Positions 1-64,000 of a DNA stretch of 64,000 nt are shown in pieces. Each line of letters opens with the position of its first letter. The stretch's first letter is position 1. The stretch spans positions 1 through 64,000 of the forward strand of contig CAIJRN010000009.1 of the NCBI GenBank assembly GCA_903823115.1. Direction: 5' to 3'. Both the position numbers and the translations under genes were made by a program. The notes beneath the pieces were generated by a model. That model saw only the letters and a list, made by a program, of their open reading frames with translations. It ran no database searches and was not told the DNA's origin. The DNA is from an uncultured cyanobacterium. GTDB taxonomy: Bacteria > Cyanobacteriota > Cyanobacteriia > PCC-6307 > Cyanobiaceae.

Positions 1-267
1 CGCCGGAGCGCTGTTGGATTGTGGCGGTCATGAGGTCGAGAGGTGATGTCCGCGATGCCAGGTCGAGTGGCCTGGATCAGGGACGGGATGGAAGGGCGGA
101 ATCCCGCCAAAGCGAATGTAACGGAAGATTGCGCCGTTTGTAAAGTGGCCTTCATGAAGAAAAGCTGTGCCCTCGGAGTGCTGCTCAGGGCAGCTGCTCA
201 GGGCTGCTGCTCTGGCCAGGGGCTGGCGGCGTTGCTAGGAGAAGTCCAGCCCAGGCCCGCTTCGTCG

Positions 268-660
268 ATGCCCATCCGCGTTCCCCTCTTCCAGCGACCC
301 GGTTCCGGTGGAGCCAAGCTCTCGGGGGCCCCTGCCCCGGCCCGCTGCCCAGGCCAGGCCTGGCCAGCCGCCCTGGCCCTCAGCGCCGCCCTGCTCCTGG
401 TCGGCTGCGAGAAGAAGCCCAGCCTGGAAAGCCAACGCATCGATCAGCTCGAGTTCAAGATCCAGCAGCTTGAGAGCCGCCTCAACAAGGTGTCGGCCCA
501 GAATCCCGCCCCGGGCAACGGCAAACAGCCGCTCGGCCGGATCAAATCGCTCACCTATCGCACCGGCGCCAGCGAGAATCGATTGCGCATCTACTGGGCT
601 GATGGCAGCCAGAGCGATCTGGAATGCACCCAGGAACAAACCACCCTCGCCTGCGGCTGA
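268..660 (+). CDS. small lipoprotein with coiled coil, hypothetical
   Basis: About 130 residues from the ATG chosen here. Upstream in-frame ATGs exist (43 onwards), but that stretch is low-quality coding and only this start puts an n-region and hydrophobic segment (LALSAALLLVGC) near the N-terminus. The LLVGC is a lipobox, so export and lipid anchoring are likely. After it comes a heptad-like segment (IDQLEFKIQQLESRLNKV) predicted as a short coiled coil, then a compact C-terminal part ending in two Cys. Family not recognised. It is followed 2 nt later by another small exported protein, so the two are probably one transcript. Confidence 0.6.
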   Translation: MPIRVPLFQRPGSGGAKLSGAPAPARCPGQAWPAALALSAALLLVGCEKKPSLESQRIDQLEFKIQQLESRLNKVSAQNPAPGNGKQPLGRIKSLTYRTGASENRLRIYWADGSQSDLECTQEQTTLACG

Positions 661-662
661 CG

Positions 663-1088
663 ATGAACTCTCTTGACCACTGTGGTCCCAATCAGCGGGT
701 CCTCGTCCGTGGGCTGTTGCTGGCGGGTTTGCTGCTGGCCCCCGCCGTCGCCCTGCCCCAGCTGGCCATCGCCCCCGCCCGGGCGCAGCAGCAGAGCGCA
801 CCGCCCTTCAGCACCTTGAGGGCCGTCAATCTGGCCCGCATGCGCGCTGAGACCATCAACGGTGGGCTGATCGTCTATCGCGCCCAGCGCTGCATGTTCG
901 AAGACAACGGTGGTCCGTGCCTGGTGAGCAGCAACGCCAACGGCATCGTCTTCCGTTTCCTGGGGGGCCCCCCGGGCTGGCAGGAGCAGAACCAACCGCC
1001 CACGGTGGAAAGCGAGATCCTGGTTTCTGCCGATGGCCGCCAGGTGGTTGAGGTGCTGTACAACGGCAAACCTCGTCCACTCAACTGA
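663..1088 (+). CDS. small secreted protein, hypothetical
   Basis: 141 residues. The start is taken at MNSLDH, 2 nt after the previous stop. An Arg-containing n-region followed by LLLAGLLLAPAVALPQLAIA and an ARAQQ cleavage-like site indicates a Sec signal peptide. The mature part has two Cys (in RCMFEDNGGPCLV), which could form a disulphide in the periplasm. No enzyme motif seen. Likely co-transcribed with the lipoprotein before it. Confidence 0.6.
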   Translation: MNSLDHCGPNQRVLVRGLLLAGLLLAPAVALPQLAIAPARAQQQSAPPFSTLRAVNLARMRAETINGGLIVYRAQRCMFEDNGGPCLVSSNANGIVFRFLGGPPGWQEQNQPPTVESEILVSADGRQVVEVLYNGKPRPLN

Positions 1089-1202
1089 ATCGGTCCTGCC
1101 GCTCTTTGGTTGCCGATTCCGCCTCGCCAGGGTGGGTTGGTGGCTGTTGGCGCCCCCGGCTCAATGGCTGGCTGGACTGGGTGAAAGCCACGCCAGGTCT
1201 GC

Positions 1203-2162
1203 TCAAGGCTCGGGGATCAGGGTCGCCGCCAGCTCGCTCAGGGCCTCTCCCCAGCTCTGCTGCACCGGCCAGCTGCGCCGTTGGCTCAGGCTCAGGGCGA
1301 TGCCTTTCTCGCCGTAGGCCGCCTCGTTGATGAACACGGGCCAGACGGGCTCTCGGCTCAGCCCGAACGGTGGCTCGTAGACGAGGGTCTCGCCGGCTTC
1401 GTCCAGGAACAGGGGATCGCCGGGCCGCAGCGGTTGCCAGTCCCGGCCCTGGATCAGTGGATGGATCACACCCCGTGGCGCACCATCCTCATGGCGCGGC
1501 AGATCCAGGCTGCCCAGATGGTGATGCAGCACCAGCTCCCGTGGCAGCCGCAGCGGGCCGCGATGGGCCTCAGCCAGCACCTCCAGGGCCGACTCCAGGG
1601 CCAGACGCGTCTGCATCAGAACGGTTGGGTGGACAACACCCTGGGGCACCGGGCCCACCTCAATCACCAGGCCGCAGGGCCAGCGTTCCACCAGATAGCC
1701 CGTCTGGGCCGCATCGGCCTCATGCAGATAGATGGGCAGGCCGAGGCGGCCCTGCAGGCCGGCGGCCAGGGCCAGATCCGCCGGTCGCTGCCCGTAGACC
1801 ACCAGGCTGTTGCCCATGCTGGCCGTGGTGCTGTGCAGATCGAGGGCCACCAGGCAGGGGTCGCTGCCTTCGCTGCCGTGGTCGGCCAACAGCTCTCGGG
1901 CCCGCAGCGTCTCCAGCTCCTGGGCAGAGGCATCAGCGAGGCGAGTCCGATCAAAACTGCGGTTGAGATCCCGCTCCAGATAGCGCCGACCCGCTGAGCG
2001 GGCCTCGGGATTGCCGATCGCCAGCACCAGGGCCAGGTCGCTGTCGGGTCGGTGGCTGGGATCCCGCCGCCAGGCATCGATCAGCCAGGGGGCATTGAGC
2101 TCATTGCCGTGGGTGCCGGCCACCACCAGCACCTTGCCTGCCCTGATCACACCCGCCACCAT
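1203..2162 (-). CDS. aspartoacylase / AstE-AspA family zinc hydrolase
   Basis: About 319 residues. The N-terminus carries VVAGTHGNE, the HxxE zinc-binding motif of the succinylglutamate desuccinylase/aspartoacylase family (M14-like carboxypeptidase fold). It is followed by an RDLNRSF substrate-binding motif and LDLHSTT, which supplies the third zinc ligand. Family members hydrolyse N-acyl amino acids; the substrate cannot be read from sequence. The ATG at 2162 is preferred over upstream in-frame starts because it lies just before the first beta strand, where family members begin. It is divergent from the GST-like gene at 2219. Confidence 0.85.
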   Translation of the reverse strand: MVAGVIRAGKVLVVAGTHGNELNAPWLIDAWRRDPSHRPDSDLALVLAIGNPEARSAGRRYLERDLNRSFDRTRLADASAQELETLRARELLADHGSEGSDPCLVALDLHSTTASMGNSLVVYGQRPADLALAAGLQGRLGLPIYLHEADAAQTGYLVERWPCGLVIEVGPVPQGVVHPTVLMQTRLALESALEVLAEAHRGPLRLPRELVLHHHLGSLDLPRHEDGAPRGVIHPLIQGRDWQPLRPGDPLFLDEAGETLVYEPPFGLSREPVWPVFINEAAYGEKGIALSLSQRRSWPVQQSWGEALSELAATLIPEP

Positions 2163-2218
2163 CTGCTGCTCAGGAGCCTGGAGCCCCAGCCTGACGCAGG
2201 AATCCGTCGCCGGCGACG

Positions 2219-3211
2219 ATGGCGGACCAGAGTGAGCCGATGCGACCTCCCGCCGCCCTGATCCGAACGGCCCGAGGGCTGTGGCACTGCCAATGGCAGC
2301 AGCTGATGGGGGGGCTGGCACCGGCCGACGCCGCCGGGCGCTACCGGCGGCCTGCGGGGGCCTTCACGACCCTGCCGCCGCTGCCGGCGAACGCCGCGGC
2401 GGCAGGCAGCCACGTCCTTATCGTCGGGCGGAGCTGCCCCTGGGCCCATCGCGCCTGGCTGGTGCACAGCCTGCGTGGGCTTTCCGGCAGCATCGATCTG
2501 CTGGTGGTCGAGCCGGATCCGGCCGCCGGGCGCTGGCGCTTTGCCGAACCGTTCGAGGGCTGCAGCACCCTGGCGGAGCTCTACCGGCGCAGTGGCGGCA
2601 GCCAGCGCCAGACGGCCACCGTGCCGGCGTTGTGGTCGCGGCAGGAGCAGCGGATTCTGGTGAACGAAAGCGCCCGGCTGATCGAGCTGCTCGATCTCTG
2701 GCCCACTGCCCTCGATGCCCCTCGGCTCGCTCCCGAAACCCAGCTGGAGGCGATCGATCACTGGCGGCAACGATTCCAGGACGACGTCAACGATGGCGTC
2801 TACCGCTGCGGTTTCGCCCGCAACCAGGCCGCCTACGACGAAGCCGAATCGGCCCTGTTCCGGGCCCTGGAGGAGGCGGATCAAGCCCTGCGCTTGCAGG
2901 AGCAGGCCGGCGAGGACTGGCTCTGCGGGCCCGAGCCGAGCCTGGCCGATGTGGTGCTGTTTCCCACCCTGATCCGGTTGGAGCTGGTCTATGCGCCCCT
3001 GTTCGGCTGCAGCCGCCTGCCCCTCTGGCAGCTGCCGGCCCTGTGGCGCTGGCGCGCCCGCTTTTTCGCCCTGGCCGGAGTGAGCGACACCTGCTGTCCT
3101 GGGGCCTGGCGCGCCGATTATTTCGGGGCCCTGTTTCCGCTTCATCCCTCCGGCATTGTCCCGGCGGGGCCTGATCTGAGCAGACTGGTGAACAGTCAGC
3201 CCGTCCCATGA
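2219..3211 (+). CDS. Xi-class glutathione S-transferase (glutathionyl-hydroquinone reductase-like)
   Basis: 330 residues. The thioredoxin-fold N-terminal half holds GRSCPWAHRAW with Cys73. CPWAHR is the active-site signature of Xi-class GSTs (YqjG/ECM4), which reduce glutathionyl-hydroquinones. NESARLIELL gives the Glu-Ser pair that binds the glutathione gamma-glutamyl group. The C-terminal half has the all-helical GST domain with YRCGFARNQAAYDEA, also typical of the class. The stop overlaps the next start in ATGA, so translation is probably coupled to the DUF2301 membrane protein. Confidence 0.85.
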   Translation: MADQSEPMRPPAALIRTARGLWHCQWQQLMGGLAPADAAGRYRRPAGAFTTLPPLPANAAAAGSHVLIVGRSCPWAHRAWLVHSLRGLSGSIDLLVVEPDPAAGRWRFAEPFEGCSTLAELYRRSGGSQRQTATVPALWSRQEQRILVNESARLIELLDLWPTALDAPRLAPETQLEAIDHWRQRFQDDVNDGVYRCGFARNQAAYDEAESALFRALEEADQALRLQEQAGEDWLCGPEPSLADVVLFPTLIRLELVYAPLFGCSRLPLWQLPALWRWRARFFALAGVSDTCCPGAWRADYFGALFPLHPSGIVPAGPDLSRLVNSQPVP

Positions 3212-3857
3212 ACACCAGCAGCAGCGATCCGGTCTTTGAAGGGGTCTTCGGGCCGTACACGATCACTGAGCGCGACCGGCGGGAGGTGCTCGGCTATCGG
3301 CTGGCGCTGACGGCGGTGGCCGTCGGCCAGCTCGGCCTGCTGTGGCAATGGCGCCAGTTCGGCACTGAGCTGCTCTGGCCCTGGCTGCTGCTGATGGCGG
3401 CGGGCATGGGCCTGGCCCTGCAGTGGATTCACATCTATCTGCGGCCGCTGCACCTGGCCCTGAAGTTGTTCTGGTTGCTGGGCTGTGCCGGTGGACTGCT
3501 GCTGGCCTGGCGTCTGGGGCCGGCCGCGATGCTGCCATCACTGGCCAGCCAGCCGCTCTGGATCCTGGCGATCGGTCCTTTCTTCGCCGCACTCACCGGC
3601 GTGGGCTTCAAGGAGTTCTTCTGCTTCCGCCGGCCGGAAGCGATCGGCGTCACCCTGCTGCTGCCGCTGGCCCTGCTGGGCCGTTTGAGCGGCCTGCTGG
3701 ATCCAGGTGCGACCCTCGACCTGCTGGCGCTGGAAAGTGCCCTGCTGCTGGTTCTGTGTCTGCGCAAGTTCCCGATGGCCGCCGCCGCCGATGTCGGCGA
3801 CAAGAGTGTCTTCACCCATCTCGAGCGCCAGCGCGCTGACCTCGCTGCTGAGGGATC

Positions 3858-3861
<4 letters not shown>
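3208..3861 (+). CDS. DUF2301 integral membrane protein
   Basis: 217 residues with five or six hydrophobic segments. ITERDRREVLGYR near the N-terminus and GVGFKEFFCFRRPE in the middle are features of the DUF2301 family, conserved in cyanobacteria and plastid-bearing eukaryotes; function unknown. ATG overlaps the GST stop (ATGA), and its own stop overlaps the TTG start of the ABC-F gene (TTGA), so the three genes form a translationally coupled run. Probably located in the plasma or thylakoid membrane. Confidence 0.85.
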
Positions 3862-5969
<2,108 letters not shown>

Positions 5970-6409
5970 ACCCTCTCCCCCATCAGGGGCTTGTCGAAAA
6001 AACTTCGGCCAACCTCAGCCGTCAGGGTCAGAGCACAGCCCTGCGTCAAGGGGGCGATTGAGCGGGCCAGGGCCTCAACCGTGCTGGAGCCTGCTTTTCC
6101 CAGGGGGCCCACCTGCCCCCGGCAAGCAGGGTCCGTATGGTCCCCGTGGATGATCTCTGCGCTTGCGTTGCTGCGGCTGCCCTTGCAGAGTCAGTTTGTT
6201 TTTGTCACGGGCGACTGAGGGGCTGCCAGCAAGCCTGAGCTGCCCGCTTGGCGCGGCGTCAACGGCCGCTAGCAGGGCCCGGCTGATTCCGAGGCAACGC
6301 TGCCGTTTGTCAACGGTGATGAGCGGCAGCAAACATGAGCCCTCGGCCCCTCGACGGAGCCCCGTATGGTGGGCCCGGTAAATTCCGGCACCTTCGGTCC
6401 GGTGTCTCC
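5970..6409. other. intergenic region upstream of cp12
   Basis: 440 nt between the ABC-F gene and cp12. Short open frames exist but have no start context or recognisable product. A CCCCATCAGGGG hairpin just after the ABC-F stop could contribute to termination but has no T-run. The cp12 promoter should lie here; no convincing -35/-10 pair was identified by eye. Confidence 0.4.
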
Positions 6410-6628
6410 ATGAAAAGCATCGACGATCACATCGAGAAGGACAAGGTCGAAATCGAAGCCGCCAGGGCTGTGGGCAACCAGGGCAAGGTGCGGCACCTCG
6501 AAGAGGAACTCAAGGGCCTGGTGGAGTACAAGGAACATCATCCCGAAGACAACCACGACCCCAGCCCCCTGGAGGTCTACTGCGATCTCAACCCCGAAGC
6601 TCCTGAGTGCCGGGTCTACGACGACTGA
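6410..6628 (+). CDS. cp12: CP12 Calvin-cycle regulator, short picocyanobacterial form
   Basis: 72 residues. CP12 is a small redox-controlled disordered protein that assembles inactive GAPDH-PRK complexes in the dark. The C-terminal block PLEVYCDLNPEAPECRVYDD, with Cys58 and Cys67 and the GAPDH-binding tail, is diagnostic. The N-terminal Cys pair and the AWDxVEEL motif of canonical CP12 are absent; the N-terminus is instead a charged helix (HIEKDKVEIEAARA), as I recall for marine Synechococcus and Prochlorococcus. The ATG at 6410 gives the expected MKSIDDHIEKD start. The stop is only 2 nt from the convergent obgE stop. Confidence 0.93.
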   Translation: MKSIDDHIEKDKVEIEAARAVGNQGKVRHLEEELKGLVEYKEHHPEDNHDPSPLEVYCDLNPEAPECRVYDD

Positions 6629-6630
6629 TT

Positions 6631-7770
6631 TCAGCTGTCTGCGGCGGTGAGTTCCTCGCTCCTGTTCTTCTGGAGCCGGGGATCTCCCGCCACGCCATCC
6701 GCATTCGAAACAAAGGCTGAGCCCAACCCGATCTCGCCGCCCTGCGCGTCAGTCCTGACGGCGGCATCGTCGACACCAAGTTGGTCCCACACCGACGCCT
6801 TGAGAGGCTCCAGCCCCTGGACCATGGCCGCAGAAATGGCCAGGGTGGTGCTCACGCCGACTTCCAGTCCGTGGACCCTGAGTTGCTCCATGGCCTCGGT
6901 CAGCTCCTCGGCATCCAGTAATTCGATCTTGTTGAGCACCAGCAGGCGTGGTCGTTGGGCCAAGCCATGGCCGTAGGCCAGCAGTTCCCGCTCCACCACG
7001 TCCACATCGGCGAGCAGGTCGTCGCTGCCGGCATCGACCAGGTGAATCAACAGCCTGGTGCGCTCGATGTGGCGCAGGAAGTCGTGCCCCAATCCGGCCC
7101 CCTGAGCCGCGCCGGCGATCAAGCCGGGGATGTCGGCGAACACCGTGCCATCGCCACTGGGGCGGCGCACAACGCCGAGATTGGGCACGAGAGTGGTGAA
7201 GGGATAGTCGGCGATCTTGGGCCGGGCCGCCGAGAGCACGGAGATCAAGGTGCTCTTGCCGGCGTTGGGCAGGCCGATGATGCCCACCTCGGCCAACAGC
7301 TTCAGTTCCAGCTGCAGCAGCCACTCCTCGCCGTCCTTGCCCTCGGTGGACTTTTCCGGTGCCCGGTTGCGATTACTGAGGTAGTGGGCGTTGCCCAGGC
7401 CGCCGCGGCCGCCGGCGGCCGCCAGCAGCTCATCGCCGGGCTCGGTGAGATCCCCCAGCAGGATGCCGGTGCGGCAGTCCCGCACTTCGGTGCCGCAGGG
7501 CACCTTGATGATCAGGTGATCGCCGCCGGCTCCGCTGGAGCGGTTGGCGCCACCACGGCGGCCATCCTGGGCCGGGAACAGCCGTTTGTACTTGAAATCC
7601 AGCAGGGTCTGGAGGTTGGCATCCGCCCGCAGCAGCACGTTGCCGCCGCGGCCGCCATCGCCGCCGGAGGGGCCGCCGGCAGGGACGTATTTCTCGCGCC
7701 GGAAGGCGACGATGCCATCGCCGCCGCGCCCGGCGCGGACCGCGATTCTGGCCTGATCGATGAACTGCAT
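6631..7770 (-). CDS. obgE: Obg/CgtA GTPase
   Basis: 379 residues from the ATG at 7770 (MQFIDQA), chosen over 7791 because Obg proteins start this way. The Gly-rich Obg fold (residues about 1-160, with [19 protein letters not shown] and GGRGGLGN) is followed by a G domain with GLPNAGKST (P-loop), a G3-type DIPGLI and NKIEL (G4). Obg binds the large ribosomal subunit and acts in ribosome assembly and stringent-type control. It converges on cp12 with 2 nt between stops. It is divergent from the ABC ATPase at 7808, with only 37 nt to hold both promoters. Confidence 0.97.
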
Positions 7771-7807
7771 TGCCCCAACCCTAGGATCCACCGGTCGCTG
7801 AGCCCGA

Positions 7808-9046
7808 TTGGCCGAGGTTCGCTTTCAACAGGTCGGCAAGACCTACCCCCCCCGCCAGGGCAGCAACAGCGCTGGCGCCCCCGTGGAAGTGCTGCGCCAG
7901 CTGGATCTGCAGATCGACGACGGCGAGTTCCTGGTGCTGGTGGGCCCCTCCGGCTGCGGCAAGAGCACCCTGCTGCGGCTGCTGGCTGGGCTGGAAAGTC
8001 CCAGCAGTGGCGAGATCTTTGTGGGCGGCCGGCCCGTGAGCCGGCTGCGGCCCGCCCAGCGGGATGTGGCGATGGTGTTTCAGAGCTATGCGCTCTATCC
8101 CCACCTGAGCGTGGCCGACAACATCGGCTTCGGCCTGCGCCGCAGCACCCCCCGCAGCCCCCTGCAACAGCTGCAGGACAGCCTGCACCGCGGCAGTCGC
8201 CAGCTGCCCCGCCCTCTGCGGGTGCCTTCGGCCCGCGAGGAGCGGGTGGAGCGGCGCATCGCTGAGGTGGCGGCCACCCTGGAGCTTGAAGCCCTGCTGC
8301 AGCGCCTGCCGAAGGAGCTTTCCGGCGGCCAGAAGCAGCGGGTGGCGCTGGGCCGGGCGATCGCCCGAGCGCCGGCGGTGTTCCTGATGGATGAACCGCT
8401 CAGCAACCTCGACGCCAAGCTGCGCACCGGCACCCGCGCCCAGATCGTCGAGCTGCAGCGGCGCCTGGGCACCACCACCCTCTACGTGACCCACGACCAG
8501 GTGGAGGCGATGACGATGGGCCATCGCATCGCCGTGCTCAACGGCGGCCATCTGCAGCAGCTGGGCACGCCGCTGGAGCTGTATCAGTGGCCCTCGAATC
8601 TGTTCGTGGCCCAGTTCATCGGCAGCCCACCGATGAACCTGCTGCCGGTGCAGGTGTGTGCCCCGGGCCAGTTGCTGCTGGCCGGCCAGCGCTTTCTGCT
8701 GGAGGGGCCCCTGGAGGCGGTCAGCGCCAGCCGGGTGGGCGAAACGCTCACCGGCGGCCTGCGGCCCGAACACTTCAAGCTCGCCCCTGCCGCCAACCGC
8801 AATCTGGCCGCCGAGGTCTGTCACGTTGAGGCGCTCGGCAATGAACAACTGGTTACTTGTCGGTTGCTGGAGGGAAGCCACCTGGTGCTGCTGCGAGCCA
8901 GCCCCGACCAGCCGGTGACGGTGGGCCAGAGCGTGCACCTGGAGGTGGAAGCGGCCGGCTGGCGGCTGTTTGATCAGGCCGGCGAGGCGCTGGCGCTGCC
9001 GCCGGCCCCCAGAGAGCACCGGCAGCTGCAGTTGCCGGTGCTGTAG
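7808..9046 (+). CDS. sugar-type ABC transporter ATP-binding protein (MalK/UgpC family), orphan
   Basis: 412 residues from a TTG start. Walker A is GPSGCGKST (from about residue 46), the Q-loop is [14 protein letters not shown], the signature [17 protein letters not shown] and Walker [17 protein letters not shown], all typical of carbohydrate (CUT1) ATPases. A C-terminal OB-type regulatory region ([10 protein letters not shown]) follows. About 35 extra residues sit between the Q-loop and signature ([15 protein letters not shown] onward). No permease or binding-protein gene is adjacent, so it probably energises permeases encoded elsewhere, for example a compatible-solute or sugar importer; the substrate is unknown. 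Confidence 0.9.
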
Positions 9047-9357
9047 CGATTCCCGAGCGTCAGCTCGGATCCCGGTCGGCTCTCCCGCTCGGCTCTTGCG
9101 CCGGCGAACAGCGTGGCCGCAACAGACCTGACGACGTCTCACCGGTTGGTGTTGGCGCTGGTGCGGTCGCGCCCCAGCGATGCCGGCGATGACACCTACG
9201 TGGTGCCAACGATGGCCGCGAACAGCCCACACACGGGCGATCGGATCCAGGTTGGGTGGGGTTGAGACAGTCCCCGTGGCCAGCGGCAACAGCTCAGGAG
9301 TGGAATCGCTGCAGTGCAATCGGCTGATCAGACAGCAGCAGCAGGCATATTTCACCC
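9047..9357. other. intergenic region, nothing recognised
   Basis: 311 nt between the ABC ATPase and pdxH. It has no coding potential I can support on either strand and no clear terminator or RNA fold. It presumably carries the pdxH promoter. Confidence 0.3.
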
Positions 9358-10029
9358 ATGGAGCCCCCACAGCCGAACCCCAGCCCAGCGCCTGATCTCG
9401 CCGGCCTGCGCCGCGAGTACGGCCGCCTGGGCCTGCGGCGCCAGGATCTCGATGCCGATCCGGTGGCCCAATTCCGACTTTGGCTGGGCGAGGCTACGGC
9501 GGCGCCGTTGCCCGAACCCAATGCCATGGTGCTGGCCACCAGCGATGGCCGCCGCTGCAGTTCCCGCACCGTGCTGCTCAAGGCCTTCGATCAACGCGGC
9601 CTGGTGTTCTTCACCAACCACGGCAGCCGTAAGGCCACCGACATCGCCGCCAACGCCAACGTGAGCCTGCTGTTCCCCTGGTATGGCCTCGAGCGCCAGG
9701 TGGGCGTCATCGGCACGGCCGCCAAGATCAGCGCCGCCGAATCCCTGGCCTACTTCGCCTCCCGGCCCCACGGCAGCCGCCTGGGGGCCTGGGTGTCGCA
9801 GCAGAGCGCCGTGATCAGCTCCCGCCAGCTGCTGGAGCTGGAATGGGAGCGGATGCGGCGGCGCTTCGCCGATGGCGAGATTCCGCTGCCCTCGTTCTGG
9901 GGCGGCTATCGGGTGGAGCCCACGGAGTTCGAGTTCTGGCAGGGCCGGCCCAATCGGCTGCACGATCGCTTCCGTTACAGCCGCGCCGACCCCCAGGCGC
10001 CGTGGCAGATCGAGCGGCTGGCGCCGTAG
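9358..10029 (+). CDS. pdxH: pyridoxamine/pyridoxine 5'-phosphate oxidase
   Basis: 223 residues. The FMN-dependent enzyme converts PNP/PMP to pyridoxal 5'-phosphate. Family blocks are in order: [22 protein letters not shown] (FMN binding), [32 protein letters not shown], then the C-terminal signature [25 protein letters not shown]. Length is normal and all blocks are intact. It stands alone, followed by a 0.4 kb non-coding gap and the first toxin-antitoxin pair. Confidence 0.96.
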
Positions 10030-10397
10030 GCATGCGGGCGCGGTACCTGTCATGTCGCCATCGGAGCTGAATGGTTTGCACCGCCGCCATCTGGGCTTCA
10101 GAGCCACTCCGGGCCCATCGGCGCCCATCCCTTGCCCCTGCTCTAGCCGAAGGCTTCTGCGAAACAGTAGGCCCAGGTGAACGCCGTGTTCGATCAGGCC
10201 CAGATCCAGATCAACCGCGACCGCACCTGCCGCCCCTTCAGCGATCACATCAGTCTCCCCGCAGCCTCCTCGCCGACCTGCAAGGCACCGCAGCGCAGCG
10301 CCAATGGCCTGGCCCCGGCGCTCGGCTGGGGCCGCCGGCCCGGATGCGCGCAGCCCATGGCTCCCAAAGTTCTGACCCTGCGGAGCTCAGCCCCTAT
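10030..10397. other. intergenic region upstream of first toxin-antitoxin pair
   Basis: 368 nt. An open frame runs in phase into the antitoxin gene from 10177, but its translation resembles no family and the antitoxin itself clearly starts at MRTIVDL, so I treat it as non-coding. A palindrome at its right end is listed separately. Confidence 0.35.
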
Positions 10398-10422
10398 GAT
10401 GCCGTCATCTGATAACGGCATC
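10398..10422. promoter_or_regulatory. inverted repeat, candidate antitoxin operator
   Basis: Perfect 8-nt arms GATGCCGT (10398-10405) and ACGGCATC (10415-10422) separated by 9 nt, ending 3 nt before the antitoxin ATG. RHH antitoxins autoregulate by binding palindromes at their own promoter, so this is the obvious operator candidate. It is also placed to occlude the ribosome-binding region. Confidence 0.55.
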
Positions 10423-10425
10423 AGC

Positions 10426-10647
10426 ATGCGCACGATCGTGGATCTGCCCGAAGCGGAGCGCGCCCAGCTTGATGCCCTTTGCCGTCAGCGGGGGCTGTCG
10501 CGGGCGGAGGCGCTGCGGCAGGCGCTGCGGCTGTGGCTGGATCAGCAGAAACCCAGCCACGGCGAGGTGTTCGGCCTGTGGCGCGACCGGCCGGAAGGAG
10601 CCCTGGAGCTGCAGCAGGCGCTGCGGCAGGAGTGGGCCGCGCGCTGA
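10426..10647 (+). CDS. ribbon-helix-helix antitoxin (CopG/VapB-like)
   Basis: 73 residues. MRTIVDLPEAERAQLDALCR followed by GLSRAEALRQALRLWL is a classic RHH: a short N-terminal strand, then two helices. The C-terminal tail (GEVFGLWRDRPEGALELQQAL) contains the FGLW-type segment that docks on PIN toxins in this family. The stop shares one base with the PIN toxin start (TGATG), so the pair is translationally coupled. The ATG at 10426 is chosen because the RHH strand begins there and the palindrome lies immediately upstream. Confidence 0.85.
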   Translation: MRTIVDLPEAERAQLDALCRQRGLSRAEALRQALRLWLDQQKPSHGEVFGLWRDRPEGALELQQALRQEWAAR

Positions 10648-11006
10648 TGCTGCTGCTCGACACCAACATCCTGATCGATGTGCTGCGCGGCGAAGTCGTT
10701 GCCCTGGCCTGGCTGGAGCAGCAGCAGCGGCCGCACATCAGCGTCATCACCTGGATCGAAGTGCTGGTGGGCTGCCGTGAGGGCGAAACCGGCCCCGTGG
10801 AGGCCTGGCTGGAGACCTTTCCTCGCCTGCCGCTCGACGACACCGTCGCGCTGGAATCGGTGCGGCTCAGGCAACACCATGGCCTCAAGATTCCAGACGC
10901 AATCATTCTCGCCACCGCCCGCTGCGCCGATCTGACCCTCGTCACCCGCAACAGCCGCGATTTCCCGCTGGCGCTGGGCGGTGTGCTGCATCCTTACGGG
11001 CTCTGA
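10647..11006 (+). CDS. PIN-domain ribonuclease toxin (VapC-like)
   Basis: 119 residues. The PIN fold has the expected acidic metal-binding residues: Asp5 (LLLDTNILID), Glu38 (VITWIEVLVG), Asp84 (HHGLKIPDAIILATA) and Asp105 (TRNSRDF). VapC-type toxins cleave tRNA or rRNA using Mg2+ and are neutralised by the partner RHH protein encoded directly upstream. All catalytic residues are present, so the toxin looks intact. The longer open frame beginning at 10479 is rejected as the start because it overlaps most of the antitoxin. Confidence 0.88.
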   Translation: MLLLDTNILIDVLRGEVVALAWLEQQQRPHISVITWIEVLVGCREGETGPVEAWLETFPRLPLDDTVALESVRLRQHHGLKIPDAIILATARCADLTLVTRNSRDFPLALGGVLHPYGL

Positions 11007-11060
11007 GGGCGGGGGCCATCGGGCGCCAACGCCCTAGCCGGCCGCCGCCACAATGGCGGC

Positions 11061-11405
11061 ATGAATCGTTCCGCCGACTGGCTGCATCAAGCCCAGGCCG
11101 ACCTGGCGCTGGCCGGAGTCAGCGCCGCCGCCGGCCACCATGAATGGGCCTGCTTCGCCTGTCATCAGGCGGTGGAGAAGGCCCTGAAGGGCTTGCACCT
11201 GGGCCATGGCCAGCAGGCGTGGGGCCACGGCCTCGGGCGCTCCTGCCGCGATCTGCCGCCGGCCGTCTTCGCCGCCCTGGCGGCCAGCGTCAACGATCTG
11301 GAGGACCGTTTGCGCATCCTGGACGCGCTGTATATCCCGACGCGCTACCCCCATAGCCTGCCCGATGGGGCCCCGACGGACCATCACTGCTGCGCAGAAG
11401 CCTGA
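11061..11405 (+). CDS. HEPN-domain protein with frameshifted C-terminus
   Basis: 114 residues as read. The helical HEPN domain is clear: SADWLHQAQADLALA, then HEWACFACHQAVEKALKGLHL and LDALYIPTRYPHSLPDGAP, all typical of HEPN proteins paired with minimal nucleotidyltransferases. Family members continue after GAP with a conserved segment like HYGxLQSEEAIRYA. Here the frame ends in HHCCAEA, while the matching segment (FGRLQSEDALRHARSIVDAIAAAL) lies in the +1 frame, from 11410 to the TGA at 11485-11487. About 22 extra nt (11388-11409) cause the shift. The product is therefore probably truncated and may be inactive; it precedes its partner at 11444. Confidence 0.8.
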   Translation: MNRSADWLHQAQADLALAGVSAAAGHHEWACFACHQAVEKALKGLHLGHGQQAWGHGLGRSCRDLPPAVFAALAASVNDLEDRLRILDALYIPTRYPHSLPDGAPTDHHCCAEA

Positions 11406-11443
11406 CGGCTTCGGCCGTCTACAAAGCGAGGACGCCTTACGTC

Positions 11444-11806
11444 ATGCCCGTTCGATCGTTGACGCAATCGCTGCTGCGCTGGCCTGAGCCGGAGCTGGTG
11501 CTGGGGCAGGTGGTGGCCTGGGCGGCCCGCGTAGCCCCCGTCCATCCCGGCTTTGAACGGCTGGGTGTGTTTGGCAGCTATGGCCGTGGCGACGCCAGCG
11601 AGGGCAGCGATCTCGATCTGCTGCTGATCGATGCGGAAGCCCGTGGCCCCCAGCACCAGCGCCTGCTGGCCTGGCCCCTGGCTGAGCTGCCGCTCAGCTG
11701 CGATGCCCTGGTGCTCACGCCCACGGAACACGCTGAGCTGCTGGCCAGCGGCTCAGCCATGGCCGCCGCCCTGCAACGGGACAGCCGCTGGTTGTGGCAC
11801 AGGTAG
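11444..11806 (+). CDS. MNT-type nucleotidyltransferase antitoxin
   Basis: 120 residues. The nucleotidyltransferase signature is FGSYGRGDASEGSDLDLLLI, with Gly44-Ser45 and Asp56/Asp58; Asp87 (LSCDALV) is the third acidic residue. In HEPN/MNT modules this protein neutralises the HEPN RNase, in studied cases by adenylylating it. The N-terminus (RSLTQSLLRWPEPE) matches family members, supporting the ATG at 11444. That start overlaps the out-of-frame tail of the HEPN gene, consistent with an original coupled overlap. The three catalytic acids are intact although the partner is frameshifted. Confidence 0.87.
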   Translation: MPVRSLTQSLLRWPEPELVLGQVVAWAARVAPVHPGFERLGVFGSYGRGDASEGSDLDLLLIDAEARGPQHQRLLAWPLAELPLSCDALVLTPTEHAELLASGSAMAAALQRDSRWLWHR

Positions 11807-12054
11807 CGATCAGGCGCCTGGCGGCCAAATCACGGTGGCCCCTGGTTATGGAGCCGCACCAGGGTGATTCAGCTGGAAGGGGATGGGACGACGCCCGCGA
11901 GTACGGGGCGCTGTGAGGCGCAACCACAAAAAAGGCACCTACCGAAAGCCTGGAAAAGTTTTTGCATGTGCCAATCACCTCACCGGCCACCAGGAGAGCC
12001 TATTTATTTTTTGGGGGGGCATCCTTGCCCCATAAATACACCCATACGGTGAAA

Positions 12055-12702
12055 ATGCCGCTTCGCACTCTCGCCAAACGCTGCAGCCGCTTTACGCCTT
12101 TGCTGGCCGCACCGGCTGCGCTGCTGTTGAGCCAGGGGGAGGCCAAGGCGGTTCTGACCTACAACATTTTTGAATCCGCAGGAAATGTTGTTGTTCAGAC
12201 GAGTGGCAGCATCAATCTCACTGGGGCAACGCAAATTAATACCGATTCCTGTGGCCTTAATGGATATATCGAGTCAAGTGCTGCAGAGATTTGCACCGGT
12301 AAGGCCGTCGGACGAATCCCGGAATATGGCATCGGAGGTCCTCAAGCCTTCAACGGGAACGTCTCCATCACTCCCGCGTCCAGCGTCTCTGGACTACAAG
12401 TAGTCTTTGCCGGAAAGGATGGTCTATTTTTAATTGATCCTACATACATCTCAAACACTCCAATTGTCAGCAGTGCCACCTTCAATGGCAAAACCCTCGC
12501 AACCCTCGGCTTCACCACAACGGGCCTAATCGGCACCTGGACCCTCAACGGCACCAGTGAGACGATCCAGGTCTTCCTTGGCCCACCAGACGCTGCAGTC
12601 CCCGGCCCCCTCCCCCTCCTAGGCGCCGGTGCCGCCTTCGGCTGGAGTCGCCGCCTCCGCAAGCGCATCGCCGCTCCTGTGAGCACCCCGCCCCAGGCCT
12701 GA
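12055..12702 (+). CDS. exported protein with PEP-CTERM-like (VPGPLPLLG) sorting signal
   Basis: 215 residues from the ATG at 12055. The signal peptide (FTPLLAAPAALLLSQGEAKA) is followed by a beta-rich Thr/Ser/Asn-rich middle. The C-terminus is VPGPLPLLGAGAAFGWSRRL plus further basic residues: a Pro-containing motif, a hydrophobic segment and an Arg cluster, which is the tripartite layout of PEP-CTERM signals processed by exosortases. Cyanobacterial versions commonly read VPxPLPLxG. The body is AT-richer than its neighbours (24 of 60 G+C in the line starting 12421, counted by hand), suggesting recent acquisition. A GGGGC/GCCCC hairpin sits in the leader near 12016-12031. Role unknown, probably cell surface. 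Confidence 0.75.
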   Translation: MPLRTLAKRCSRFTPLLAAPAALLLSQGEAKAVLTYNIFESAGNVVVQTSGSINLTGATQINTDSCGLNGYIESSAAEICTGKAVGRIPEYGIGGPQAFNGNVSITPASSVSGLQVVFAGKDGLFLIDPTYISNTPIVSSATFNGKTLATLGFTTTGLIGTWTLNGTSETIQVFLGPPDAAVPGPLPLLGAGAAFGWSRRLRKRIAAPVSTPPQA

Positions 12703-12724
12703 TTGCAGCCCTGATTTCCTTTCC

Positions 12725-12751
12725 CGGCCCTGTCATCGGCGGGGCTTTTTT
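12725..12751 (+). terminator. putative rho-independent terminator
   Basis: GCCC (12727-12730) can pair with GGGC (12742-12745) and is followed by six T residues (12746-12751), just after the PEP-CTERM-like gene. The stem is short and the loop is 11 nt, so strength is uncertain. Confidence 0.45.
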
Positions 12752-12806
12752 GTGGCCGCCGTGGGCGGCGATTCCTTGTCTGCGCTCTAGCCCCCTGAGG
12801 TCTGCC

Positions 12807-13649
12807 ATGCCGCCCAGCTCCGCCTCATCCCGCTACGGCACTCCTGTGCTTCTCTCCGCCCCAGGCCTGAGCGTGGTGGCGCTGGTGCTCTTTGTGCTCT
12901 TCGCCTCGCTGGTGGCCGGAGCCCTGTTCCCGCTGCAGCTGCTCGATCCGGCCTGGCAGTTGCGTATGGCTGGCACCTTGATCAACAGCGCCCCCTTCCC
13001 CCTGCTGGGCCTGGGCCTGCTCCAGATCACCGCTGAGCTCGGCCCCCACGATCCACAGCTGAAAAACCGCGCCCGCCTCTGCGCCCAGCTGGCCGTGGCT
13101 GCTGCCCTCGGCTTCCTGCTGCTTCTCCCCCTGCAGACCATCGCCGGCCTACAGACCAGTCGCTCATTGAATACCGCCCAGGCCACCCGGATCCAGGGCG
13201 CCGAACGGCGCTTGGTGGCGTTGCGCCAGGCCGTGGCCAGCGCCTCCAGCAACGCCGATCTCAATCAGCAGCTCCAGAAACTCCAGGGGCCCGTGCTCGG
13301 TCCCGCTGATATCGCCCAGCCCCTGCCCCTGCTCAAGGCCCAGGTGGCTGCCGTACTCGATCAGGCGGCTCTGCAGATTGCTCGGGAACGCCAGGCCGCA
13401 CCCCCGACCAATCCATGGCGCCTGCTGCCGGAGCTGCTCCGCAACGGCATCGCCGGCCTGGCTCTGGCCCTCGGCTTTGCCGCTTTGGCGGTGCGCCCAG
13501 GTTCGGAGCGTTCGTTGCTGCAGGAGTGGCAGAAGGGCTGGTCAGGTCTGCTCAAAAGCCTGCGGCGGCGCCGGGCTTCCAGTGGCTCCGGTTCCTCCTC
13601 CTCCAATGCGGAGTACTTCCGCCAGATCCGGGGGGAGGAACAACAGTGA
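12807..13649 (+). CDS. HpsJ-like membrane protein
   Basis: 280 residues. Two hydrophobic segments near the N-terminus (VVALVLFVLFASLVAGALF and a segment around MAGTLINSAPFPLLGLGLL), then another (AAALGFLLLLPLQTIAGL), a long helical region with coiled-coil character (ERRLVALRQAVASASSNADLNQQLQ) and a further segment (NGIAGLALALGFAALAV). This layout matches HpsJ family proteins, named from the hormogonium polysaccharide cluster. The assignment rests on general resemblance. The C-terminal tail is Arg/Ser-rich and ends in EYFRQIRGEEQQ. It directly follows the PEP-CTERM-like gene, so both may act in surface export. Confidence 0.65.
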   Translation: MPPSSASSRYGTPVLLSAPGLSVVALVLFVLFASLVAGALFPLQLLDPAWQLRMAGTLINSAPFPLLGLGLLQITAELGPHDPQLKNRARLCAQLAVAAALGFLLLLPLQTIAGLQTSRSLNTAQATRIQGAERRLVALRQAVASASSNADLNQQLQKLQGPVLGPADIAQPLPLLKAQVAAVLDQAALQIARERQAAPPTNPWRLLPELLRNGIAGLALALGFAALAVRPGSERSLLQEWQKGWSGLLKSLRRRRASSGSGSSSSNAEYFRQIRGEEQQ

Positions 13650-13772
13650 ACGTGAGGAATGACTTCGGCTGCTTTGCGGAAAAGACCAGGAGCCGTGGCC
13701 GCCATCCCGGCCGACCTTGACCTGATGCGCTGATGCGCTGACGCTAAGATGCAAGGCAAGCGGGCATGGGTC

Positions 13773-14015
13773 ATGCGAACCACCTTGGACATCGAGGACG
13801 ATGTGTTGACTGCCGCCAAGGAGCTGGCGCGCCGGCAGGGAATCTCCGCCGGGCAAGTGGTTTCAAGGCTGTTGCGCGCTGCCCTCACCGGAGAGGCGCC
13901 AACCCAGCGCTCTGGCGTTGCGGTTGTGGCTGGATTCCGTCCCTTTGCAGCCAGCGATCAACATCTGGTCAGCAATGAACAGATCGATCAGTTGCGCGAT
14001 CTCGAAGGCATCTGA
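13773..14015 (+). CDS. VapB-type antitoxin (RHH)
   Basis: 80 residues. MRTTLDIEDDVLTAAKELAR followed by GISAGQVVSRLLRAALTG is the ribbon-helix-helix N-terminus of VapB antitoxins. The C-terminal part (GFRPFAASDQHLVSNEQIDQLRD) is the toxin-binding tail. The ATG at 13773 is chosen over 13749 because MRTTLDI is the standard first strand. The stop overlaps the toxin start by one base (TGATG). Confidence 0.87.
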   Translation: MRTTLDIEDDVLTAAKELARRQGISAGQVVSRLLRAALTGEAPTQRSGVAVVAGFRPFAASDQHLVSNEQIDQLRDLEGI

Positions 14016-14467
14016 TGCGGGCCCTGCTGGATGTGAATGTGGTCATCGCCCTGCTCGATAGTGGGCATGTGATGCATGCCTCCGCCTGCAGCTGGCTGGA
14101 GCGGAATCTCGATCAGGGCTGGGCCACCTGCCCGCTCACGGAAACCGGTGTGGTTCGCATCATGGCGCAGCCCGCCTATCCCAACACCCAACCGGCCCAG
14201 CAGGTGGCGGCCCGTCTGGCCGAGGCCTGTGACCATCCCAGCCATGCCTTCTGGCCCCAGCAGATCAGCCTGCTTCAGGACGGCCTGATTCGCTGGGATC
14301 GCATCCTCGGTCCCCGTCAGATCACCGATGCCTATCTGCTGGCTCTGGCCGTGGCCCATGGCGGACGGCTGGTGAGTTTTGATCAACGCCTGGATCCCCA
14401 GCAGGTGCCCGGTGCCAACGCGAGCCATCTCTGTGTGATTGCTGCTGGTGGCGCCGATGCCGGCTGA
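14015..14467 (+). CDS. PIN-domain ribonuclease toxin (VapC-like)
   Basis: 150 residues. The four acidic PIN residues are visible: Asp6 (MRALLDVNVVIALL), Glu43 (CPLTETGVVRI), Asp105 (RQITDAYLLALA) and Asp123 (GRLVSFDQRL). This subfamily (with RQITDAYLLALAV and LVSFD) is typical of VapC toxins paired with VapB. The partner lies immediately upstream with a 1-nt overlap. No sign of inactivation. It is from a different subfamily than the PIN toxin at 10647, so the two pairs are not a recent duplication. Confidence 0.9.
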   Translation: MRALLDVNVVIALLDSGHVMHASACSWLERNLDQGWATCPLTETGVVRIMAQPAYPNTQPAQQVAARLAEACDHPSHAFWPQQISLLQDGLIRWDRILGPRQITDAYLLALAVAHGGRLVSFDQRLDPQQVPGANASHLCVIAAGGADAG

Positions 14468-14491
14468 GCTGACTGCTGCCAGACTTGCTAG

Positions 14492-14839
14492 ATGACAACG
14501 ACCGCCGCAGCTGCGATCGAGGCCAGGCCGCCCCTGCTGGCTGCGGAAATCCGCGCCCGCATTCCTGGTTCCCAGGTGCGCCTCTTCGGCTCCCGTGCCC
14601 GCGGCAATGCCGGCCCCGAATCGGATATCGACCTGCTAATCACCGTTCCCGACGCCTGGCTGGCCAGCCACGATCGCTGGACCACCCTCAGCGAACTGCG
14701 GCGCCAGCTGGCCATGGCCGATGTGTCGTTGGATTTGCTGCTGTTTTCGGAGGAGGAAGTGGCTGAACGCCGCCATTGGCACAGCCATGTGATCGGCCGG
14801 GCCTACCGGGAGGGGGTGCTGCTGGATGGTGCTGTCTGA
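14492..14839 (+). CDS. MNT-type nucleotidyltransferase antitoxin
   Basis: 115 residues. Signature LFGSRARGNAGPESDIDLLI with Gly33-Ser34 and Asp45/Asp47; the third acidic residue is Asp81 (DVSLDLLLF). The order here is nucleotidyltransferase first, HEPN second, opposite to the pair at 11061-11806. The ORF overlaps the HEPN start by 14 nt. It begins 24 nt after the VapC stop, so the VapBC and MNT/HEPN pairs may share a transcript. Confidence 0.87.
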   Translation: MTTTAAAAIEARPPLLAAEIRARIPGSQVRLFGSRARGNAGPESDIDLLITVPDAWLASHDRWTTLSELRRQLAMADVSLDLLLFSEEEVAERRHWHSHVIGRAYREGVLLDGAV

Positions 14840-15206
14840 GGCCCAGGGCTGCCTGCAGATGGCCAGAGCCGACCTGGCGACCGCCGTGGAGAGCTCCGAT
14901 CCAGCCCGGTTCCGCGAAGGAGCCTGGGGTTTCTGGCTGCAGCAGGCTGTCGAAAAGGGCCTCAAGGCCTACCTTCACCATCTCAATGTTCTGCCACCTC
15001 GCAGTCATGACTTGGCCCGCCTGTTGCGGATGCTCAAGAACGCAGGGGCTGCTGTTGATGACTTCGAGGAGTTGGAAAGGCTGACAGATTACGCCGTGCA
15101 GTTTCGCTACGAGGTGGATTTGCCTCCTCTGAATCTGGATCGGGCGGTGTGGAATCAAAAGGTGACTGATTTCCTTGATGGCGTGGCCGAGAAGCTCGCA
15201 AACTGA
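14826..15206 (+). CDS. HEPN-domain toxin
   Basis: 126 residues. Typical HEPN features: LSEAQGCLQMARADLATA at the N-terminus, then REGAWGFWLQQAVEKGLKAYLHHL, PPRSHDLARLLRML and a C-terminal ELERLTDYAVQFRYE. The Arg/Tyr-rich last helix (FRYE) is conserved in this group. It probably acts as an RNase controlled by the overlapping nucleotidyltransferase. Full length, unlike the frameshifted HEPN at 11061. Confidence 0.88.
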   Translation: MVLSEAQGCLQMARADLATAVESSDPARFREGAWGFWLQQAVEKGLKAYLHHLNVLPPRSHDLARLLRMLKNAGAAVDDFEELERLTDYAVQFRYEVDLPPLNLDRAVWNQKVTDFLDGVAEKLAN

Positions 15207-15311
15207 GCCGAGGCACTGGCCGTGCCACTGGAACTCAACTTGCTCGCCAGGCCATGGCCTTTGTCCTGACCAGGCCCCCGCGATCAGGATCAACGCCGCC
15301 GGGTCTGAGCC

Positions 15312-18248
15312 TCACTGCACCCAGATCACACTGCAGCCCGCTCCGCCGTCGCCCTTCTCGGCATCCACCACCCGCTCCACGTAGGGAACGCTGGTCAGCC
15401 AGTCCCGCAGGCCGCGCTTGAGCTTGCCGGTGCCGATGCCGTGGATCACCCACAGGGGGCCATTGGCGCTGCGCAGATGCTCCTCCACCAGCGCCTCGGC
15501 CTCATGCACCCGCAGGCCGCGCACATCGACCGTGTTGGCCTCGGTGCGCATCTGGGGGCCGCGGCTGGCCGGATTGCGGCGGCTGCGGATCTGCACCTGG
15601 GGCTGGGCCGGTTCGGGCGCCGCTGGCTTTTCGCCGTTGAGCCCTTCGATCCCCGTCAGCGGCACTGTGGAGCGCAGCACGCCGCAGCGCACGGTCAGCT
15701 CGCGGCCATCGGCAGCGATGGCCAGCACCTCGGCCGCCTTGCCCAGGGCCAATACCCGCACCCGCTCCCCCACCGCCGGTCGCCAGCCGCCATGGTCGCG
15801 GCGCTCGGGCTGGGGGCGATGCTCCGCCTCGAGGCGTTTGAGCCGCTGCCCCGCCTGGCGAGCGGTTTCCGCCGCTTCGCGGCCGCCGGCTCGCCCGCCC
15901 TGGCGCAGGCGCTTGATCAGCCGCCGCACCTCCCCCTGCCCTTCGCGGATCGAGCGCTCCAGCTGCTGGCGCCTCTGCTCCTGGATCTCGGCGCTCTGCT
16001 CCTTCTGCTGCTGCCAGCGGGCCAGCAGCTCTTCGTGCAGCATCTCCGTGCGCGCCAGCAGTTCCACCGCCGCCTCGGCCGCCTCCTGTTGCTGCTGGCG
16101 CTGGCGCTCCAGCCCCTCGATCACCCGGTTGACATCGCCCTCACCGCCGGGCTCCAGCTGGGCCGCCGCCGCCTGCAGCACTGCTGGATCGAGGCCCAGG
16201 CGGGAGGCGATCGCCAGAGCATTGCTGCGGCCCGGGATGCCCCACTGCAGCCGATAGGTGGGCGAGAGGGTGGCCTCATCGAAGGCCACCGAGGCATTCT
16301 CAAAGCGGGAATCGCCGTACTTGAGCGCCTTGAGCTCGCCGAAGTGGGTGGTGGCGATCGTCAGGCGGGCCCGATCCGCCAGCTGGCGCAGCAGGGCCGC
16401 CGCCAGGGCTGAGCCCTCGGTGGGATCGGTGCCGGCACCCACCTCATCGAGCAACACCAGGCTGGCGCCGCCCGGCGTTGACCCCGGCGGGCTGGCCCCG
16501 GAGGGGCTGGCCCCCGGCGGTGGCAGGGCCGCCAGGATCCGGGCGATGCGGCGGATGTGGCCGCTGAAGGTGGAGAGGTTCTGCTGCAGCGACTGCTCAT
16601 CGCCGATGTCGGCCAGCACCTGGCCGCACCAGGGCAGCCGGGGTGTGCCGCTGCAGGGCAGAAACAGGCCGGCCCGCGCCATCAGCGCCGCCAGTCCCAC
16701 GCTCTTGAGGGTCACGGTCTTGCCGCCGGTGTTGGGGCCGGTGATCGCCACCACCTTCAGCTCCGGGCTGACGCGCACCGTCACCGGCACCACCGCGGCG
16801 CCACCTTCGCGGCGCTGCTGCCAGAGCAGCAGGGGATGGCGCAGATCGCGCAACTCAAAGGCCGCCTCGGCCGCTGCGGCCAGCTGGGGCCGCACCGCCC
16901 CCAGCCAGGCGCCGTAGCGGGCCCGGGCCAGGGCAGCGTCAAGACGCACCAGGATCTGCTGCAGCTGCTCCAGGGCCTGGGCCTGCTCCCCCACCAGGCC
17001 ACTGAGCTCCAGCAGCAGGGCCCGCTCCAGCTCCAGCTCCTGTCCCTGCAGTTCCCGCAGCCGATTGCCCAGGGCAATCACCGCCTGGGGCTCGATGAAC
17101 ACGGTGCTGCCGGAGGCGGAGCTGTCGTGCACCAGGCCCCGCACCTGGGAGGCCGCACCGGCCTTCACCGCCAGCACCGGCCGGCCGCTGCGTTCGGCCA
17201 CCACCGTGTCCTGTAGCAGGGGTGCATGGCGGCGCAGCAGCTCCTGCAGGCGATCGCGCCGCTCCGAGCGAATCGCCAGAGACTGGCGCCGCAGGCCCGC
17301 CAGGGCTGCACTGGCGCGATCGGCCACCCGCCCCCCTTCCTCCAGGCAGAAGTGCAGCCGCTGCTCCAGCTCCGGCAGGGTGCGCAGCTCCGCCACCAGC
17401 GCCGTGCAGACCGGTCGCAGCTCGGCATCATCGATCTGGCGCCGCAGCCGCCGGGCCGCCGCCAGGGTGCCGGCTAGGGCCAGCAGCTCCTCGCCGCCGG
17501 CGCAGCCTCCCTTGGCGCACAGGCTCACGGTGGTGGCGATGTCGGCGGCGCCTTGAAAGCTCAGTCCCCCTTCCACCAGGCCATCGAGGCCCAGCAGCTC
17601 GGTGGTTTCGGCCAGCAGGGTTTCACTGCTCCGGCGATCGGCCGGCAGGGGCAAGGCGCGGCAATGGCGCTCGCCGGCACCGGTGCTGGCGAAACTGGCC
17701 AGATGAGCCGCCAGTCGCGGCCATTCCAGCAAGGCCAGGGTCTCGCGCTCGATCTCGGGCTCCCTGGCGCTCTCTCTGCCGGGCTGGGGGGCGGGCCTGG
17801 CGGCGGCTGCTGGCGCGGCTTCAACGCCGATTGGCCGCGGCGAACGAGCAACTCCAGGCGCGAATGCCTCAGCCTGCCGATCTGGCACCTCAGGCAAGCT
17901 CTCCAGGCCAACGTCGCCCGCTGACGCGTCGGAGGCCGGGGGGCTCGGGGCGACTGAAGGGCCAACTGGATTCACGACCGGCCTCACTGTGCTGGTTGCC
18001 TCCCGGGGCTGTCGCGCGAACGAATCCAGGCCTTCCAGGCTGGATTCAGGCGCAGACGCGATGGAGAACGCGACCATGGACTCGTTGGGGGCCCCATCTG
18101 GAGACCCGATTGTGGGCGCCGTCCTGCCCCCCGGCCCCTGGACGTCCCCCTGCGTGGGCACGATCGCGGGCTCGTCGTTGGACATCCCGGTGGAGCCGTC
18201 CATGGGCAGTCCCCTGGACCCAGGTGCTGTGACCAACGCCGGATTCAC
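15312..18248 (-). CDS. mutS2: MutS2 with long disordered N-terminal extension
   Basis: 978 residues. MutS2 ATPases act in suppressing recombination and in rescue of collided ribosomes. The core begins about residue 165 (ERETLALLEWPRLAAHLASFA); Walker A is ITGPNTGGKTVTLKS and Walker B LVLLDEVGAGTDPTEGSAL. A long coiled coil (ERQRQQQQEAAEAAVELL) and an Arg-rich KOW-like region follow, then a C-terminal Smr nuclease domain (TVDVRGLRVHEAEALVEEHL, WVIHGIGTGKL). Residues 1-164 are Pro/Ala/Ser-rich with no domain. The GTG start at 18248 overlaps the upstream VOC stop as GTGA, favouring it. Later alternatives are an ATG at 18185 and a GTG at 17888. Confidence 0.93.
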   Translation of the reverse strand: MNPALVTAPGSRGLPMDGSTGMSNDEPAIVPTQGDVQGPGGRTAPTIGSPDGAPNESMVAFSIASAPESSLEGLDSFARQPREATSTVRPVVNPVGPSVAPSPPASDASAGDVGLESLPEVPDRQAEAFAPGVARSPRPIGVEAAPAAAARPAPQPGRESAREPEIERETLALLEWPRLAAHLASFASTGAGERHCRALPLPADRRSSETLLAETTELLGLDGLVEGGLSFQGAADIATTVSLCAKGGCAGGEELLALAGTLAAARRLRRQIDDAELRPVCTALVAELRTLPELEQRLHFCLEEGGRVADRASAALAGLRRQSLAIRSERRDRLQELLRRHAPLLQDTVVAERSGRPVLAVKAGAASQVRGLVHDSSASGSTVFIEPQAVIALGNRLRELQGQELELERALLLELSGLVGEQAQALEQLQQILVRLDAALARARYGAWLGAVRPQLAAAAEAAFELRDLRHPLLLWQQRREGGAAVVPVTVRVSPELKVVAITGPNTGGKTVTLKSVGLAALMARAGLFLPCSGTPRLPWCGQVLADIGDEQSLQQNLSTFSGHIRRIARILAALPPPGASPSGASPPGSTPGGASLVLLDEVGAGTDPTEGSALAAALLRQLADRARLTIATTHFGELKALKYGDSRFENASVAFDEATLSPTYRLQWGIPGRSNALAIASRLGLDPAVLQAAAAQLEPGGEGDVNRVIEGLERQRQQQQEAAEAAVELLARTEMLHEELLARWQQQKEQSAEIQEQRRQQLERSIREGQGEVRRLIKRLRQGGRAGGREAAETARQAGQRLKRLEAEHRPQPERRDHGGWRPAVGERVRVLALGKAAEVLAIAADGRELTVRCGVLRSTVPLTGIEGLNGEKPAAPEPAQPQVQIRSRRNPASRGPQMRTEANTVDVRGLRVHEAEALVEEHLRSANGPLWVIHGIGTGKLKRGLRDWLTSVPYVERVVDAEKGDGGAGCSVIWVQ

Positions 18249-18706
18249 GCGGCCCCGGGAGCAGCAGGCGGTGGCAAAGACCCCGTTGACTCCGGCGTAG
18301 AAGCCGGCCGCAGCGGCGGGATCGGCTCAGCGCCCACATTCGAGGGGATCCCGGCGGCAGGCTCGTAGAGCAGCTCGAGCCAGTTGCCATCCGGATCCTT
18401 CATGTAAAAGGAGGCCGTGCCATCGCGATGATCGTGCACCGGGCCCACGCTGTGGCCCTCGGCCTCAAGCCGATCGTGGACCCCATCCACCTCGCTGCGC
18501 TCGTCGTAGTGGAAGGCGAAGTGAGGGCCGGCGGCTGTGTAGGCAGGGCTCAGCAGGGCGATGCCGTCGCCATTGGCAGGCGATTGCAGATAGGCCCAGT
18601 CATTCGCGTCCCAGGTGAGCCGCAGCCCGAGGGCCTGGTAAAAGGCCTTGGCGCGGTCCATGTCCTGCACCCGCACCGCCACATGGCCCAGCCGGCTCAT
18701 GGCCAT
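18245..18706 (-). CDS. VOC-superfamily (glyoxalase/dioxygenase-like) protein
   Basis: 153 residues from MAMSRLGHVAVRV. A single vicinal-oxygen-chelate domain with a metal-ligand His in LGHVAVRVQDMDRAKAFYQ, FAFHYDERSEVDGVHDRLEAEGH, and the C-terminal MKDPDGNWLELLYE that supplies the last Glu ligand. Substrate unknown. A short Pro-rich tail follows the domain. Its TGA overlaps the mutS2 GTG. The frame is open upstream to an ATG at 18889 that overlaps the GGDEF stop, but the extra 61 residues are compositionally poor and not expected for the family. Confidence 0.85.
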   Translation of the reverse strand: MAMSRLGHVAVRVQDMDRAKAFYQALGLRLTWDANDWAYLQSPANGDGIALLSPAYTAAGPHFAFHYDERSEVDGVHDRLEAEGHSVGPVHDHRDGTASFYMKDPDGNWLELLYEPAAGIPSNVGAEPIPPLRPASTPESTGSLPPPAAPGAA

Positions 18707-18885
18707 GTCACCCGCCTCATCGCTGCAGCCATTCAAGCGGTTCCGGCTGCGCCCTGGCCCCGCCTGCCGCGATCCCCGGCAATCAAGCTCCGCCCCATCG
18801 CGCTGACGCCATCGCCCCAGGCATCGGCGAGGTTGCCCACCGCTGAGATTTCTGTGGCGTCCAGTCCCGGAACCTGGGTTCCCGG

Positions 18886-21147
18886 TCACTGATGGTCCAG
18901 CAACTGATCTCCCAGCCCCTGATCTCCCAGCAGTGGCGTTGCAGCGTCTCTCTTGCCAACGACTCCGTTCTCCGCGACTTCGTTGCCCGGGCTGCCGTTG
19001 ACATCCGGATCGGGGATCGGGATCGGCATCACCTGGTTGCGGCCCTTGGACTTGGCCTCATAGAGGGCCTGGTCGGCACGGTTGATCAGCGTGGCAACGC
19101 TTTCACCCTTCTGGGCCAGGGTGACACCGATGCTGATCGTGATCGAAACACTGCCAGCGCCAAGGGGCACTGGGGGGAGCAGAGCCAGGCGCATCTTCTC
19201 GGCCACTGCCATCGCCTGGCCGATGTTGTCGACCCCATCGATCAGCACCAGCAGCTCATCACCGCCGAAACGGGCCACCAGGTCGTTGCGGCGAACGCAG
19301 CCACTGATGCGTTCAGCCACAGCGCGCAACAGGATGTCGCCGGCCTCATGGCCCTGGGTGTCGTTGATCTCCTTGAAGTGATCGAGATCGCAGAAAGCCA
19401 CCGCCAACAGGCGATCACCGCGACGCTGGGATTGAAGCAACTGCTCGAGGTGATCCAACACCTCCTTGCGATTCGCCAGACCCGTCAGTTCATCGGTTCG
19501 GGCACGACGCTCGAGCTTCTGTTCGCTGTTCACTTCGCTGTCCACCGTGCGAAATGATGCCACTTCCCCGTCCTTTTCACCACTGGTGTTGATGTAGGCC
19601 TTGGCGTGCAGTTCCACCCAGTGATAACTGAAATCCCTGGCCCGCAGCCTGAACCGTTCCACCACCGTCTCGGCACCGCCATCGAGGGAGGTGCTGATGC
19701 CATTGAAGATTTCAAGATCAGCGGCATGAACCAGTTCTTGAAGCTTTCGACCTAGCCAGTCGATGGGAGACCAGCCAAGCGTCGGCTGGATCGAGGGCGA
19801 AACCCATACCAATTGACCGTTGCGGCAGTGAACCACGACATCGGAAGAATTTTCAGCCAATAGCCTGTATTTCTCCTCCGATGCCGCCAGGCGCTGCGAG
19901 AAGAGGTGGCGCTCCGTTACATCCCGCCAGGTGTAGCTGATGGAGTCGCCAATGGCGACAGCCCGAACGTCATAACGACGATCTTCGGCTTTGATCTGAT
20001 GGGGATAGATGAAGTCATTCAGCACGAGTGGCTGCGTCGTTTCCACCGTCTGGCAATACATTTCAAACAGTGCCGTACCTTGTTGGGCCGGCATCACATC
20101 GAGCAGATGCTTGCCGATCAGCTGCTCGCGATCGCGATCGATTTCGGTGCAGGCGCTGCCATTGGCATCGGTGTAGATGAAATCGATGATCTTGCCTGAG
20201 GCATCGCGCATGGCTTCCAGCACCACATGGGGATCGAGCAGCGAATCCAGGGTGGCGGCCAGGCGCGCCCGTTCCCGTTCCAGGAAGCGTCGTTGCTGCA
20301 CCAGGGTGTCCACGTCCTGAAAGCTGCTGATCCAGCCCCCTGGCCCTTCGGGCTCCGGCGGCAGGGGCCAGGACAACCCCTGCATCCAGTGGAAGCTTCC
20401 ATCCCGGGAACGCAGCCGCAGCAGCAGAGGTGATTGAGGCAATTCGCCCTTGAGGCTGAACGTATCGTCTGGATGCACCAGGTCGGTGATGGCGGCATTG
20501 ATCAACTCGTCCACTCGCCAACCCAGCACGGTCGCGATCGAAGAGGTGACCCAGGTGACCCGTTGGTCGTCGTTGGTTTCGATCACCACAGCCGAGGCAT
20601 TTTCAGCCAGCAAGCGATAGCGGCGTTCACTGCTGACCAGGGCTTGCTCCGTCTGCCGAATGCGGCTGAGATCGGCGGCGATCAGGCAGTGAATTCTCAC
20701 CCCATCGAGCTCCAGGCCACTCATGGCAGCCAGCACTGGCAGGGCAGATCCATCAGGCAGCAGTAAGGAGAGGGGGGCATGGTCGGTGCTGCCTGGCATC
20801 ACCTGCCGCAGGGCTTCAAGGGCTTGCTGATCAGCAGCCACCACCAGGTCGGTGAGCGGGATGTCCAGCATCGACATGCGTTCCCGTCCCGTCAGTTCCG
20901 CCAGGCGCTGATTGGCATAGAGCACCAGGCCACCGCTTGAAATGGTGGCAGCCCCTTCTCCCATCTGTTCCACAATCACCCGATAGGGCCGATCGGCCGT
21001 GGTGCGGGTGTAAACCCTGGCCGTTTCGCCTGGATCCGTGCCACTGGATTCCAGCAACAACGCGTCAACCTCGCCGCTGGTGATCGCCTGCAAGGCTGCC
21101 TGGAGATCGTCCACCTGATGCTGAAGGTGTTCAACTTCGTTGGCCAC
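18886..21147 (-). CDS. multi-PAS diguanylate cyclase linked to kaiB/kaiC
   Basis: 753 residues, soluble. An N-terminal coiled coil with ITSGEVDALLL, then YRVIVEQMGEGAATISSGG, is the arrangement I know from sensor proteins encoded beside kaiC2-type genes. PAS-like domains occupy roughly residues 52-160, 175-285, 295-410 and 425-540 (YRLLAENASAVVIE and YRLLAENSSDVVVH mark two of them). The GGDEF domain (about 548-705) has RTDELTGLANR, FCDLDHFKEIND and active site GGDEL (628-632; Leu replaces Phe). An inhibitory I-site RRND (619-622) sits 5 residues before it. It should make cyclic-di-GMP under feedback control. No EAL domain. It is the third gene of the kaiC-kaiB operon, 36 nt after kaiB. Confidence 0.9.
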   Translation of the reverse strand: MANEVEHLQHQVDDLQAALQAITSGEVDALLLESSGTDPGETARVYTRTTADRPYRVIVEQMGEGAATISSGGLVLYANQRLAELTGRERMSMLDIPLTDLVVAADQQALEALRQVMPGSTDHAPLSLLLPDGSALPVLAAMSGLELDGVRIHCLIAADLSRIRQTEQALVSSERRYRLLAENASAVVIETNDDQRVTWVTSSIATVLGWRVDELINAAITDLVHPDDTFSLKGELPQSPLLLRLRSRDGSFHWMQGLSWPLPPEPEGPGGWISSFQDVDTLVQQRRFLERERARLAATLDSLLDPHVVLEAMRDASGKIIDFIYTDANGSACTEIDRDREQLIGKHLLDVMPAQQGTALFEMYCQTVETTQPLVLNDFIYPHQIKAEDRRYDVRAVAIGDSISYTWRDVTERHLFSQRLAASEEKYRLLAENSSDVVVHCRNGQLVWVSPSIQPTLGWSPIDWLGRKLQELVHAADLEIFNGISTSLDGGAETVVERFRLRARDFSYHWVELHAKAYINTSGEKDGEVASFRTVDSEVNSEQKLERRARTDELTGLANRKEVLDHLEQLLQSQRRGDRLLAVAFCDLDHFKEINDTQGHEAGDILLRAVAERISGCVRRNDLVARFGGDELLVLIDGVDNIGQAMAVAEKMRLALLPPVPLGAGSVSITISIGVTLAQKGESVATLINRADQALYEAKSKGRNQVMPIPIPDPDVNGSPGNEVAENGVVGKRDAATPLLGDQGLGDQLLDHQ

Positions 21148-21183
21148 GGGTTGCTTTGATGAGGTGGTTATGGGAGTTGTCTG

Positions 21184-21486
21184 TTAATACTTTTCGCCAA
21201 AACTGATCTCCAGGGCCGCCCGCACTCGCTCTTCGTTGCCCAAGTCGCCCACGAGGTAACGCCTGGGCGCAGGCAGATGCTTGACCAAGGTGGGGATCGC
21301 CAGGATTTTGTCGCGAATGGCCGCCTCTGGGTCTGTTCGGATGTCCACCACCTTGAGCTCGAAACGGCCTGCCAGTTCATGATCACAGATCTTGCAGATA
21401 TTGGCCAGGGCCGCAGTCGAGCGAGGAGAAGCTCCATTGATATAGAGCGTCAGCACCCAGTGAAGCTCTTCATGGTTGAGGTTCAC
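21184..21486 (-). CDS. kaiB: KaiB-family protein (KaiB2-like)
   Basis: 100 residues. The thioredoxin-like KaiB fold is recognised from LTLYINGASPRSTAALANIC, ELKVVDIRTDPEAA, ILAIPTLVKHLPAPRRYLVGDL and the final NEERVRAAL. KaiB binds KaiC and in the canonical clock drives dephosphorylation. It sits 2 nt after the kaiC stop, so it is certainly in the same operon. No kaiA is visible nearby. Sequence differences from canonical KaiB (PTLVKHLPAPRRYLVGDL rather than PTLxKVLPPPVRRIIGDL) fit a KaiB2-type partner of a non-canonical KaiC. Confidence 0.92.
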   Translation of the reverse strand: MNLNHEELHWVLTLYINGASPRSTAALANICKICDHELAGRFELKVVDIRTDPEAAIRDKILAIPTLVKHLPAPRRYLVGDLGNEERVRAALEISFGEKY

Positions 21487-21488
21487 AT

Positions 21489-23216
21489 TTATACCTCTCG
21501 GGTTCTTTCGGCCTCACCCTGGTCGAACTCGATGGCAGCCTGTCTTCGGAGCTGCTCTTCGTTGGCTTTCTGCAGATCACTGGTTGTACCTTCCAGCTCA
21601 TTCTCCAAAACGGCAATCTGTGCCCTGAGTACTGCGGTGCGTCGCTGCAGGGAGCTTTGATTCCGTTTGACGTTGGCGAGCCGATTATCGGCGACTCTGG
21701 CAAAACGAGCCAACTGCTGTTTACGAGCTGAACCGGTGAGGATTCCTCCCCGAGGATCAATCATCACCTCGATCAGTTGGGCGCCATTTGTAGTGAGTTT
21801 GAACTCCCTCACCTGATTCGAGTGGGCCATTCCCCGGCTCTTGATCACGAACAGCAAGCGGCTCCGTTCGCCATTGTGTTCGATGTTTCGTAGCAGCAAC
21901 CAGCTATCGGTGAGCGAAGAAACCCCCACGGCACTCGCCTCCTCTTGGTTGCCATGGGTCAAGGAGGTGATAACGGAGGTGATTTCCCGCGACTTGAGCA
22001 TGTCGATCTCCATCGACACGGTGGCTCGGATGTTCCTTTCCGGTCCCAGTTCGGCCAAGCTGCGCATGGCATCGAGCACCACCACGCGGGGACAGAACTC
22101 CTCCAGCACGCGATCGAGGCGACCGAGGTGCTCCTCCAGTCCGTAGGCGGTGGAACGCTCGGCCCAGATTTTCAGCAGGCCGGCATCCACCCATTGCTGC
22201 AGGTCGATCCCGACCGAGCGCATGTTGCGGATCAGCCGGGCCTTTGATTCCTCGAAGGAGATGAACAGGGCCCGTTCACCTCTGCGGCAGGCCGCGTCCA
22301 CCAGCTGGGCGGCGATGGTGGTTTTACCCGTGCCAGCTCTGCCACTGATCAGCAGGCTGGCGCCACGGAAGATGCCACCACTCAGCATTTGATCGAGCTG
22401 CTCCATGCCTGTGGAAACCCTTTCATTCGAGGCCGTGGGCAGGAATTCCGATCCCATGGCGGGCAACACAACAAATCCACGATCTGTAATCAGAAAGGGA
22501 TACTCATTGGTGCCGTGCTCTGATCCCCTGTACTTCAGAATCCGCAAGCGACGGGTTGAAATTTCTTCATGCACGCGGTGGTCGAGCAGAATGGCGCAAT
22601 CGGAAATCACCTCTTCAAACCCGTAACGGGTCAGGCTGCCTTCTCGGCCCCGCTCTTCCGTTACCACCGCGGTGATCTTGCGTTCTTTGAACCAGCGGAA
22701 GAGGCGGGAGAGTTCACCTCGCACCATCAGGTCGTTGCCAAAACTGGCCAGCATGACTTCGATCGTGTCCAAGACAATCCGCTTCGCTCCTATCGCTTCA
22801 ATTGCTTTCTCCAGGCGCAGAAACAGACCCTCCAAGTCAAAACTACCCGTTGTCACGATCTCGGAGGGCTCGATATGAAAGGCATCAATGATCAGCATCC
22901 CGTCTGCGATCTGGCCTTCGAGATCAAAACCAAAGGTGGCCATATTTTCGATCAGATCGGTTCTGGATTCCTCGAAGGTAAACAGCACGCCCGGCTCACC
23001 AAAATCCCTGATTCCCCGCAATAGGAATTCCAGCGCAAACATGGTCTTACCCGTGCCGGAGGCCCCAGCCACAAGGGTGGGACGCCCTTTTGGCAGGCCA
23101 CCAGCACTGATCCCATCAAAACCGCGAATACCAGTTGGAGCCTTGGCCAGAGGTCGAGGAAGGCCAGTGGAATAAACTTTTCCAGCTTGGTCTTGAGAAT
23201 CATTAGGTATTTGCAC
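21489..23216 (-). CDS. kaiC: KaiC-family double ATPase (KaiC2-like)
   Basis: 575 residues, GTG start. Two RecA-like domains. CI has Walker A GASGTGKT (51-58) with catalytic Glu82-Glu83 in FTFEES; CII has GRAGTGKT (292-299) with FEES again. The CII phosphorylation segment reads VGVSSLTDSWLLL, so the Ser431/Thr432 pair of S. elongatus KaiC aligns with Ser433/Ser434. After about residue 495 a long coiled coil (RTAVLRAQIAVLENELEGTTSDLQ) extends the C-terminus beyond that of clock KaiC, as in KaiC2-type proteins. Lower GC than neighbours (25 of 60 G+C in the line at 22921). First gene of an operon with kaiB and the diguanylate cyclase; probably a paralogue of a canonical kaiABC elsewhere. Confidence 0.93.
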   Translation of the reverse strand: MQIPNDSQDQAGKVYSTGLPRPLAKAPTGIRGFDGISAGGLPKGRPTLVAGASGTGKTMFALEFLLRGIRDFGEPGVLFTFEESRTDLIENMATFGFDLEGQIADGMLIIDAFHIEPSEIVTTGSFDLEGLFLRLEKAIEAIGAKRIVLDTIEVMLASFGNDLMVRGELSRLFRWFKERKITAVVTEERGREGSLTRYGFEEVISDCAILLDHRVHEEISTRRLRILKYRGSEHGTNEYPFLITDRGFVVLPAMGSEFLPTASNERVSTGMEQLDQMLSGGIFRGASLLISGRAGTGKTTIAAQLVDAACRRGERALFISFEESKARLIRNMRSVGIDLQQWVDAGLLKIWAERSTAYGLEEHLGRLDRVLEEFCPRVVVLDAMRSLAELGPERNIRATVSMEIDMLKSREITSVITSLTHGNQEEASAVGVSSLTDSWLLLRNIEHNGERSRLLFVIKSRGMAHSNQVREFKLTTNGAQLIEVMIDPRGGILTGSARKQQLARFARVADNRLANVKRNQSSLQRRTAVLRAQIAVLENELEGTTSDLQKANEEQLRRQAAIEFDQGEAERTREV

Positions 23217-23586
23217 TGATCAACGCAACTCTACAGCCTCAACATAGCTGGGTTCGAACAACCTTGTCATCCCAGTTGGGGTGAACAAAGCAAAGGTCCG
23301 AAACATCTTGGTGCCCACTGAGGGTAATCAATTCCAATTTGATCGTTGCAGACTTCGCCGCGGCCACTAAAGCTCGTCAGAACGCGAATTATTCCCCTTC
23401 TCAGCATGCGGAGAATCGATTGACAAGCTTTCTCTGGATTGGGCGTCGAATGCAGATATTCAAGTCAAGTATGATTGGCATGCCCTCTGATAAAATCTAA
23501 TCAGTTCCGACGCTGTTAGGTGGTTCCCTCTGCTGCAGATTCGCATTGTGAGCGCTTCGATCCATTCGGCCCTGTCCGTTGGCTCA
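23217..23586. other. AT-richer intergenic region upstream of kaiC operon
   Basis: 370 nt between the kaiC start and the stop of the membrane protein at 23587. It is clearly lower in GC than the surrounding genes and contains no supported ORF. It should hold the kaiC-kaiB-GGDEF promoter on the minus strand. I found no confident -10/-35 pair or repeat. Confidence 0.4.
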
Positions 23587-24534
23587 TCAAGGCAGCGACG
23601 CATCGGCCCGGTACCGCCTCACCCAGGCTTCCTGCGCCGCCACCAGCAGCAGCAGCCAGAGGCTGCCGGCCAGGGTGAGCAGCGGATAGGTCAGCGGCGG
23701 CTGGGGAATCACGAACGGCAGCAGGGCCAGGCCCAGGGCCGGCGGGAACGGTAACTGCGCCAGCTTCAGCAGCGCCAGGGTGGCCAGCACCGCCAGAAAG
23801 GCCGCGGCCGGCGTCACCCCCAGGGTTCTCGCCAGGCCCAGCCCCATCACCGCGGCGCTGTTGGCCACCACCAGCACGGCGCCGGAGCGGCCACGCCAGG
23901 GGCAATGCTGCCGGTGCACGATCATCTCAAAGGCAATCACCAGCAGCGGTGGAAACAGCACCAGCGGCGAACCGATCAGGCCCGCCAGCACCAGTCCCCC
24001 CAGCAGGAACACGCCAAACGGCAGGGCCCAGCCCTTCAGGGGCGGCAGGGCTGAGCGGGGGGCTGGGCCATCCGCTTGCAGCACAGCGCTGCTCAGGTGC
24101 CAACGCCTGCGCAGGACGATCAGCAGCGCCAGGCCACCGGTGCCGATCAGGATCGAAAATGGATAGCTCCAGGTGTGGATGCCGAGTGCAAGCGGCAGCA
24201 ACCCAGCCGAGAGGGCCGGCACGATCGGCGACCGCAGGGCGGCGATCACCAGCAGGGTGAGCCCCACATTGAGCAGCACCGCCGTGGGGCCATAGGCCAG
24301 GTGGCGGGTGATCCACAGCCCCTGAACCGCGGCCAGGAAGGGCGTCAGCATCAGCAGGGCTGGCGAGCGGGCCCAGGGATGGCGGGCATTGCTGAAGATC
24401 ACCCAGCCCAGAGCCCCGAGCTCGGGGAAGAGCACGTAGGGCATGCCGGTGGCGTTGGCGATCGCCGTGATCAGCGCCAGGAAGGCTGCAATCGCCAGAT
24501 CGGGGCGGCCTAACTTCAGCCGGCCTTCAACCAC
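23587..24534 (-). CDS. multi-pass membrane protein, HPP-like (tentative)
   Basis: 315 residues, almost entirely hydrophobic, with roughly ten membrane segments in two similar halves. GMPYVLFPELGALGWVIF, followed by RSPIVPALSAGLLPLALG and YPFSILIGTGGLALL, resembles HPP-family proteins; the equivalent in the second half is GSPLVLFPPLLVIAFE. Function unknown, possibly transport (nitrite transport has been reported for some HPP proteins). The GTG start overlaps the hemB stop by 19 nt, so it is co-transcribed with hemB. Confidence 0.6.
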   Translation of the reverse strand: MVEGRLKLGRPDLAIAAFLALITAIANATGMPYVLFPELGALGWVIFSNARHPWARSPALLMLTPFLAAVQGLWITRHLAYGPTAVLLNVGLTLLVIAALRSPIVPALSAGLLPLALGIHTWSYPFSILIGTGGLALLIVLRRRWHLSSAVLQADGPAPRSALPPLKGWALPFGVFLLGGLVLAGLIGSPLVLFPPLLVIAFEMIVHRQHCPWRGRSGAVLVVANSAAVMGLGLARTLGVTPAAAFLAVLATLALLKLAQLPFPPALGLALLPFVIPQPPLTYPLLTLAGSLWLLLLVAAQEAWVRRYRADASLP

Positions 24535-25517
24535 TGGGCCGCATCACAGGCGTGATAAGTGAGGATCAGATCGGCCCCGGCCCGGCGGAAACAGAGCAGG
24601 GTTTCCAGCACGATCGCGCGCTCATCGATCCAGCCCCGTTCGGCCGCAGCCTTGACCATGGCGTACTCGCCGCTGACGTTGTAGGCGGCGATCGGCAGCT
24701 CGGTTTCACCCCGCAGGCGATGGATGATGTCGAGATAGGCCAGACCCGGCTTGACCATCAGGATGTCGGCTCCCTCCTGTTCGTCGAGCAGGGCTTCGGT
24801 GAGGGCCTCGCGGCCATTGGCCGCATCCATCTGATAGGTGCTTTTGTCCTTGGGAATCGGCTTGCCGGATGTGGTGCGGGGGGCCGAATCGAGGGCTTCG
24901 CGGAAGGGCCCGTAGAAGGCGGAGGCGTACTTGGCGGTATAGCTGATGATGCCCACATGCTCGAAACCCTCCTCGTCGAGGGCTTCGCGGATGGCACCAA
25001 CGCGGCCATCCATCATGTCGCTGGGGCCGATCAGATCGGCACCGGCCCGGGCCTGGGCCACGGCCTGGCGGCAGAGAATCTCCACCGTTTCATCGTTGAG
25101 CACCACCCCCTCGTCCGAGACGATGCCGTCGTGGCCGTCACAGGAGTAGGGATCGAGGGCCACATCGGTCATGATCGCCATGCCGGGATGGACCTCCTTG
25201 AGGAGCCGGATCGCCCGGGGGATCAGGCCGTGCTCGTTGAAGCACTCGGCGCCATCCTCACTTTTGAGCCCATCGGCAACCTTGGGGAACAGCACCACGC
25301 AGCGGATGCCCAGCTCCCAGGCGCGGCCCACCTCATCCACCAGGCCCTCGAGGCTCCAGCGGTTGGCCCCGGGCATGGCGCCGATCGGCTCGTTCGTGGC
25401 GCCCTCATGCACGAACAGGGGATAGATGAAGTCGGTGGGGGCGAGATGGTGTTCCCGCACCAGCGCCCGCAGGGCCGGAGTCCGCCGCAGCCGGCGCGGG
25501 CGATAGCTGAGATCCAT
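24516..25517 (-). CDS. hemB: porphobilinogen synthase (delta-aminolevulinic acid dehydratase)
   Basis: 333 residues. Condenses two 5-aminolevulinate molecules to porphobilinogen, needed for haem, chlorophyll and bilins. RRLRRTPALRALVREHHL, the metal region DVALDPYSCDGHDGI, ISYTAKYASAFYGPFREA (Schiff-base Lys) and ADILMVKPGLAYLDI (second catalytic Lys) are all present. The metal site has Asp and a single Cys (DPYSCDGHDGI), the Mg-type layout of cyanobacterial and plant enzymes. Full length and intact. Confidence 0.97.
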   Translation of the reverse strand: MDLSYRPRRLRRTPALRALVREHHLAPTDFIYPLFVHEGATNEPIGAMPGANRWSLEGLVDEVGRAWELGIRCVVLFPKVADGLKSEDGAECFNEHGLIPRAIRLLKEVHPGMAIMTDVALDPYSCDGHDGIVSDEGVVLNDETVEILCRQAVAQARAGADLIGPSDMMDGRVGAIREALDEEGFEHVGIISYTAKYASAFYGPFREALDSAPRTTSGKPIPKDKSTYQMDAANGREALTEALLDEQEGADILMVKPGLAYLDIIHRLRGETELPIAAYNVSGEYAMVKAAAERGWIDERAIVLETLLCFRRAGADLILTYHACDAAQWLKAG

Positions 25518-25568
25518 GGGGAAGGAAAACCTGGGGCGAATCTTAGGGAGCAGACCTGCGCTCCAATT

Positions 25569-26513
25569 TCAGAGTCGGGCGGCGGCGATCCAGCCCTGGC
25601 GAGGGTCGGCGCTGCGGGCCTGGCGCAGCTCCTCCAGCAGCTGGCGCTCTTTGTCGCTGAGGCTGTCCGGCAACTTCAGGATCGGCGTCAGCAGCAGATC
25701 GCCGCGCCCCTCTTTGAGCGGCCAGCCCTTGCCCTTGAGCCGCAGGCTGCGCCCCAGGCTCATGCCGGGGGGGACCTGCACGGTGGCCTCACCATCGGGG
25801 GTGGCCACCCGCACCTCGCCGCCGAGGGCCAGCTCATCAAGGCTCAGGGGCAATTCGGCGCGCAGTTGATCGCCATCGAGCCGCCAGACCGGATGGGGCT
25901 GAAGCTTGAGGGTGAGATAGAGATCGCCGCGGCGGCCCGTGCCCGGCTGGAGATTGCCCTTGCCCTTGAGCCGCAGGCGGCTGCCGTCCTTCACTCCAGC
26001 CGGAATGCGCACCTGCACCCGTTCCTCATTGACGGCCAGGGTGCGCTCACAGCCGCGGAAGGCATCACCCAGGGGCAGGTTGATGCTGGCTTCCGCATCG
26101 AGATCAATGGGAGCGCCGCGGCCACCAGCGCCGGGCCCGGGGAAGCCGCCGGGAAAGCCGGAGCCGAAACCGCCCGGAGCCCCGCCGAAGCGACCGAGCA
26201 GATCGTTGACGAAGTCGTCGAAGTTGCCGTAGCGGCCGAAATCCACATCGGCTCCGGCCCCGGGGCTGGGGCTGCCCATCTGATTCCAGTACTGGCCGAA
26301 CTGCTCGTAGCGCCGGCGTTTGTCGGGATCGGAGAGCACCTCGTAGGCCTCGCTGATCTCCTTGAAACGGGCCTCCGCCCCCTGATCGTCGGGGTTGACG
26401 TCCGGGTGGTACTGGCGGGCGAGCTTGCGGAAGGACCGCTTGATCGTGTCGGCATCGGCTCCTCGCTCGACACCGAGAACCTTGAAATAGTCGCGGTAGC
26501 CGTTGACGCTCAT
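25569..26513 (-). CDS. dnaJ: DnaJ/CbpA-type Hsp40 co-chaperone
   Basis: 314 residues from MSVNGYRDYFKVLGV. J-domain with the essential HPD (ARQYHPDVNPDD), then a Gly/Phe-rich linker (GGAPGGFGSGFPGGFPGPGAG). Two C-terminal substrate-binding beta domains follow (VRIPAGVKDGSRLRLKGKGN; VPPGMSLGRSLRLKGKGWPL). The cysteine-rich zinc finger of true DnaJ is missing, so this is the type II (CbpA-like) class. It stimulates DnaK ATPase activity. The frame stays open far upstream, but the J-domain fixes the start. It ends 52 nt before hemB and may share its transcript. Confidence 0.95.
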   Translation of the reverse strand: MSVNGYRDYFKVLGVERGADADTIKRSFRKLARQYHPDVNPDDQGAEARFKEISEAYEVLSDPDKRRRYEQFGQYWNQMGSPSPGAGADVDFGRYGNFDDFVNDLLGRFGGAPGGFGSGFPGGFPGPGAGGRGAPIDLDAEASINLPLGDAFRGCERTLAVNEERVQVRIPAGVKDGSRLRLKGKGNLQPGTGRRGDLYLTLKLQPHPVWRLDGDQLRAELPLSLDELALGGEVRVATPDGEATVQVPPGMSLGRSLRLKGKGWPLKEGRGDLLLTPILKLPDSLSDKERQLLEELRQARSADPRQGWIAAARL

Positions 26514-26642
26514 CAGCCGGGGCCCCTGTGGTTGCATTGTCTCAGTCGCTGGGGGCCGGGCAGGCGGCTGGCAGGGGGCGGAAGGCCGTACGCAGCCAAG
26601 CTGCCTAGATTTCAGGCAATTCTCAGTCGCACCGGCACCCCC

Positions 26643-27254
26643 ATGGGCCCATTCATCCGTTCTGGAGGTTCTCTGTTGATGGCGGCGCTGCTGCCGCTGC
26701 TGGGCCTGGCCGGCCCCGTCATCGCTGCAAGCCCGATCAAGCCGCCAGCCCCCTCCCAGCCGCTGACAGCGGCCCCGGCGGCCCCGTCCAGTGCGCCCCT
26801 CCCCGGCTCCAGCTCCACCCCCAGCCTCGGGCAGGCCCTGAAGCCTTCCAGCCCGGAGCAGATCGCCCTTGCCAACCACCTGCGCAAGCAGGGGGCGATC
26901 TTCTACGGCGCCTATTGGTGCACCCACTGCTTCCGCCAGAAGAATCTGTTCGGCCAGCAGGCCGGGGATCAGCTGCCCTACGTCGAATGCGCCAAAGATC
27001 AGGCCGGAGCCGACCGGTGCAATGCCGCCGACGTGCGCGCCTATCCCACCTGGGTGTTGGGCAATGAACGGCGTGAGGGGGTTCAGACCCTTGAGGAGCT
27101 GGCAACCTGGAGTGGTTTTGCTGGCTTCGGCAGCAGCGGCAGCAGTGGCAGCAGTGGCAGCAAGGCCCAGACCGATGGCCTCATGCCCAGCGCCACCTCC
27201 TCGCCCAGGGTCGCGCCAGCCAAAAGTCTCTCGCCCCGTCTGGGCACCCCCTGA
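26643..27254 (+). CDS. exported thioredoxin-like protein with CTHC motif
   Basis: 203 residues. A signal peptide (LLMAALLPLLGLAGPVIAAS) is followed by a Pro/Ala/Ser linker and a thioredoxin-fold domain: GAIFYGAYWCTHCFRQKNLF with Cys93 and Cys96, then LPYVECAKD and VRAYPTWVLG (cis-Pro). This resembles the Trx-like domain fused to VKOR in cyanobacteria and plants, suggesting disulphide formation or isomerisation in the lumen or periplasm. Two further Cys (VECAKDQAGADRCNAADV) are typical of that group. The tail contains a (GSS)n repeat and is otherwise disordered. Confidence 0.85.
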   Translation: MGPFIRSGGSLLMAALLPLLGLAGPVIAASPIKPPAPSQPLTAAPAAPSSAPLPGSSSTPSLGQALKPSSPEQIALANHLRKQGAIFYGAYWCTHCFRQKNLFGQQAGDQLPYVECAKDQAGADRCNAADVRAYPTWVLGNERREGVQTLEELATWSGFAGFGSSGSSGSSGSKAQTDGLMPSATSSPRVAPAKSLSPRLGTP

Positions 27255-27287
27255 GCGACCTGATTCGCTGCTGGGCCTGGGCGCCCG

Positions 27288-28901
27288 GTGGACTGGATGA
27301 CGATGTTGGCTGGGCTGCCGCCGTTTCGGGCCCAGCTGCTGGCGGGCTTGCAGCTCCATCTCCTCTGCCCCTTCCCCGCCATGGCCACCAGCCAGTCCAT
27401 CGTCATCGCCGCGGGCCTGGAGCTACTGCTGCTGGCGGTCCTGTTGCTGTGCAGGCGCTGGCGGATTTCGCCGATTCCGATTCGCCTGCCCAGCCTGGCG
27501 ATTCTGATCTGGCTGATCATCAGCGGCCTGAGTGCTGCGGTGAGCAGCGGCAGCACGGCCAGCTGGCTCTGGTCGCTGCAACACAGCAGCAGTTACTCCG
27601 CCTGGCTGCAGACAATTCTGCAGCTGAGCCGCGCCTATGCCCTGCTGCAGTTGATCAGTTGGTTGGCTCTGGATCTGCCGAGCGTTCTGCCCTGGTGGCC
27701 TCGGCCCGCCAAGATTCTCAAGGATCTGGTGTTGCTGGTGATCGCCAGTGCGATCACCCTGGTGGTGATTCAGCAGCTGCACCAGGTCAATCTGGTCGGC
27801 CTGATCACGACGTCTGCCATCCTCACGGCGGTGATCGGTCTGGCGGCTCAGGAATCACTCAAGGATTTCTTTGCCGGCATCGTGCTGCAGATTGACTCTC
27901 CATTTCAGGAGGGCGACTATATCGATGTCGGGGACGATGCCAACGGCTGGGTGATCTCCCTGACCCTGATGAGCACCCGCATCCAACATGGGCATGGGGC
28001 TCTGATCACCCTGCCGAACAGTCGCATCTGGGGCACGAACATCCGCCGCTTCAGCCCCCGGGGGCCGATCGCCAGGGAGATCCACCTGACGCTCGACAGT
28101 GCCATTCCCCCGGATCAGGCCAGTGCCCTGCTGCTGCAGGTGGCCAACCGCCATCCGCTGGTGCTGAAACAGCCCGAACCCGAAGCCTTTGTCTTCACCT
28201 ACGCCGACCACGGCATCACCTACGAGCTGGAGGTCTGGCAGGAGGATCCGAGTGACAACGGCTTCGACATCCTGCGGGGCCAGTTGCTGGCCCAGATCTG
28301 GTATTCGCTCGAACGGATCGGCCGCACGCTGCCCTATCCCGTGCGCGAACTGCGCCAGCTCCAGCTGCCGGAGCCAAGCGGTGATCCGGCGGGATTCGAG
28401 GCTCCGGCACGGCTGGAGCTGCTGCGCCGCAATGCGCTGTTCCAGCAGCTCGAAGCCAGCCAACTGCAGACCATCGCTCCGCTCACCCGCTGCCTGCGCT
28501 TCGCCCGGGGTGAGACCGTTGTGCTCGAAGGCGATGCCGGCCAGGCCATGTTCCAGGTGGTGAGCGGCAGCCTGGAGGTGCTCAAACAGATGCCCGGCGG
28601 CGAAGACAAGGTGGTGGCCCAGCTGGGGGAGGGGGTGGTGTTCGGCGAGATGAGTGTGTTCAGTGAAGAGCCGCGCAGTGCGACGGTGCGAGCGCAACGG
28701 GAATGCGTGTTGCTGGAGATCGAGCGCGATGATCTGCGGCCCCTGCTGGAGGGCAATCCCCAGCTGGTCGAGAGCCTGGCCCAGCTGATCAGTGAGCGCC
28801 GCGCCCAGCTCAACAAGCTCAGCCAGGCCAGCAAGGAAGCCCAGGGGAACCAGCTGCTGATGCACATGCGGCAGATGTTTCTGAGCCTGAAGGGGGCCTG
28901 A
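27288..28901 (+). CDS. MscS-family mechanosensitive channel with cyclic-nucleotide-binding-like domain
   Basis: 537 residues. Several N-terminal membrane segments, then the pore-lining MscS helix region (TTSAILTAVIGLAAQESLKDFF) and the beta domain with GDYIDVGD and ITLPNSRIWGTNIRRFSP. From about residue 385 there is a cNMP-binding fold: RNALFQQLEASQLQTIAP, FARGETVVLEGDAGQAMFQV and GEGVVFGEMSVFSEEPRSATVRA. The GEMS...RSAT block carries the Arg/Thr-Ser that contact the phosphate in cNMP sites. Such fusions form ligand-gated MscS-like channels (the bCNG group). GTG start assumed; ATG codons lie three and five residues in. Confidence 0.92.
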   Translation: MDWMTMLAGLPPFRAQLLAGLQLHLLCPFPAMATSQSIVIAAGLELLLLAVLLLCRRWRISPIPIRLPSLAILIWLIISGLSAAVSSGSTASWLWSLQHSSSYSAWLQTILQLSRAYALLQLISWLALDLPSVLPWWPRPAKILKDLVLLVIASAITLVVIQQLHQVNLVGLITTSAILTAVIGLAAQESLKDFFAGIVLQIDSPFQEGDYIDVGDDANGWVISLTLMSTRIQHGHGALITLPNSRIWGTNIRRFSPRGPIAREIHLTLDSAIPPDQASALLLQVANRHPLVLKQPEPEAFVFTYADHGITYELEVWQEDPSDNGFDILRGQLLAQIWYSLERIGRTLPYPVRELRQLQLPEPSGDPAGFEAPARLELLRRNALFQQLEASQLQTIAPLTRCLRFARGETVVLEGDAGQAMFQVVSGSLEVLKQMPGGEDKVVAQLGEGVVFGEMSVFSEEPRSATVRAQRECVLLEIERDDLRPLLEGNPQLVESLAQLISERRAQLNKLSQASKEAQGNQLLMHMRQMFLSLKGA

Positions 28902-28995
28902 ACTCAGGGCCTGCGGCCGACAGCAGGTCCGCTGGAGGGTGGCCGATCGGCGGGCGCTGACAGATCTGGCGCCGGACCCTGATTCTTGATTGGTC

Positions 28996-29031
28996 CATTT
29001 TTTTGTCCACGGCTCACTTTGGACAAAAATG
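28996..29031. repeat. inverted repeat between channel gene and ssrA
   Basis: CATTTTTTTGTCCA (28996-29009) and TGGACAAAAATG (29020-29031) are inverted copies with two extra T in the left arm and a 10-nt loop. It lies downstream of both the channel gene and ssrA, which converge here, so a shared transcription-end or RNA-stability role is plausible. It lacks a separate T-run. Confidence 0.5.
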
Positions 29032-29069
29032 AGACAGGCTAGAAACCCTTGCAATCACTACTTAAAAGG

Positions 29070-29395
29070 GGCCCTTCCAGGCCCCATGGATCATTTGGGT
29101 GACAAGGCTGATCTCACCCCGTCTCCGTTAAGAGTGTCAGGCAGCCACAGGGGCGGCTTGACGGGAGAAACGAACGATGTTGTTCGCTGTTACGGGTTTG
29201 CTCTTACCGAGCAGGCTTCAGTCACCCTCCTTTTGCCCCGTCGAAACCATTGCAGCCCCGGAAAGGGGGAATGGAGCTGAGCGGAATCGAACCGCTGTCC
29301 GAAACACTGGTGTGAGCCACCTAGTCGGCCCGAGGACCGACCTGTTCATCTTGACACCAGAGGTGCGAATCCGGCCGCTGCAGCCCAGGTGGGCA
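29070..29395 (-). ncRNA. ssrA: circularly permuted two-piece tmRNA
   Basis: tmRNA rescues stalled ribosomes and tags the nascent chain. On the minus strand the acceptor piece comes first, ending in the T-arm GGTTCGATTCCGC and acceptor strand CAGCTCCA (end at 29272). A 12-nt spacer (29260-29271) follows, then the 5' strand GGGGCTG (from 29259), which pairs with CAGCTCC, and the D-like region TGGTTTCGACGGGG. The tag frame at 29137-29187 encodes ANNIVRFSRQAAPVAA and ends in TGA. CCA is not encoded. The permuted order is characteristic of alpha-cyanobacterial tmRNA. The outer ends are approximate. Confidence 0.93.
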
Positions 29396-29431
29396 TGACC
29401 GAACCGGCCCTCGCCCCAGCACGATGGAGCC

Positions 29432-30655
29432 ATGGGCACAATCAACCGACAATTTGAGGTCATCGCCGTTGTCCCCCCGGGACTGGAGGACGCGGCCGCG
29501 GCCGAACTCAGCGCCCTGGGCGCCGAGGAGGTACGCCCCCTGCGGCGGGCCGTGGCCCTGCGCACCGACCTGGCGGGTTTCTACCGCCTGCATCTGCGGG
29601 CCCGCCTGCCCTTCCGCTTCCTGCGCCAGCTGGCCCGCTTCCCCTGCCCCGATCGGGTGGCCCTCTACCGCGGCGTCCAGGACGCCGCCGACTGGCCCAG
29701 CTGGCTGCCGCCGGAGGCCAGCTTCCGCGTCGATGCCAGCGGCAGCAGCCGGGAGCTGAGCCACAGCCACTACAGCGCCCTGCAGGTGAAAAATGCCCTG
29801 GTGGACTGGCAGCGGCAGCACTGGGGGGAGCGTTCCTCGGTCGATCTCGAGGATCCGGATCTGAGCCTGCACCTGCACCTGAGCCCGGGCGGCGGCCCCC
29901 GCAGCAAAGCCCGGGGAGAAGGCCAGGCGATGGCCGTGCTCAGCCTTGATGGCGGCGGCGCCAGCCTGCACCGCCGCGGCTACCGGGCCGCCATGGGATT
30001 GGCTCCCCTGAAGGAAAACCTCGCCGCCGGCCTGATCGCCCTCACTGGCTGGGATGGCAGTGTGCCCCTGTGCGACCCGCTCTGCGGCTCCGGCACCCTG
30101 CTGATCGAGGCCGCCGCCATGGCCCTGAACCGGGCGCCGGGCTTCTGGCTTGAGGCCGATGGCCAGAGCCGAGCGCGTCCCTTTGCCCTGCAGCGCTGGC
30201 CCGATTACGACCCGGTGCTGTGGCAGCAGGAGGTGGCCGCCGCCCGGGAGCTGGAGCGCCACACCCTGGCCGATGGCACCCCCCTGGCGCCGGTGATCGG
30301 CATGGAGCGCGACCCCGCGGTGCTGGAGCAAGCCCAGGTCAATGTCAACGCCGCCGGCTTGGCCCCCTGGATCAGCCTGCAACCGGGCGACGCCCGCGAC
30401 TTCGAGCCGCCTGAACAGGCCGGCATCCTGGTCTGCAATCCGCCCTACGGCGAACGGCTGGGGGAAGGGGAGGATCTCGAGCAGCTCTACGCCGACCTCG
30501 GCCAGATGCTGAAGCAGCGCTGTGGTGGCTGGACCCTGTGGCTGCTGAGCGGCAACCCCGAACTCACCGGCGCCCTGAGGATGAAGGCCAGCCGCAAGGT
30601 GCCCGTGAGCAACGGCGGCCTCGACTGCCGCTGGTTGAAATATGAAATTCGTTGA
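29432..30655 (+). CDS. THUMP-type class I RNA methyltransferase (RlmL/RlmK-like)
   Basis: 407 residues. An N-terminal ferredoxin-like/THUMP region (FEVIAVVPPGLEDAAAAEL, SRELSHSHYSALQVKNALVD) precedes a Rossmann methyltransferase: LSLDGGGASLHRRGYR, PLKENLAAGLI, CDPLCGSGTLLIEAAAMALN (SAM site) and VCNPPYGERLG (the NPPY catalytic motif for N-methylation). This matches the UPF0020/RlmL group that methylates 23S rRNA guanine; the exact target is not provable here. It is divergent from ssrA. Confidence 0.9.
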   Translation: MGTINRQFEVIAVVPPGLEDAAAAELSALGAEEVRPLRRAVALRTDLAGFYRLHLRARLPFRFLRQLARFPCPDRVALYRGVQDAADWPSWLPPEASFRVDASGSSRELSHSHYSALQVKNALVDWQRQHWGERSSVDLEDPDLSLHLHLSPGGGPRSKARGEGQAMAVLSLDGGGASLHRRGYRAAMGLAPLKENLAAGLIALTGWDGSVPLCDPLCGSGTLLIEAAAMALNRAPGFWLEADGQSRARPFALQRWPDYDPVLWQQEVAAARELERHTLADGTPLAPVIGMERDPAVLEQAQVNVNAAGLAPWISLQPGDARDFEPPEQAGILVCNPPYGERLGEGEDLEQLYADLGQMLKQRCGGWTLWLLSGNPELTGALRMKASRKVPVSNGGLDCRWLKYEIR

Positions 30656-30751
30656 TGTCCCGATCGCTTTCAGCGACCTGTGGCCTTGGACCGTCCCGGC
30701 CCGACACCGCCGAGATGTGATGCGGCCAGCTGCGTTGAGCAGGCGACCCGT

Positions 30752-31117
30752 TCAGGAGCGCCCCGTCAGCGCCCGGGTGGTGCGGGCCAGGCCGGCGGTG
30801 GTTTCCGGCAGATAGGGCCCCTTGAGCAGCTGCCCGCCGAGGCGCAGGCACAGGCCCGACAGCACCAGATCGATCGCCGCCACGGCGGCTGCGGCGGCCA
30901 GCCAGCCGAGGCCGAAGCGCTCATGCAGCCAGAACAGCAGCACCACCTGGGCCGCCACCAGCGCCAGCGTCAACAGCGTCAGCCCGATGCCCAGGAAGAC
31001 GCCACCGCCGATTAGGCGGCGCTTCTCCTTGCTGGCTTCCTGCATGGCGAGGCGGACATGCACGTCCATCACCGACGCCATCAGCGCCGTGACCTTGCCG
31101 AAGGAGGAGCGACTCAT
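30752..31117 (-). CDS. Holin-X-like (PF07332-type) small membrane protein
   Basis: 121 residues. Two adjacent hydrophobic helices (GGGVFLGIGLTLLTLALVAAQVVLLFW and GWLAAAAAVAAIDLVLSGL) follow an amphipathic N-terminal helix (DVHVRLAMQEASKEKRR), as in the putative Actinobacterial Holin-X/phage-holin family III proteins. There is no phage context, and in cyanobacteria these pair with DUF883-like proteins. The start overlaps the upstream stop as ATGA. Confidence 0.7.
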   Translation of the reverse strand: MSRSSFGKVTALMASVMDVHVRLAMQEASKEKRRLIGGGVFLGIGLTLLTLALVAAQVVLLFWLHERFGLGWLAAAAAVAAIDLVLSGLCLRLGGQLLKGPYLPETTAGLARTTRALTGRS

Positions 31118-31599
31118 GTCGAACGCCGTCCGGAGGACAGCAACAGCCCCACCAGCAGCCCGACGCCGGCGGCGATGCTGATCGCCAGCAGGGGCTTCTC
31201 GCGCACCGGCTTCTCGATCCGGGGGCGCAGGGTGGTGTTGAGTTCATCGAGCAGGCCTTCAAGCTGCTCCTCCAGCGGCCGCAGGCCTTCGGCCACCTGG
31301 CCGGCCTGCTCGGTGGTGACCTGCAGGAGATCGAGCAGCTGCTGCCGGACGCCGCTTGCGGTCAGGCCGGTCTGGCGACTGATCACCTCGGCGACGGTGT
31401 CCAGGCTGCCCCGGGTGGCTTCGAGGGTATGGCGAGCCACCTCGGGCCATTCCCGCTGGATGCGCGGTAACAGAGAGTCAAAGCGCTCCCGGAACACCCC
31501 CAGAACCGGAGGCGTCACCGACGGCTCGTCGCTGTTCAGAACCGAATCGCTGCCATTCGGGGCTGGTGATGCCGAGGGGGCACTGGTCTCCGGGTCCAT
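31114..31599 (-). CDS. DUF883-like (ElaB/YqjD-type) membrane-anchored protein
   Basis: 161 residues. A disordered N-terminus is followed by a long helical segment (FDSLLPRIQREWPEVARHTLEA through LDELNTTLRPRIEKPVREKP) and a single C-terminal membrane helix (PLLAISIAAGVGLLVGLLLSS) ending in Arg. This is the layout of ElaB/YqjD proteins, which in E. coli bind ribosomes at the inner membrane in stationary phase. It is translationally coupled to the Holin-X-like gene, so the two likely function together. Confidence 0.7.
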   Translation of the reverse strand: MDPETSAPSASPAPNGSDSVLNSDEPSVTPPVLGVFRERFDSLLPRIQREWPEVARHTLEATRGSLDTVAEVISRQTGLTASGVRQQLLDLLQVTTEQAGQVAEGLRPLEEQLEGLLDELNTTLRPRIEKPVREKPLLAISIAAGVGLLVGLLLSSGRRST

Positions 31600-31712
31600 G
31601 GCGTCAGGGCTGGCGTGGCAAGGGGTCGGCGCAGCCGTGCAGCCAATCTAGAGAGGCCCCTTGGCAGCGTCACCAGCTTCGCTAAATTGAGTCAGCTCGG
31701 CGGGCGGGCCTG

Positions 31713-34700
31713 TTGGTTCACATCAAGCAGGTCGGATTCAGCCACTTCAAGTCCTTCGGTGGCTCGGTGACGATTCCGCTGGAGAGCGGCTTCACGGTCG
31801 TCACCGGTCCCAACGGCTCCGGCAAGAGCAACATCCTTGATGGGGTGCTCTTCTGCCTGGGCCTGGCCAACAGCCGCGGCATGCGGGCCGAACGACTGCC
31901 GGACCTGGTCAATTCCGCCGTGCTGCGCGACGGCAAGGCCGCCGAAACCACCGTCACGGTGCACTTCGACCTGGGTGACTGGCAGCCCGATGAGGCTGAA
32001 GCCGGTCTGGAGGCCTCGGCGGAGGGTCCCTGGATTCAACCGGGACAGCGGCAGTGGAGTGTCACCCGGCGGCTGCGGGTGGCCCGGGGCGGCACCTACA
32101 GCAGCAGCTACAGCGCCGATGGCGTGGCCTGCAACCTGCAGCAGCTGCAGACCCAGTTGCGACGCCTGCGCATTGATCCCGATGGCAGCAATGTGGTGAT
32201 GCAGGGGGACGTGACCCGCATCGTCTCGATGAGCGCCCGCGAGCGTCGCGGCATCATTGATGAACTGGCCGGTGTGGCCCTGTTCGACAGCCGCATCGAG
32301 CAGAGCCGCGCCAAGCTCGATGAGGTGCAGGAACGGCAGGACCGCTGTCGCATCGTCGAGCAGGAACTGCTGGTGGGTCGCCAGAAGCTGGAGCGCGATT
32401 GCGCCAAGGCCCGCAGTTATCAGGAGCTGCGCCAGCGCCTCCACATCGGCCGCCAGCAGGAACAGCTGCTCGCCTGCGAAGCGGCCCGCGAGCAGCTGGA
32501 GCAGGTTCGCAGTCGCCATGAGGCCCTGGGCCTGCAGCAGGAGCAGGAGGTTCAGGCGATCGCCGCCGCCGAGCTGGCCCTGCAGGAGAGCAGCAAGGCC
32601 CTCGATGCGCTGCAGGCGGAGGTCAAGGAGCTCGGCGAAGACCAGCTGCTGGCGGTGCAGAGCGAACTGGCCGGCCTGGAGGCCGCTGAGCGCGAACTGG
32701 CCCGCCAGGCTGAGAAGCATCAGCTGGATGCGGAGGCGCTGCAGCGTCAGCGGCTGGAATTGCAGCGCCAACAGGGCGATCTGCGGCAGCAGCGGCAGAA
32801 GCTGGAGGCGGCCGATGACGCCAGTGCCCTTGATCAGGCGGAACAGGCGTGCCGCAGCGCCGAGGCCGCCGTGGAGCTCTCCCGGCGCCGGCTCGGCGAG
32901 GTGGCCGATCGCTCGGGTACCTGGCTTGAAGCCCAGCAACGTCGCAGCCGCGAGCGACAGGAGCTCCAGGATGTGCTGGGCCCCCTGTTGGCCGAACGCC
33001 AGCAACTGGAGGAACGCCTGCGCCAGAGCGAAGCCCGCCTGGGCGAGCTCAGGAGCGAACAGGAGCAGGAGGGCAGCGCCCACCAGGACGGCGAACAGCG
33101 GCTGCAGGCCCTGGCCGGCGAGGAACAGCAGCTGCTGGCGTCCCTGGGGCGCGAGCAGGCCCAGGCGCAGGAGCTGGCGGAGGCCCTGGCCCTGCAGCAG
33201 CGCACCCGCAGTCGCCTCGAACAGGAGCAGAGCGGCCTGGAGCGTGACATCGCCCGGCTCGACAGCCGTCGCGAAACCCTGCAGGAAAGCCGCGGTACCG
33301 GTGCCCTGCGGGTGTTGCTGGAGTCGGGTCTGGAGGGACTGCATGGACCGGTGGCCCAGCTGGGAGAGGTGGACGAACGCCACCGGATCGCCCTGGAGGT
33401 GGCTGCTGGCGGCCGTCTGGGCCAGGTGGTGGTCGAGGACGACCGCATCGCCGCCCGCGCCATCGAGCTGCTCAAGAGCCGCCGGGCCGGCAGGCTCACC
33501 TTCCTGCCGCTCAACAAGATCCGGGGTGGCTCCGGATCGGCCCCGTCCCAGAGCCGTGGCGCCGCCCTGCAGCGCGGCGGCGGCGCGGGTGGAAGCGCGG
33601 GCGCAGGCCTGGTGGGCCGGGCCGTCGATCTGGTGCGCTATGAGCCGGTCTACGGCGAGGTGTTCCGTTACGTCTTCGGCGACACGCTGGTGTTCGCCGA
33701 TCTGGCCAGCGCCCGCCAGGAACTGGGCCGCTGCCGGGCCGTGACCCTCGAAGGCGAGCTGCTCGAAAAGAGCGGCGCCATGACCGGTGGCAGCCTGCAG
33801 CAGCGCTCGGGCCAGCTCGGCTTTGGCAGCAGCAGCGACAGCGATGAAGCTGAACCCTTGCGCCGCCGCCTGCTGGACCTGGGCGAAAGCCTGCTGGCCT
33901 GCCGCCGCCGCGAAGCCGAACTGGCCCACGGCCTGGAGCAGGTCCGGCCGCGGCTCCAGGAACAGCAGCGCCGCCAGGCGGCCCTGGAGGCGGAGCGCAA
34001 GGCCGCCCAGCGTTCCCTCGATCCCCAGGTGCAGCGCAGCCGCCAGCTGCAGGCCAGGCTCCAGCAACTCGGAGCCGATCAGCTCACAGGCAGTCGCCGC
34101 CTGCAGGAGCTGGGCGTCAGCTGCACGCCGTTGCAGGCCGCCCTGGCGGCGCTGGAACAGGCCGAATCCGCGGCCAGCGGCAATGCCGACAGCGCCCGTT
34201 GGCAAGGGCTGCAGAGCGAGCTGGAAAGCGCTGATCGGGCCCTGAGCGAGGCTCGCCAGCGGCGCGACGACCTGCTGGCCGCCAAGCGGGAGCGCGCCCT
34301 CAGCAGCGAACGACTCGGCAGCCAGCTGGAGGCCCTCGGCGGCGATGAACGGCGGCTGGTCCTGGCCGTCAACACCCTGGTGGCTGAGCGGCAGCAGTGG
34401 AAGGAACGCCAACAGGCCGACCAGCAACGGCGCCAGGAGCTTGAGGCCCGCCAGAACGAACTCAGCACCCGCTTCGGCGAACGACGCCGGGCCCGGGACG
34501 CGGCGGAGGCTGCGGTGGGACGCCAGCGACAAGCGCTGCAGCAGCGCCAGTGGGAGCTGCAGCGCCTGGGGGAGGAACGGCTGGCCCTGGAGGAAGAGCG
34601 CCGCAGCCAGAGCCTGCGGCTGGAGCAGCTGGAGCGGGAGCTGCCCGATCCTTTGCCCGACCTGCCTGAAGAGCTGCGCCAGGCCGGCCTGCCCGCCCTT

Positions 34701-35333
34701 CAGGACGAGCTGCGCCGCCTGCAGCAGCGGATGGAGGCCCTCGAACCGGTCAACATGCTGGCCCTCGAGGAGCTGGAAAAGCTGGAGATTCGCCTGGCCG
34801 AGCTGGAGGAGCGGCTTGAAGTGCTCAGCAACGAACGCCAGGAGCTGCTGCTGCGCATCGAAACCGTCGCGACCCTGCGCCAGGAAGCCTTCCTGGAGGC
34901 CTTCCGCGCCGTCGATGGCCACTTCCGCACGATCTTCGCCGGCCTCTCCGACGGCGAGGGCCATCTGCAGCTGGAAAACCCGGAACAGCCTCTGGAGGGG
35001 GGCCTCACCCTGGTGGCCCATCCCAAGGGCAAGGCGGTGCGGCGGCTGGCCTCGATGTCCGGCGGCGAGAAGTCGCTCACCGCCCTGAGCTTCCTGTTCG
35101 CCCTGCAGCGCTTCCGGCCCTCACCCTTTTACGCCCTGGATGAGGTCGACAGCTTCCTCGATGGCGTCAACGTCGAGCGTCTGGCGGCCCTGATCGCCAG
35201 CCAGGCCGACGACGCCCAGTTCATGGTGGTGAGTCACCGGCGGCCGATGATCGCCGCCGCCACCCGCACGATCGGCGTCACCCAGGCCCGTGGCGCCCAC
35301 ACCCAGGTGGTCGGATTGCCGCCGGCGGCCTGA
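31713..35333 (+). CDS. smc: chromosome segregation protein SMC
   Basis: 1206 residues from a TTG start. N-terminal head with GFKSF-like FSHFKSFGG and Walker A GPNGSGKSN; two long coiled coils flank the hinge (about residues 520-680, around GLEGLHGPVAQLGEV and GRAVDLVRYEPVYGEVFRY). The C-terminal head has signature MSGGEKSLTALSFLFALQ and Walker B PSPFYALDEVDSFLD. The hinge includes a Gly/Ser-rich loop (GGSGSAPSQSRGAAL onward). SMC-ScpAB compacts and resolves replicated chromosomes. A very long open frame on the opposite strand is a composition artefact. Confidence 0.97.
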   Translation: MVHIKQVGFSHFKSFGGSVTIPLESGFTVVTGPNGSGKSNILDGVLFCLGLANSRGMRAERLPDLVNSAVLRDGKAAETTVTVHFDLGDWQPDEAEAGLEASAEGPWIQPGQRQWSVTRRLRVARGGTYSSSYSADGVACNLQQLQTQLRRLRIDPDGSNVVMQGDVTRIVSMSARERRGIIDELAGVALFDSRIEQSRAKLDEVQERQDRCRIVEQELLVGRQKLERDCAKARSYQELRQRLHIGRQQEQLLACEAAREQLEQVRSRHEALGLQQEQEVQAIAAAELALQESSKALDALQAEVKELGEDQLLAVQSELAGLEAAERELARQAEKHQLDAEALQRQRLELQRQQGDLRQQRQKLEAADDASALDQAEQACRSAEAAVELSRRRLGEVADRSGTWLEAQQRRSRERQELQDVLGPLLAERQQLEERLRQSEARLGELRSEQEQEGSAHQDGEQRLQALAGEEQQLLASLGREQAQAQELAEALALQQRTRSRLEQEQSGLERDIARLDSRRETLQESRGTGALRVLLESGLEGLHGPVAQLGEVDERHRIALEVAAGGRLGQVVVEDDRIAARAIELLKSRRAGRLTFLPLNKIRGGSGSAPSQSRGAALQRGGGAGGSAGAGLVGRAVDLVRYEPVYGEVFRYVFGDTLVFADLASARQELGRCRAVTLEGELLEKSGAMTGGSLQQRSGQLGFGSSSDSDEAEPLRRRLLDLGESLLACRRREAELAHGLEQVRPRLQEQQRRQAALEAERKAAQRSLDPQVQRSRQLQARLQQLGADQLTGSRRLQELGVSCTPLQAALAALEQAESAASGNADSARWQGLQSELESADRALSEARQRRDDLLAAKRERALSSERLGSQLEALGGDERRLVLAVNTLVAERQQWKERQQADQQRRQELEARQNELSTRFGERRRARDAAEAAVGRQRQALQQRQWELQRLGEERLALEEERRSQSLRLEQLERELPDPLPDLPEELRQAGLPALQDELRRLQQRMEALEPVNMLALEELEKLEIRLAELEERLEVLSNERQELLLRIETVATLRQEAFLEAFRAVDGHFRTIFAGLSDGEGHLQLENPEQPLEGGLTLVAHPKGKAVRRLASMSGGEKSLTALSFLFALQRFRPSPFYALDEVDSFLDGVNVERLAALIASQADDAQFMVVSHRRPMIAAATRTIGVTQARGAHTQVVGLPPAA

Positions 35334-35374
35334 ATGACGGGGTGGTTCACAATGGGCCGACTGGTGCCCGTGAC

Positions 35375-36859
35375 TTGAGCTCTTCCATCCCGCCGGCGAC
35401 GGATCCGAACGCACCCGCCCCGAGTGATCGACTCTGGCTGCGCTCCGAGCTGATGGGCACCCAGGTGATCACCCGCGACACCGGCCGGCGGCTGGGTGTG
35501 GTGGGCGAAGTGGTGGTGGATATCGATCGGCGCGAAGTGGTGGCCCTGGGCTTGCGGGACAATCCCCTCACCCGCTTCCTGCCGGGCCTGCCCCGTTGGA
35601 TGCCACTGGAGAGCATTCGCCAGGTGGGCGACGTGATCCTGGTGGAGTCCGCCGATTCCCTTTCCGAGGGCTTCAATCCCGAGCGCTACAGCAAGGTCAT
35701 CAACTGCCAGGTGGTGACCGAAGCCGGTGCCCAGCTCGGCCGGGTGCTGGGCTTCAGCTTCGACATCGAAACCGGCGAACTCACCACCCTGGTGATCGGT
35801 GCCCTGGGGGTGCCCCTGCTCGGCGAAGGGGTGCTGAGCACCTGGGAACTGGCCGTCGGTGAGATCGTCAGCAGCGGCACGGATCGGATCATTGTCTATG
35901 AGGGAGCCGAAGAAAAGCTCAAGCAACTCGGTACGGGTCTGCTCGAAAAACTCGGCATCGGTGGCGGCGGCTGGGAGCAGGAGGAACGGGAGCGTTTCCG
36001 CAGCGGCGTGGTGCCGGCCGAAAACCAGCTGCCGGCGGGCCAGCCCAGCGTCACCGAGCAGCGGCGCATCCAGCCAGCCACCAGCCGCGCCGTCGTCAAC
36101 GACAGCGAACTCGACTACCTCGAACTGGAGGACCGGCGCGAGCGCCAGCCCCTGCGCCAGCGCCGCTATCTCGACGACGACCTGGACGGTCCAGAGCCCG
36201 GCCGCCGGGAACCGGAGCGCGACGACGACGACCGTTCCGATTTCAGCCAGAGCGAATTCGGCCAGCGCGATTTCGAGCCCACGGAGCGCGGGCGTTTCGA
36301 GCCGGTGCGTCGCGAACCGGAGCCTTTCGAGCGGGGTCGGGGCGATCGCGATCGCGACGACTTCGAACGGCCCGAGCGGGCAAGGCGCGAGCCAGGGCGT
36401 GGCGGGCTGGAGCGGCCTGAACGGGACCGCGAGGACCTCGACAGGCTCGACAGCGAACCCCTGCCCGGGCTGAGCCGGCGCGATGAAGATCCCGCCGAAC
36501 GCCTGGAGTCAAGCCGCTGGCGCGATCAGGAGTCGGCGGGCGAGCGAGCACTGCGGAGGTCCCCCCTGCGCCCTGAGCGCGAGCAAGAGATCCGCTACGG
36601 CCGGGAGCCCGAGACCAGGGAGCGCCCCGACTGGGACGAACAACCTGAGGACCCCTCCCGGGCGGAGCGACCCCGAGAGCGCCTGCCTCTGGCGCCCGAG
36701 CGCGCTACCCCGGTGAGCTCGAAACCGGAGAGGCCGGCTGATCAAGGGAGCTATCCGCCCGCGCGCCGCCCGCTCGCCGCCGAGCCCAGGCCCGTGCGCG
36801 GCGGCAGTGATTCCGATCCGATCGATGTCGAACCGGAAGTGCTGGACGACCCCTGGTGA
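35375..36859 (+). CDS. PRC-barrel protein with long polyampholyte tail
   Basis: About 494 residues from the TTG at 35375 (a GTG at 35342 is also in frame). Two PRC-barrel domains: LRSELMGTQVITRDTGRRLG to MPLESIRQVGDVILV, and FNPERYSKVINCQVVTEAG to EIVSSGTDRIIVYEG. They are followed by EEKLKQLGTGLLEKLGIGGGG. The remaining 260 or so residues are dominated by Arg, Glu, Asp and Pro (for example EPGRREPERDDDDRSDF, ERGRGDRDRDDFERPERA) and should be disordered. PRC barrels occur in RimM and photosynthetic reaction centre H subunits; the role here is unknown. It follows smc by 41 nt. Confidence 0.85.
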   Translation: MSSSIPPATDPNAPAPSDRLWLRSELMGTQVITRDTGRRLGVVGEVVVDIDRREVVALGLRDNPLTRFLPGLPRWMPLESIRQVGDVILVESADSLSEGFNPERYSKVINCQVVTEAGAQLGRVLGFSFDIETGELTTLVIGALGVPLLGEGVLSTWELAVGEIVSSGTDRIIVYEGAEEKLKQLGTGLLEKLGIGGGGWEQEERERFRSGVVPAENQLPAGQPSVTEQRRIQPATSRAVVNDSELDYLELEDRRERQPLRQRRYLDDDLDGPEPGRREPERDDDDRSDFSQSEFGQRDFEPTERGRFEPVRREPEPFERGRGDRDRDDFERPERARREPGRGGLERPERDREDLDRLDSEPLPGLSRRDEDPAERLESSRWRDQESAGERALRRSPLRPEREQEIRYGREPETRERPDWDEQPEDPSRAERPRERLPLAPERATPVSSKPERPADQGSYPPARRPLAAEPRPVRGGSDSDPIDVEPEVLDDPW

Positions 36860-36886
36860 AGGAGGGGGTTCGCTCCCAGCTGCCGT

Positions 36887-37369
36887 TCAACGCGGCTGGA
36901 AGTCCAGGGAGGCGGAGTTGACGCAATAGCGCTGACCCGTCGGCGCCGGACCGTCGTTGAAGACATGCCCGAGGTGGGCATCGCAGGCGTTGCAGCGGAT
37001 TTCGGTGCGCACCATGCCGTGGCTGGCATCGGTGATGGTGGTGATGGCGCTGGGGCTCATCCCATTCCAGAAGCTGGGCCAGCCGGTGCCCGAATCAAAC
37101 TTGGTGTCGGAGCTGAACAGATCGGCGCCGCAGCAGACGCACTGATAGGTGCCGGCGTTCTTGGACTTCCAGTAGGCCCCGCTGAAGGCCCGCTCAGTGC
37201 CCCCCTGGCGGGCGACGCGGAACTGCTCGGGGCTGAGCTTCTGGCGCCACTCCTCTTCGTTGGCGCCGCGGGCCAGGCCGCTGGCGATGCCGCAGGCGGA
37301 AGCTGAACCGGCTTCAGGGCCGGGAAGGCCGGCTTCGGCGCTGAGGTCGGGGGTGTCGCTGTCCTGCAT
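36887..37369 (-). CDS. msrB: peptide-methionine (R)-S-oxide reductase
   Basis: 160 residues. Reduces methionine-R-sulfoxide in proteins. Family blocks: [21 protein letters not shown], two CxxC zinc pairs ([11 protein letters not shown] and [13 protein letters not shown]), SGTGWPSFW and the catalytic [12 protein letters not shown] 35-residue Ala/Gly-rich leader precedes the domain. The first in-frame start is used, but a shorter version may be made. Convergent with the PRC-barrel gene. Confidence 0.96.
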
Positions 37370-37523
37370 GGCGGAAGCCCTCTCTGGGCCGATGGTGGAG
37401 CGATGCTAACCAGCCTCCTCAGCCAGGATCGACTCCTGCGACAGGGCTGGCCGGGCCCAGTCTGGCCCTGAGGTGGCACCAGAGAGCCGGCCTGTTCTGC
37501 GACAGCGGGCCGCTGGTCCCCTT

Positions 37524-38930
37524 CTATGACAGGGTTTCGCTTCGACGCGGGGTCTGGAGCGGCCCCTGCCGCAGCGGCTGCTCGGCAACTCCCTCCTGCC
37601 GGGACGACGGTGAAACAGACGACGGCGGCAGCAGCTCCTGGACCATGGCGGCCAGGGCGGCCACAGCGCCGGGCTGTCCCCGCAGGCTGCGCAGATCGTC
37701 ACGCATGCCGGCCAGCCGCTGGGGCTGGGCCAGCCAGTCGGCGGCTTCGGCGGCGATGCTGGCCGGCTCGATCGGTCCCACCCGCTCGGGCACCACGGCC
37801 CTGCCGGCGGAGATGTTGGGCCAGGCCAGATAGCCTCGATGCCGCATCCGCCAGGCGGTGAGCGCCACCCCAAGCAGACGGCGCAGCAGGGGCAGGCGGG
37901 CCAGCAGCCCCAGCCAGCCATCCCAGGCCTGCATCACGTGCAGATGCTGGGTGGGCACCAGCACGATCATCGGCAGACCCAGGGCGCCGAGCTCAGCGGT
38001 GTTGGCCCCGACCGTGGTGAGCGCCAGCTTGCACTGGCTCAGGGCCCCGTGGGCCGGATGCTCCTGGTGCAGATGGATCTCGGTGCCGGCCGCCGTCAGC
38101 AGCACCGCGCCGCTGCGGCTGGGTACCCCGGCGGCGTAGTGGTTGGCCACCGGGTTGGCAGGTCCCGCATAGGCGAGCAGCTCCGCCACCGACGTGGTGG
38201 GGGCCACCGGCAGCAAAAAGCGACAGCCCGGCCTCAGGGCGGCGAGGCGGTCAGCCGTCTCCAGCAGGAACGGCACGCCCACCTGCAGCTTGGCCCGCTT
38301 CGATCCGGGCAGCAGGGCCACCCACTCGCCGGCAGGCAGGGGCTCGGCCTGGCGCGCCGACTCGGAGAGATCCGCCATCAGGTCGCCCACCTGCTGGCAG
38401 CGCTGCTGCCAGCGTCGGTCGAGGCGGGCCGCGGCCACCGGACCCATCGCGGCGATGCGATCGTTCCAGCGGGGCCAGCGCGCCACCCACTCGGCATAGG
38501 TGAGGTGGCGATAGCCCAGTCGCGCCGAGAGCAGCACGGTCCAGAACTGGTCACCACCGAGGAACACCACCACGCCCTGGCGGGGCCAGGGCCCATGGCG
38601 GGCGGGTCGCAACAGCAGCCACCAGAAGCGCGCCGCCGGCAGCACCTGGTCGAACAGGCCCCAGCGCCGTGCCACCCGCTCTTCCTGGCCGGTGGCATTG
38701 GGACAGGGCACCAGCACCAGGCGCAGGCTGGTCTGGGCCTGGGGCTGGCGCGGTCGCAGGGGGAGCTGGTCGTGGAGTCGCTCGGCCAGCGGCCTCACCC
38801 AGGTGCTGAGCTCACCGGGCCCATTGCTGACCAGAACAATGGCCGCTGCCGGGACAGCTGCAGATGGGATCCCGCTGGCACCAGCGGAACCATCGGAAGC
38901 AGCAGGTCCAGGGCGGTGGGAGAGCGTCAA
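37524..38930 (-). CDS. lipid-A-disaccharide synthase-related protein
   Basis: 468 residues from a TTG start. The frame is open upstream through the tRNA-Leu gene, so those extra residues are not protein. IVLVSNGPGELSTWVRPLAERL, VFLGGDQFWTVLLSARLG, VALLPGSKRAKLQVGVPFLLETADRL and CKLALTTVGANTAELGALGLPMIVLVPTQHL match the cyanobacterial LpxB-related group (TIGR03492-type), a GT-B fold. It is distinct from LpxB proper, and the true acceptor is unknown. The start is uncertain because no ATG lies between the tRNA and the first strand. Confidence 0.82.
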   Translation of the reverse strand: MTLSHRPGPAASDGSAGASGIPSAAVPAAAIVLVSNGPGELSTWVRPLAERLHDQLPLRPRQPQAQTSLRLVLVPCPNATGQEERVARRWGLFDQVLPAARFWWLLLRPARHGPWPRQGVVVFLGGDQFWTVLLSARLGYRHLTYAEWVARWPRWNDRIAAMGPVAAARLDRRWQQRCQQVGDLMADLSESARQAEPLPAGEWVALLPGSKRAKLQVGVPFLLETADRLAALRPGCRFLLPVAPTTSVAELLAYAGPANPVANHYAAGVPSRSGAVLLTAAGTEIHLHQEHPAHGALSQCKLALTTVGANTAELGALGLPMIVLVPTQHLHVMQAWDGWLGLLARLPLLRRLLGVALTAWRMRHRGYLAWPNISAGRAVVPERVGPIEPASIAAEAADWLAQPQRLAGMRDDLRSLRGQPGAVAALAAMVQELLPPSSVSPSSRQEGVAEQPLRQGPLQTPRRSETLS

Positions 38931-39000
38931 AGGGGGGGAAGGACGCTCGCCGCTGGCGAAGAACTGGCCTGGCTCCTGGCCCACAGGGGGAAAAGATGAA

Positions 39001-39082
39001 TGCGGATGGCGAGACTTGAACTCGCAAGGCCGAAGCCACACGCCCCTCAAACGTGCGTGTCTACCAATTCCACCACATCCGC
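39001..39082 (-). tRNA. tRNA-Leu (GAG)
   Basis: 82 nt. Acceptor stem GCGGATG / CATCCGC with discriminator A; the D-arm region GGTGGAATTGGTAGAC is typical of tRNA-Leu. Anticodon stem CACGT/GCGTG encloses loop TTGAGGG, giving anticodon GAG. A class II long variable arm (TGGCTTCGGCC) and T-arm GCGAGTTCAAGTCTCGC follow. CCA is not encoded. It lies between the LpxB-related gene and accC. Confidence 0.95.
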
Positions 39083-39239
39083 GTGGTAACGACCTGGGTC
39101 GCAGGGTCACGGCCGGAGCCGATCACCTCGAGCAATATACCCATCGCCCGATCCGGGTTTGTCCTGGCCAAATCGATGGGTGGGTAAGCGCTGATACAGT
39201 CCCTCACCGGCCCGTTCCAGTCCCCGCCGCTCCGCCCGG

Positions 39240-40595
<1,356 letters not shown>

Positions 40596-40596
40596 A

Positions 40597-40926
40597 TCAG
40601 GCGAGGGCCTGGCTGCGCAGCAACATCTGGCTCACCAGTCCCTGCTGGCCCACAAGGATTTCCCGCAGCAGACTGATCAGCCCCACCCAGACCACCGGCG
40701 TCACGTCCACCCCTCCGATCGGCTGAATCAGGCGACGGGTCAGGGCCAGCAGCGGCTCGGTCGGAGCCCCCACCAATCGCATCACCCCCTGGCTGAGATC
40801 GACGCGGGGATACCAGGTCAGGACGATGCGGAACAGGAACAGCAGCGTCCAGACGGCCAGTCCCAGAGCCAGGGCGAGATGCAGCCCTGGCAGCAAGGCC
40901 AGCAGCAGGGGGCGCGGTGCCGTCAC
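40597..40926 (-). CDS. YggT/YlmG family membrane protein
   Basis: 109 residues with two hydrophobic helices. LFRIVLTWYPRVDLSQGVMRLVGAPTEPLLALTRRLIQPIGGVDVTPVV is the characteristic YggT core (W-Y-P near the first helix, then PTEPLL and RRLIQPIGG). The plastid homologues (Ycf19/YlmG) are linked to thylakoid and nucleoid organisation. It converges on accC with almost no spacer and is divergent from psbX. Confidence 0.92.
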   Translation of the reverse strand: MTAPRPLLLALLPGLHLALALGLAVWTLLFLFRIVLTWYPRVDLSQGVMRLVGAPTEPLLALTRRLIQPIGGVDVTPVVWVGLISLLREILVGQQGLVSQMLLRSQALA

Positions 40927-41011
40927 AAAGCTCTAAGCAGATGCCCCTGAAGCGTAGGAAGTCGGGGTCACTGCTTAAGATCTCCCCAACCAGTTGCCGC
41001 CTGCAAGCGCC

Positions 41012-41134
41012 ATGACCCCATCCCTGGCCAACTTCCTCAGCAGTCTCTTCTGGGGGGCCGTGATCGTGGTCGTGCCCATCAGCATTGCCCTGGTCCTGAT
41101 CAGTCAGAACGACCAGCTGGACCGACGCCTCTGA
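41012..41134 (+). CDS. psbX: photosystem II protein PsbX
   Basis: 40 residues. [20 protein letters not shown] followed by [20 protein letters not shown]: a short N-terminus, one membrane helix and a charged tail, which is the PsbX family pattern. PsbX is a small subunit near cytochrome b559 and helps quinone turnover at QB. It lies just before ycf66, and both are photosynthesis-associated. Confidence 0.93.
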
Positions 41135-41225
41135 ATCCGGCACCGGCCCCTGGGGTCGCGAGGCTGGTTCCACAGCGCTTGACTGCCTAGAGTGCTTCGA
41201 CGCATCCGCCGCTGAGGGAACCGCC

Positions 41226-42233
41226 TTGGTCAATGCTTCTCTCAATTGGGCCAGCATCGTTGGCATCGTGCTGGCCGTTGGCGGAGCGTTCCTCTATTTC
41301 ATGAGGAACTTCAAGCCGGCCTTGGCACGCGACTACGACGTCTTTTTTGCCGCCGTTGGCCTGCTCTGCGGTGGCATTCTCTTTTTTCAGGGCTGGCGGC
41401 TCGATCCCATCCTGCAGTTCGGCCAGTTCCTGCTGGCCGGTACCACGGTCTTCTTCGCGTATGAGAGCGTGAGGCTGCGCGGTGTCACCACCGAACAGGC
41501 TCGCCGTTCCTCCTTCTTCGAAGATGAAGAACCAGTCCCTGCCCGCCCTCGCGGCGGCCTCGGCGGTGGCAGGGACTGGGATCCGGACAATGAGCGTTTC
41601 GCTGAACCCGAACCGATCCGTCGCCGCATTCCCACCCGCGACGATGAGCCCGAGGATTTCTATCGCCCTCGTCGGCCCAGCAGGGCCGCCATTCCGGAGC
41701 GGGCCGCCAGCCGCCGCGGCGGTGAGAGCGACGACTGGGATCGCCCCAGGACTGACACCCCAGCTGTCCGCCCTGATCGGGGCCCAGCCGGTCGTGAACC
41801 CGAGCTTCCAGGCCGTCCCCGCTCGGATGGACCCAGCCGCTACACCACAACCACAGGTCCCAGCGGCGCCAGTGATTTCGGTGCTCGTCGCCGTGAGCGC
41901 GAGGTCGGGCCCGAGGCCCGTCGGGGCAGTCGCCCTGTAGCCAGCACCGATTCCGTGCCTCGCTCCAGCCGCCGGCCCGGTGAAGCCGGCGATCGGCCCG
42001 CCGGCCGTTCCTACGGTTCCAGTCCCAGCGACGCTAAGCCCAACGGCATTCCCCAGGGCTCCCCTCTGGGCAGCTCCGGTCGTACCGCCGCCGGTGTCAG
42101 TGATGCCGACTTCTCCCCTCTGGATGGCCAGTCCTCCCGATCCAGGCCCCAGCCCCCGGGCTCAGGCCCGAGCCGCCCGGCCAGCAAAGCCAACGGCCCC
42201 AACCTCGATAACACTTCCCGCTTCGACGACTGA
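41226..42233 (+). CDS. ycf66: Ycf66 family protein with disordered C-terminal tail
   Basis: 335 residues from a TTG start. The first 85 residues are the Ycf66 domain: VNASLNWASIVGIVLAVGGAFLYFMRNF, YDVFFAAVGLLCGGILFFQGW and ILQFGQFLLAGTTVFFAYESVRLRG, giving three membrane segments. The remaining 250 residues are Arg/Pro/Ser/Asp-rich and presumably disordered. Function unknown; the gene is plastid-encoded in some algae. It follows psbX and overlaps the region from which the downstream lipoprotein must start. Confidence 0.93.
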   Translation: MVNASLNWASIVGIVLAVGGAFLYFMRNFKPALARDYDVFFAAVGLLCGGILFFQGWRLDPILQFGQFLLAGTTVFFAYESVRLRGVTTEQARRSSFFEDEEPVPARPRGGLGGGRDWDPDNERFAEPEPIRRRIPTRDDEPEDFYRPRRPSRAAIPERAASRRGGESDDWDRPRTDTPAVRPDRGPAGREPELPGRPRSDGPSRYTTTTGPSGASDFGARRREREVGPEARRGSRPVASTDSVPRSSRRPGEAGDRPAGRSYGSSPSDAKPNGIPQGSPLGSSGRTAAGVSDADFSPLDGQSSRSRPQPPGSGPSRPASKANGPNLDNTSRFDD

Positions 42234-42294
42234 GCGGCCCCAGCCGCAGCGATCTCCCGTCCAGCAGTTACGCCAGCTGGCTGTCCTGCTGCTA

Positions 42295-42837
42295 ATGACC
42301 CTTGTGATCGCTTCCCTCAGCAGCTGTGGCAGCTGGAGCTGGGGACGACGCAGTGCCGGTCCCAGCGGCCTCGGCCAAGGTGATCGCCAGGATCCCGCCC
42401 TCAGCGGTAATGGCCGGCTGCTCGCCAGCATTGTCGAGCGCTCTGGCCGGGAAACGGTGATCCTGCAGGAGAAACCTTCAGGCCGGTTGCTGCCCCTGGG
42501 GCCGCTGCAGCACCAGCAACCGCATCGCTCCCCTTCCCTCAGTTGGAACGGCCGCTATCTGGCCGTCCTGGTGCAGCAGGGAGCACGCCGTCTGGCCGTG
42601 ATCGAAGATCGGGCCACTGGCCAGTTGCATCGCCTGCCTCTGCCCTCGGACTGCGAACCCCAGCGCCTGAGCCTGGCCCCCGATGGCCGGCGCCTGGCGA
42701 TCGAGGTGGTGCGGGGCGGGCGTTCGCTGGTGCAGATGTTTGATCTCTCCGGCCTGCTGGAAGCCGATCTGCCCGGAGGCCTGGCCACCACAGGCGGCGG
42801 CCTGCAGGGTGCGGATTCGGCACCGTCCCATCCATGA
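42295..42837 (+). CDS. TolB-like repeat lipoprotein
   Basis: About 180 residues. The lipobox-like SLSSC sits 11 residues from the ATG used here. That ATG gives a signal peptide with no basic n-region, while the codons before it encode QRSPVQQLRQLAVLLLM, which would be ideal but has no ATG/GTG/TTG start. Initiation may therefore be non-canonical or upstream in the ycf66 overlap. The mature part has beta-propeller repeats of TolB/WD40-like type: GNGRLLASIVERSGRETVIL, SWNGRYLAVLVQQGARRLAVI and APDGRRLAIEVVRGGRSLVQM. It overlaps the next gene by ATGA. Confidence 0.7.
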   Translation: MTLVIASLSSCGSWSWGRRSAGPSGLGQGDRQDPALSGNGRLLASIVERSGRETVILQEKPSGRLLPLGPLQHQQPHRSPSLSWNGRYLAVLVQQGARRLAVIEDRATGQLHRLPLPSDCEPQRLSLAPDGRRLAIEVVRGGRSLVQMFDLSGLLEADLPGGLATTGGGLQGADSAPSHP

Positions 42838-43379
42838 AAGGCCAGCAACGGGTTCAGGGTGTCGGGATGGCACGGTTGAGCCGAGGCTTCGCCGGGCTCG
42901 GCGGCCTCAGACTCGGGTGCCTCGGCCTGCTTTGCCTCGGACTTGGCGGCTGCATGGCGGAGATGCCTGCCCCGATGGGCGGCCTGGATCGCCAGCTGGA
43001 GCAGGCAGGAACGAGCCGTGCCCCGTCCCTGTCGGGTCGTTGGCTCGCCCTGATCGCTGCTCGCGGTGGCCGCGACCAGGTCTTGCTGGTCGATGTGGAA
43101 CGGGGTCTGCCGGTGCCGCTACCGAGGCTGAATCGCGCCGATGCCCAGCCCCTCAGCGTGGCGGTGAATCGGGACGGCAGTCGCCTGGCGGTGGTGCAGC
43201 AGCTCGATGGCCATACGGAGTTGGTGCTCTACCGACGCGATCTCATGGTGGTGGAGCCGATCGCCATGCAGCCCGCCGGGGTGCCCAGAAGGGTGAGCCT
43301 GCGGGGCGACGGCCATGAGCTGGCGGTGGAGGTGAGCCGGGGCGGGCTCTGGCAGATCGATCTGATCGACATTCCCTGA
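42834..43379 (+). CDS. TolB-like repeat lipoprotein, tandem partner
   Basis: 181 residues. A lipobox GLGGC follows a hydrophobic stretch (LGCLGLLCLG) preceded by Arg-rich residues. Repeats LSGRWLALIAARGGRDQVLL, VNRDGSRLAVVQQLDGHTELVL and LRGDGHELAVEVSRGGLWQI match those in the gene just upstream, so this is a tandem paralogue. Each has only about three propeller blades; a pair may complete a propeller by assembly. Its ATG overlaps the upstream stop (ATGA). Confidence 0.75.
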   Translation: MKGQQRVQGVGMARLSRGFAGLGGLRLGCLGLLCLGLGGCMAEMPAPMGGLDRQLEQAGTSRAPSLSGRWLALIAARGGRDQVLLVDVERGLPVPLPRLNRADAQPLSVAVNRDGSRLAVVQQLDGHTELVLYRRDLMVVEPIAMQPAGVPRRVSLRGDGHELAVEVSRGGLWQIDLIDIP

Positions 43380-43537
43380 AGCGGACGGCGATCAATCCGG
43401 CTCCCCAGAGCTTCGCCTTCCGCCCATGACTGGCTCGATCGGAGCCCCGGGCCCCGGGCAGGCGGTGGCGACAAGCCGTCGGAATGCCCCGAATCCGATC
43501 GCTCGGCCGACCTCGACCAGGGAGGGAAGATCTGGAA

Positions 43538-43777
43538 TCAGGGAACCAGGCCTGCCCAGTGCAGGAAGGTGTCACGGCTCAGGCCCTCAATCACCAGCAC
43601 CGCCACAAAGCCGAGCATGGCGAAGCGGCCATTGACCCTTTCGGCGTAGGCACTCCAGCCGAAGGCAGGCACGTCGTTGGTGGTGGCACTAGTGGCCGCT
43701 GGGGTGGATGGGGTCTCAGCCGGAGCTGGAGCCTCGGGGGCGGCTGGGGGGCCGGCGGGGAGAGGGAACTCGCTCAT
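43538..43777 (-). CDS. hli: high-light-inducible protein (one-helix Lhc-like)
   Basis: 79 residues. AYAERVNGRFAMLGFVAVLVIEGL is the chlorophyll-binding ExxNGRxAMLGF helix of HLIP/Scp proteins, which bind chlorophyll and carotenoid near photosystem II and quench excess light. An unusual Pro/Ala/Thr-rich N-terminus of about 35 residues precedes it. The ATG is 4 nt after the ABC transporter stop, so the two are co-transcribed. Confidence 0.95.
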   Translation of the reverse strand: MSEFPLPAGPPAAPEAPAPAETPSTPAATSATTNDVPAFGWSAYAERVNGRFAMLGFVAVLVIEGLSRDTFLHWAGLVP

Positions 43778-43781
43778 CGAT

Positions 43782-45800
43782 TCAGGCCTGCTGGCCAAAG
43801 GTATAGCTGGCGGCCGGCAGCAGTCGCCAGTCGCCACTGCCATCGAGTTCGAGCACGGTGTCGTGATAGTCCCTGAGGGTGGGGCGGTGACCGACGCTGA
43901 CGAAGGCCATCTCCCGCTGCACCAGCAGCTCATAGAGCCGCTTCTCCGTGTTGACATCGAGGGCGCTGGTGGCCTCATCGAGCACCACGAAGCGGGGAGA
44001 GTTCAACAGCAGCCGGGCAAAAGCCAGGCGTTGCTGTTCCCCCAGCGAGAGCAGACGGGGCCAGTCCTGCTTGATGTCGAGATCGGGATAGCGATGCACC
44101 AGATCCGGCAGCCTTGCCTCCTCGAGCACGTGGCGCAGCTGCGCGTCGCTGAAGCGTTCGGGGCTCTGCGGATAGCAGAGTTGCTCCCGCAGGCTGCCGA
44201 GCAGCATGTAGGGCTTCTGGGGAATGAACATCAGCTCGCCGACGGGCGGCCGATGCACCCGGCCGGCCGCGGCAGGCCAGAGGCCACTGACCAGGCGCAG
44301 GAAGGAGGTCTTGCCGCAGCCGGAGGGGCCAACCACCAGCAGCCGCTGGCTTGGGGCCACCTGCAGACTGAGGTCGTGGATCAGTCGACGGCTGCTGCGG
44401 GGCGGCACCAGATCCACGTGGCTCACCAGGATCGAATCCGCCGACTCGGCAGGGATGCCGGATTCCCCCTCCAGGGCAGGCTGGCCCTGTTCTAAGGCCG
44501 ACTGGGCGGCCACGTCACCGCTGATGGCCTCCACCTTGCCCTGGAAGCCCTCGAGACGGCTGATCGAGGCCGAGAAAGCCGCCAGGCGATCGATGTTATT
44601 GACGATGTAACTGACCGAGAACAGCACCTGGGAGAAGGCGATGCTGGCCTGGCCGAACACACCGAAATCCACCTGCTTGGCGAAATAGATGGGCGCAATC
44701 ACCAGCCAGGGCAGGAAGCGGGAAAAATAATCGTAGGAGCGCTGAATCACATTGATCAGGGCTTCCCAGATGATGAGTTTGTTGTAGTTCTGAATCACAC
44801 CTCCCAGGCGCCTTGATCCCTCCTTCTGCTCCTGCTGCTCGCCGCGGTAGAAGGCGATCGATTCAGCGTTGTCGCGAATGTGGACGAGGCCGTAGCGGAA
44901 ATCCGCCTCCAGCTTCAGTTGCTGGTAGTTGAGGTTGACGAGCTTACGGCTGGCAAAGACAATCAGAGCGGTGCCGACCACTGAATAGGCCAACAGCCAG
45001 AGGGCCAATGTTTCATTGATGCTCCACAAGACAATAATGAAACTGAAAAAGGTGAGAAGTGCTGAAATTATTTCTACCGTCACACTCAGGCTTGTAGCCG
45101 TGAAGCTCGCTGCATCCTGGGAGATTCGTTGGTCAGGATTGTCAATTTCTTCGACGCTCTCATCGTTCGGATTGAGGACGTAATAGGCTCGATTTGTGAG
45201 ATATCGGCCTAACATTCTCTCGCTCAGCCACTCGCGCCACATCAGCCCCAGCTTGGGAATCAAGTAGCTCTGCAGGGCCCGGATCGGCAGGGCCAGGACC
45301 AGGCAGAAGGCGTAGATCGCCACGATCTTCCAGAACTCCTCGGCCTTGTAGGCCACCAGAGCGTTCTCGATGTTGCGGGCGACGTAGCTGATGCCGACAT
45401 TGATGCCGTTGATCACCAGGATCAGCAGCGTGATCACCCCCAGCAGCAACCAGGGCAGCCAGCGCCCCTGGCGCAATTTTGCGCGCAAGGCACCGAAGCA
45501 AAGCAGACCGGCGCCGAACAGCACCATCACCACCTTGCCCCAGGGCCCTGCCCAGATCGACGCCACCTGCTCGGGAACCCCCGGCAGGAACCGGGCCTGC
45601 AACTCCGGAATCCAGGCGCCGCTGGCCGCCACCGCCGCCGTCAACAGCAGCAGGGTGAAGCCCACCACGACTGCGATCAGGGCCACCACCAGCAGCAGGA
45701 ACTGGCCGGAGCTGGCGCCGTTGTCCAGCGGCAGGAAGTAGGGCTGGGCCAGACGCTGCAGCTTGCCCAGCTGGTCGCGGAGAGCCTTGAAGGGGATCAT
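43782..45800 (-). CDS. ABC transporter, fused permease-ATPase (YddA/ABCD-like)
   Basis: 672 residues. Hydrophobic N-terminal half with an SbmA/ABCD-type permease (YVARNIENALVAYKAEEFW, REWLSERMLGRYLTNRAYY, NPDQRISQDAASF). The ATPase half has Walker A GPSGCGKTSFLR, Walker B RFVVLDEATSALD and a variant signature LSLGEQQRLAFARLL (LSLGE, as common in this group). Substrate unknown; related proteins move peptides or acyl-CoA. The permease part dips in GC (about 23 of 60 in the line at 45001). It is linked to the downstream hli gene. Confidence 0.9.
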   Translation of the reverse strand: MIPFKALRDQLGKLQRLAQPYFLPLDNGASSGQFLLLVVALIAVVVGFTLLLLTAAVAASGAWIPELQARFLPGVPEQVASIWAGPWGKVVMVLFGAGLLCFGALRAKLRQGRWLPWLLLGVITLLILVINGINVGISYVARNIENALVAYKAEEFWKIVAIYAFCLVLALPIRALQSYLIPKLGLMWREWLSERMLGRYLTNRAYYVLNPNDESVEEIDNPDQRISQDAASFTATSLSVTVEIISALLTFFSFIIVLWSINETLALWLLAYSVVGTALIVFASRKLVNLNYQQLKLEADFRYGLVHIRDNAESIAFYRGEQQEQKEGSRRLGGVIQNYNKLIIWEALINVIQRSYDYFSRFLPWLVIAPIYFAKQVDFGVFGQASIAFSQVLFSVSYIVNNIDRLAAFSASISRLEGFQGKVEAISGDVAAQSALEQGQPALEGESGIPAESADSILVSHVDLVPPRSSRRLIHDLSLQVAPSQRLLVVGPSGCGKTSFLRLVSGLWPAAAGRVHRPPVGELMFIPQKPYMLLGSLREQLCYPQSPERFSDAQLRHVLEEARLPDLVHRYPDLDIKQDWPRLLSLGEQQRLAFARLLLNSPRFVVLDEATSALDVNTEKRLYELLVQREMAFVSVGHRPTLRDYHDTVLELDGSGDWRLLPAASYTFGQQA

Positions 45801-45998
45801 GGGGCCTGGCAGATCAAGGCATTGTCGCCGCTCGACCTGCCAGGTCGCGGTAGCGAGCGGCCGAATCGCGGCTGCGATCCAGGCAGCCGCTTCACCCCAG
45901 CGGTGCTGACCAACCGTTCAAAAGCGTGAACCTCAACCAGGTGAGGCCAGCAAAGGCTTGGTGATCGGCCCTTGTTCCAGCTGCAGGTCGCTGGTCGC

Positions 45999-46340
45999 TC
46001 AACCGGGTGGCCAGGCCAGGGCCCGTCCGCCGATGACGTGCAAATGCAGATGAAACACCGTCTGCCCCGCCTCGGCACCGCTGTTGATCACGGTGCGCCA
46101 GCTGCTGAGTCCCTCCTGCTTGGCCACCTTGGCGGCCACCAGCAGCAGATGGCCGAGCAGCGCCTGGTGCTCCGGCGTGGCTTCCGAGAGCTGGGCGATC
46201 GGGTCGCGCGGGATCACCAGCACATGCACCGGCGCCTGGGGCGTCACATCGCGGAACGCCAGACAGAGTTCATCGCTGTAGACCGCGTCACAGGGAATCT
46301 CGCCCCGCAGGATGCGGCCGAAGATCGTGTCGCTGGACAT
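45999..46340 (-). CDS. HIT-family nucleotide hydrolase (Hint/PKCI-like)
   Basis: 113 residues. TIFGRILRGEIPCDAVYSDE at the N-terminus and the catalytic HIT motif HLHLHVIGG near the C-terminus place it in the Hint branch (purine nucleoside phosphoramidase). VHVLVIPRDPIAQLSEATPEH is also typical. The ATG at 46340 gives MSSDTIFGRIL; the open frame upstream of it overlaps comM on the other strand and is not coding. Confidence 0.95.
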   Translation of the reverse strand: MSSDTIFGRILRGEIPCDAVYSDELCLAFRDVTPQAPVHVLVIPRDPIAQLSEATPEHQALLGHLLLVAAKVAKQEGLSSWRTVINSGAEAGQTVFHLHLHVIGGRALAWPPG

Positions 46341-46413
46341 GGCCTGACGTGCGCCCTTGGGGCGGCCGATGGGACAGGGGGTGGCACTGGTGTTGCAGTG
46401 ATCCCGAATTCCG

Positions 46414-47994
46414 ATGTTGGCACGCTGCAGTGGAGCGGCCCTGAGCGGGTTGGAAGCGGTCGAGGTTGCCGTGGAGGTGGACATCGCCCCGGGACTGCCC
46501 GGTCTGCAACTGGTGGGTCTGCCCGATGCGGCGGTGCAGGAGGCACGCGAACGGGTGCGGGCCGCCATCCGCAACAGTGGCCTCAAGGTGCCGCTCACCC
46601 GGGTGGTGGTGAGCCTGGCCCCGGCGGATCTGCGCAAGGCGGGGCCGAGCTTCGATCTGCCGATCGCTCTGGGGCTGCTGGTGGCCAGTGGCCAGCTGGC
46701 GCCGGAGCAGCTCCAGGGCATCTGGAGCGCGGCGGAACTGGGCCTCGATGGGCGTCTGCGGCCGATCCGCGGCGTGCTGGCCGTGGCGATGGCGGCCCGT
46801 GCCGCCTCAGCGACGGGGCTGGTGGTGCCGGCGGCCAATGCCGCCGAGGCGGCCCTGGTCGAGGGGCTGCCGGTCTGGGGCGCCGGGGATCTGGCTGAGG
46901 TGCTCACCGTGCTGCGGAATCGCGCCGAAATCCCCCGGGCCCGTGCCGCCATCGCCCCACCCCCCTGTGTCAGCGGACCCGACCTGGTGGATGTGCGCGG
47001 CCAACCCCATGGTCGCCGGGCTCTGGAGATCGCTGCAGCCGGTGGCCATCACCTGCTGCTGGTGGGTTCGGCGGGCAGTGGCAAGACGATGCTCGCCCGC
47101 CGCCTGCCGGGGCTGTTACCCCCCCTGGAGGCGGCAGAGGCGCTGGAGCTCACACGGCTGCACTCGGTGGCGGGCCTGTTGCTGGATGGGGGCAGCCTGA
47201 TCAGCCAGCGCCCCTTCCGCAGTCCCCACCACAGCTGCTCGGGGGCCGCCCTGATCGGGGGGGGCACGATTCCGATGCCTGGGGAAGTGAGCCTGGCTCA
47301 CCACGGGGTGCTGTTCCTCGATGAACTGGCGGAATTCCGTCGCGACGTGCTCGATCAGCTGCGCCAGCCACTGGAGGAGGGCGATGTGCTGATCAGTCGC
47401 ACCCGGCAACGTTGCCGTTTTCCTTGCCGCATCACCCTCGTGGCTGCGACCAACCCCTGTCCCTGCGGGCGCTATGGCGAGGCCGATGGCAGTTGCGATT
47501 GTGGCGAAAGCCAGCGCCGCCGCTACTGGAGCCGGCTCTCAGGGCCCCTGCTGGACCGGCTCGATCTCCAGGTGGTGATGCGCCGGCCTCCGGCCAGGGA
47601 GTTGGCCCAGGGAATCGTCTGCGGCGATCCCCTGGCGGGCTCGCCATCCAGTCAGCAGCCGGAAACCAGTGCGGTGGTGGCCGGCCGGGTCCGACAGGCC
47701 CGGGCTCGTATGGCCGCGCGCAATCCCGGCGGCGGCTGCAACGCCCAGATCGCCGCCGAGGCCCTGCCCCGGGTGCTGGCTGTGGATGCGCCGGGCCGCC
47801 GGCTCTGGGAGAGAGCCATGGAGCAGCGCCGGCTCTCGGCCCGCGGCGGCATGCGGCTGCTGCGGGTGGCCCGCACGATCGCCGACCTGGCCGCACAGAC
47901 CAGTGTGGGAACGGCAGCCATCGCCGAAGCTCTCACCTTCCGCAGTTTTGATCTGGTGGCCTCCGAACCGGGCATTCCGATGCCGCCGGACTGA
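46414..47994 (+). CDS. comM: ComM/YifB family Mg-chelatase-like ATPase
   Basis: 526 residues. An N-terminal Lon-protease-like (ChlI-related) domain (VEVDIAPGLPGLQLVGLPDAA, GPSFDLPIALGLL) precedes an AAA+ core with Walker A GSAGSGKTML and Walker B VLFLDELAEFRRDVL. RPFRSPHHSCSGAALIGGG and TNPCPCGRYGE are YifB hallmarks, with four Cys in the zinc-like region (NPCPCG and CDCGE). ComM is a helicase promoting branch migration during natural transformation. Full length and intact. Confidence 0.96.
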   Translation: MLARCSGAALSGLEAVEVAVEVDIAPGLPGLQLVGLPDAAVQEARERVRAAIRNSGLKVPLTRVVVSLAPADLRKAGPSFDLPIALGLLVASGQLAPEQLQGIWSAAELGLDGRLRPIRGVLAVAMAARAASATGLVVPAANAAEAALVEGLPVWGAGDLAEVLTVLRNRAEIPRARAAIAPPPCVSGPDLVDVRGQPHGRRALEIAAAGGHHLLLVGSAGSGKTMLARRLPGLLPPLEAAEALELTRLHSVAGLLLDGGSLISQRPFRSPHHSCSGAALIGGGTIPMPGEVSLAHHGVLFLDELAEFRRDVLDQLRQPLEEGDVLISRTRQRCRFPCRITLVAATNPCPCGRYGEADGSCDCGESQRRRYWSRLSGPLLDRLDLQVVMRRPPARELAQGIVCGDPLAGSPSSQQPETSAVVAGRVRQARARMAARNPGGGCNAQIAAEALPRVLAVDAPGRRLWERAMEQRRLSARGGMRLLRVARTIADLAAQTSVGTAAIAEALTFRSFDLVASEPGIPMPPD

Positions 47995-48466
47995 ATCCAG
48001 GGACTGATGACAGAGTCCCTCCCATCCAGGTGTCTGGTGCACAGCGGAGTCACGGGGCCAAAAAGTCAGTCGCCATGGCACTGAGCCCCTTGTTGAGAAG
48101 CCTCTGGTTCATCTCTCTGGGGACCTCTCGGCCTCTGGCGCAGAGTGAGAATGGAGCGGTCAGCCGACGCTGGTGATCCCAGGCTTTCCAGCGTCTTCTG
48201 AGCGGCAAGGTCCAGAGAGCGACCAGCAGCCAGGCGAGGGCGATCCAGTGCTCAGAGGCTGATCAGTGCGAGGTTGCAGATCCGCTCCTGCTGACGAGCC
48301 CAATCGATGGCACAGCAGCAGGTCTTGACCAGTGGGCAAGCCTGTTGACCCTTCGCTGCTGGTTCAGCTCCAGTGCACCGTGATCAGGACCGATGCCTGG
48401 AGAGCCATGGATGTCAGTGCGGGGCCTTGCGCCCGAACAGGCATCCAGGAAATCCAACGGACGACC
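47995..48466. other. intergenic region, nothing recognised
   Basis: 472 nt between comM and the rpsU terminator. It contains stop codons in all frames at short intervals except for short frames without recognisable products. I see no RNA structure or mobile-element trace that can be supported. Confidence 0.35.
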
Positions 48467-48510
48467 AAAAAAACGACCTTCAGGGGCTGGCAGACCCTGA
48501 AGGCCAGAAA
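48467..48510 (-). terminator. rho-independent terminator of rpsU
   Basis: On the minus strand CCTTCAGGG (48503-48495) pairs with CCCTGAAGGT (48485-48476) across a 9-nt loop and is followed by a run of seven T (48473-48467). A strong stem plus T-run, 80-odd nt after the rpsU stop. A shorter A/T run on the other side could let it work in both directions. Confidence 0.85.
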
Positions 48511-48586
48511 AAGGCAGGTAGAGCTTGGCGGAACGGGTGATCTGGAATCCCCTGAGACAGCCGGTTCAGCGCAGGCTGAAGGCCGA

Positions 48587-48757
48587 TCAGCGGCGGCGAC
48601 GACGCTGCTGGGCTTTGCGCTTGTACTTCTCGGTGGGGGTTTCGTGGTGCCGCAGTCGCTTCAGATCCGCAAAGATCCCGGCTTTGGACACCTGGCGCTT
48701 GAAGCGACGCAGAGCGGATTCGATCCCTTCGTTTTCGCCGACGGTGACCTGGGTCAT
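48587..48757 (-). CDS. rpsU: 30S ribosomal protein S21
   Basis: 56 residues. [20 protein letters not shown], then [20 protein letters not shown] and a basic end rich in Arg ([11 protein letters not shown]) are the full S21 sequence. S21 binds near the mRNA platform and influences initiation. It is followed by a strong terminator. Confidence 0.97.
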
Positions 48758-48816
48758 GAAAAGCTGCTGAAGCGTGTCAAGTTCGGCAATCTAGCAAGTC
48801 CCCCGCCCGACCTTGT

Positions 48817-49605
48817 TCAGATCTTCGGGGGAGGCGCCGGCAGCAGGCCGGCCTTCGTCGGTGCCGCCTGCCGTGGTGTCGAGGCCGGGGTGCTGGCACC
48901 GGTAACGGGCTTCGGTGCCGTCTTGGGATCGGGGCGAACCCCTGGGGCTGCAGGCAGGGGCGTCGGCAGGATCTGGCCTGCTCCTGCGCCGGTGACCGGG
49001 GTGCCCTCTGCAGGCCAGGTCTCACTGAACAGGTAGACATGGCCGAGATTGCGGCCGCGGAACTGGCGCCGCATCAGTCGCCAGCCAGGCTCGAAATCGA
49101 GCTTGTGAAAGCCGCTGGCTGCCCCGCCTGCCCGGGCCACCACCATTTCGGGGCCAGCCCCAGGCTTGGTTGGCAGAGCGATCAGCAGGGTGTCGCCAGC
49201 CTCACTGCGCACCAGCAGCCGATAGCTGCCGGCCAGGTCGCTGGGTCCTACACGCACGGAATAGCCGTTGGCATCGATATACCGACTGCAGATGCCAGTG
49301 AAATCAAAGGTGGCCAGCAAGGGATTGACGGCCGCTGGCTTGCCTGCCCCAATGGCGAAACAGGGTTGGCGATTGTTGACCTGTTCGTAGATGTTCAGCT
49401 GATAGCGGCCGCTGCTGCCAACGGGTGAGGCCACCAGCACGAACCGCTGCGGATCGAGATCAGCCGCCGCGAACATCGACTGGGCCGTGGCGGCCTGGGG
49501 CACGAGAACTGCGCTGGCAGCCACGGCGCTGGCAGCCAAGCCCATGGCGCTCAGGGCGAGGGCGCCCCTGCGGCGAAGCAACACGGGGATCAGGGAAGAA
49601 ATCAC
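48817..49605 (-). CDS. DUF3747 secreted protein
   Basis: 262 residues. A signal peptide (LALSAMGLAASAVAASAVLVPQAATAQ) precedes a domain with DPQRFVLVASPVGSSGRYQL, NIYEQVNNRQPCFAIG and LLATFDFTGICSRYIDANGY, the two Cys probably disulphide-linked. These blocks match the cyanobacterial DUF3747 family of unknown function. The C-terminal tail is Pro/Ala/Thr-rich and disordered. It is immediately upstream of rpsU with a 59-nt gap. Confidence 0.85.
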   Translation of the reverse strand: MISSLIPVLLRRRGALALSAMGLAASAVAASAVLVPQAATAQSMFAAADLDPQRFVLVASPVGSSGRYQLNIYEQVNNRQPCFAIGAGKPAAVNPLLATFDFTGICSRYIDANGYSVRVGPSDLAGSYRLLVRSEAGDTLLIALPTKPGAGPEMVVARAGGAASGFHKLDFEPGWRLMRRQFRGRNLGHVYLFSETWPAEGTPVTGAGAGQILPTPLPAAPGVRPDPKTAPKPVTGASTPASTPRQAAPTKAGLLPAPPPKI

Positions 49606-49738
49606 GTCGCTCTTGTGGGTCAGGGGGCGGGTTGGCCGGCTGAATCGTATGCAGGCCAGCGGCCGAACACCAGCACTCAGAGCCCGATCTCAGACCGGCC
49701 GCTGGCCCAGCCCCAGCCCCGGCGCCAGGCCAGCCAAT

Positions 49739-49942
49739 TCAGGATGGAGAGGGCCTGCTGATGCGGATGGCCACCAGCAGGGTGAGCAGGGTTCCCGGCA
49801 GGCTGGCCGCCAGGATCCAGCGGGTGGTCTGCACCCCCAGATCCGGATCGCCGTAGGCCAACTCAAAGATGGAGCCGGTGGCGGCGATGCCCAGAAGGCA
49901 GGCCAGGGCCAGGAACAGCCCGGCCAAGGGTTTCATCGGCAT
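49739..49942 (-). CDS. small two-helix membrane protein, hypothetical
   Basis: 67 residues. Two hydrophobic helices (GLFLALACLLGIAATGSIFEL and WILAASLPGTLLTLLVAI) joined by a short polar loop. It lies 7 nt after the def stop in the same direction, which supports a real gene, and the pattern resembles small proteins I associate with picocyanobacteria. No function can be assigned. Confidence 0.55.
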   Translation of the reverse strand: MPMKPLAGLFLALACLLGIAATGSIFELAYGDPDLGVQTTRWILAASLPGTLLTLLVAIRISRPSPS

Positions 49943-49949
49943 CGAAATG

Positions 49950-50582
49950 TCAGCGGATGGACTGGACGTGATGGCGCTCGAAACCCTGCTGTTGCAGCCC
50001 TTCGTTGAGACTCAGCTCATCGGTGACGCGATCGACGAACAGCACCCCGTTGAGATGGTCCAGCTCGTGCTGGATGCAGCGAGCCAGCAGGCCATCGGCC
50101 TTGATGCGTCGGGGCCGGCCGTACTCATCGCGGAAGCTCACCTCGACGGTGGAGGGCCTCACCACATCGAGATAAACGCCGGGGATGCTCAGGCAACCCT
50201 CTTCGTAGGTGTTGAGCGAGGCGCCGGCGGTGGCGATCTCCGGGTTGATCAGCACGATCGGCGGATTGGCGGCTTCCTCGAAATCGAGATCGATCACCAG
50301 CAACTGCTTCTGCACCCCCACCTGGGGTGCGGCCAGGCCGATGCCCCGGGCCGTGTACATGCAGCGCAGCATGTCGCGGGCCAGGTCGCGGATGGACTCA
50401 TCCACTTTGCTGATCCTCCGGGCTGGATGGCGCAGCTCTCGATCACCCAGCTGATGGATCGCCAGGGGGGGCTCCTCCAGAGGCTGCTTCGGAACCATGA
50501 GGCTGCGGAAGCTCTGATCGGCCTTTCGCGCCAATTGGGCGAAGCTACGCGCCAAGGGATCACCTGAATCGTTGGGGACCAT
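49950..50582 (-). CDS. def: peptide deformylase
   Basis: 210 residues. Removes the N-formyl group from new proteins. All three metal-site motifs are intact: GIGLAAPQVG, EEGCLSIPG (Cys ligand) and QHELDHLNG (two His ligands and catalytic Glu). The start at MVPNDSGDPLARSFAQLARK is preferred because cyanobacterial PDFs have this N-terminal ARSFAQLA extension. Divergent from the S9 peptidase, with which the start regions overlap. Confidence 0.96.
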   Translation of the reverse strand: MVPNDSGDPLARSFAQLARKADQSFRSLMVPKQPLEEPPLAIHQLGDRELRHPARRISKVDESIRDLARDMLRCMYTARGIGLAAPQVGVQKQLLVIDLDFEEAANPPIVLINPEIATAGASLNTYEEGCLSIPGVYLDVVRPSTVEVSFRDEYGRPRRIKADGLLARCIQHELDHLNGVLFVDRVTDELSLNEGLQQQGFERHHVQSIR

Positions 50583-52941
50583 TGTAGGAGTCGCCGCTGG
50601 GAGAAGGGGTTTGGGAGGTCCTGCTGAACGGGAGAACGGGCAGGGCGACGAGCACTCCGCCCATGGGCCAGCCAGTCGGCCTGCCGATCGGCCGCAGGCG
50701 CATGCTGCTGGCTCCCTCGACGCCGGGATCGCAAGCCGGGCCGATGAGCTCCGGTTCAGCAGGCCCAAGGCGCGGATCCCTGATCAGCCCAACCCTCGCA
50801 GCGCAAGTCAGAACGCCATCTCGATCCCCAACCCGCCCCACGATCCCCGCCTGCCCGAGGGCAAGGTCCACTCCGGTCGGCCGGGGGGCCATCCTTTGGC
50901 GGCGGCTCTGGTGGTGGCGGCCAGTCCGGTGCTCCGCGAACCGCGGCTGGACGGCGGACGCCTGTTCTGGCTGGAACAACGCCCAAGCGAACAGGGCCGC
51001 ACCACCTTGATGATGCAGGTCGGCGGCGATCCGCCCCAGGAGCTCACCTGCGGCCGCAACCTGCGCAGTCGGGTGCACGACTACGGCGGCGGCTGTTTTG
51101 CGGTGGCCGGACCGACCGTGGTGTTCATCGATGACGGCGATCGTGGGCTCTGGCGGCTGAACCTGGCCGCGGCTGGCGCGGATACCGCCGCCGGCGTGGA
51201 GGCCTCCCTAGCCAAAGCGCAGCCGCTGATTCCGCCGGCCGATCCCCTGCGCCCGCGGACCTTCGCCGATGGGCTGATCGATCAGCAACGCAGCCGCTGG
51301 ATCGGTGTGATGGAACAGGACGGCCGCGATCACCTGGTCGGTGTGCCCCTGACCGGCGGCGAGCCTCGGGTGCTCCACGCTCCCGCCGACTTCATCGGCT
51401 ATGCGGTGCTCAGTCCCTCCGGCAGCCACCTGGCCTGGGTGGAGTGGCAGCAGCCGTCCATGCCCTGGGAGCGCAGCCAGCTCTGGCTGGGGCGCTTTGA
51501 CCTGAACGGCCAATTGGTTGACATCCGTTGCCTGGCGGGATCGGACGCCTCCCCTGCCGGGGCCCCAGCTGCCGGGGCTTCAGCAGCCGGCTCGACCTCG
51601 ATCTTTCAGCCCCTCTGGGCAGGCCCGGACCTGGTGGTGGCGAATGACCGCAGCGGCTGGTGGAACCTGGAGCGGCTCGCCCAGGCCGAAACCCTGGCCG
51701 CCGGCGCCGAACTTCATTGGCAGAGCCTGCTGCCGATGGCGGCGGAGTTCGCCATGCCCCAGTGGGTCTACGGCATGCGCACCACCGCCTGGGATGGCCA
51801 GCAGCTGCTGGCGGCGGCCTGCAGCAATGGCAGCTGGGAACTGGGACGGCTGCTGCCAAGCGCCACCGGGGAGCTGCCGCTGTGCTGGCAGCCCCTGGAG
51901 CTTCCCTTCAATGACCTGGCGTTCCTCGATGCTGAGGCGGGCCGCCTGGTGGCCGTGGCCGCCGCCCCCGACTGCGGCTCGGGTCTGCTGGACCTCAGCA
52001 TCAGCAGCGGTCTCTGGCAACACCGGCCGGCCGCCGCCGCTGCCCTCGAGCCGGCCGCCATCAGCTCACCGCAGGATCTCTGGTTCGCAGGCCACGGTGG
52101 CCTGCCCACCCAGGCCTGGTACTACCCGCCGGCTGGTGGGTCCCACCCGGATGCCCCGCTGCTGGTGAAGGGACACAGTGGCCCCACCGCCATGGCACGC
52201 ACCGGATTGAGCCTGTCCATCCAGTTCTGGACCAGCCGGGGCTGGGGGGTGGTGGACGTCAACTACGGCGGCTCCACCGGTTTCGGACGGGCCTACCGCG
52301 AGCGGCTCCAGGGCCAGTGGGGCGTGGTTGATGTGGCCGATTGCCTTGCCGCCGCCCGCACCCTGGTGGCTGCGGGCCAGGCCAGCGCCCAGCGGATCGC
52401 CATGGAGGGCGGCAGTGCCGCCGGCTTCACGGTGCTGGCGGCGCTCTGCCACGACGACACGATCCGGGCCGGGGCCTGCCGCTATCCGGTCACCGATCTG
52501 GCAGCCCTGGCCGGCGGCGACCATCGCTTTGAGGCGCGCTATTTCGATGGCCTGATCGGTCCCTGGCCGGCAGCGAAGGCGATCTACGACGCCCGCTCGC
52601 CGCTGCACCATGCCGAGCGCATTCACCGCCCGGTGATTCTTTTCCATGGCCTCGACGATCGAGTGGTGCCGCCGGAGCAGAGCGAACGGCTGGCCCTGGC
52701 CCTGGGCGAGCGGGATGTGCCGGTGCAGCTGCACCTGTTCCCCAGCGAGGGCCATGGCTTCCGCAGTGGTGCCGTGCAACAACAGGTGCTTGAAGCGACC
52801 GAAGCCTTTTTCCGTCGCCACTTCCAGCTCGACCACGTCCAAGTCGACATCGGCCAGCTCGACACCGGCGAGAACGAGCAGGTCCAGCCCGACGGGTCTC
52901 AGCCTGAGGGATCCCGGCCGGACGGGCGCTCAGGATGTTGA
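50572..52941 (+). CDS. S9 family prolyl oligopeptidase-like hydrolase
   Basis: Up to 789 residues. An N-terminal beta-propeller region (from about residue 110: LREPRLDGGRLFWLEQR, SPSGSHLAWVEW) is followed by an alpha/beta hydrolase domain: LLVKGHSGPTAMA, NYGGSTGFGRAYRERL, nucleophile EGGSAAGF, acid FHGLDDRVVPPEQ and base PSEGHGFR. Acts on peptides or acyl-amino acids; substrate unknown. The first 90 or so residues are low-complexity and overlap the def start, so the real start is probably downstream, though no ATG marks it. Confidence 0.9.
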   Translation: MGTIVGVAAGRRGLGGPAERENGQGDEHSAHGPASRPADRPQAHAAGSLDAGIASRADELRFSRPKARIPDQPNPRSASQNAISIPNPPHDPRLPEGKVHSGRPGGHPLAAALVVAASPVLREPRLDGGRLFWLEQRPSEQGRTTLMMQVGGDPPQELTCGRNLRSRVHDYGGGCFAVAGPTVVFIDDGDRGLWRLNLAAAGADTAAGVEASLAKAQPLIPPADPLRPRTFADGLIDQQRSRWIGVMEQDGRDHLVGVPLTGGEPRVLHAPADFIGYAVLSPSGSHLAWVEWQQPSMPWERSQLWLGRFDLNGQLVDIRCLAGSDASPAGAPAAGASAAGSTSIFQPLWAGPDLVVANDRSGWWNLERLAQAETLAAGAELHWQSLLPMAAEFAMPQWVYGMRTTAWDGQQLLAAACSNGSWELGRLLPSATGELPLCWQPLELPFNDLAFLDAEAGRLVAVAAAPDCGSGLLDLSISSGLWQHRPAAAAALEPAAISSPQDLWFAGHGGLPTQAWYYPPAGGSHPDAPLLVKGHSGPTAMARTGLSLSIQFWTSRGWGVVDVNYGGSTGFGRAYRERLQGQWGVVDVADCLAAARTLVAAGQASAQRIAMEGGSAAGFTVLAALCHDDTIRAGACRYPVTDLAALAGGDHRFEARYFDGLIGPWPAAKAIYDARSPLHHAERIHRPVILFHGLDDRVVPPEQSERLALALGERDVPVQLHLFPSEGHGFRSGAVQQQVLEATEAFFRRHFQLDHVQVDIGQLDTGENEQVQPDGSQPEGSRPDGRSGC

Positions 52942-54668
52942 CGCTCATCACGGATGCGCTGCCGCTCTTCGGCCTGGCGCTGGGACTGCTGTTGGCGCTG
53001 CTCGCGGTCGGCAGCCTGCTGGGCAAGTTCCTGGGCATGCACCGCTGGGGGATTCCCGAGGCCCTGCTGGCCGGCTCGCTGGGGTTGTTGATCGCCCCCA
53101 GCGGTGCTCTGCCGCTGATCCCGCCTGCCGTGATCCACCTCTGGGACCAGCTGCCCCTGATCCTGCTGACCCTGGTGTTCGCCACCCTGTTGCTGGGCAA
53201 ACCCCTGCCGGCGCCTGGCGGACTGTGGCGCCCCCTCTCGGCCCAGGTGCTGATGGCCCTCACCCTGGCCTTCGGTCAGTACATGGTGGCCGGACTGGCG
53301 GTGATGCTGGTGCTGCAGCCGCTCGTCGGGGCCCCGGCGGTCATGGCCTGCCTGATCGAGGTGGCCTTTGAAGGGGGCCATGGTTCGGCCGCTGCCATGG
53401 GGCCCACCTATGCGCGCCTGGGCCTGGAGAGCGGCGAGGCGCTGGGTCTGGCCATGGCCACAGTGGGTTTGCTGGCCTCGACGTTGGTGGGGGGACTGGT
53501 GGTGGTGCTGGCCCGGCGCCGGCGCTGGCTGCTCAGTGATCGCCTGGCCGAAGAAGAACCTGGCGTCTCCCTGCAGCCCGTTGCCGCGGTGCCTGCTGCG
53601 CAGGCCACCACTGGGCAGGCGAACTCAGCGCAGGCCATCGCTTCCCCTCCAGCGTTGGGTGGGCAACCGCCAGAGCTGGCTTCCCAGCCCCTGACTCCTG
53701 AACCAACGACGTTGTCGGCAGGGATTGCAGCAACCCAGATGGGGCCAGCCCAGGCTGCGCCTGCACCAGGCTCAACGCCGGAAGCAGTGCCAGCTCGGCA
53801 ACCCCTGGTCACCCAGAAACAGGCTCCGCAGCAACGGGCCTCTCAACAACCGCGCTCTCAACAACTGCCTTCGCGATCCGAACTCGCGACACAGCAGTTT
53901 TCGCCAACCGCAACTTCGCCAACAGAGCCTTTTTCAACAGGAGCTGCAGCGCCGGCAACGATCGCCATGGCGGCAGCGCCGGCACCGATTTCCCTCGTGG
54001 CAGCGAACCTGGCCCTGACCGGGGTGGCCGTGGTCATCGGCTGGGGGATGTTGGAGGGCTTGCGCCATCTGGCGGGCAGCCTGGGGGGAGGCTTTGCGAT
54101 GGTCATTGAAGTTCTGCCGGTCTTTCCCCTGGCTCTGGTGGGTTCCCTGCTGGTGAGGCTGGTGCTGGAGCGCAGCGGCCAGGCCCATTGGGCCTCGGCT
54201 CCGGTGCAGAACCGGATCGGCACGATTTCAGCCGATCTGCTGATCACGGCGGCCACGGCCTGTCTCGATCTGTCGCTGCTGGCCAAGGACTGGTTGCCGT
54301 TGACGGTGCTGGCCGTGGTGGGCCTGATCTGGAACCTGGCGGTGTTGCTGCTGCTGGCGCCGCGCATCCTGCCGGCCAGCTGGTTCGAGCGGGGTCTGAT
54401 CGAGTTCGGACAAGCCACTGGTGTGGCCGCCAGCGGACTGCTGCTGCTCAACATGGTGGATCCCGACGATCGCAATGGCACCCTGACGCCGTTCTCGATC
54501 AAGCAGTTGATCCTGCAACCCCTGCTGGCCGGCGGCGTGATCACGGTGGTGGCTCCACTGGCGGTGGACAGCTGGGGATTGCCGACCTGGACCGCCTTCT
54601 GCCTGGCCTTGGTGGTGCTCTGGATCAGCCTCGGTCTGTGGTTGGCCGGACGTCGGGCCGTCGGCTGA
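52935..54668 (+). CDS. GltS-like sodium/glutamate symporter with disordered central insert
   Basis: 577 residues. Two hydrophobic halves with GltS-type features: GVLADAL-like N-terminus, FGQYMVAGLAVMLVLQPLVG, CLIEVAFEGGHGSAAAMGPTYA (the conserved GGHG motif) and in the second half FGQATGVAASGLLLLNMVDPDD. The halves are separated by about 150 residues rich in Gln, Pro, Ala and Thr (residues about 210-355), far longer than in classical GltS. Probably an Na+-coupled glutamate or related carrier. The ATG overlaps the peptidase stop. Confidence 0.8.
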   Translation: MLTLITDALPLFGLALGLLLALLAVGSLLGKFLGMHRWGIPEALLAGSLGLLIAPSGALPLIPPAVIHLWDQLPLILLTLVFATLLLGKPLPAPGGLWRPLSAQVLMALTLAFGQYMVAGLAVMLVLQPLVGAPAVMACLIEVAFEGGHGSAAAMGPTYARLGLESGEALGLAMATVGLLASTLVGGLVVVLARRRRWLLSDRLAEEEPGVSLQPVAAVPAAQATTGQANSAQAIASPPALGGQPPELASQPLTPEPTTLSAGIAATQMGPAQAAPAPGSTPEAVPARQPLVTQKQAPQQRASQQPRSQQLPSRSELATQQFSPTATSPTEPFSTGAAAPATIAMAAAPAPISLVAANLALTGVAVVIGWGMLEGLRHLAGSLGGGFAMVIEVLPVFPLALVGSLLVRLVLERSGQAHWASAPVQNRIGTISADLLITAATACLDLSLLAKDWLPLTVLAVVGLIWNLAVLLLLAPRILPASWFERGLIEFGQATGVAASGLLLLNMVDPDDRNGTLTPFSIKQLILQPLLAGGVITVVAPLAVDSWGLPTWTAFCLALVVLWISLGLWLAGRRAVG

Positions 54669-54772
54669 GGCCGGCAACAGCTCGCTCCCCGTCGGGGATG
54701 ACCCCAACGTTCTCCATGGCACCGTGGTGAATGGGAACTAGTTGTTCATACCCGCAGATCTTGCCTTCCCGG

Positions 54773-55918
54773 TCACGGGGTGTTCCAGACGAAGCGGCTG
54801 CTGGCGGCGTAGTTCCAGACGAAGACCACGATGATTCCCGCTAACTGGGCCCAGAGACTGTCGCGAGCCACGTTCTCGTAGAAGGCAATGGCCAGCCCTA
54901 CATTGGCCAGAGCCGGCAATGACGATACCAGGAGGAACTTGAGCAGGCCTCTGAGTAGTGCAAAGCCGCGCAGGCGGGCGAAGCGGAATGTCAGGACATT
55001 GTTGATCAGATAGTTCGAGGTGGCGGCTGCCACCACGGCAAAGGGCAAGGCCCGCTCAAAGTTGATGCCCCCCAAGCCGGTGAGCAGCTGACACAACAAG
55101 ACCTGCACCAACACCCCGGTGGAGCCCACCAAGCCAAAACTGATGGCGCGGCGGGGCAAGATCCGAAAGGACAGACTGTGGAGAATTGAAATCAGGAAAT
55201 CCCAGACGATGGCCAGATCAAGCTTCGAGCGGCCATGGATGCGAGGTTGGAAGGAGAGCGGTATTTCCGCAACCCGAAGCCGCCCTTTGCTGACGGCCAG
55301 TAACTCATACAGAAATTTAAAGCCATTCACATCCACTGCTCTGAGCAGTGGAATGGCTTCGTCCAGCCGCAGGGCAAAGAAGCCACTCATGTAATCGGTG
55401 AGGGAGTCATAGGCCCTCGACAAGCTGAAACGAGCGCAGCGATTGGCCCAGCTGGATCCCTGTTCCCGGCGGCCACTGAGTCCGAGGATCTCGGCCTGGG
55501 CATGGAAGCGGCTGCCGATCACCAGATCCAGCTCCTGCTGCTGCAATGTTTCGATCGCCCGCAGCACTGAGGCCGGCTCATGTTGCCCATCGCTGTCCAT
55601 CACGACAGCCACATCGCCTGTGGCATCCAGCAGCCCTTCTTTGATGGCGCTCGCCAGTCCGGCACGCCCCACACGGCGAATCAGGCGCAGGCTCGGCTCG
55701 TGATGGGCTAGTTGCCGAACCAATTCGGCAGTGCCGTCAGCAGAGTCATCGTCAACCACCAGGATTTCCAGGTCGACGTGCTGTTTGAGCAGCAGCAGCT
55801 TGGCCAACAACGGCTCGATGTTGTAACGCTCGTTGTAAGTTGGCAGCACGATTGAGACCCGCAAGGCAGGAGCGGATGCAGAGGCGGCTTTGCCATCGGT
55901 CTCCAGAGCCATCAACAT
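54773..55918 (-). CDS. GT2 glycosyltransferase fused to GtrA-like membrane domain
   Basis: 381 residues from the ATG at 55918 (GTG at 55945 possible). The DPM1-type GT-A domain has VSIVLPTYNERYNIEPLL, VVDDDSADGTAE, the DSDGQHEP metal motif and FALRLDEAIPLLRAVDVNGFKFLYEL. The C-terminal 130 residues carry four hydrophobic helices of GtrA type (FGLVGSTGVLVQVLLCQLL, NYLINNVLTFRF, RFVWN). Such proteins make a polyprenyl-phosphate-linked sugar and help flip it across the membrane for surface glycans. It begins a variable region. Confidence 0.92.
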   Translation of the reverse strand: MLMALETDGKAASASAPALRVSIVLPTYNERYNIEPLLAKLLLLKQHVDLEILVVDDDSADGTAELVRQLAHHEPSLRLIRRVGRAGLASAIKEGLLDATGDVAVVMDSDGQHEPASVLRAIETLQQQELDLVIGSRFHAQAEILGLSGRREQGSSWANRCARFSLSRAYDSLTDYMSGFFALRLDEAIPLLRAVDVNGFKFLYELLAVSKGRLRVAEIPLSFQPRIHGRSKLDLAIVWDFLISILHSLSFRILPRRAISFGLVGSTGVLVQVLLCQLLTGLGGINFERALPFAVVAAATSNYLINNVLTFRFARLRGFALLRGLLKFLLVSSLPALANVGLAIAFYENVARDSLWAQLAGIIVVFVWNYAASSRFVWNTP

Positions 55919-56309
55919 CTCAACAACAGCAATATCAGTGTACACTGGCAGCCTGGAGATTGAATCGCAAAAGCAAGTGAAAATCTACTGCTTTGCAGCT
56001 TCAGGACATCCAGAAGCTTCAGCGGCTTGTCTGATCAAGTGGCCCCAGGCACGGCTATCGCAATTCCACTTGAAGCGTGAAACCAGTTGAGAGTGGCAGC
56101 CATGATTTTTCGAGGTGCGTATCGCTCCGGCTCCGAGTCAAGAGTGGTCGGGCTCGACGAGTTGAATGCCTCGGCAAGTTAATCGTAGGATTGCCTGGTG
56201 AATCAATAGCCATAAACCAGCTAGTTCCCATGGGTCTGTTTCGTGTATCCGTTCAGAGATCAGGAGGGTAGACGCAAACATTGGCCCTGTTGAGCCCTTG
56301 ATATCAGCA
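55919..56309. other. non-coding stretch before IS remnant
   Basis: 391 nt between the glycosyltransferase start and the decayed transposase. It holds no supported ORF and is AT-richer than surrounding genes. It probably holds the glycosyltransferase promoter and decayed DNA. Confidence 0.35.
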
Positions 56310-56760
56310 TGAATACCGATTGCCTCTCAGGCTGAGATCGCCTGCTATGACAACCCCATCGGCCGAGATTTCAGAAGCGGATTGGCAGGCGACTTCAGCC
56401 ACCGTCAGAGCATTGAGGCCAACGCCAGTCGCTCACCAAACCAACTGCTTGCGGATGCGGGCTACTGCCATGAAGGGACCATCAAGAGCTGTGCGCAGCG
56501 ATGCATCGTTTTCTAGATCGCGACCGGTCGCGTGCTTCACGCTCAGCCGCCACTTTTGGGGGGCCTGATCTCCAGGAATCTCGGTACCAGCGGCCGCTGC
56601 TTCAAGCTGCGCTGCAAAGCAGGCAGGGCGATCTATGCCAGGCCCAAAACGATCGTCATGCCAGTGGTTTGGCCAGAGCAAGGAGGCCAGAGGCCTGGGA
56701 GCAGGGCCCAGGCAACGACCTCAGAAAGCGGAGCAGAGGCGATTTCAGAAGTGTAGGTTT
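56310..56760 (+). pseudogene. decayed IS1182-like transposase fragment
   Basis: One reading frame (codons starting at 56445) gives IEANASRSPNQLLADAGYCH and EGTIK, then an in-frame TAG at 56514, then IATGR, and later KAGRAIYARPKTIV. These match the IEANxGRxPxQLLADAGY, YIATGRxKHG and KAGRAIYARRKTIVEPVFGQI blocks of IS1182-family DDE transposases. The VEPVFGQ block is degraded to VMPVVWP and the end is out of frame. The 5' half and terminal repeats are missing, so it is a relic, not mobile. Confidence 0.75.
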
Positions 56761-57069
56761 TGGCCAGTTTGCTCCAGCACCACCCCAAGACCACAGGAGT
56801 TTTAGGGCCTGGTGGGCTGAGTGTGGTCTACGGGCAACATGCCCGTAGACAGCTACAAGCCAAAAAGTAGTGTAGCTTTGTGGCATTGTACCAACTTTTG
56901 CGTTATATGCCTTTGCGAAATCAGCGAGATCAACTATCCGCGACCGTATGCATGCGCTATTGCTGCTGAAACTAAATCTTGGGCGGGAAGTTGGTCAGAC
57001 CCCCGGCGGCAGACCAGGTACCCCTTGTAAGGTTATGTGGCATAATGTGAAGCGAATCTCATTGTCAGA

Positions 57070-57861
57070 ATGCAGCACCAGCTATCAGCTCACAAGGCAT
57101 TGTCCCGATACATCGCTTTCACAGGCAAAGAGATTCTTGAAATAGGTGGTGCTCAGTCTTGCGAGTCTGCCTATCCATTTCTCTCTGATGGTGCATCACG
57201 CGCTGTGGTCACGGGTCTCGATCATATCTCTCACGAGAAAGTTGACTCAGATCATGATCTTGTGGTAATGCGTGCTGACGCCCTGAATCTAGATAGCATC
57301 TTCGGGCCTTGCAGCTTCGACGTCGTTTATGGCCTTTCAATTGTTGAGCATATAGTAAATCCTGATAGGTTTCTCTCACAGGTGCATGCTGTTTTGAAGC
57401 CTGGTGGCGTCGCCTATTTTGAAGGTAATCCAATATGGTCTTCTCCCAAGGGGCATCACTTATGGGTAGCCACGTGGGGGGGAGCCTATCAACATAAGGC
57501 AACTTCAAATTATCTGTTCAGTGAGTTCCAGGGTGAAATATCTACCAACCCATTGCCTGACTGGTCCCACCTTCTGATGACACCAGATGAGATGGGAACT
57601 TACCTCACTGAATTGTCTTTACCATTAACGGATGTTGATTGCATTCTGGAATGGGTATTTCACAACGAGGAACTTAATAGGCTTGACATGAGTAGTATCG
57701 CAAGGGGCTATTCCAGCTCACCACTTAATGTCTTAGAGGCCAATACCTTGCGTGTCGAGGTGCCAGCGTTAACTTTAGAGGCTCTGCGAGCGAAATGTGG
57801 CGGTGGGGTCGATTATGGTGTCTATGGCGTATCCTATGTGCTCACCAAGTCACCTTCCTGA
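57070..57861 (+). CDS. class I SAM-dependent methyltransferase
   Basis: 263 residues. The glycine motif reads ILEIGGAQSCESAYP; FDVVYGLSIVEHIVNPDRFL and VHAVLKPGGVAYFEGNP are motifs II/III of UbiE/Methyltransf_11-type enzymes. The substrate is unknown; the setting suggests sugar or surface-glycan methylation. The gene is clearly AT-richer than neighbours (28 of 60 G+C in the line at 57241 against 42 of 60 at 59461 in rfbB), and sits after the IS relic, both signs of transfer. Confidence 0.85.
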   Translation: MQHQLSAHKALSRYIAFTGKEILEIGGAQSCESAYPFLSDGASRAVVTGLDHISHEKVDSDHDLVVMRADALNLDSIFGPCSFDVVYGLSIVEHIVNPDRFLSQVHAVLKPGGVAYFEGNPIWSSPKGHHLWVATWGGAYQHKATSNYLFSEFQGEISTNPLPDWSHLLMTPDEMGTYLTELSLPLTDVDCILEWVFHNEELNRLDMSSIARGYSSSPLNVLEANTLRVEVPALTLEALRAKCGGGVDYGVYGVSYVLTKSPS

Positions 57862-58682
57862 GCTTGGTGAAATTTCGCCTTGAGCCCTATATATCAGCGG
57901 CCGGTAAATTGCACTATCCCAGCTAATTTCTAGCTGGCTTTGTTCTTGGCTTTGATCGAAGGCCGACTTCCTGTCCGGGTCATAGGTCCAGTGCCAGCGC
58001 AATAGCGATATTTCGCAGATCATTATAAATATTGATTTTTTGACTTTTTAAAAATAGCCAATATCCAAGAATTTCTTGAAATTTCTTGTAAATCTACCCA
58101 GGTTCGGGGCAGAGGTTTCAGGTGCCGCTGCCCCTCTTGGGCTGGGCTTTCCTGGCTACGAGCAGACCTGTGCCTGATCTCAGCCGAAGACTGAGCGGGA
58201 TGCTTCCTCAATAACAGAAACCCGTCGTCTGCGATTCCTCAATTCGACGGCGGCCCCACTTCCCTGGGATGTGCTTCTGGGACTAATCTCGCCCGCTCAT
58301 GACAAATCATCCATCAAGGGAGGTAGTCCGCCGATTCCTTTTGGAGGTATTGCTGCGAGTCCAGCTTCTCCGGTATTGATCCATGCTCTTGGATCCATTG
58401 ATGGAGGGCATGCTGATCGATACGCCCAGCCTCAGCAGGGTTGCCAGAATCGAGATGCTGGAAGCACGGATCTCAGCTGAAATCACAATCCTGATCTTCT
58501 GCCATCACCTTGGCATACACTATATCACCGAGCAGATTCTTGATGATGAGGCATCCGGCGTAAAAATGTTTCCCCGTTTTCTGCGCTCCAAGCCTTGCTG
58601 TCGATGCGCATTGCCGCCTGAGCCCTGCTTGTTCAGGCCGCTCTGGGGTCACGGGTAACCTGGCTTCAGCTGTTTTCAACCG
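57862..58682. other. gene-poor stretch before rfbB
   Basis: 821 nt with no gene I can support. It includes an AT-rich core at about 58020-58100 with a TTTTT-rich tract and repeated AATTTCTTG units (about 58068-58090). Open frames of 60-90 codons at 58023, 58271 and 58383 have no family features. Probably decayed or regulatory DNA. Confidence 0.4.
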
Positions 58683-59771
58683 ATGGACGCCTTGCTGGAC
58701 GGTCGCCGCCGGATTCTGGTGACTGGAGGGGCAGGCTTCATCGGCGGGGCCGTGGTGCGGCGCTTGCTGCGTGACAGCGAAGCCACGGTGTTCAATCTTG
58801 ACAAACTTGGCTACGCCAGTGACCTCACCAGCATCGAGGCCGTGCTGGCCGAGCTGGGAGCGGCAGCTGATGGTCCTGCTGGTCCCCGCCACCAGCTGCT
58901 CCAGGCTGATCTCTGCGATGCCGCCGCCACAAACGCTGCCGTTGCGGCGGCCGATCCCGACCTGATTTTGCATCTGGCTGCTGAAAGCCATGTGGATCGC
59001 TCGATCCAGGGGCCGGCTGCCTTCGTGCAGAGCAACGTGCTGGGCACCTTTTATCTGCTGGAGGCGGCGCGCAGCCATTGGCAAGGCCTCAAGGGTGAGC
59101 GCCATTCGGCGTTCCGCTTTCATCACATCAGCACCGATGAGGTGTTCGGCTCCCTTGGACCCAGCGGCCGGTTCTCGGAAGCGACCCCCTACGACCCCCG
59201 CAGCCCCTATTCGGCCAGCAAGGCCGGCAGTGATCACCTGGTCAACGCCTGGCACCACACCTATGGGCTGCCGGTCGTGCTCACCAACTGCAGCAACAAC
59301 TACGGACCCTGGCAGTTTCCCGAGAAGCTGATTCCGGTGGTGATCCTCAAGGCCATGGCCGGTGAGCCGATCCCCCTCTATGGCGATGGGGCCAATGTCC
59401 GCGACTGGCTGTTTGTCGAAGACCATGTCGATGCGTTGCTGCTGGCGGCCTGCCGTGGCCGCCTTGGCGCCAGTTACTGCGTCGGCGGGCACGGTGAGAG
59501 GCCGAACCGTGAGGTGGTCGAGGCCATCTGTCGCCTCCTCGATGAGCTCAGGCCCGCAGGGGCTCCCCATGGCCGTCTGATCACGCGCGTCACCGATCGC
59601 CTCGGCCACGACCGCCGCTATGCCATTGATCCCAGTCGGATCAGCCAGGAGTTGGGCTGGCAGCCCCGTCAGGGTTTCGAGGCCGGCCTGGCCCTGACCG
59701 TGCGCTGGTACCTGCAGCAGAGCGGCTGGTGTGAGCGGATGGCCCAACGGCTGGCGATGCAAGAACCATGA
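58683..59771 (+). CDS. rfbB: dTDP-glucose 4,6-dehydratase
   Basis: 362 residues. Makes dTDP-4-keto-6-deoxyglucose, a precursor of rhamnose and other deoxysugars. NAD-binding VTGGAGFIGGAVVRRLL, LHLAAESHVDRSI, HHISTDEVFGSL and catalytic YSASKAGSDHL are present; NYGPWQFPEKLIPVVI and YGDGANVRDWLFVEDHVDAL are RfbB-specific. There is no rfbA/C/D beside it, so the other steps are encoded elsewhere. It supports the polysaccharide role of this region. Confidence 0.95.
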   Translation: MDALLDGRRRILVTGGAGFIGGAVVRRLLRDSEATVFNLDKLGYASDLTSIEAVLAELGAAADGPAGPRHQLLQADLCDAAATNAAVAAADPDLILHLAAESHVDRSIQGPAAFVQSNVLGTFYLLEAARSHWQGLKGERHSAFRFHHISTDEVFGSLGPSGRFSEATPYDPRSPYSASKAGSDHLVNAWHHTYGLPVVLTNCSNNYGPWQFPEKLIPVVILKAMAGEPIPLYGDGANVRDWLFVEDHVDALLLAACRGRLGASYCVGGHGERPNREVVEAICRLLDELRPAGAPHGRLITRVTDRLGHDRRYAIDPSRISQELGWQPRQGFEAGLALTVRWYLQQSGWCERMAQRLAMQEP

Positions 59772-60061
59772 GGTGGGAACGCTTCGAGGCCGAAGCGGTC
59801 GGAGCTCAGGACGGGGCGTTGATCGGCCGATGCCTCTCCCCTCAGCTGATCAACGGCGATAGATTCCCCATAAGCAATGGGAGTGGAGGACGAGCGATGG
59901 CCGGCGATACCTCCCCTTCCTTCGGTCGCAGAAGTTCCTTGCGCTCTTTCAGAAGCCTCGATCCTTCCGGAATCGCTGCTCCGATCAGATCCTTGGCCAT
60001 CACTGCATCGGGCGGATCGAGCCAGAGCAGGCCTTCAGGCCCTCAGGGCTTTCCCCTCACG

Positions 60062-61195
60062 ATGCTCCGCAATCCCCAGGTCTTTCAGTCCAGCCGCCTG
60101 CTGCGCCTCCTGCGGGCAGGGCTGGTGCCCCTGATCTGCGCCCTCGACACCGTGGGTCTGGGCAGCGCTGTGCAGGCCGCCAACCCTCCGGCCTCGCCTC
60201 AGTGGAACCGGGTCACGCCAAGCACGGTGGCGTTGACCAGTCCCGTCTGGAATGCAGCTCCCCCCTTGCAGAACGAATCGGGTTGGCAGGTGATCGATAC
60301 CTCTGGCGGGGTGCCCTCCACCTGGCAGCCCGGCCCCGCCGATGTGGCCCGTCCACCCGTGGCGGCAGCTGTTCAGGTGCGCAGCGTCGGTCGGGGCTTC
60401 ACCGTCAACGGCAATCCCTACCCCGATATCAGCCTCAAGCTGCCCAATGCCTTTGCGATGGATCAACAGTTCACCTTCTCAGGCCAGTTGGCTGGCACCA
60501 GCCGTACCCGCACCTGCAAGGTGGGTGGAAGCACTAGCTGGAGCGATTGCGCCGACGGTGAATTGTTCCTGGAGCTCACCCCGCTCAAGGGTAAGAACGC
60601 CAGCCTGGGCATCAACTGGACCCTTCAGAGCCTGAGCAATCGCAACACCAGCTTCGGATCCGCCCAGAGCCTGGGCTTCAAGGGGGCTTTGAATCTCACC
60701 CCCACTCTGGGCCTGGCCTTTGGGGGTGAACAGATCATCCAGTTCGATAACAATACCGACCTCGGTCGCAACTATTATCTGCTGCTCTCCCAGGCTGTTC
60801 CCCTCTCCAGAGGCGAGAAGCCCGCCATGTTGGTGGCTACAGCTGGGGTCGGTTCTGATTTCTTCGGCTACGGCGGTAACGGCGTGCTGGGCAGCACCAA
60901 CTGCATCGGCGGTGGCAACATCAGCAGCAACAACTATCCCAAGGGCACGGATTGTTATTGGGGTCCTGTTGGCGCGGTCAGTGTCGCGATCAACGATCGC
61001 CTCTCGATCGGCGCTGAATGGTTCGGTTACGGCATCGGTGCCGGCATCTCGCTGCGGCCTTTCAGTGATCTGCCCCTGACGGCCTCGATCTACGCCATTG
61101 ATTTTCTGGGCAACACCCCCTCCTACATTCAGGACACCTGCACCACCGATCCCTGCGAGACGCGCTACTACGGTCGCCTGACCTATTCCTTCTGA
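60062..61195 (+). CDS. exported beta-rich (outer-membrane-like) protein, hypothetical
   Basis: 377 residues from the ATG at 60062. A signal peptide ([27 protein letters not shown]) precedes a Pro/Thr-rich linker and then alternating strands ([44 protein letters not shown]), ending in [10 protein letters not shown]-terminal Phe after a final amphipathic strand is the usual insertion signal of outer-membrane barrels. Four Cys form two likely disulphides. Family not recognised. The frame is open back to 59768 but the earlier part is low-quality. Confidence 0.7.
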
Positions 61196-61223
61196 TCGAC
61201 GTCCCACTGAACGGTCCGGCCCT

Positions 61224-62765
61224 GTGACCCTGAGGCTCACCAACACGCTCAGCCGCGCCAAGGAGCTGTTCACACCCCTGATTGACCGGCGTGTCTCCAT
61301 CTACTGCTGCGGGGTCACGGTCTACGACCTCTGCCATCTGGGCCATGCCCGCAGCTACATCGTCTGGGACGTGCTGCGCCGTTACCTGAGCTGGCCTGGC
61401 CAGATCGGTGGTGCCTACGCGGTGACTTTCGTGCAGAACTTCACCGACATCGACGACAAGATCCTCAACCGCGCCGCCGAGCAGGGCCTGGCGATGGAGG
61501 AGGTGAGTGAACGCAACATCGACGCCTATTTTCAGGACATGGATGCTCTCAACATCCAGCGGGCCGATTCGATGCCAAGGGCCACCGCCTGCCTCGACAG
61601 TATTCGTGCCTTGATCGCTGAATTGGAACACAAGGGGGCCGCCTATTCCGCCGATGGGGACGTCTATTTCTCGGTGATGAAACAGGCGGGCTATGGCAAA
61701 CTGTCTGGCCGCGATCTCAGCGAGCAGCAGGAAGGCGCCAGCGGGCGCACCAGCGGAGCAGAGGATGCGCGCAAGCACCATCCCTTTGATTTCGCCCTCT
61801 GGAAGGGGGCCAAGCTCGGTGAACCGAGTTTCCCCTCCCCCTGGGGGCCAGGCCGTCCCGGCTGGCACATTGAATGTTCGGCGATGGTGCGCCAGGAACT
61901 CGGCGACACGATCGACATCCACCTCGGCGGTGCCGATCTGATCTTTCCTCACCATGAGAACGAGATCGCCCAGTCCGAGGCCGCCAGCGGCAAGCCCCTG
62001 GCTCGCTATTGGCTGCACAACGGCATGGTCAATGTCGGTGGCGAAAAGATGTCGAAATCCCTCGGCAACTTCACCACGATCCGGGCCTTGCTCGGCAGCG
62101 GCGTCAGTCCGATGACCCTGCGGCTGTTCGTGCTGCAGGCTCACTACCGCAAGCCCCTGGACTTCACCCTGGAGGGACTGGAGGCCGCCGCCAGCGGCTG
62201 GAAAGGGCTGGCTGGGGCTCTGGACGTCGGCAGGAAACACCAGGAACTGCTGGGTTGGCGCTCAAGTCCGCCTGACCCCGCTTCCCCCCCATCGGAGGCA
62301 CTCAGGCCGCTCCGCGATCGCTTCCGGGACGCCATGGATGACGATCTCAACACTGCCGTCGCCCTGGGGGAGCTGTTCGAGCTGGCCCGGCCGCTGCGGG
62401 CCCTGGCCAATCGTCTGCGCATCGGCGAGCTGCCCAGCGAGGCGGATCGGGCCCTCGAGAGTCGCTGGCAACTGCTGGTGCAGCTGGCGGGGGTCCTGGG
62501 GCTGGAGCCGGATCGGCAGCAGGGCGGCTCAGGCCAGGAATCCGGCGGCGGTGGCGAGCTGCCGGCCCTGGTTGAGGGAACGAGCAGGGCCGCCGCTCCA
62601 GCCGGACTCGGCGATGCCGCGATCGAAGCGCTGGTGGAGCAGCGCAAGGCCGCCAAGGCGGCGCGTGATTTCGCCAGCGCTGATCGCCTGCGCGATCAGC
62701 TGAAGGACCAGGGCATCGAACTGGTGGATAAACCGGGTGGCGTCACGGTCTGGCTGCGGGGGTGA
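61224..62765 (+). CDS. cysS: cysteinyl-tRNA synthetase
   Basis: 513 residues from GTG. Class I synthetase: [19 protein letters not shown] (zinc Cys and HIGH-like HLGH), [25 protein letters not shown] and [20 protein letters not shown] (zinc site), and MSKSLGN (KMSKS). A C-terminal DALR-type anticodon region with [14 protein letters not shown] ends the protein. A Gly/Ser-rich insert ([15 protein letters not shown]) sits before the last helix. It overlaps the next gene start by 4 nt. Confidence 0.97.
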
Positions 62766-63802
62766 GCCCGGTCGTCACACCTCTGCAGGCCACCGGCTTC
62801 CTGTTGGCCAGCTACGCGGTGATCGGCAACGATGCCCTGCAGACCCTGGGCCCGTTTCTGGCCGCCAACCGGGGCCGTGTACCCCGGTTCTGGCAGGCGC
62901 TGTTTCTGGCCGCCGTGCTGGTGGCGGTGTTGCTGCTGGGCTGGCTGCTTGGTGAGGGCGATCCAGCCTGGGGCCGGCTGGAGAGCTTTGCCCTGCCCGA
63001 GCGCTTCGGCTGGCCCGACCTGATCCCTGCCCTGGCGGTGCTGGCGCTCACCAAGTGGGGGGCGCCGGTGAGCACGTCCTTTCTGGTGCTCACGGCCTTC
63101 TCGCCGGCCAATCTGCCCGCCCTGCTGCTGCATTCACTGCTGGGTTACGCCATCGCCCTGGTGCTGGGGATGGCGATCTACGCCCTGGTCCCGGCGGCGA
63201 TCGTGGTCCTGGCCGCCATCGTCAACCCTGGTAACAGCTCAGGCCTTGGTCAGACGTCAACGGCAGGGCCGGCCCCAGCCGCAGAACAGGCTGACCCAGG
63301 CCACGAGATGGCTGGCCAGCGTTTCTGGTTGGTGATGCAGTGGGTCGCCACGGGCTGGCTCTGGAGCCAGTGGTTGATTCAGGATCTGGCCAACCTCTAC
63401 ATCTATCTGCCGCGACGGATCACAGGCCCGGAGCTGGCGGCCTCGCTGGCGGTGCTCTGTCTTGGGGTGTGCCTGCTGACGGCGGAGGGTGGTGGCCCGA
63501 TTCAGCGTCTGTTCAGCAGCAAGAGTGGCAGCGAGGATCCCCGCGCCACGGCGCTCGTTTCAGCTCTCTACGGGCTGATCCTGTTCAGCCTCGGCCGTTG
63601 GAGCTCCCTGCCCCTGAGCACCACCTGGGTGTTCCTGGGTTTGCTGGCTGGCCGCGAGCTGGCTTTGGCCTGGCAGGGCCGTCGCTGTGGGGAGACACCA
63701 TTGGCCGTCAGCCTCGGAACGGATCTGTTCAAGGCCGGTTTGGGCCTGGCGGTCAGCCTGGCGGTGGCCCTGATGGTGCCCTGGCTCAAGGCGATCCGCT
63801 GA
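62762..63802 (+). CDS. PiT-like multi-pass membrane protein
   Basis: 346 residues, about nine hydrophobic helices in two related halves. The first half has [20 protein letters not shown] and [14 protein letters not shown]; the second has [14 protein letters not shown] and [18 protein letters not shown]. The GNDA..G and P-S-T-S/T pairs resemble the duplicated signature of phosphate (PiT) transporters (GANDxANxxG, PVSTT), so a related anion carrier is likely. The substrate is not established. GTG start overlaps the cysS stop (GTGA). Confidence 0.65.
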
Positions 63803-63832
63803 GGTCTCCGTCAGGCCGGCGGCGGCCCGCCG

Positions 63833-64000
63833 TCAGTCGTCCCCGGGGCCAGGGTCCTGCTTGTTCTTCATCATGACCTCGAGCTTGCGGATCCGCTCCA
63901 GGCTGGTCTGCCAGATGTCCAGGCGAAAGCTGGCCTCCTTGTCGCCGGCCTCAGCCTCGAGCCGGCAGCTTGCCAGCATGGCCTCCAGGTTCTCGCCCCG
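63833..64000 (-). CDS. unidentified protein, C-terminal fragment cut by window edge
   Basis: 55 residues visible, ending in NKQDPGPGDD and stop. The sequence is helical and charged (GENLEAMLASCRLEAEAGDK, LERIRKLEVMMKNK), suggesting a coiled-coil end. The start lies beyond the window. Family not recognised. Convergent with the PiT-like gene. Confidence 0.6.
   Translation of the reverse strand, partial: RGENLEAMLASCRLEAEAGDKEASFRLDIWQTSLERIRKLEVMMKNKQDPGPGDD

Follow-up and report, generated by a model that had tools for sequence, protein, structure and literature searches.

A cyanobacterial KaiC2-KaiB operon with a predicted diguanylate cyclase, and a kaiB-linked N-terminal module shared by diverse signalling proteins

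The closest described counterpart of the locus presented here is the hourglass of Rhodobacter sphaeroides, in which KaiC2 forms a dodecamer, autophosphorylates without KaiA, is dephosphorylated under stimulation by KaiB, and takes the ATP/ADP ratio as its cue (PMC10076222); neither "histidine kinase" nor "operon" occurs in the main text of that paper. KaiC2 proteins are marked by two serines at the phosphosite and the lack of an R-linker in CI (PMC5520375) and by a C-terminal extension of ~50 residues (PMC10076222). In non-cyanobacterial genomes, cyanobacteria being the exception, kaiC-kaiB clusters have been reported to be followed by a gene for a histidine kinase or a GGDEF/EAL protein, and where a kaiC-kinase cluster lacks kaiB, the kinase carries a KaiB-like N-terminal domain (PMC3164672). 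Fold-switched KaiB is known to bind KaiC as well as other partners (PMC11551320). Among cyanobacteria, Synechocystis has a KaiC2-KaiB2 pair beside the canonical kaiABC (PMC11372060, PMC9846126), and its kaiC2B2 knock-outs showed unaffected rhythm and fitness (PMC9846126); a KaiC2 pair thus need not have a clock function. With regard to c-di-GMP, work on Leptolyngbya Dgc2 and the Synechococcus elongatus clock has described that an expressed phosphodiesterase makes the period longer and the phase later in S. elongatus (PMC10581220, PMC13001216). In the portions of this literature that were available, we met no explanation of how KaiA-less timers hand on time.

The window, i.e., the whole stretch of 64,000 nucleotides analyzed here, lies on contig C9 of a 3.42 Mb cyanobacterial genome (86 contigs, 99.8% complete), which its GC content and its kaiABC-type cluster suggest to be Cyanobium- or Synechococcus-like. 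A preliminary description of this DNA had placed a kaiC at 21489–23216; these coordinates proved exact, and the strand, which it had not given, was found to be minus, with a GTG start and 575 codons for amino acids, while the plus strand of the same interval contains stops. All features it described are present, yet it overlooked the kaiB and GGDEF genes that follow downstream. The features are as follows.

21489..23216, minus strand: kaiC2 (575 aa) with two RecA-type domains, a Ser-Ser phosphosite and a helix at the C terminus (ORF, domain search, tree, structure prediction)
23043..23066, minus strand: Walker A of CI, GASGTGKT, residues 51-58 (motif; coordinates derived from residue numbers)
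22320..22343, minus strand: Walker A of CII, GRAGTGKT, residues 292-299 (motif; coordinates derived from residue numbers)
21915..21920, minus strand: Ser433/Ser434 codons, predicted phosphosite pair (motif and alignment)
21498..21734, minus strand: helical tail at the C terminus (residues 495-573), a predicted coiled coil (heptad score, structure prediction, Foldseek)
23241..23270, minus strand: promoter-like site upstream of kaiC, 9/12 matches, weak, since three such sites occur in the region against 1.1 expected
21184..21486, minus strand: kaiB (100 aa), separated by 2 bp from kaiC (KaiB domain PF07689, E 3.9e-23)
18886..21147, minus strand: multi-PAS protein with a GGDEF domain (753 aa), predicted to be a diguanylate cyclase, 36 bp behind kaiB (domain search)
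21049..21147, minus strand: N-terminal kaiB-linked module of the cyclase, a helix and then GEVDALL (profile, structure prediction)
19252..19266, minus strand: GGDEF motif, here GGDEL (motif)
19282..19293, minus strand: RxxD (RRND), intact (motif)

The assignment of the window KaiC to KaiC2, the class of the R. sphaeroides protein, is supported by tree, sequence and predicted fold, in agreement with what had been proposed from the letters alone. A quick maximum-likelihood tree built from 126 KaiC rows places it with R. sphaeroides KaiC and 103 further rows (100 SH-aLRT), and 20 KaiC1 rows fall outside this clade together with one KaiC3-like row, the only representative of that kind in a tree that holds no named KaiC3; the placement against KaiC1, KaiC2 and KaiC3 that the preliminary description had called for thus sets the protein apart from canonical clock KaiC. 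The placement of the KaiC3-like row and of the KaiC from contig C47 (own_C47), both on long branches, is unsure, and the Pararhizobium KaiC, whose frame starts with a long extra stretch, was left out. The top PDB sequence match is 8DBA, the dodecameric R. sphaeroides KaiC (phmmer, E 7e-164), and the leading Foldseek matches are the phosphomimetic dodecamers 8FWI and 8FWJ of the same species, followed by 8DBA, with 47–49% identity over the alignments. The protein resembles the hourglass KaiC in clade, identity, Ser-Ser site and C-terminal helix. VIA-align Z scores were 36.7 for the tail-less 8DB3, 34.4 for 8DBA and 35–36 for several cyanobacterial KaiCs; these values are similar across KaiC classes, and therefore the fold alone does not separate them.

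The phosphosite motif VSSLTD yields Ser433/Ser434, and in our alignment these residues stand, in line with the claimed match to clock KaiC, at the Ser-Thr pair of the canonical KaiC of the same genome, with Ser428 at the Thr426 position. Two serines occupy this site in 101 of 106 rows gathered by likeness to the window KaiC, and Ser-Thr in all 20 KaiC1-type rows of the same alignment. Both ATPase sites retain the Walker A motifs (starting at residues 51 and 292) and the Glu pairs (E82/E83 and E322/E323), again as anticipated. The long helical tail behind CII was confirmed as a prediction: a 79-residue helix (495–573), extending beyond the A loop, with block-mean pLDDT of 82–91 up to residue 560 and then 72 and 53, which aligns with the tail of 8DBA up to residue 553. 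None of 500 shuffles matched the best 42-residue heptad score of the tail, a weak test, because R. sphaeroides KaiC, whose coiled coil is known, itself scored only p 0.042. With two serines and a C-terminal extension, the protein is KaiC2 by the published marks (PMC5520375, PMC10076222, as far as available), and for the same reason neither feature is new; the window KaiC itself is an ordinary KaiC2.

That this protein should be a canonical, KaiA-driven clock KaiC is an idea to which the genome lends some color, for it does contain a gene taken for kaiA, recognized by reading and by its place. This putative kaiA, however, adjoins the Ser-Thr KaiC of contig C14, a separate protein of 512 aa, and the window KaiC has a Ser-Ser site and a tail, lies outside the KaiC1 clade, and scores below the cut-off of the circ_KaiC model TIGR02655 (346.4 vs 546.25 bits). 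Tree, phosphosite and cut-off rule out the canonical clock KaiC, and we regard this possibility as exceedingly improbable.

The KaiB of the window is clear at the level of the family (PF07689, 81.4 bits vs a cut-off of 27) and does not reach the cut-off of TIGR02654, the circadian KaiB equivalog (69.7 vs 145.3 bits). The GGDEF domain of the following protein is full (PF00990, profile positions 2–161 of 161). Its signature reads GGDEL, not GGDEF, as it also does by reading in the congeners G039 and G020, which counts against c-di-GMP as the output. The intact RxxD lies at a position that we take to be the inhibitory c-di-GMP site. The operon kaiC-kaiB-GGDEF is repeated in G039, and dN/dS between the two genomes (0.14 for kaiC, 0.23 for kaiB and 0.19 for the cyclase gene) shows all three genes to be under purifying selection. 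Their GC content is 0.565–0.605 (GC3 0.65–0.71; 18886–23216) whereas the whole window stands at 0.66; a similarly low value, 0.58, applies to the canonical kaiC. Elsewhere in the window, hemB (Pfam ALAD) lies two genes upstream of kaiC (24516–25517, minus strand), and a tmRNA gene with the tag ANNIVRFSRQAAPVAA is found at 29046–29361 (minus strand).

Four two-domain KaiCs are encoded in the genome, on C14, C9 (the window), C30 and C47. Of its five KaiB domains, four accompany these kaiC genes, and the fifth belongs to a 410-residue frame on C32, a putative SasA. On C14, kaiC adjoins kaiB and the putative kaiA, and the genome accordingly holds a canonical kaiABC and three KaiC2-KaiB pairs, the paralogous sets lying outside the window. 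The C30 set is kaiC-kaiB-HD-GYP with 4-bp overlaps between neighbors (HD_5, E 1.7e-37); this HD-GYP gene is one of 2 HD_5 matches in the genome, which has 13 GGDEF matches. On C47 the pair is followed by a gene read by eye as hemL (L019, 3067–4392, minus strand). Behind the kaiC2 of the congener G005 stands a 1280-aa ORF read by eye as the H subunit of magnesium chelatase (L057, 8163–12005, plus strand), so that tetrapyrrole genes occur near three KaiC2 genes (window, C47 and G005, the last two by eye only). In the congener G020, kaiC, kaiB, HD-GYP and GGDEF genes are consecutive.

KaiC2 is present over most of its length in 7 of the 42 genomes of the genus, and as a fragment in an eighth (G027). 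Nine KaiC2s of the genus form one clade (97) in the 126-row tree; the other 14 cyanobacterial KaiC2s of the sample lie elsewhere, and the nearest row outside the clade is an actinomycete MAG. This separation suggests that KaiC2 may have reached the genus by a separate arrival, the details of which are unsure owing to long branches. On contig 67 of G039 (L053), a counterpart of the C47 KaiC2 is interrupted by an in-frame TAA, and this copy may therefore be decaying.

The window cyclase and the HD-GYP phosphodiesterase of C30 begin with the same module of ~30 residues, with the consensus LRxRLxEAEETLxAIRxGEVDAL, in which A21, I22, G25, D28 and A29 are invariant among 35 aligned rows. AlphaFold2 predicts one helix (residues 2–24) and a short strand, followed by a PAS fold, and the 50 Foldseek matches listed for this model in the PDB are all PAS-type proteins. 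Pfam recognizes the window cyclase only from residue 55 on, and the families common to most module rows are PAS. A search for three letter strings from the module gave no match in the literature covered, which reaches few subscription papers.

A profile built from the 35 aligned modules was searched in four settings. The first comprised 80 KaiC2 loci, the best 80 among at least 549 confirmed relatives; they span many bacterial phyla and include some archaea. Here an initial regular expression had detected the module in 42 of the 74 loci with at least 2 kb downstream, an undercount, since the profile raised its presence to 72 of the 80 loci (73 ORFs); this figure is not independent, because the profile was built partly from those loci. 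Among these best 80, kaiB lies within 0.4 kb upstream of 72 of the 73 module ORFs, the 73rd standing behind another module gene, and the profile found no module elsewhere within the loci. Three of the eight loci without module have no kaiB and five have one; one of the latter (L110) ends 775 bp past kaiC. When twelve loci were rechecked for kaiB (tblastn, E up to 0.1), it was found in L019, L058, L061 and L186 and not in L054–L057, L104, L118, L134 and L180; L061, from Falsirhodobacter, has both an annotated kaiB and the module.

Within whole genomes the picture is the same. The 42 genomes of the genus gave five module matches in three genomes, all in kaiBC2 operons. Four members of the genus (L054, L055, L056, L057) have a tailed KaiC2 with no kaiB in the surrounding 16–18 kb, and no module was found in their whole genomes. 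Of twenty whole genomes reached through the loci, 19 had matches at E<1e-6, 20 in total, and every one of these fell at the kai locus (19 placed by script, L117 by hand), with only two further matches, both at E>1e-3; the remaining genome, G047, had no module match.

A fairer test than the 80 loci is offered by two samples drawn regardless of KaiC2, although each contains its center genome (G000 or G059), which contributed modules to the profile. The cyanobacterial sample of 292 genomes yielded 15 module matches in 13 genomes, all directly behind kaiB; 11 lie near KaiC2 and 4 do not (G218, G315, contig 60 of G322, G088). KaiC2 was detected at E 1e-115 in 14 of these genomes, 11 of them also with module (Fisher p 1e-15). 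In 299 genomes of the phylum of G059, module and KaiC2 were each found in 9 genomes, and both in 8 (Fisher p 6e-14). Eight of these nine module matches stand behind a clear kaiB with KaiC2 in the genome, and the ninth (G458, L230) follows a short ORF in which the beginning of a kaiC is fused with the last part of a kaiB, i.e., a decayed operon, its module cut. Across many phyla, the module is thus shown to be near-exclusively linked to kaiB. The reverse does not hold. A module gene stands behind 11 of the 17 KaiC2 places found in the cyanobacterial sample and is missing at the other 6 (C47, G088, contig 18 of G135, G137, G154, G253), five of which (all except G088) have kaiB; in the case of C47, no module occurs in the 14 kb around the pair. 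An adjoining kaiB therefore does not guarantee a module gene behind KaiC2, which counts against reading the module as an output connector.

The proteins that carry the module are diverse. Our domain tally covered 74, namely 67 of the 73 ORFs from the 80 loci (the best 80 of at least 549) and seven others (window, C30, G039, two of G020, R. sphaeroides and Pararhizobium); L066, L075, L081, L096, L132 and L139, most of them near a contig end, were left out. HATPase_c was found in 47 of the 74, GGDEF in 9, and EAL, HD_5, Sigma54_activat and HTH_8 in 4 each, so that histidine kinases, GGDEF, EAL and HD-GYP proteins and sigma-54 activators all bear it, and the module is constant while the output is exchanged. 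Some module proteins of Bacteroidota are ~235 aa long, and the one scanned (L085) has PAS-type families only. In R. sphaeroides the module sits on a histidine kinase, annotated as HWE, next to kaiB, and the same applies to Falsirhodobacter. The window operon thus agrees with R. sphaeroides in having kaiB next to kaiC and the same N-terminal module on the next gene, and differs from it in that the output gene is a GGDEF protein instead of a histidine kinase, and in that its genome has three KaiC2 copies and a canonical set.

What does the module do? We propose, tentatively and at slightly less than even odds, that it is a general KaiB-dependent docking or relay connector which, in bacteria and archaea, couples KaiC2 timers to interchangeable outputs (histidine kinases, GGDEF, EAL and HD-GYP proteins, sigma-54 activators), and that in the present genome two such timers run the making and breaking of c-di-GMP. 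The linkage to kaiB is a matter of observation, and binding is what we infer from it. A simpler account would take the module as a mere dimerization or signalling helix in front of PAS that stayed with kaiB through inheritance of one old operon, without any contact to Kai proteins. The predicted single helix leading into a PAS fold, the PAS-type proteins among the PDB matches listed, and the same PAS type following in 66 of 81 rows (script pattern; several others alike by eye) all agree with it, and co-inheritance of an old operon would also yield linkage without contact. Nevertheless, the profile finds the helix nowhere else better than E 1e-3 in the genus and locus-derived genomes, and in the samples of 292 and 299 genomes only behind kaiB or a kaiB remnant. 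Moreover, a different PAS type follows the same helix in L112, L114 and L127 (script pattern) and in L093, L119 and L138 (by eye), outputs are swapped while the helix stays, and the helix remains with kaiB where kaiC is not adjacent. We therefore consider this account unlikely, though it deserves to be kept in mind.

If the module is a connector, its partner might be either of two proteins. A helix-to-helix contact with the tail of KaiC2 would fit the prediction of both as helices with heptad-like hydrophobic spacing (for the module by eye) and the co-occurrence of KaiC2 and module. Against it, G218 and G315 have kaiB and a module gene with no KaiC2 at E 1e-115, and the four kaiB-less members of the genus described above keep a tailed KaiC2 and no module genome-wide; contact with the tail instead of KaiB thus appears quite improbable. 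Since the module stays with kaiB without an adjacent kaiC and is missing where KaiC2 occurs without kaiB, KaiB is the likelier partner. Cyanobacterial clusters of one or two kaiB genes and a module gene with no adjacent kaiC are represented by L176, L177, L178 and L179.

Taken as a docking element for KaiB, the module allows a scenario for the window operon, which we consider on balance probable to be a KaiA-independent KaiC2-KaiB timer with c-di-GMP output. If it works like its R. sphaeroides counterpart, KaiC2, presumably a dodecamer joined through its tails, would sense the ATP/ADP ratio through autophosphorylation at Ser433/Ser434, and fold-switched KaiB would bind it and drive dephosphorylation. 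The state of KaiB-KaiC2 would then be relayed through the N-terminal module to the cyclase and alter c-di-GMP synthesis, and the paralogous pair on C30 would drive the opposite enzyme, the HD-GYP phosphodiesterase with the same module. What the sequences show are the content and order of the genes, the class of each protein, the catalytic motifs (with GGDEL in the cyclase), purifying selection and the near-exclusive linkage of module and kaiB; dodecamer, phosphorylation, the module as contact, KaiB as partner and c-di-GMP as physiological output are what we infer. The unaffected rhythm and fitness of the Synechocystis kaiC2B2 knock-outs speak against the scenario.

Some of this was known. A signalling gene directly after kaiC-kaiB, GGDEF/EAL included, has been described outside cyanobacteria (PMC3164672, available part), and the present operon conforms to this arrangement; unlike the kinases of that report, which bear a KaiB-like N-terminal domain, the proteins here bear a different module, and the two would be alternative ways of bringing the KaiB fold to an output. 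Judged by its description (PMC11372060, PMC9846126, available parts), the Synechocystis pair is similar as a cyanobacterial KaiC2-KaiB beside canonical kaiABC. The work on Leptolyngbya Dgc2 and S. elongatus likewise concerns c-di-GMP enzymes in cyanobacteria, but in the available parts of those reports c-di-GMP acts on the clock and no link to a kai operon is described (PMC10581220, PMC13001216). Within the literature searched, where subscription papers are mostly outside, neither an HD-GYP gene in a KaiC2-KaiB operon nor a pairing of cyclase and phosphodiesterase operons turned up, and a literature search gave no paper on kaiC and kaiB of Cyanobium.

It is the operon, above all its kaiB-linked module, and not the ordinary KaiC, that is the less ordinary part of this locus. 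The module hints at a way in which timers without KaiA could transmit their signal, and as it marks the gene behind kaiB in most of the KaiC2 clusters sampled, the question becomes directly testable with two or three purified proteins. If the proposal is true, Kai output would reach beyond histidine kinases to c-di-GMP and direct transcription activators, and cyclase and phosphodiesterase operons under paralogous KaiC2s would amount to a two-armed, time-dependent control of a second messenger.
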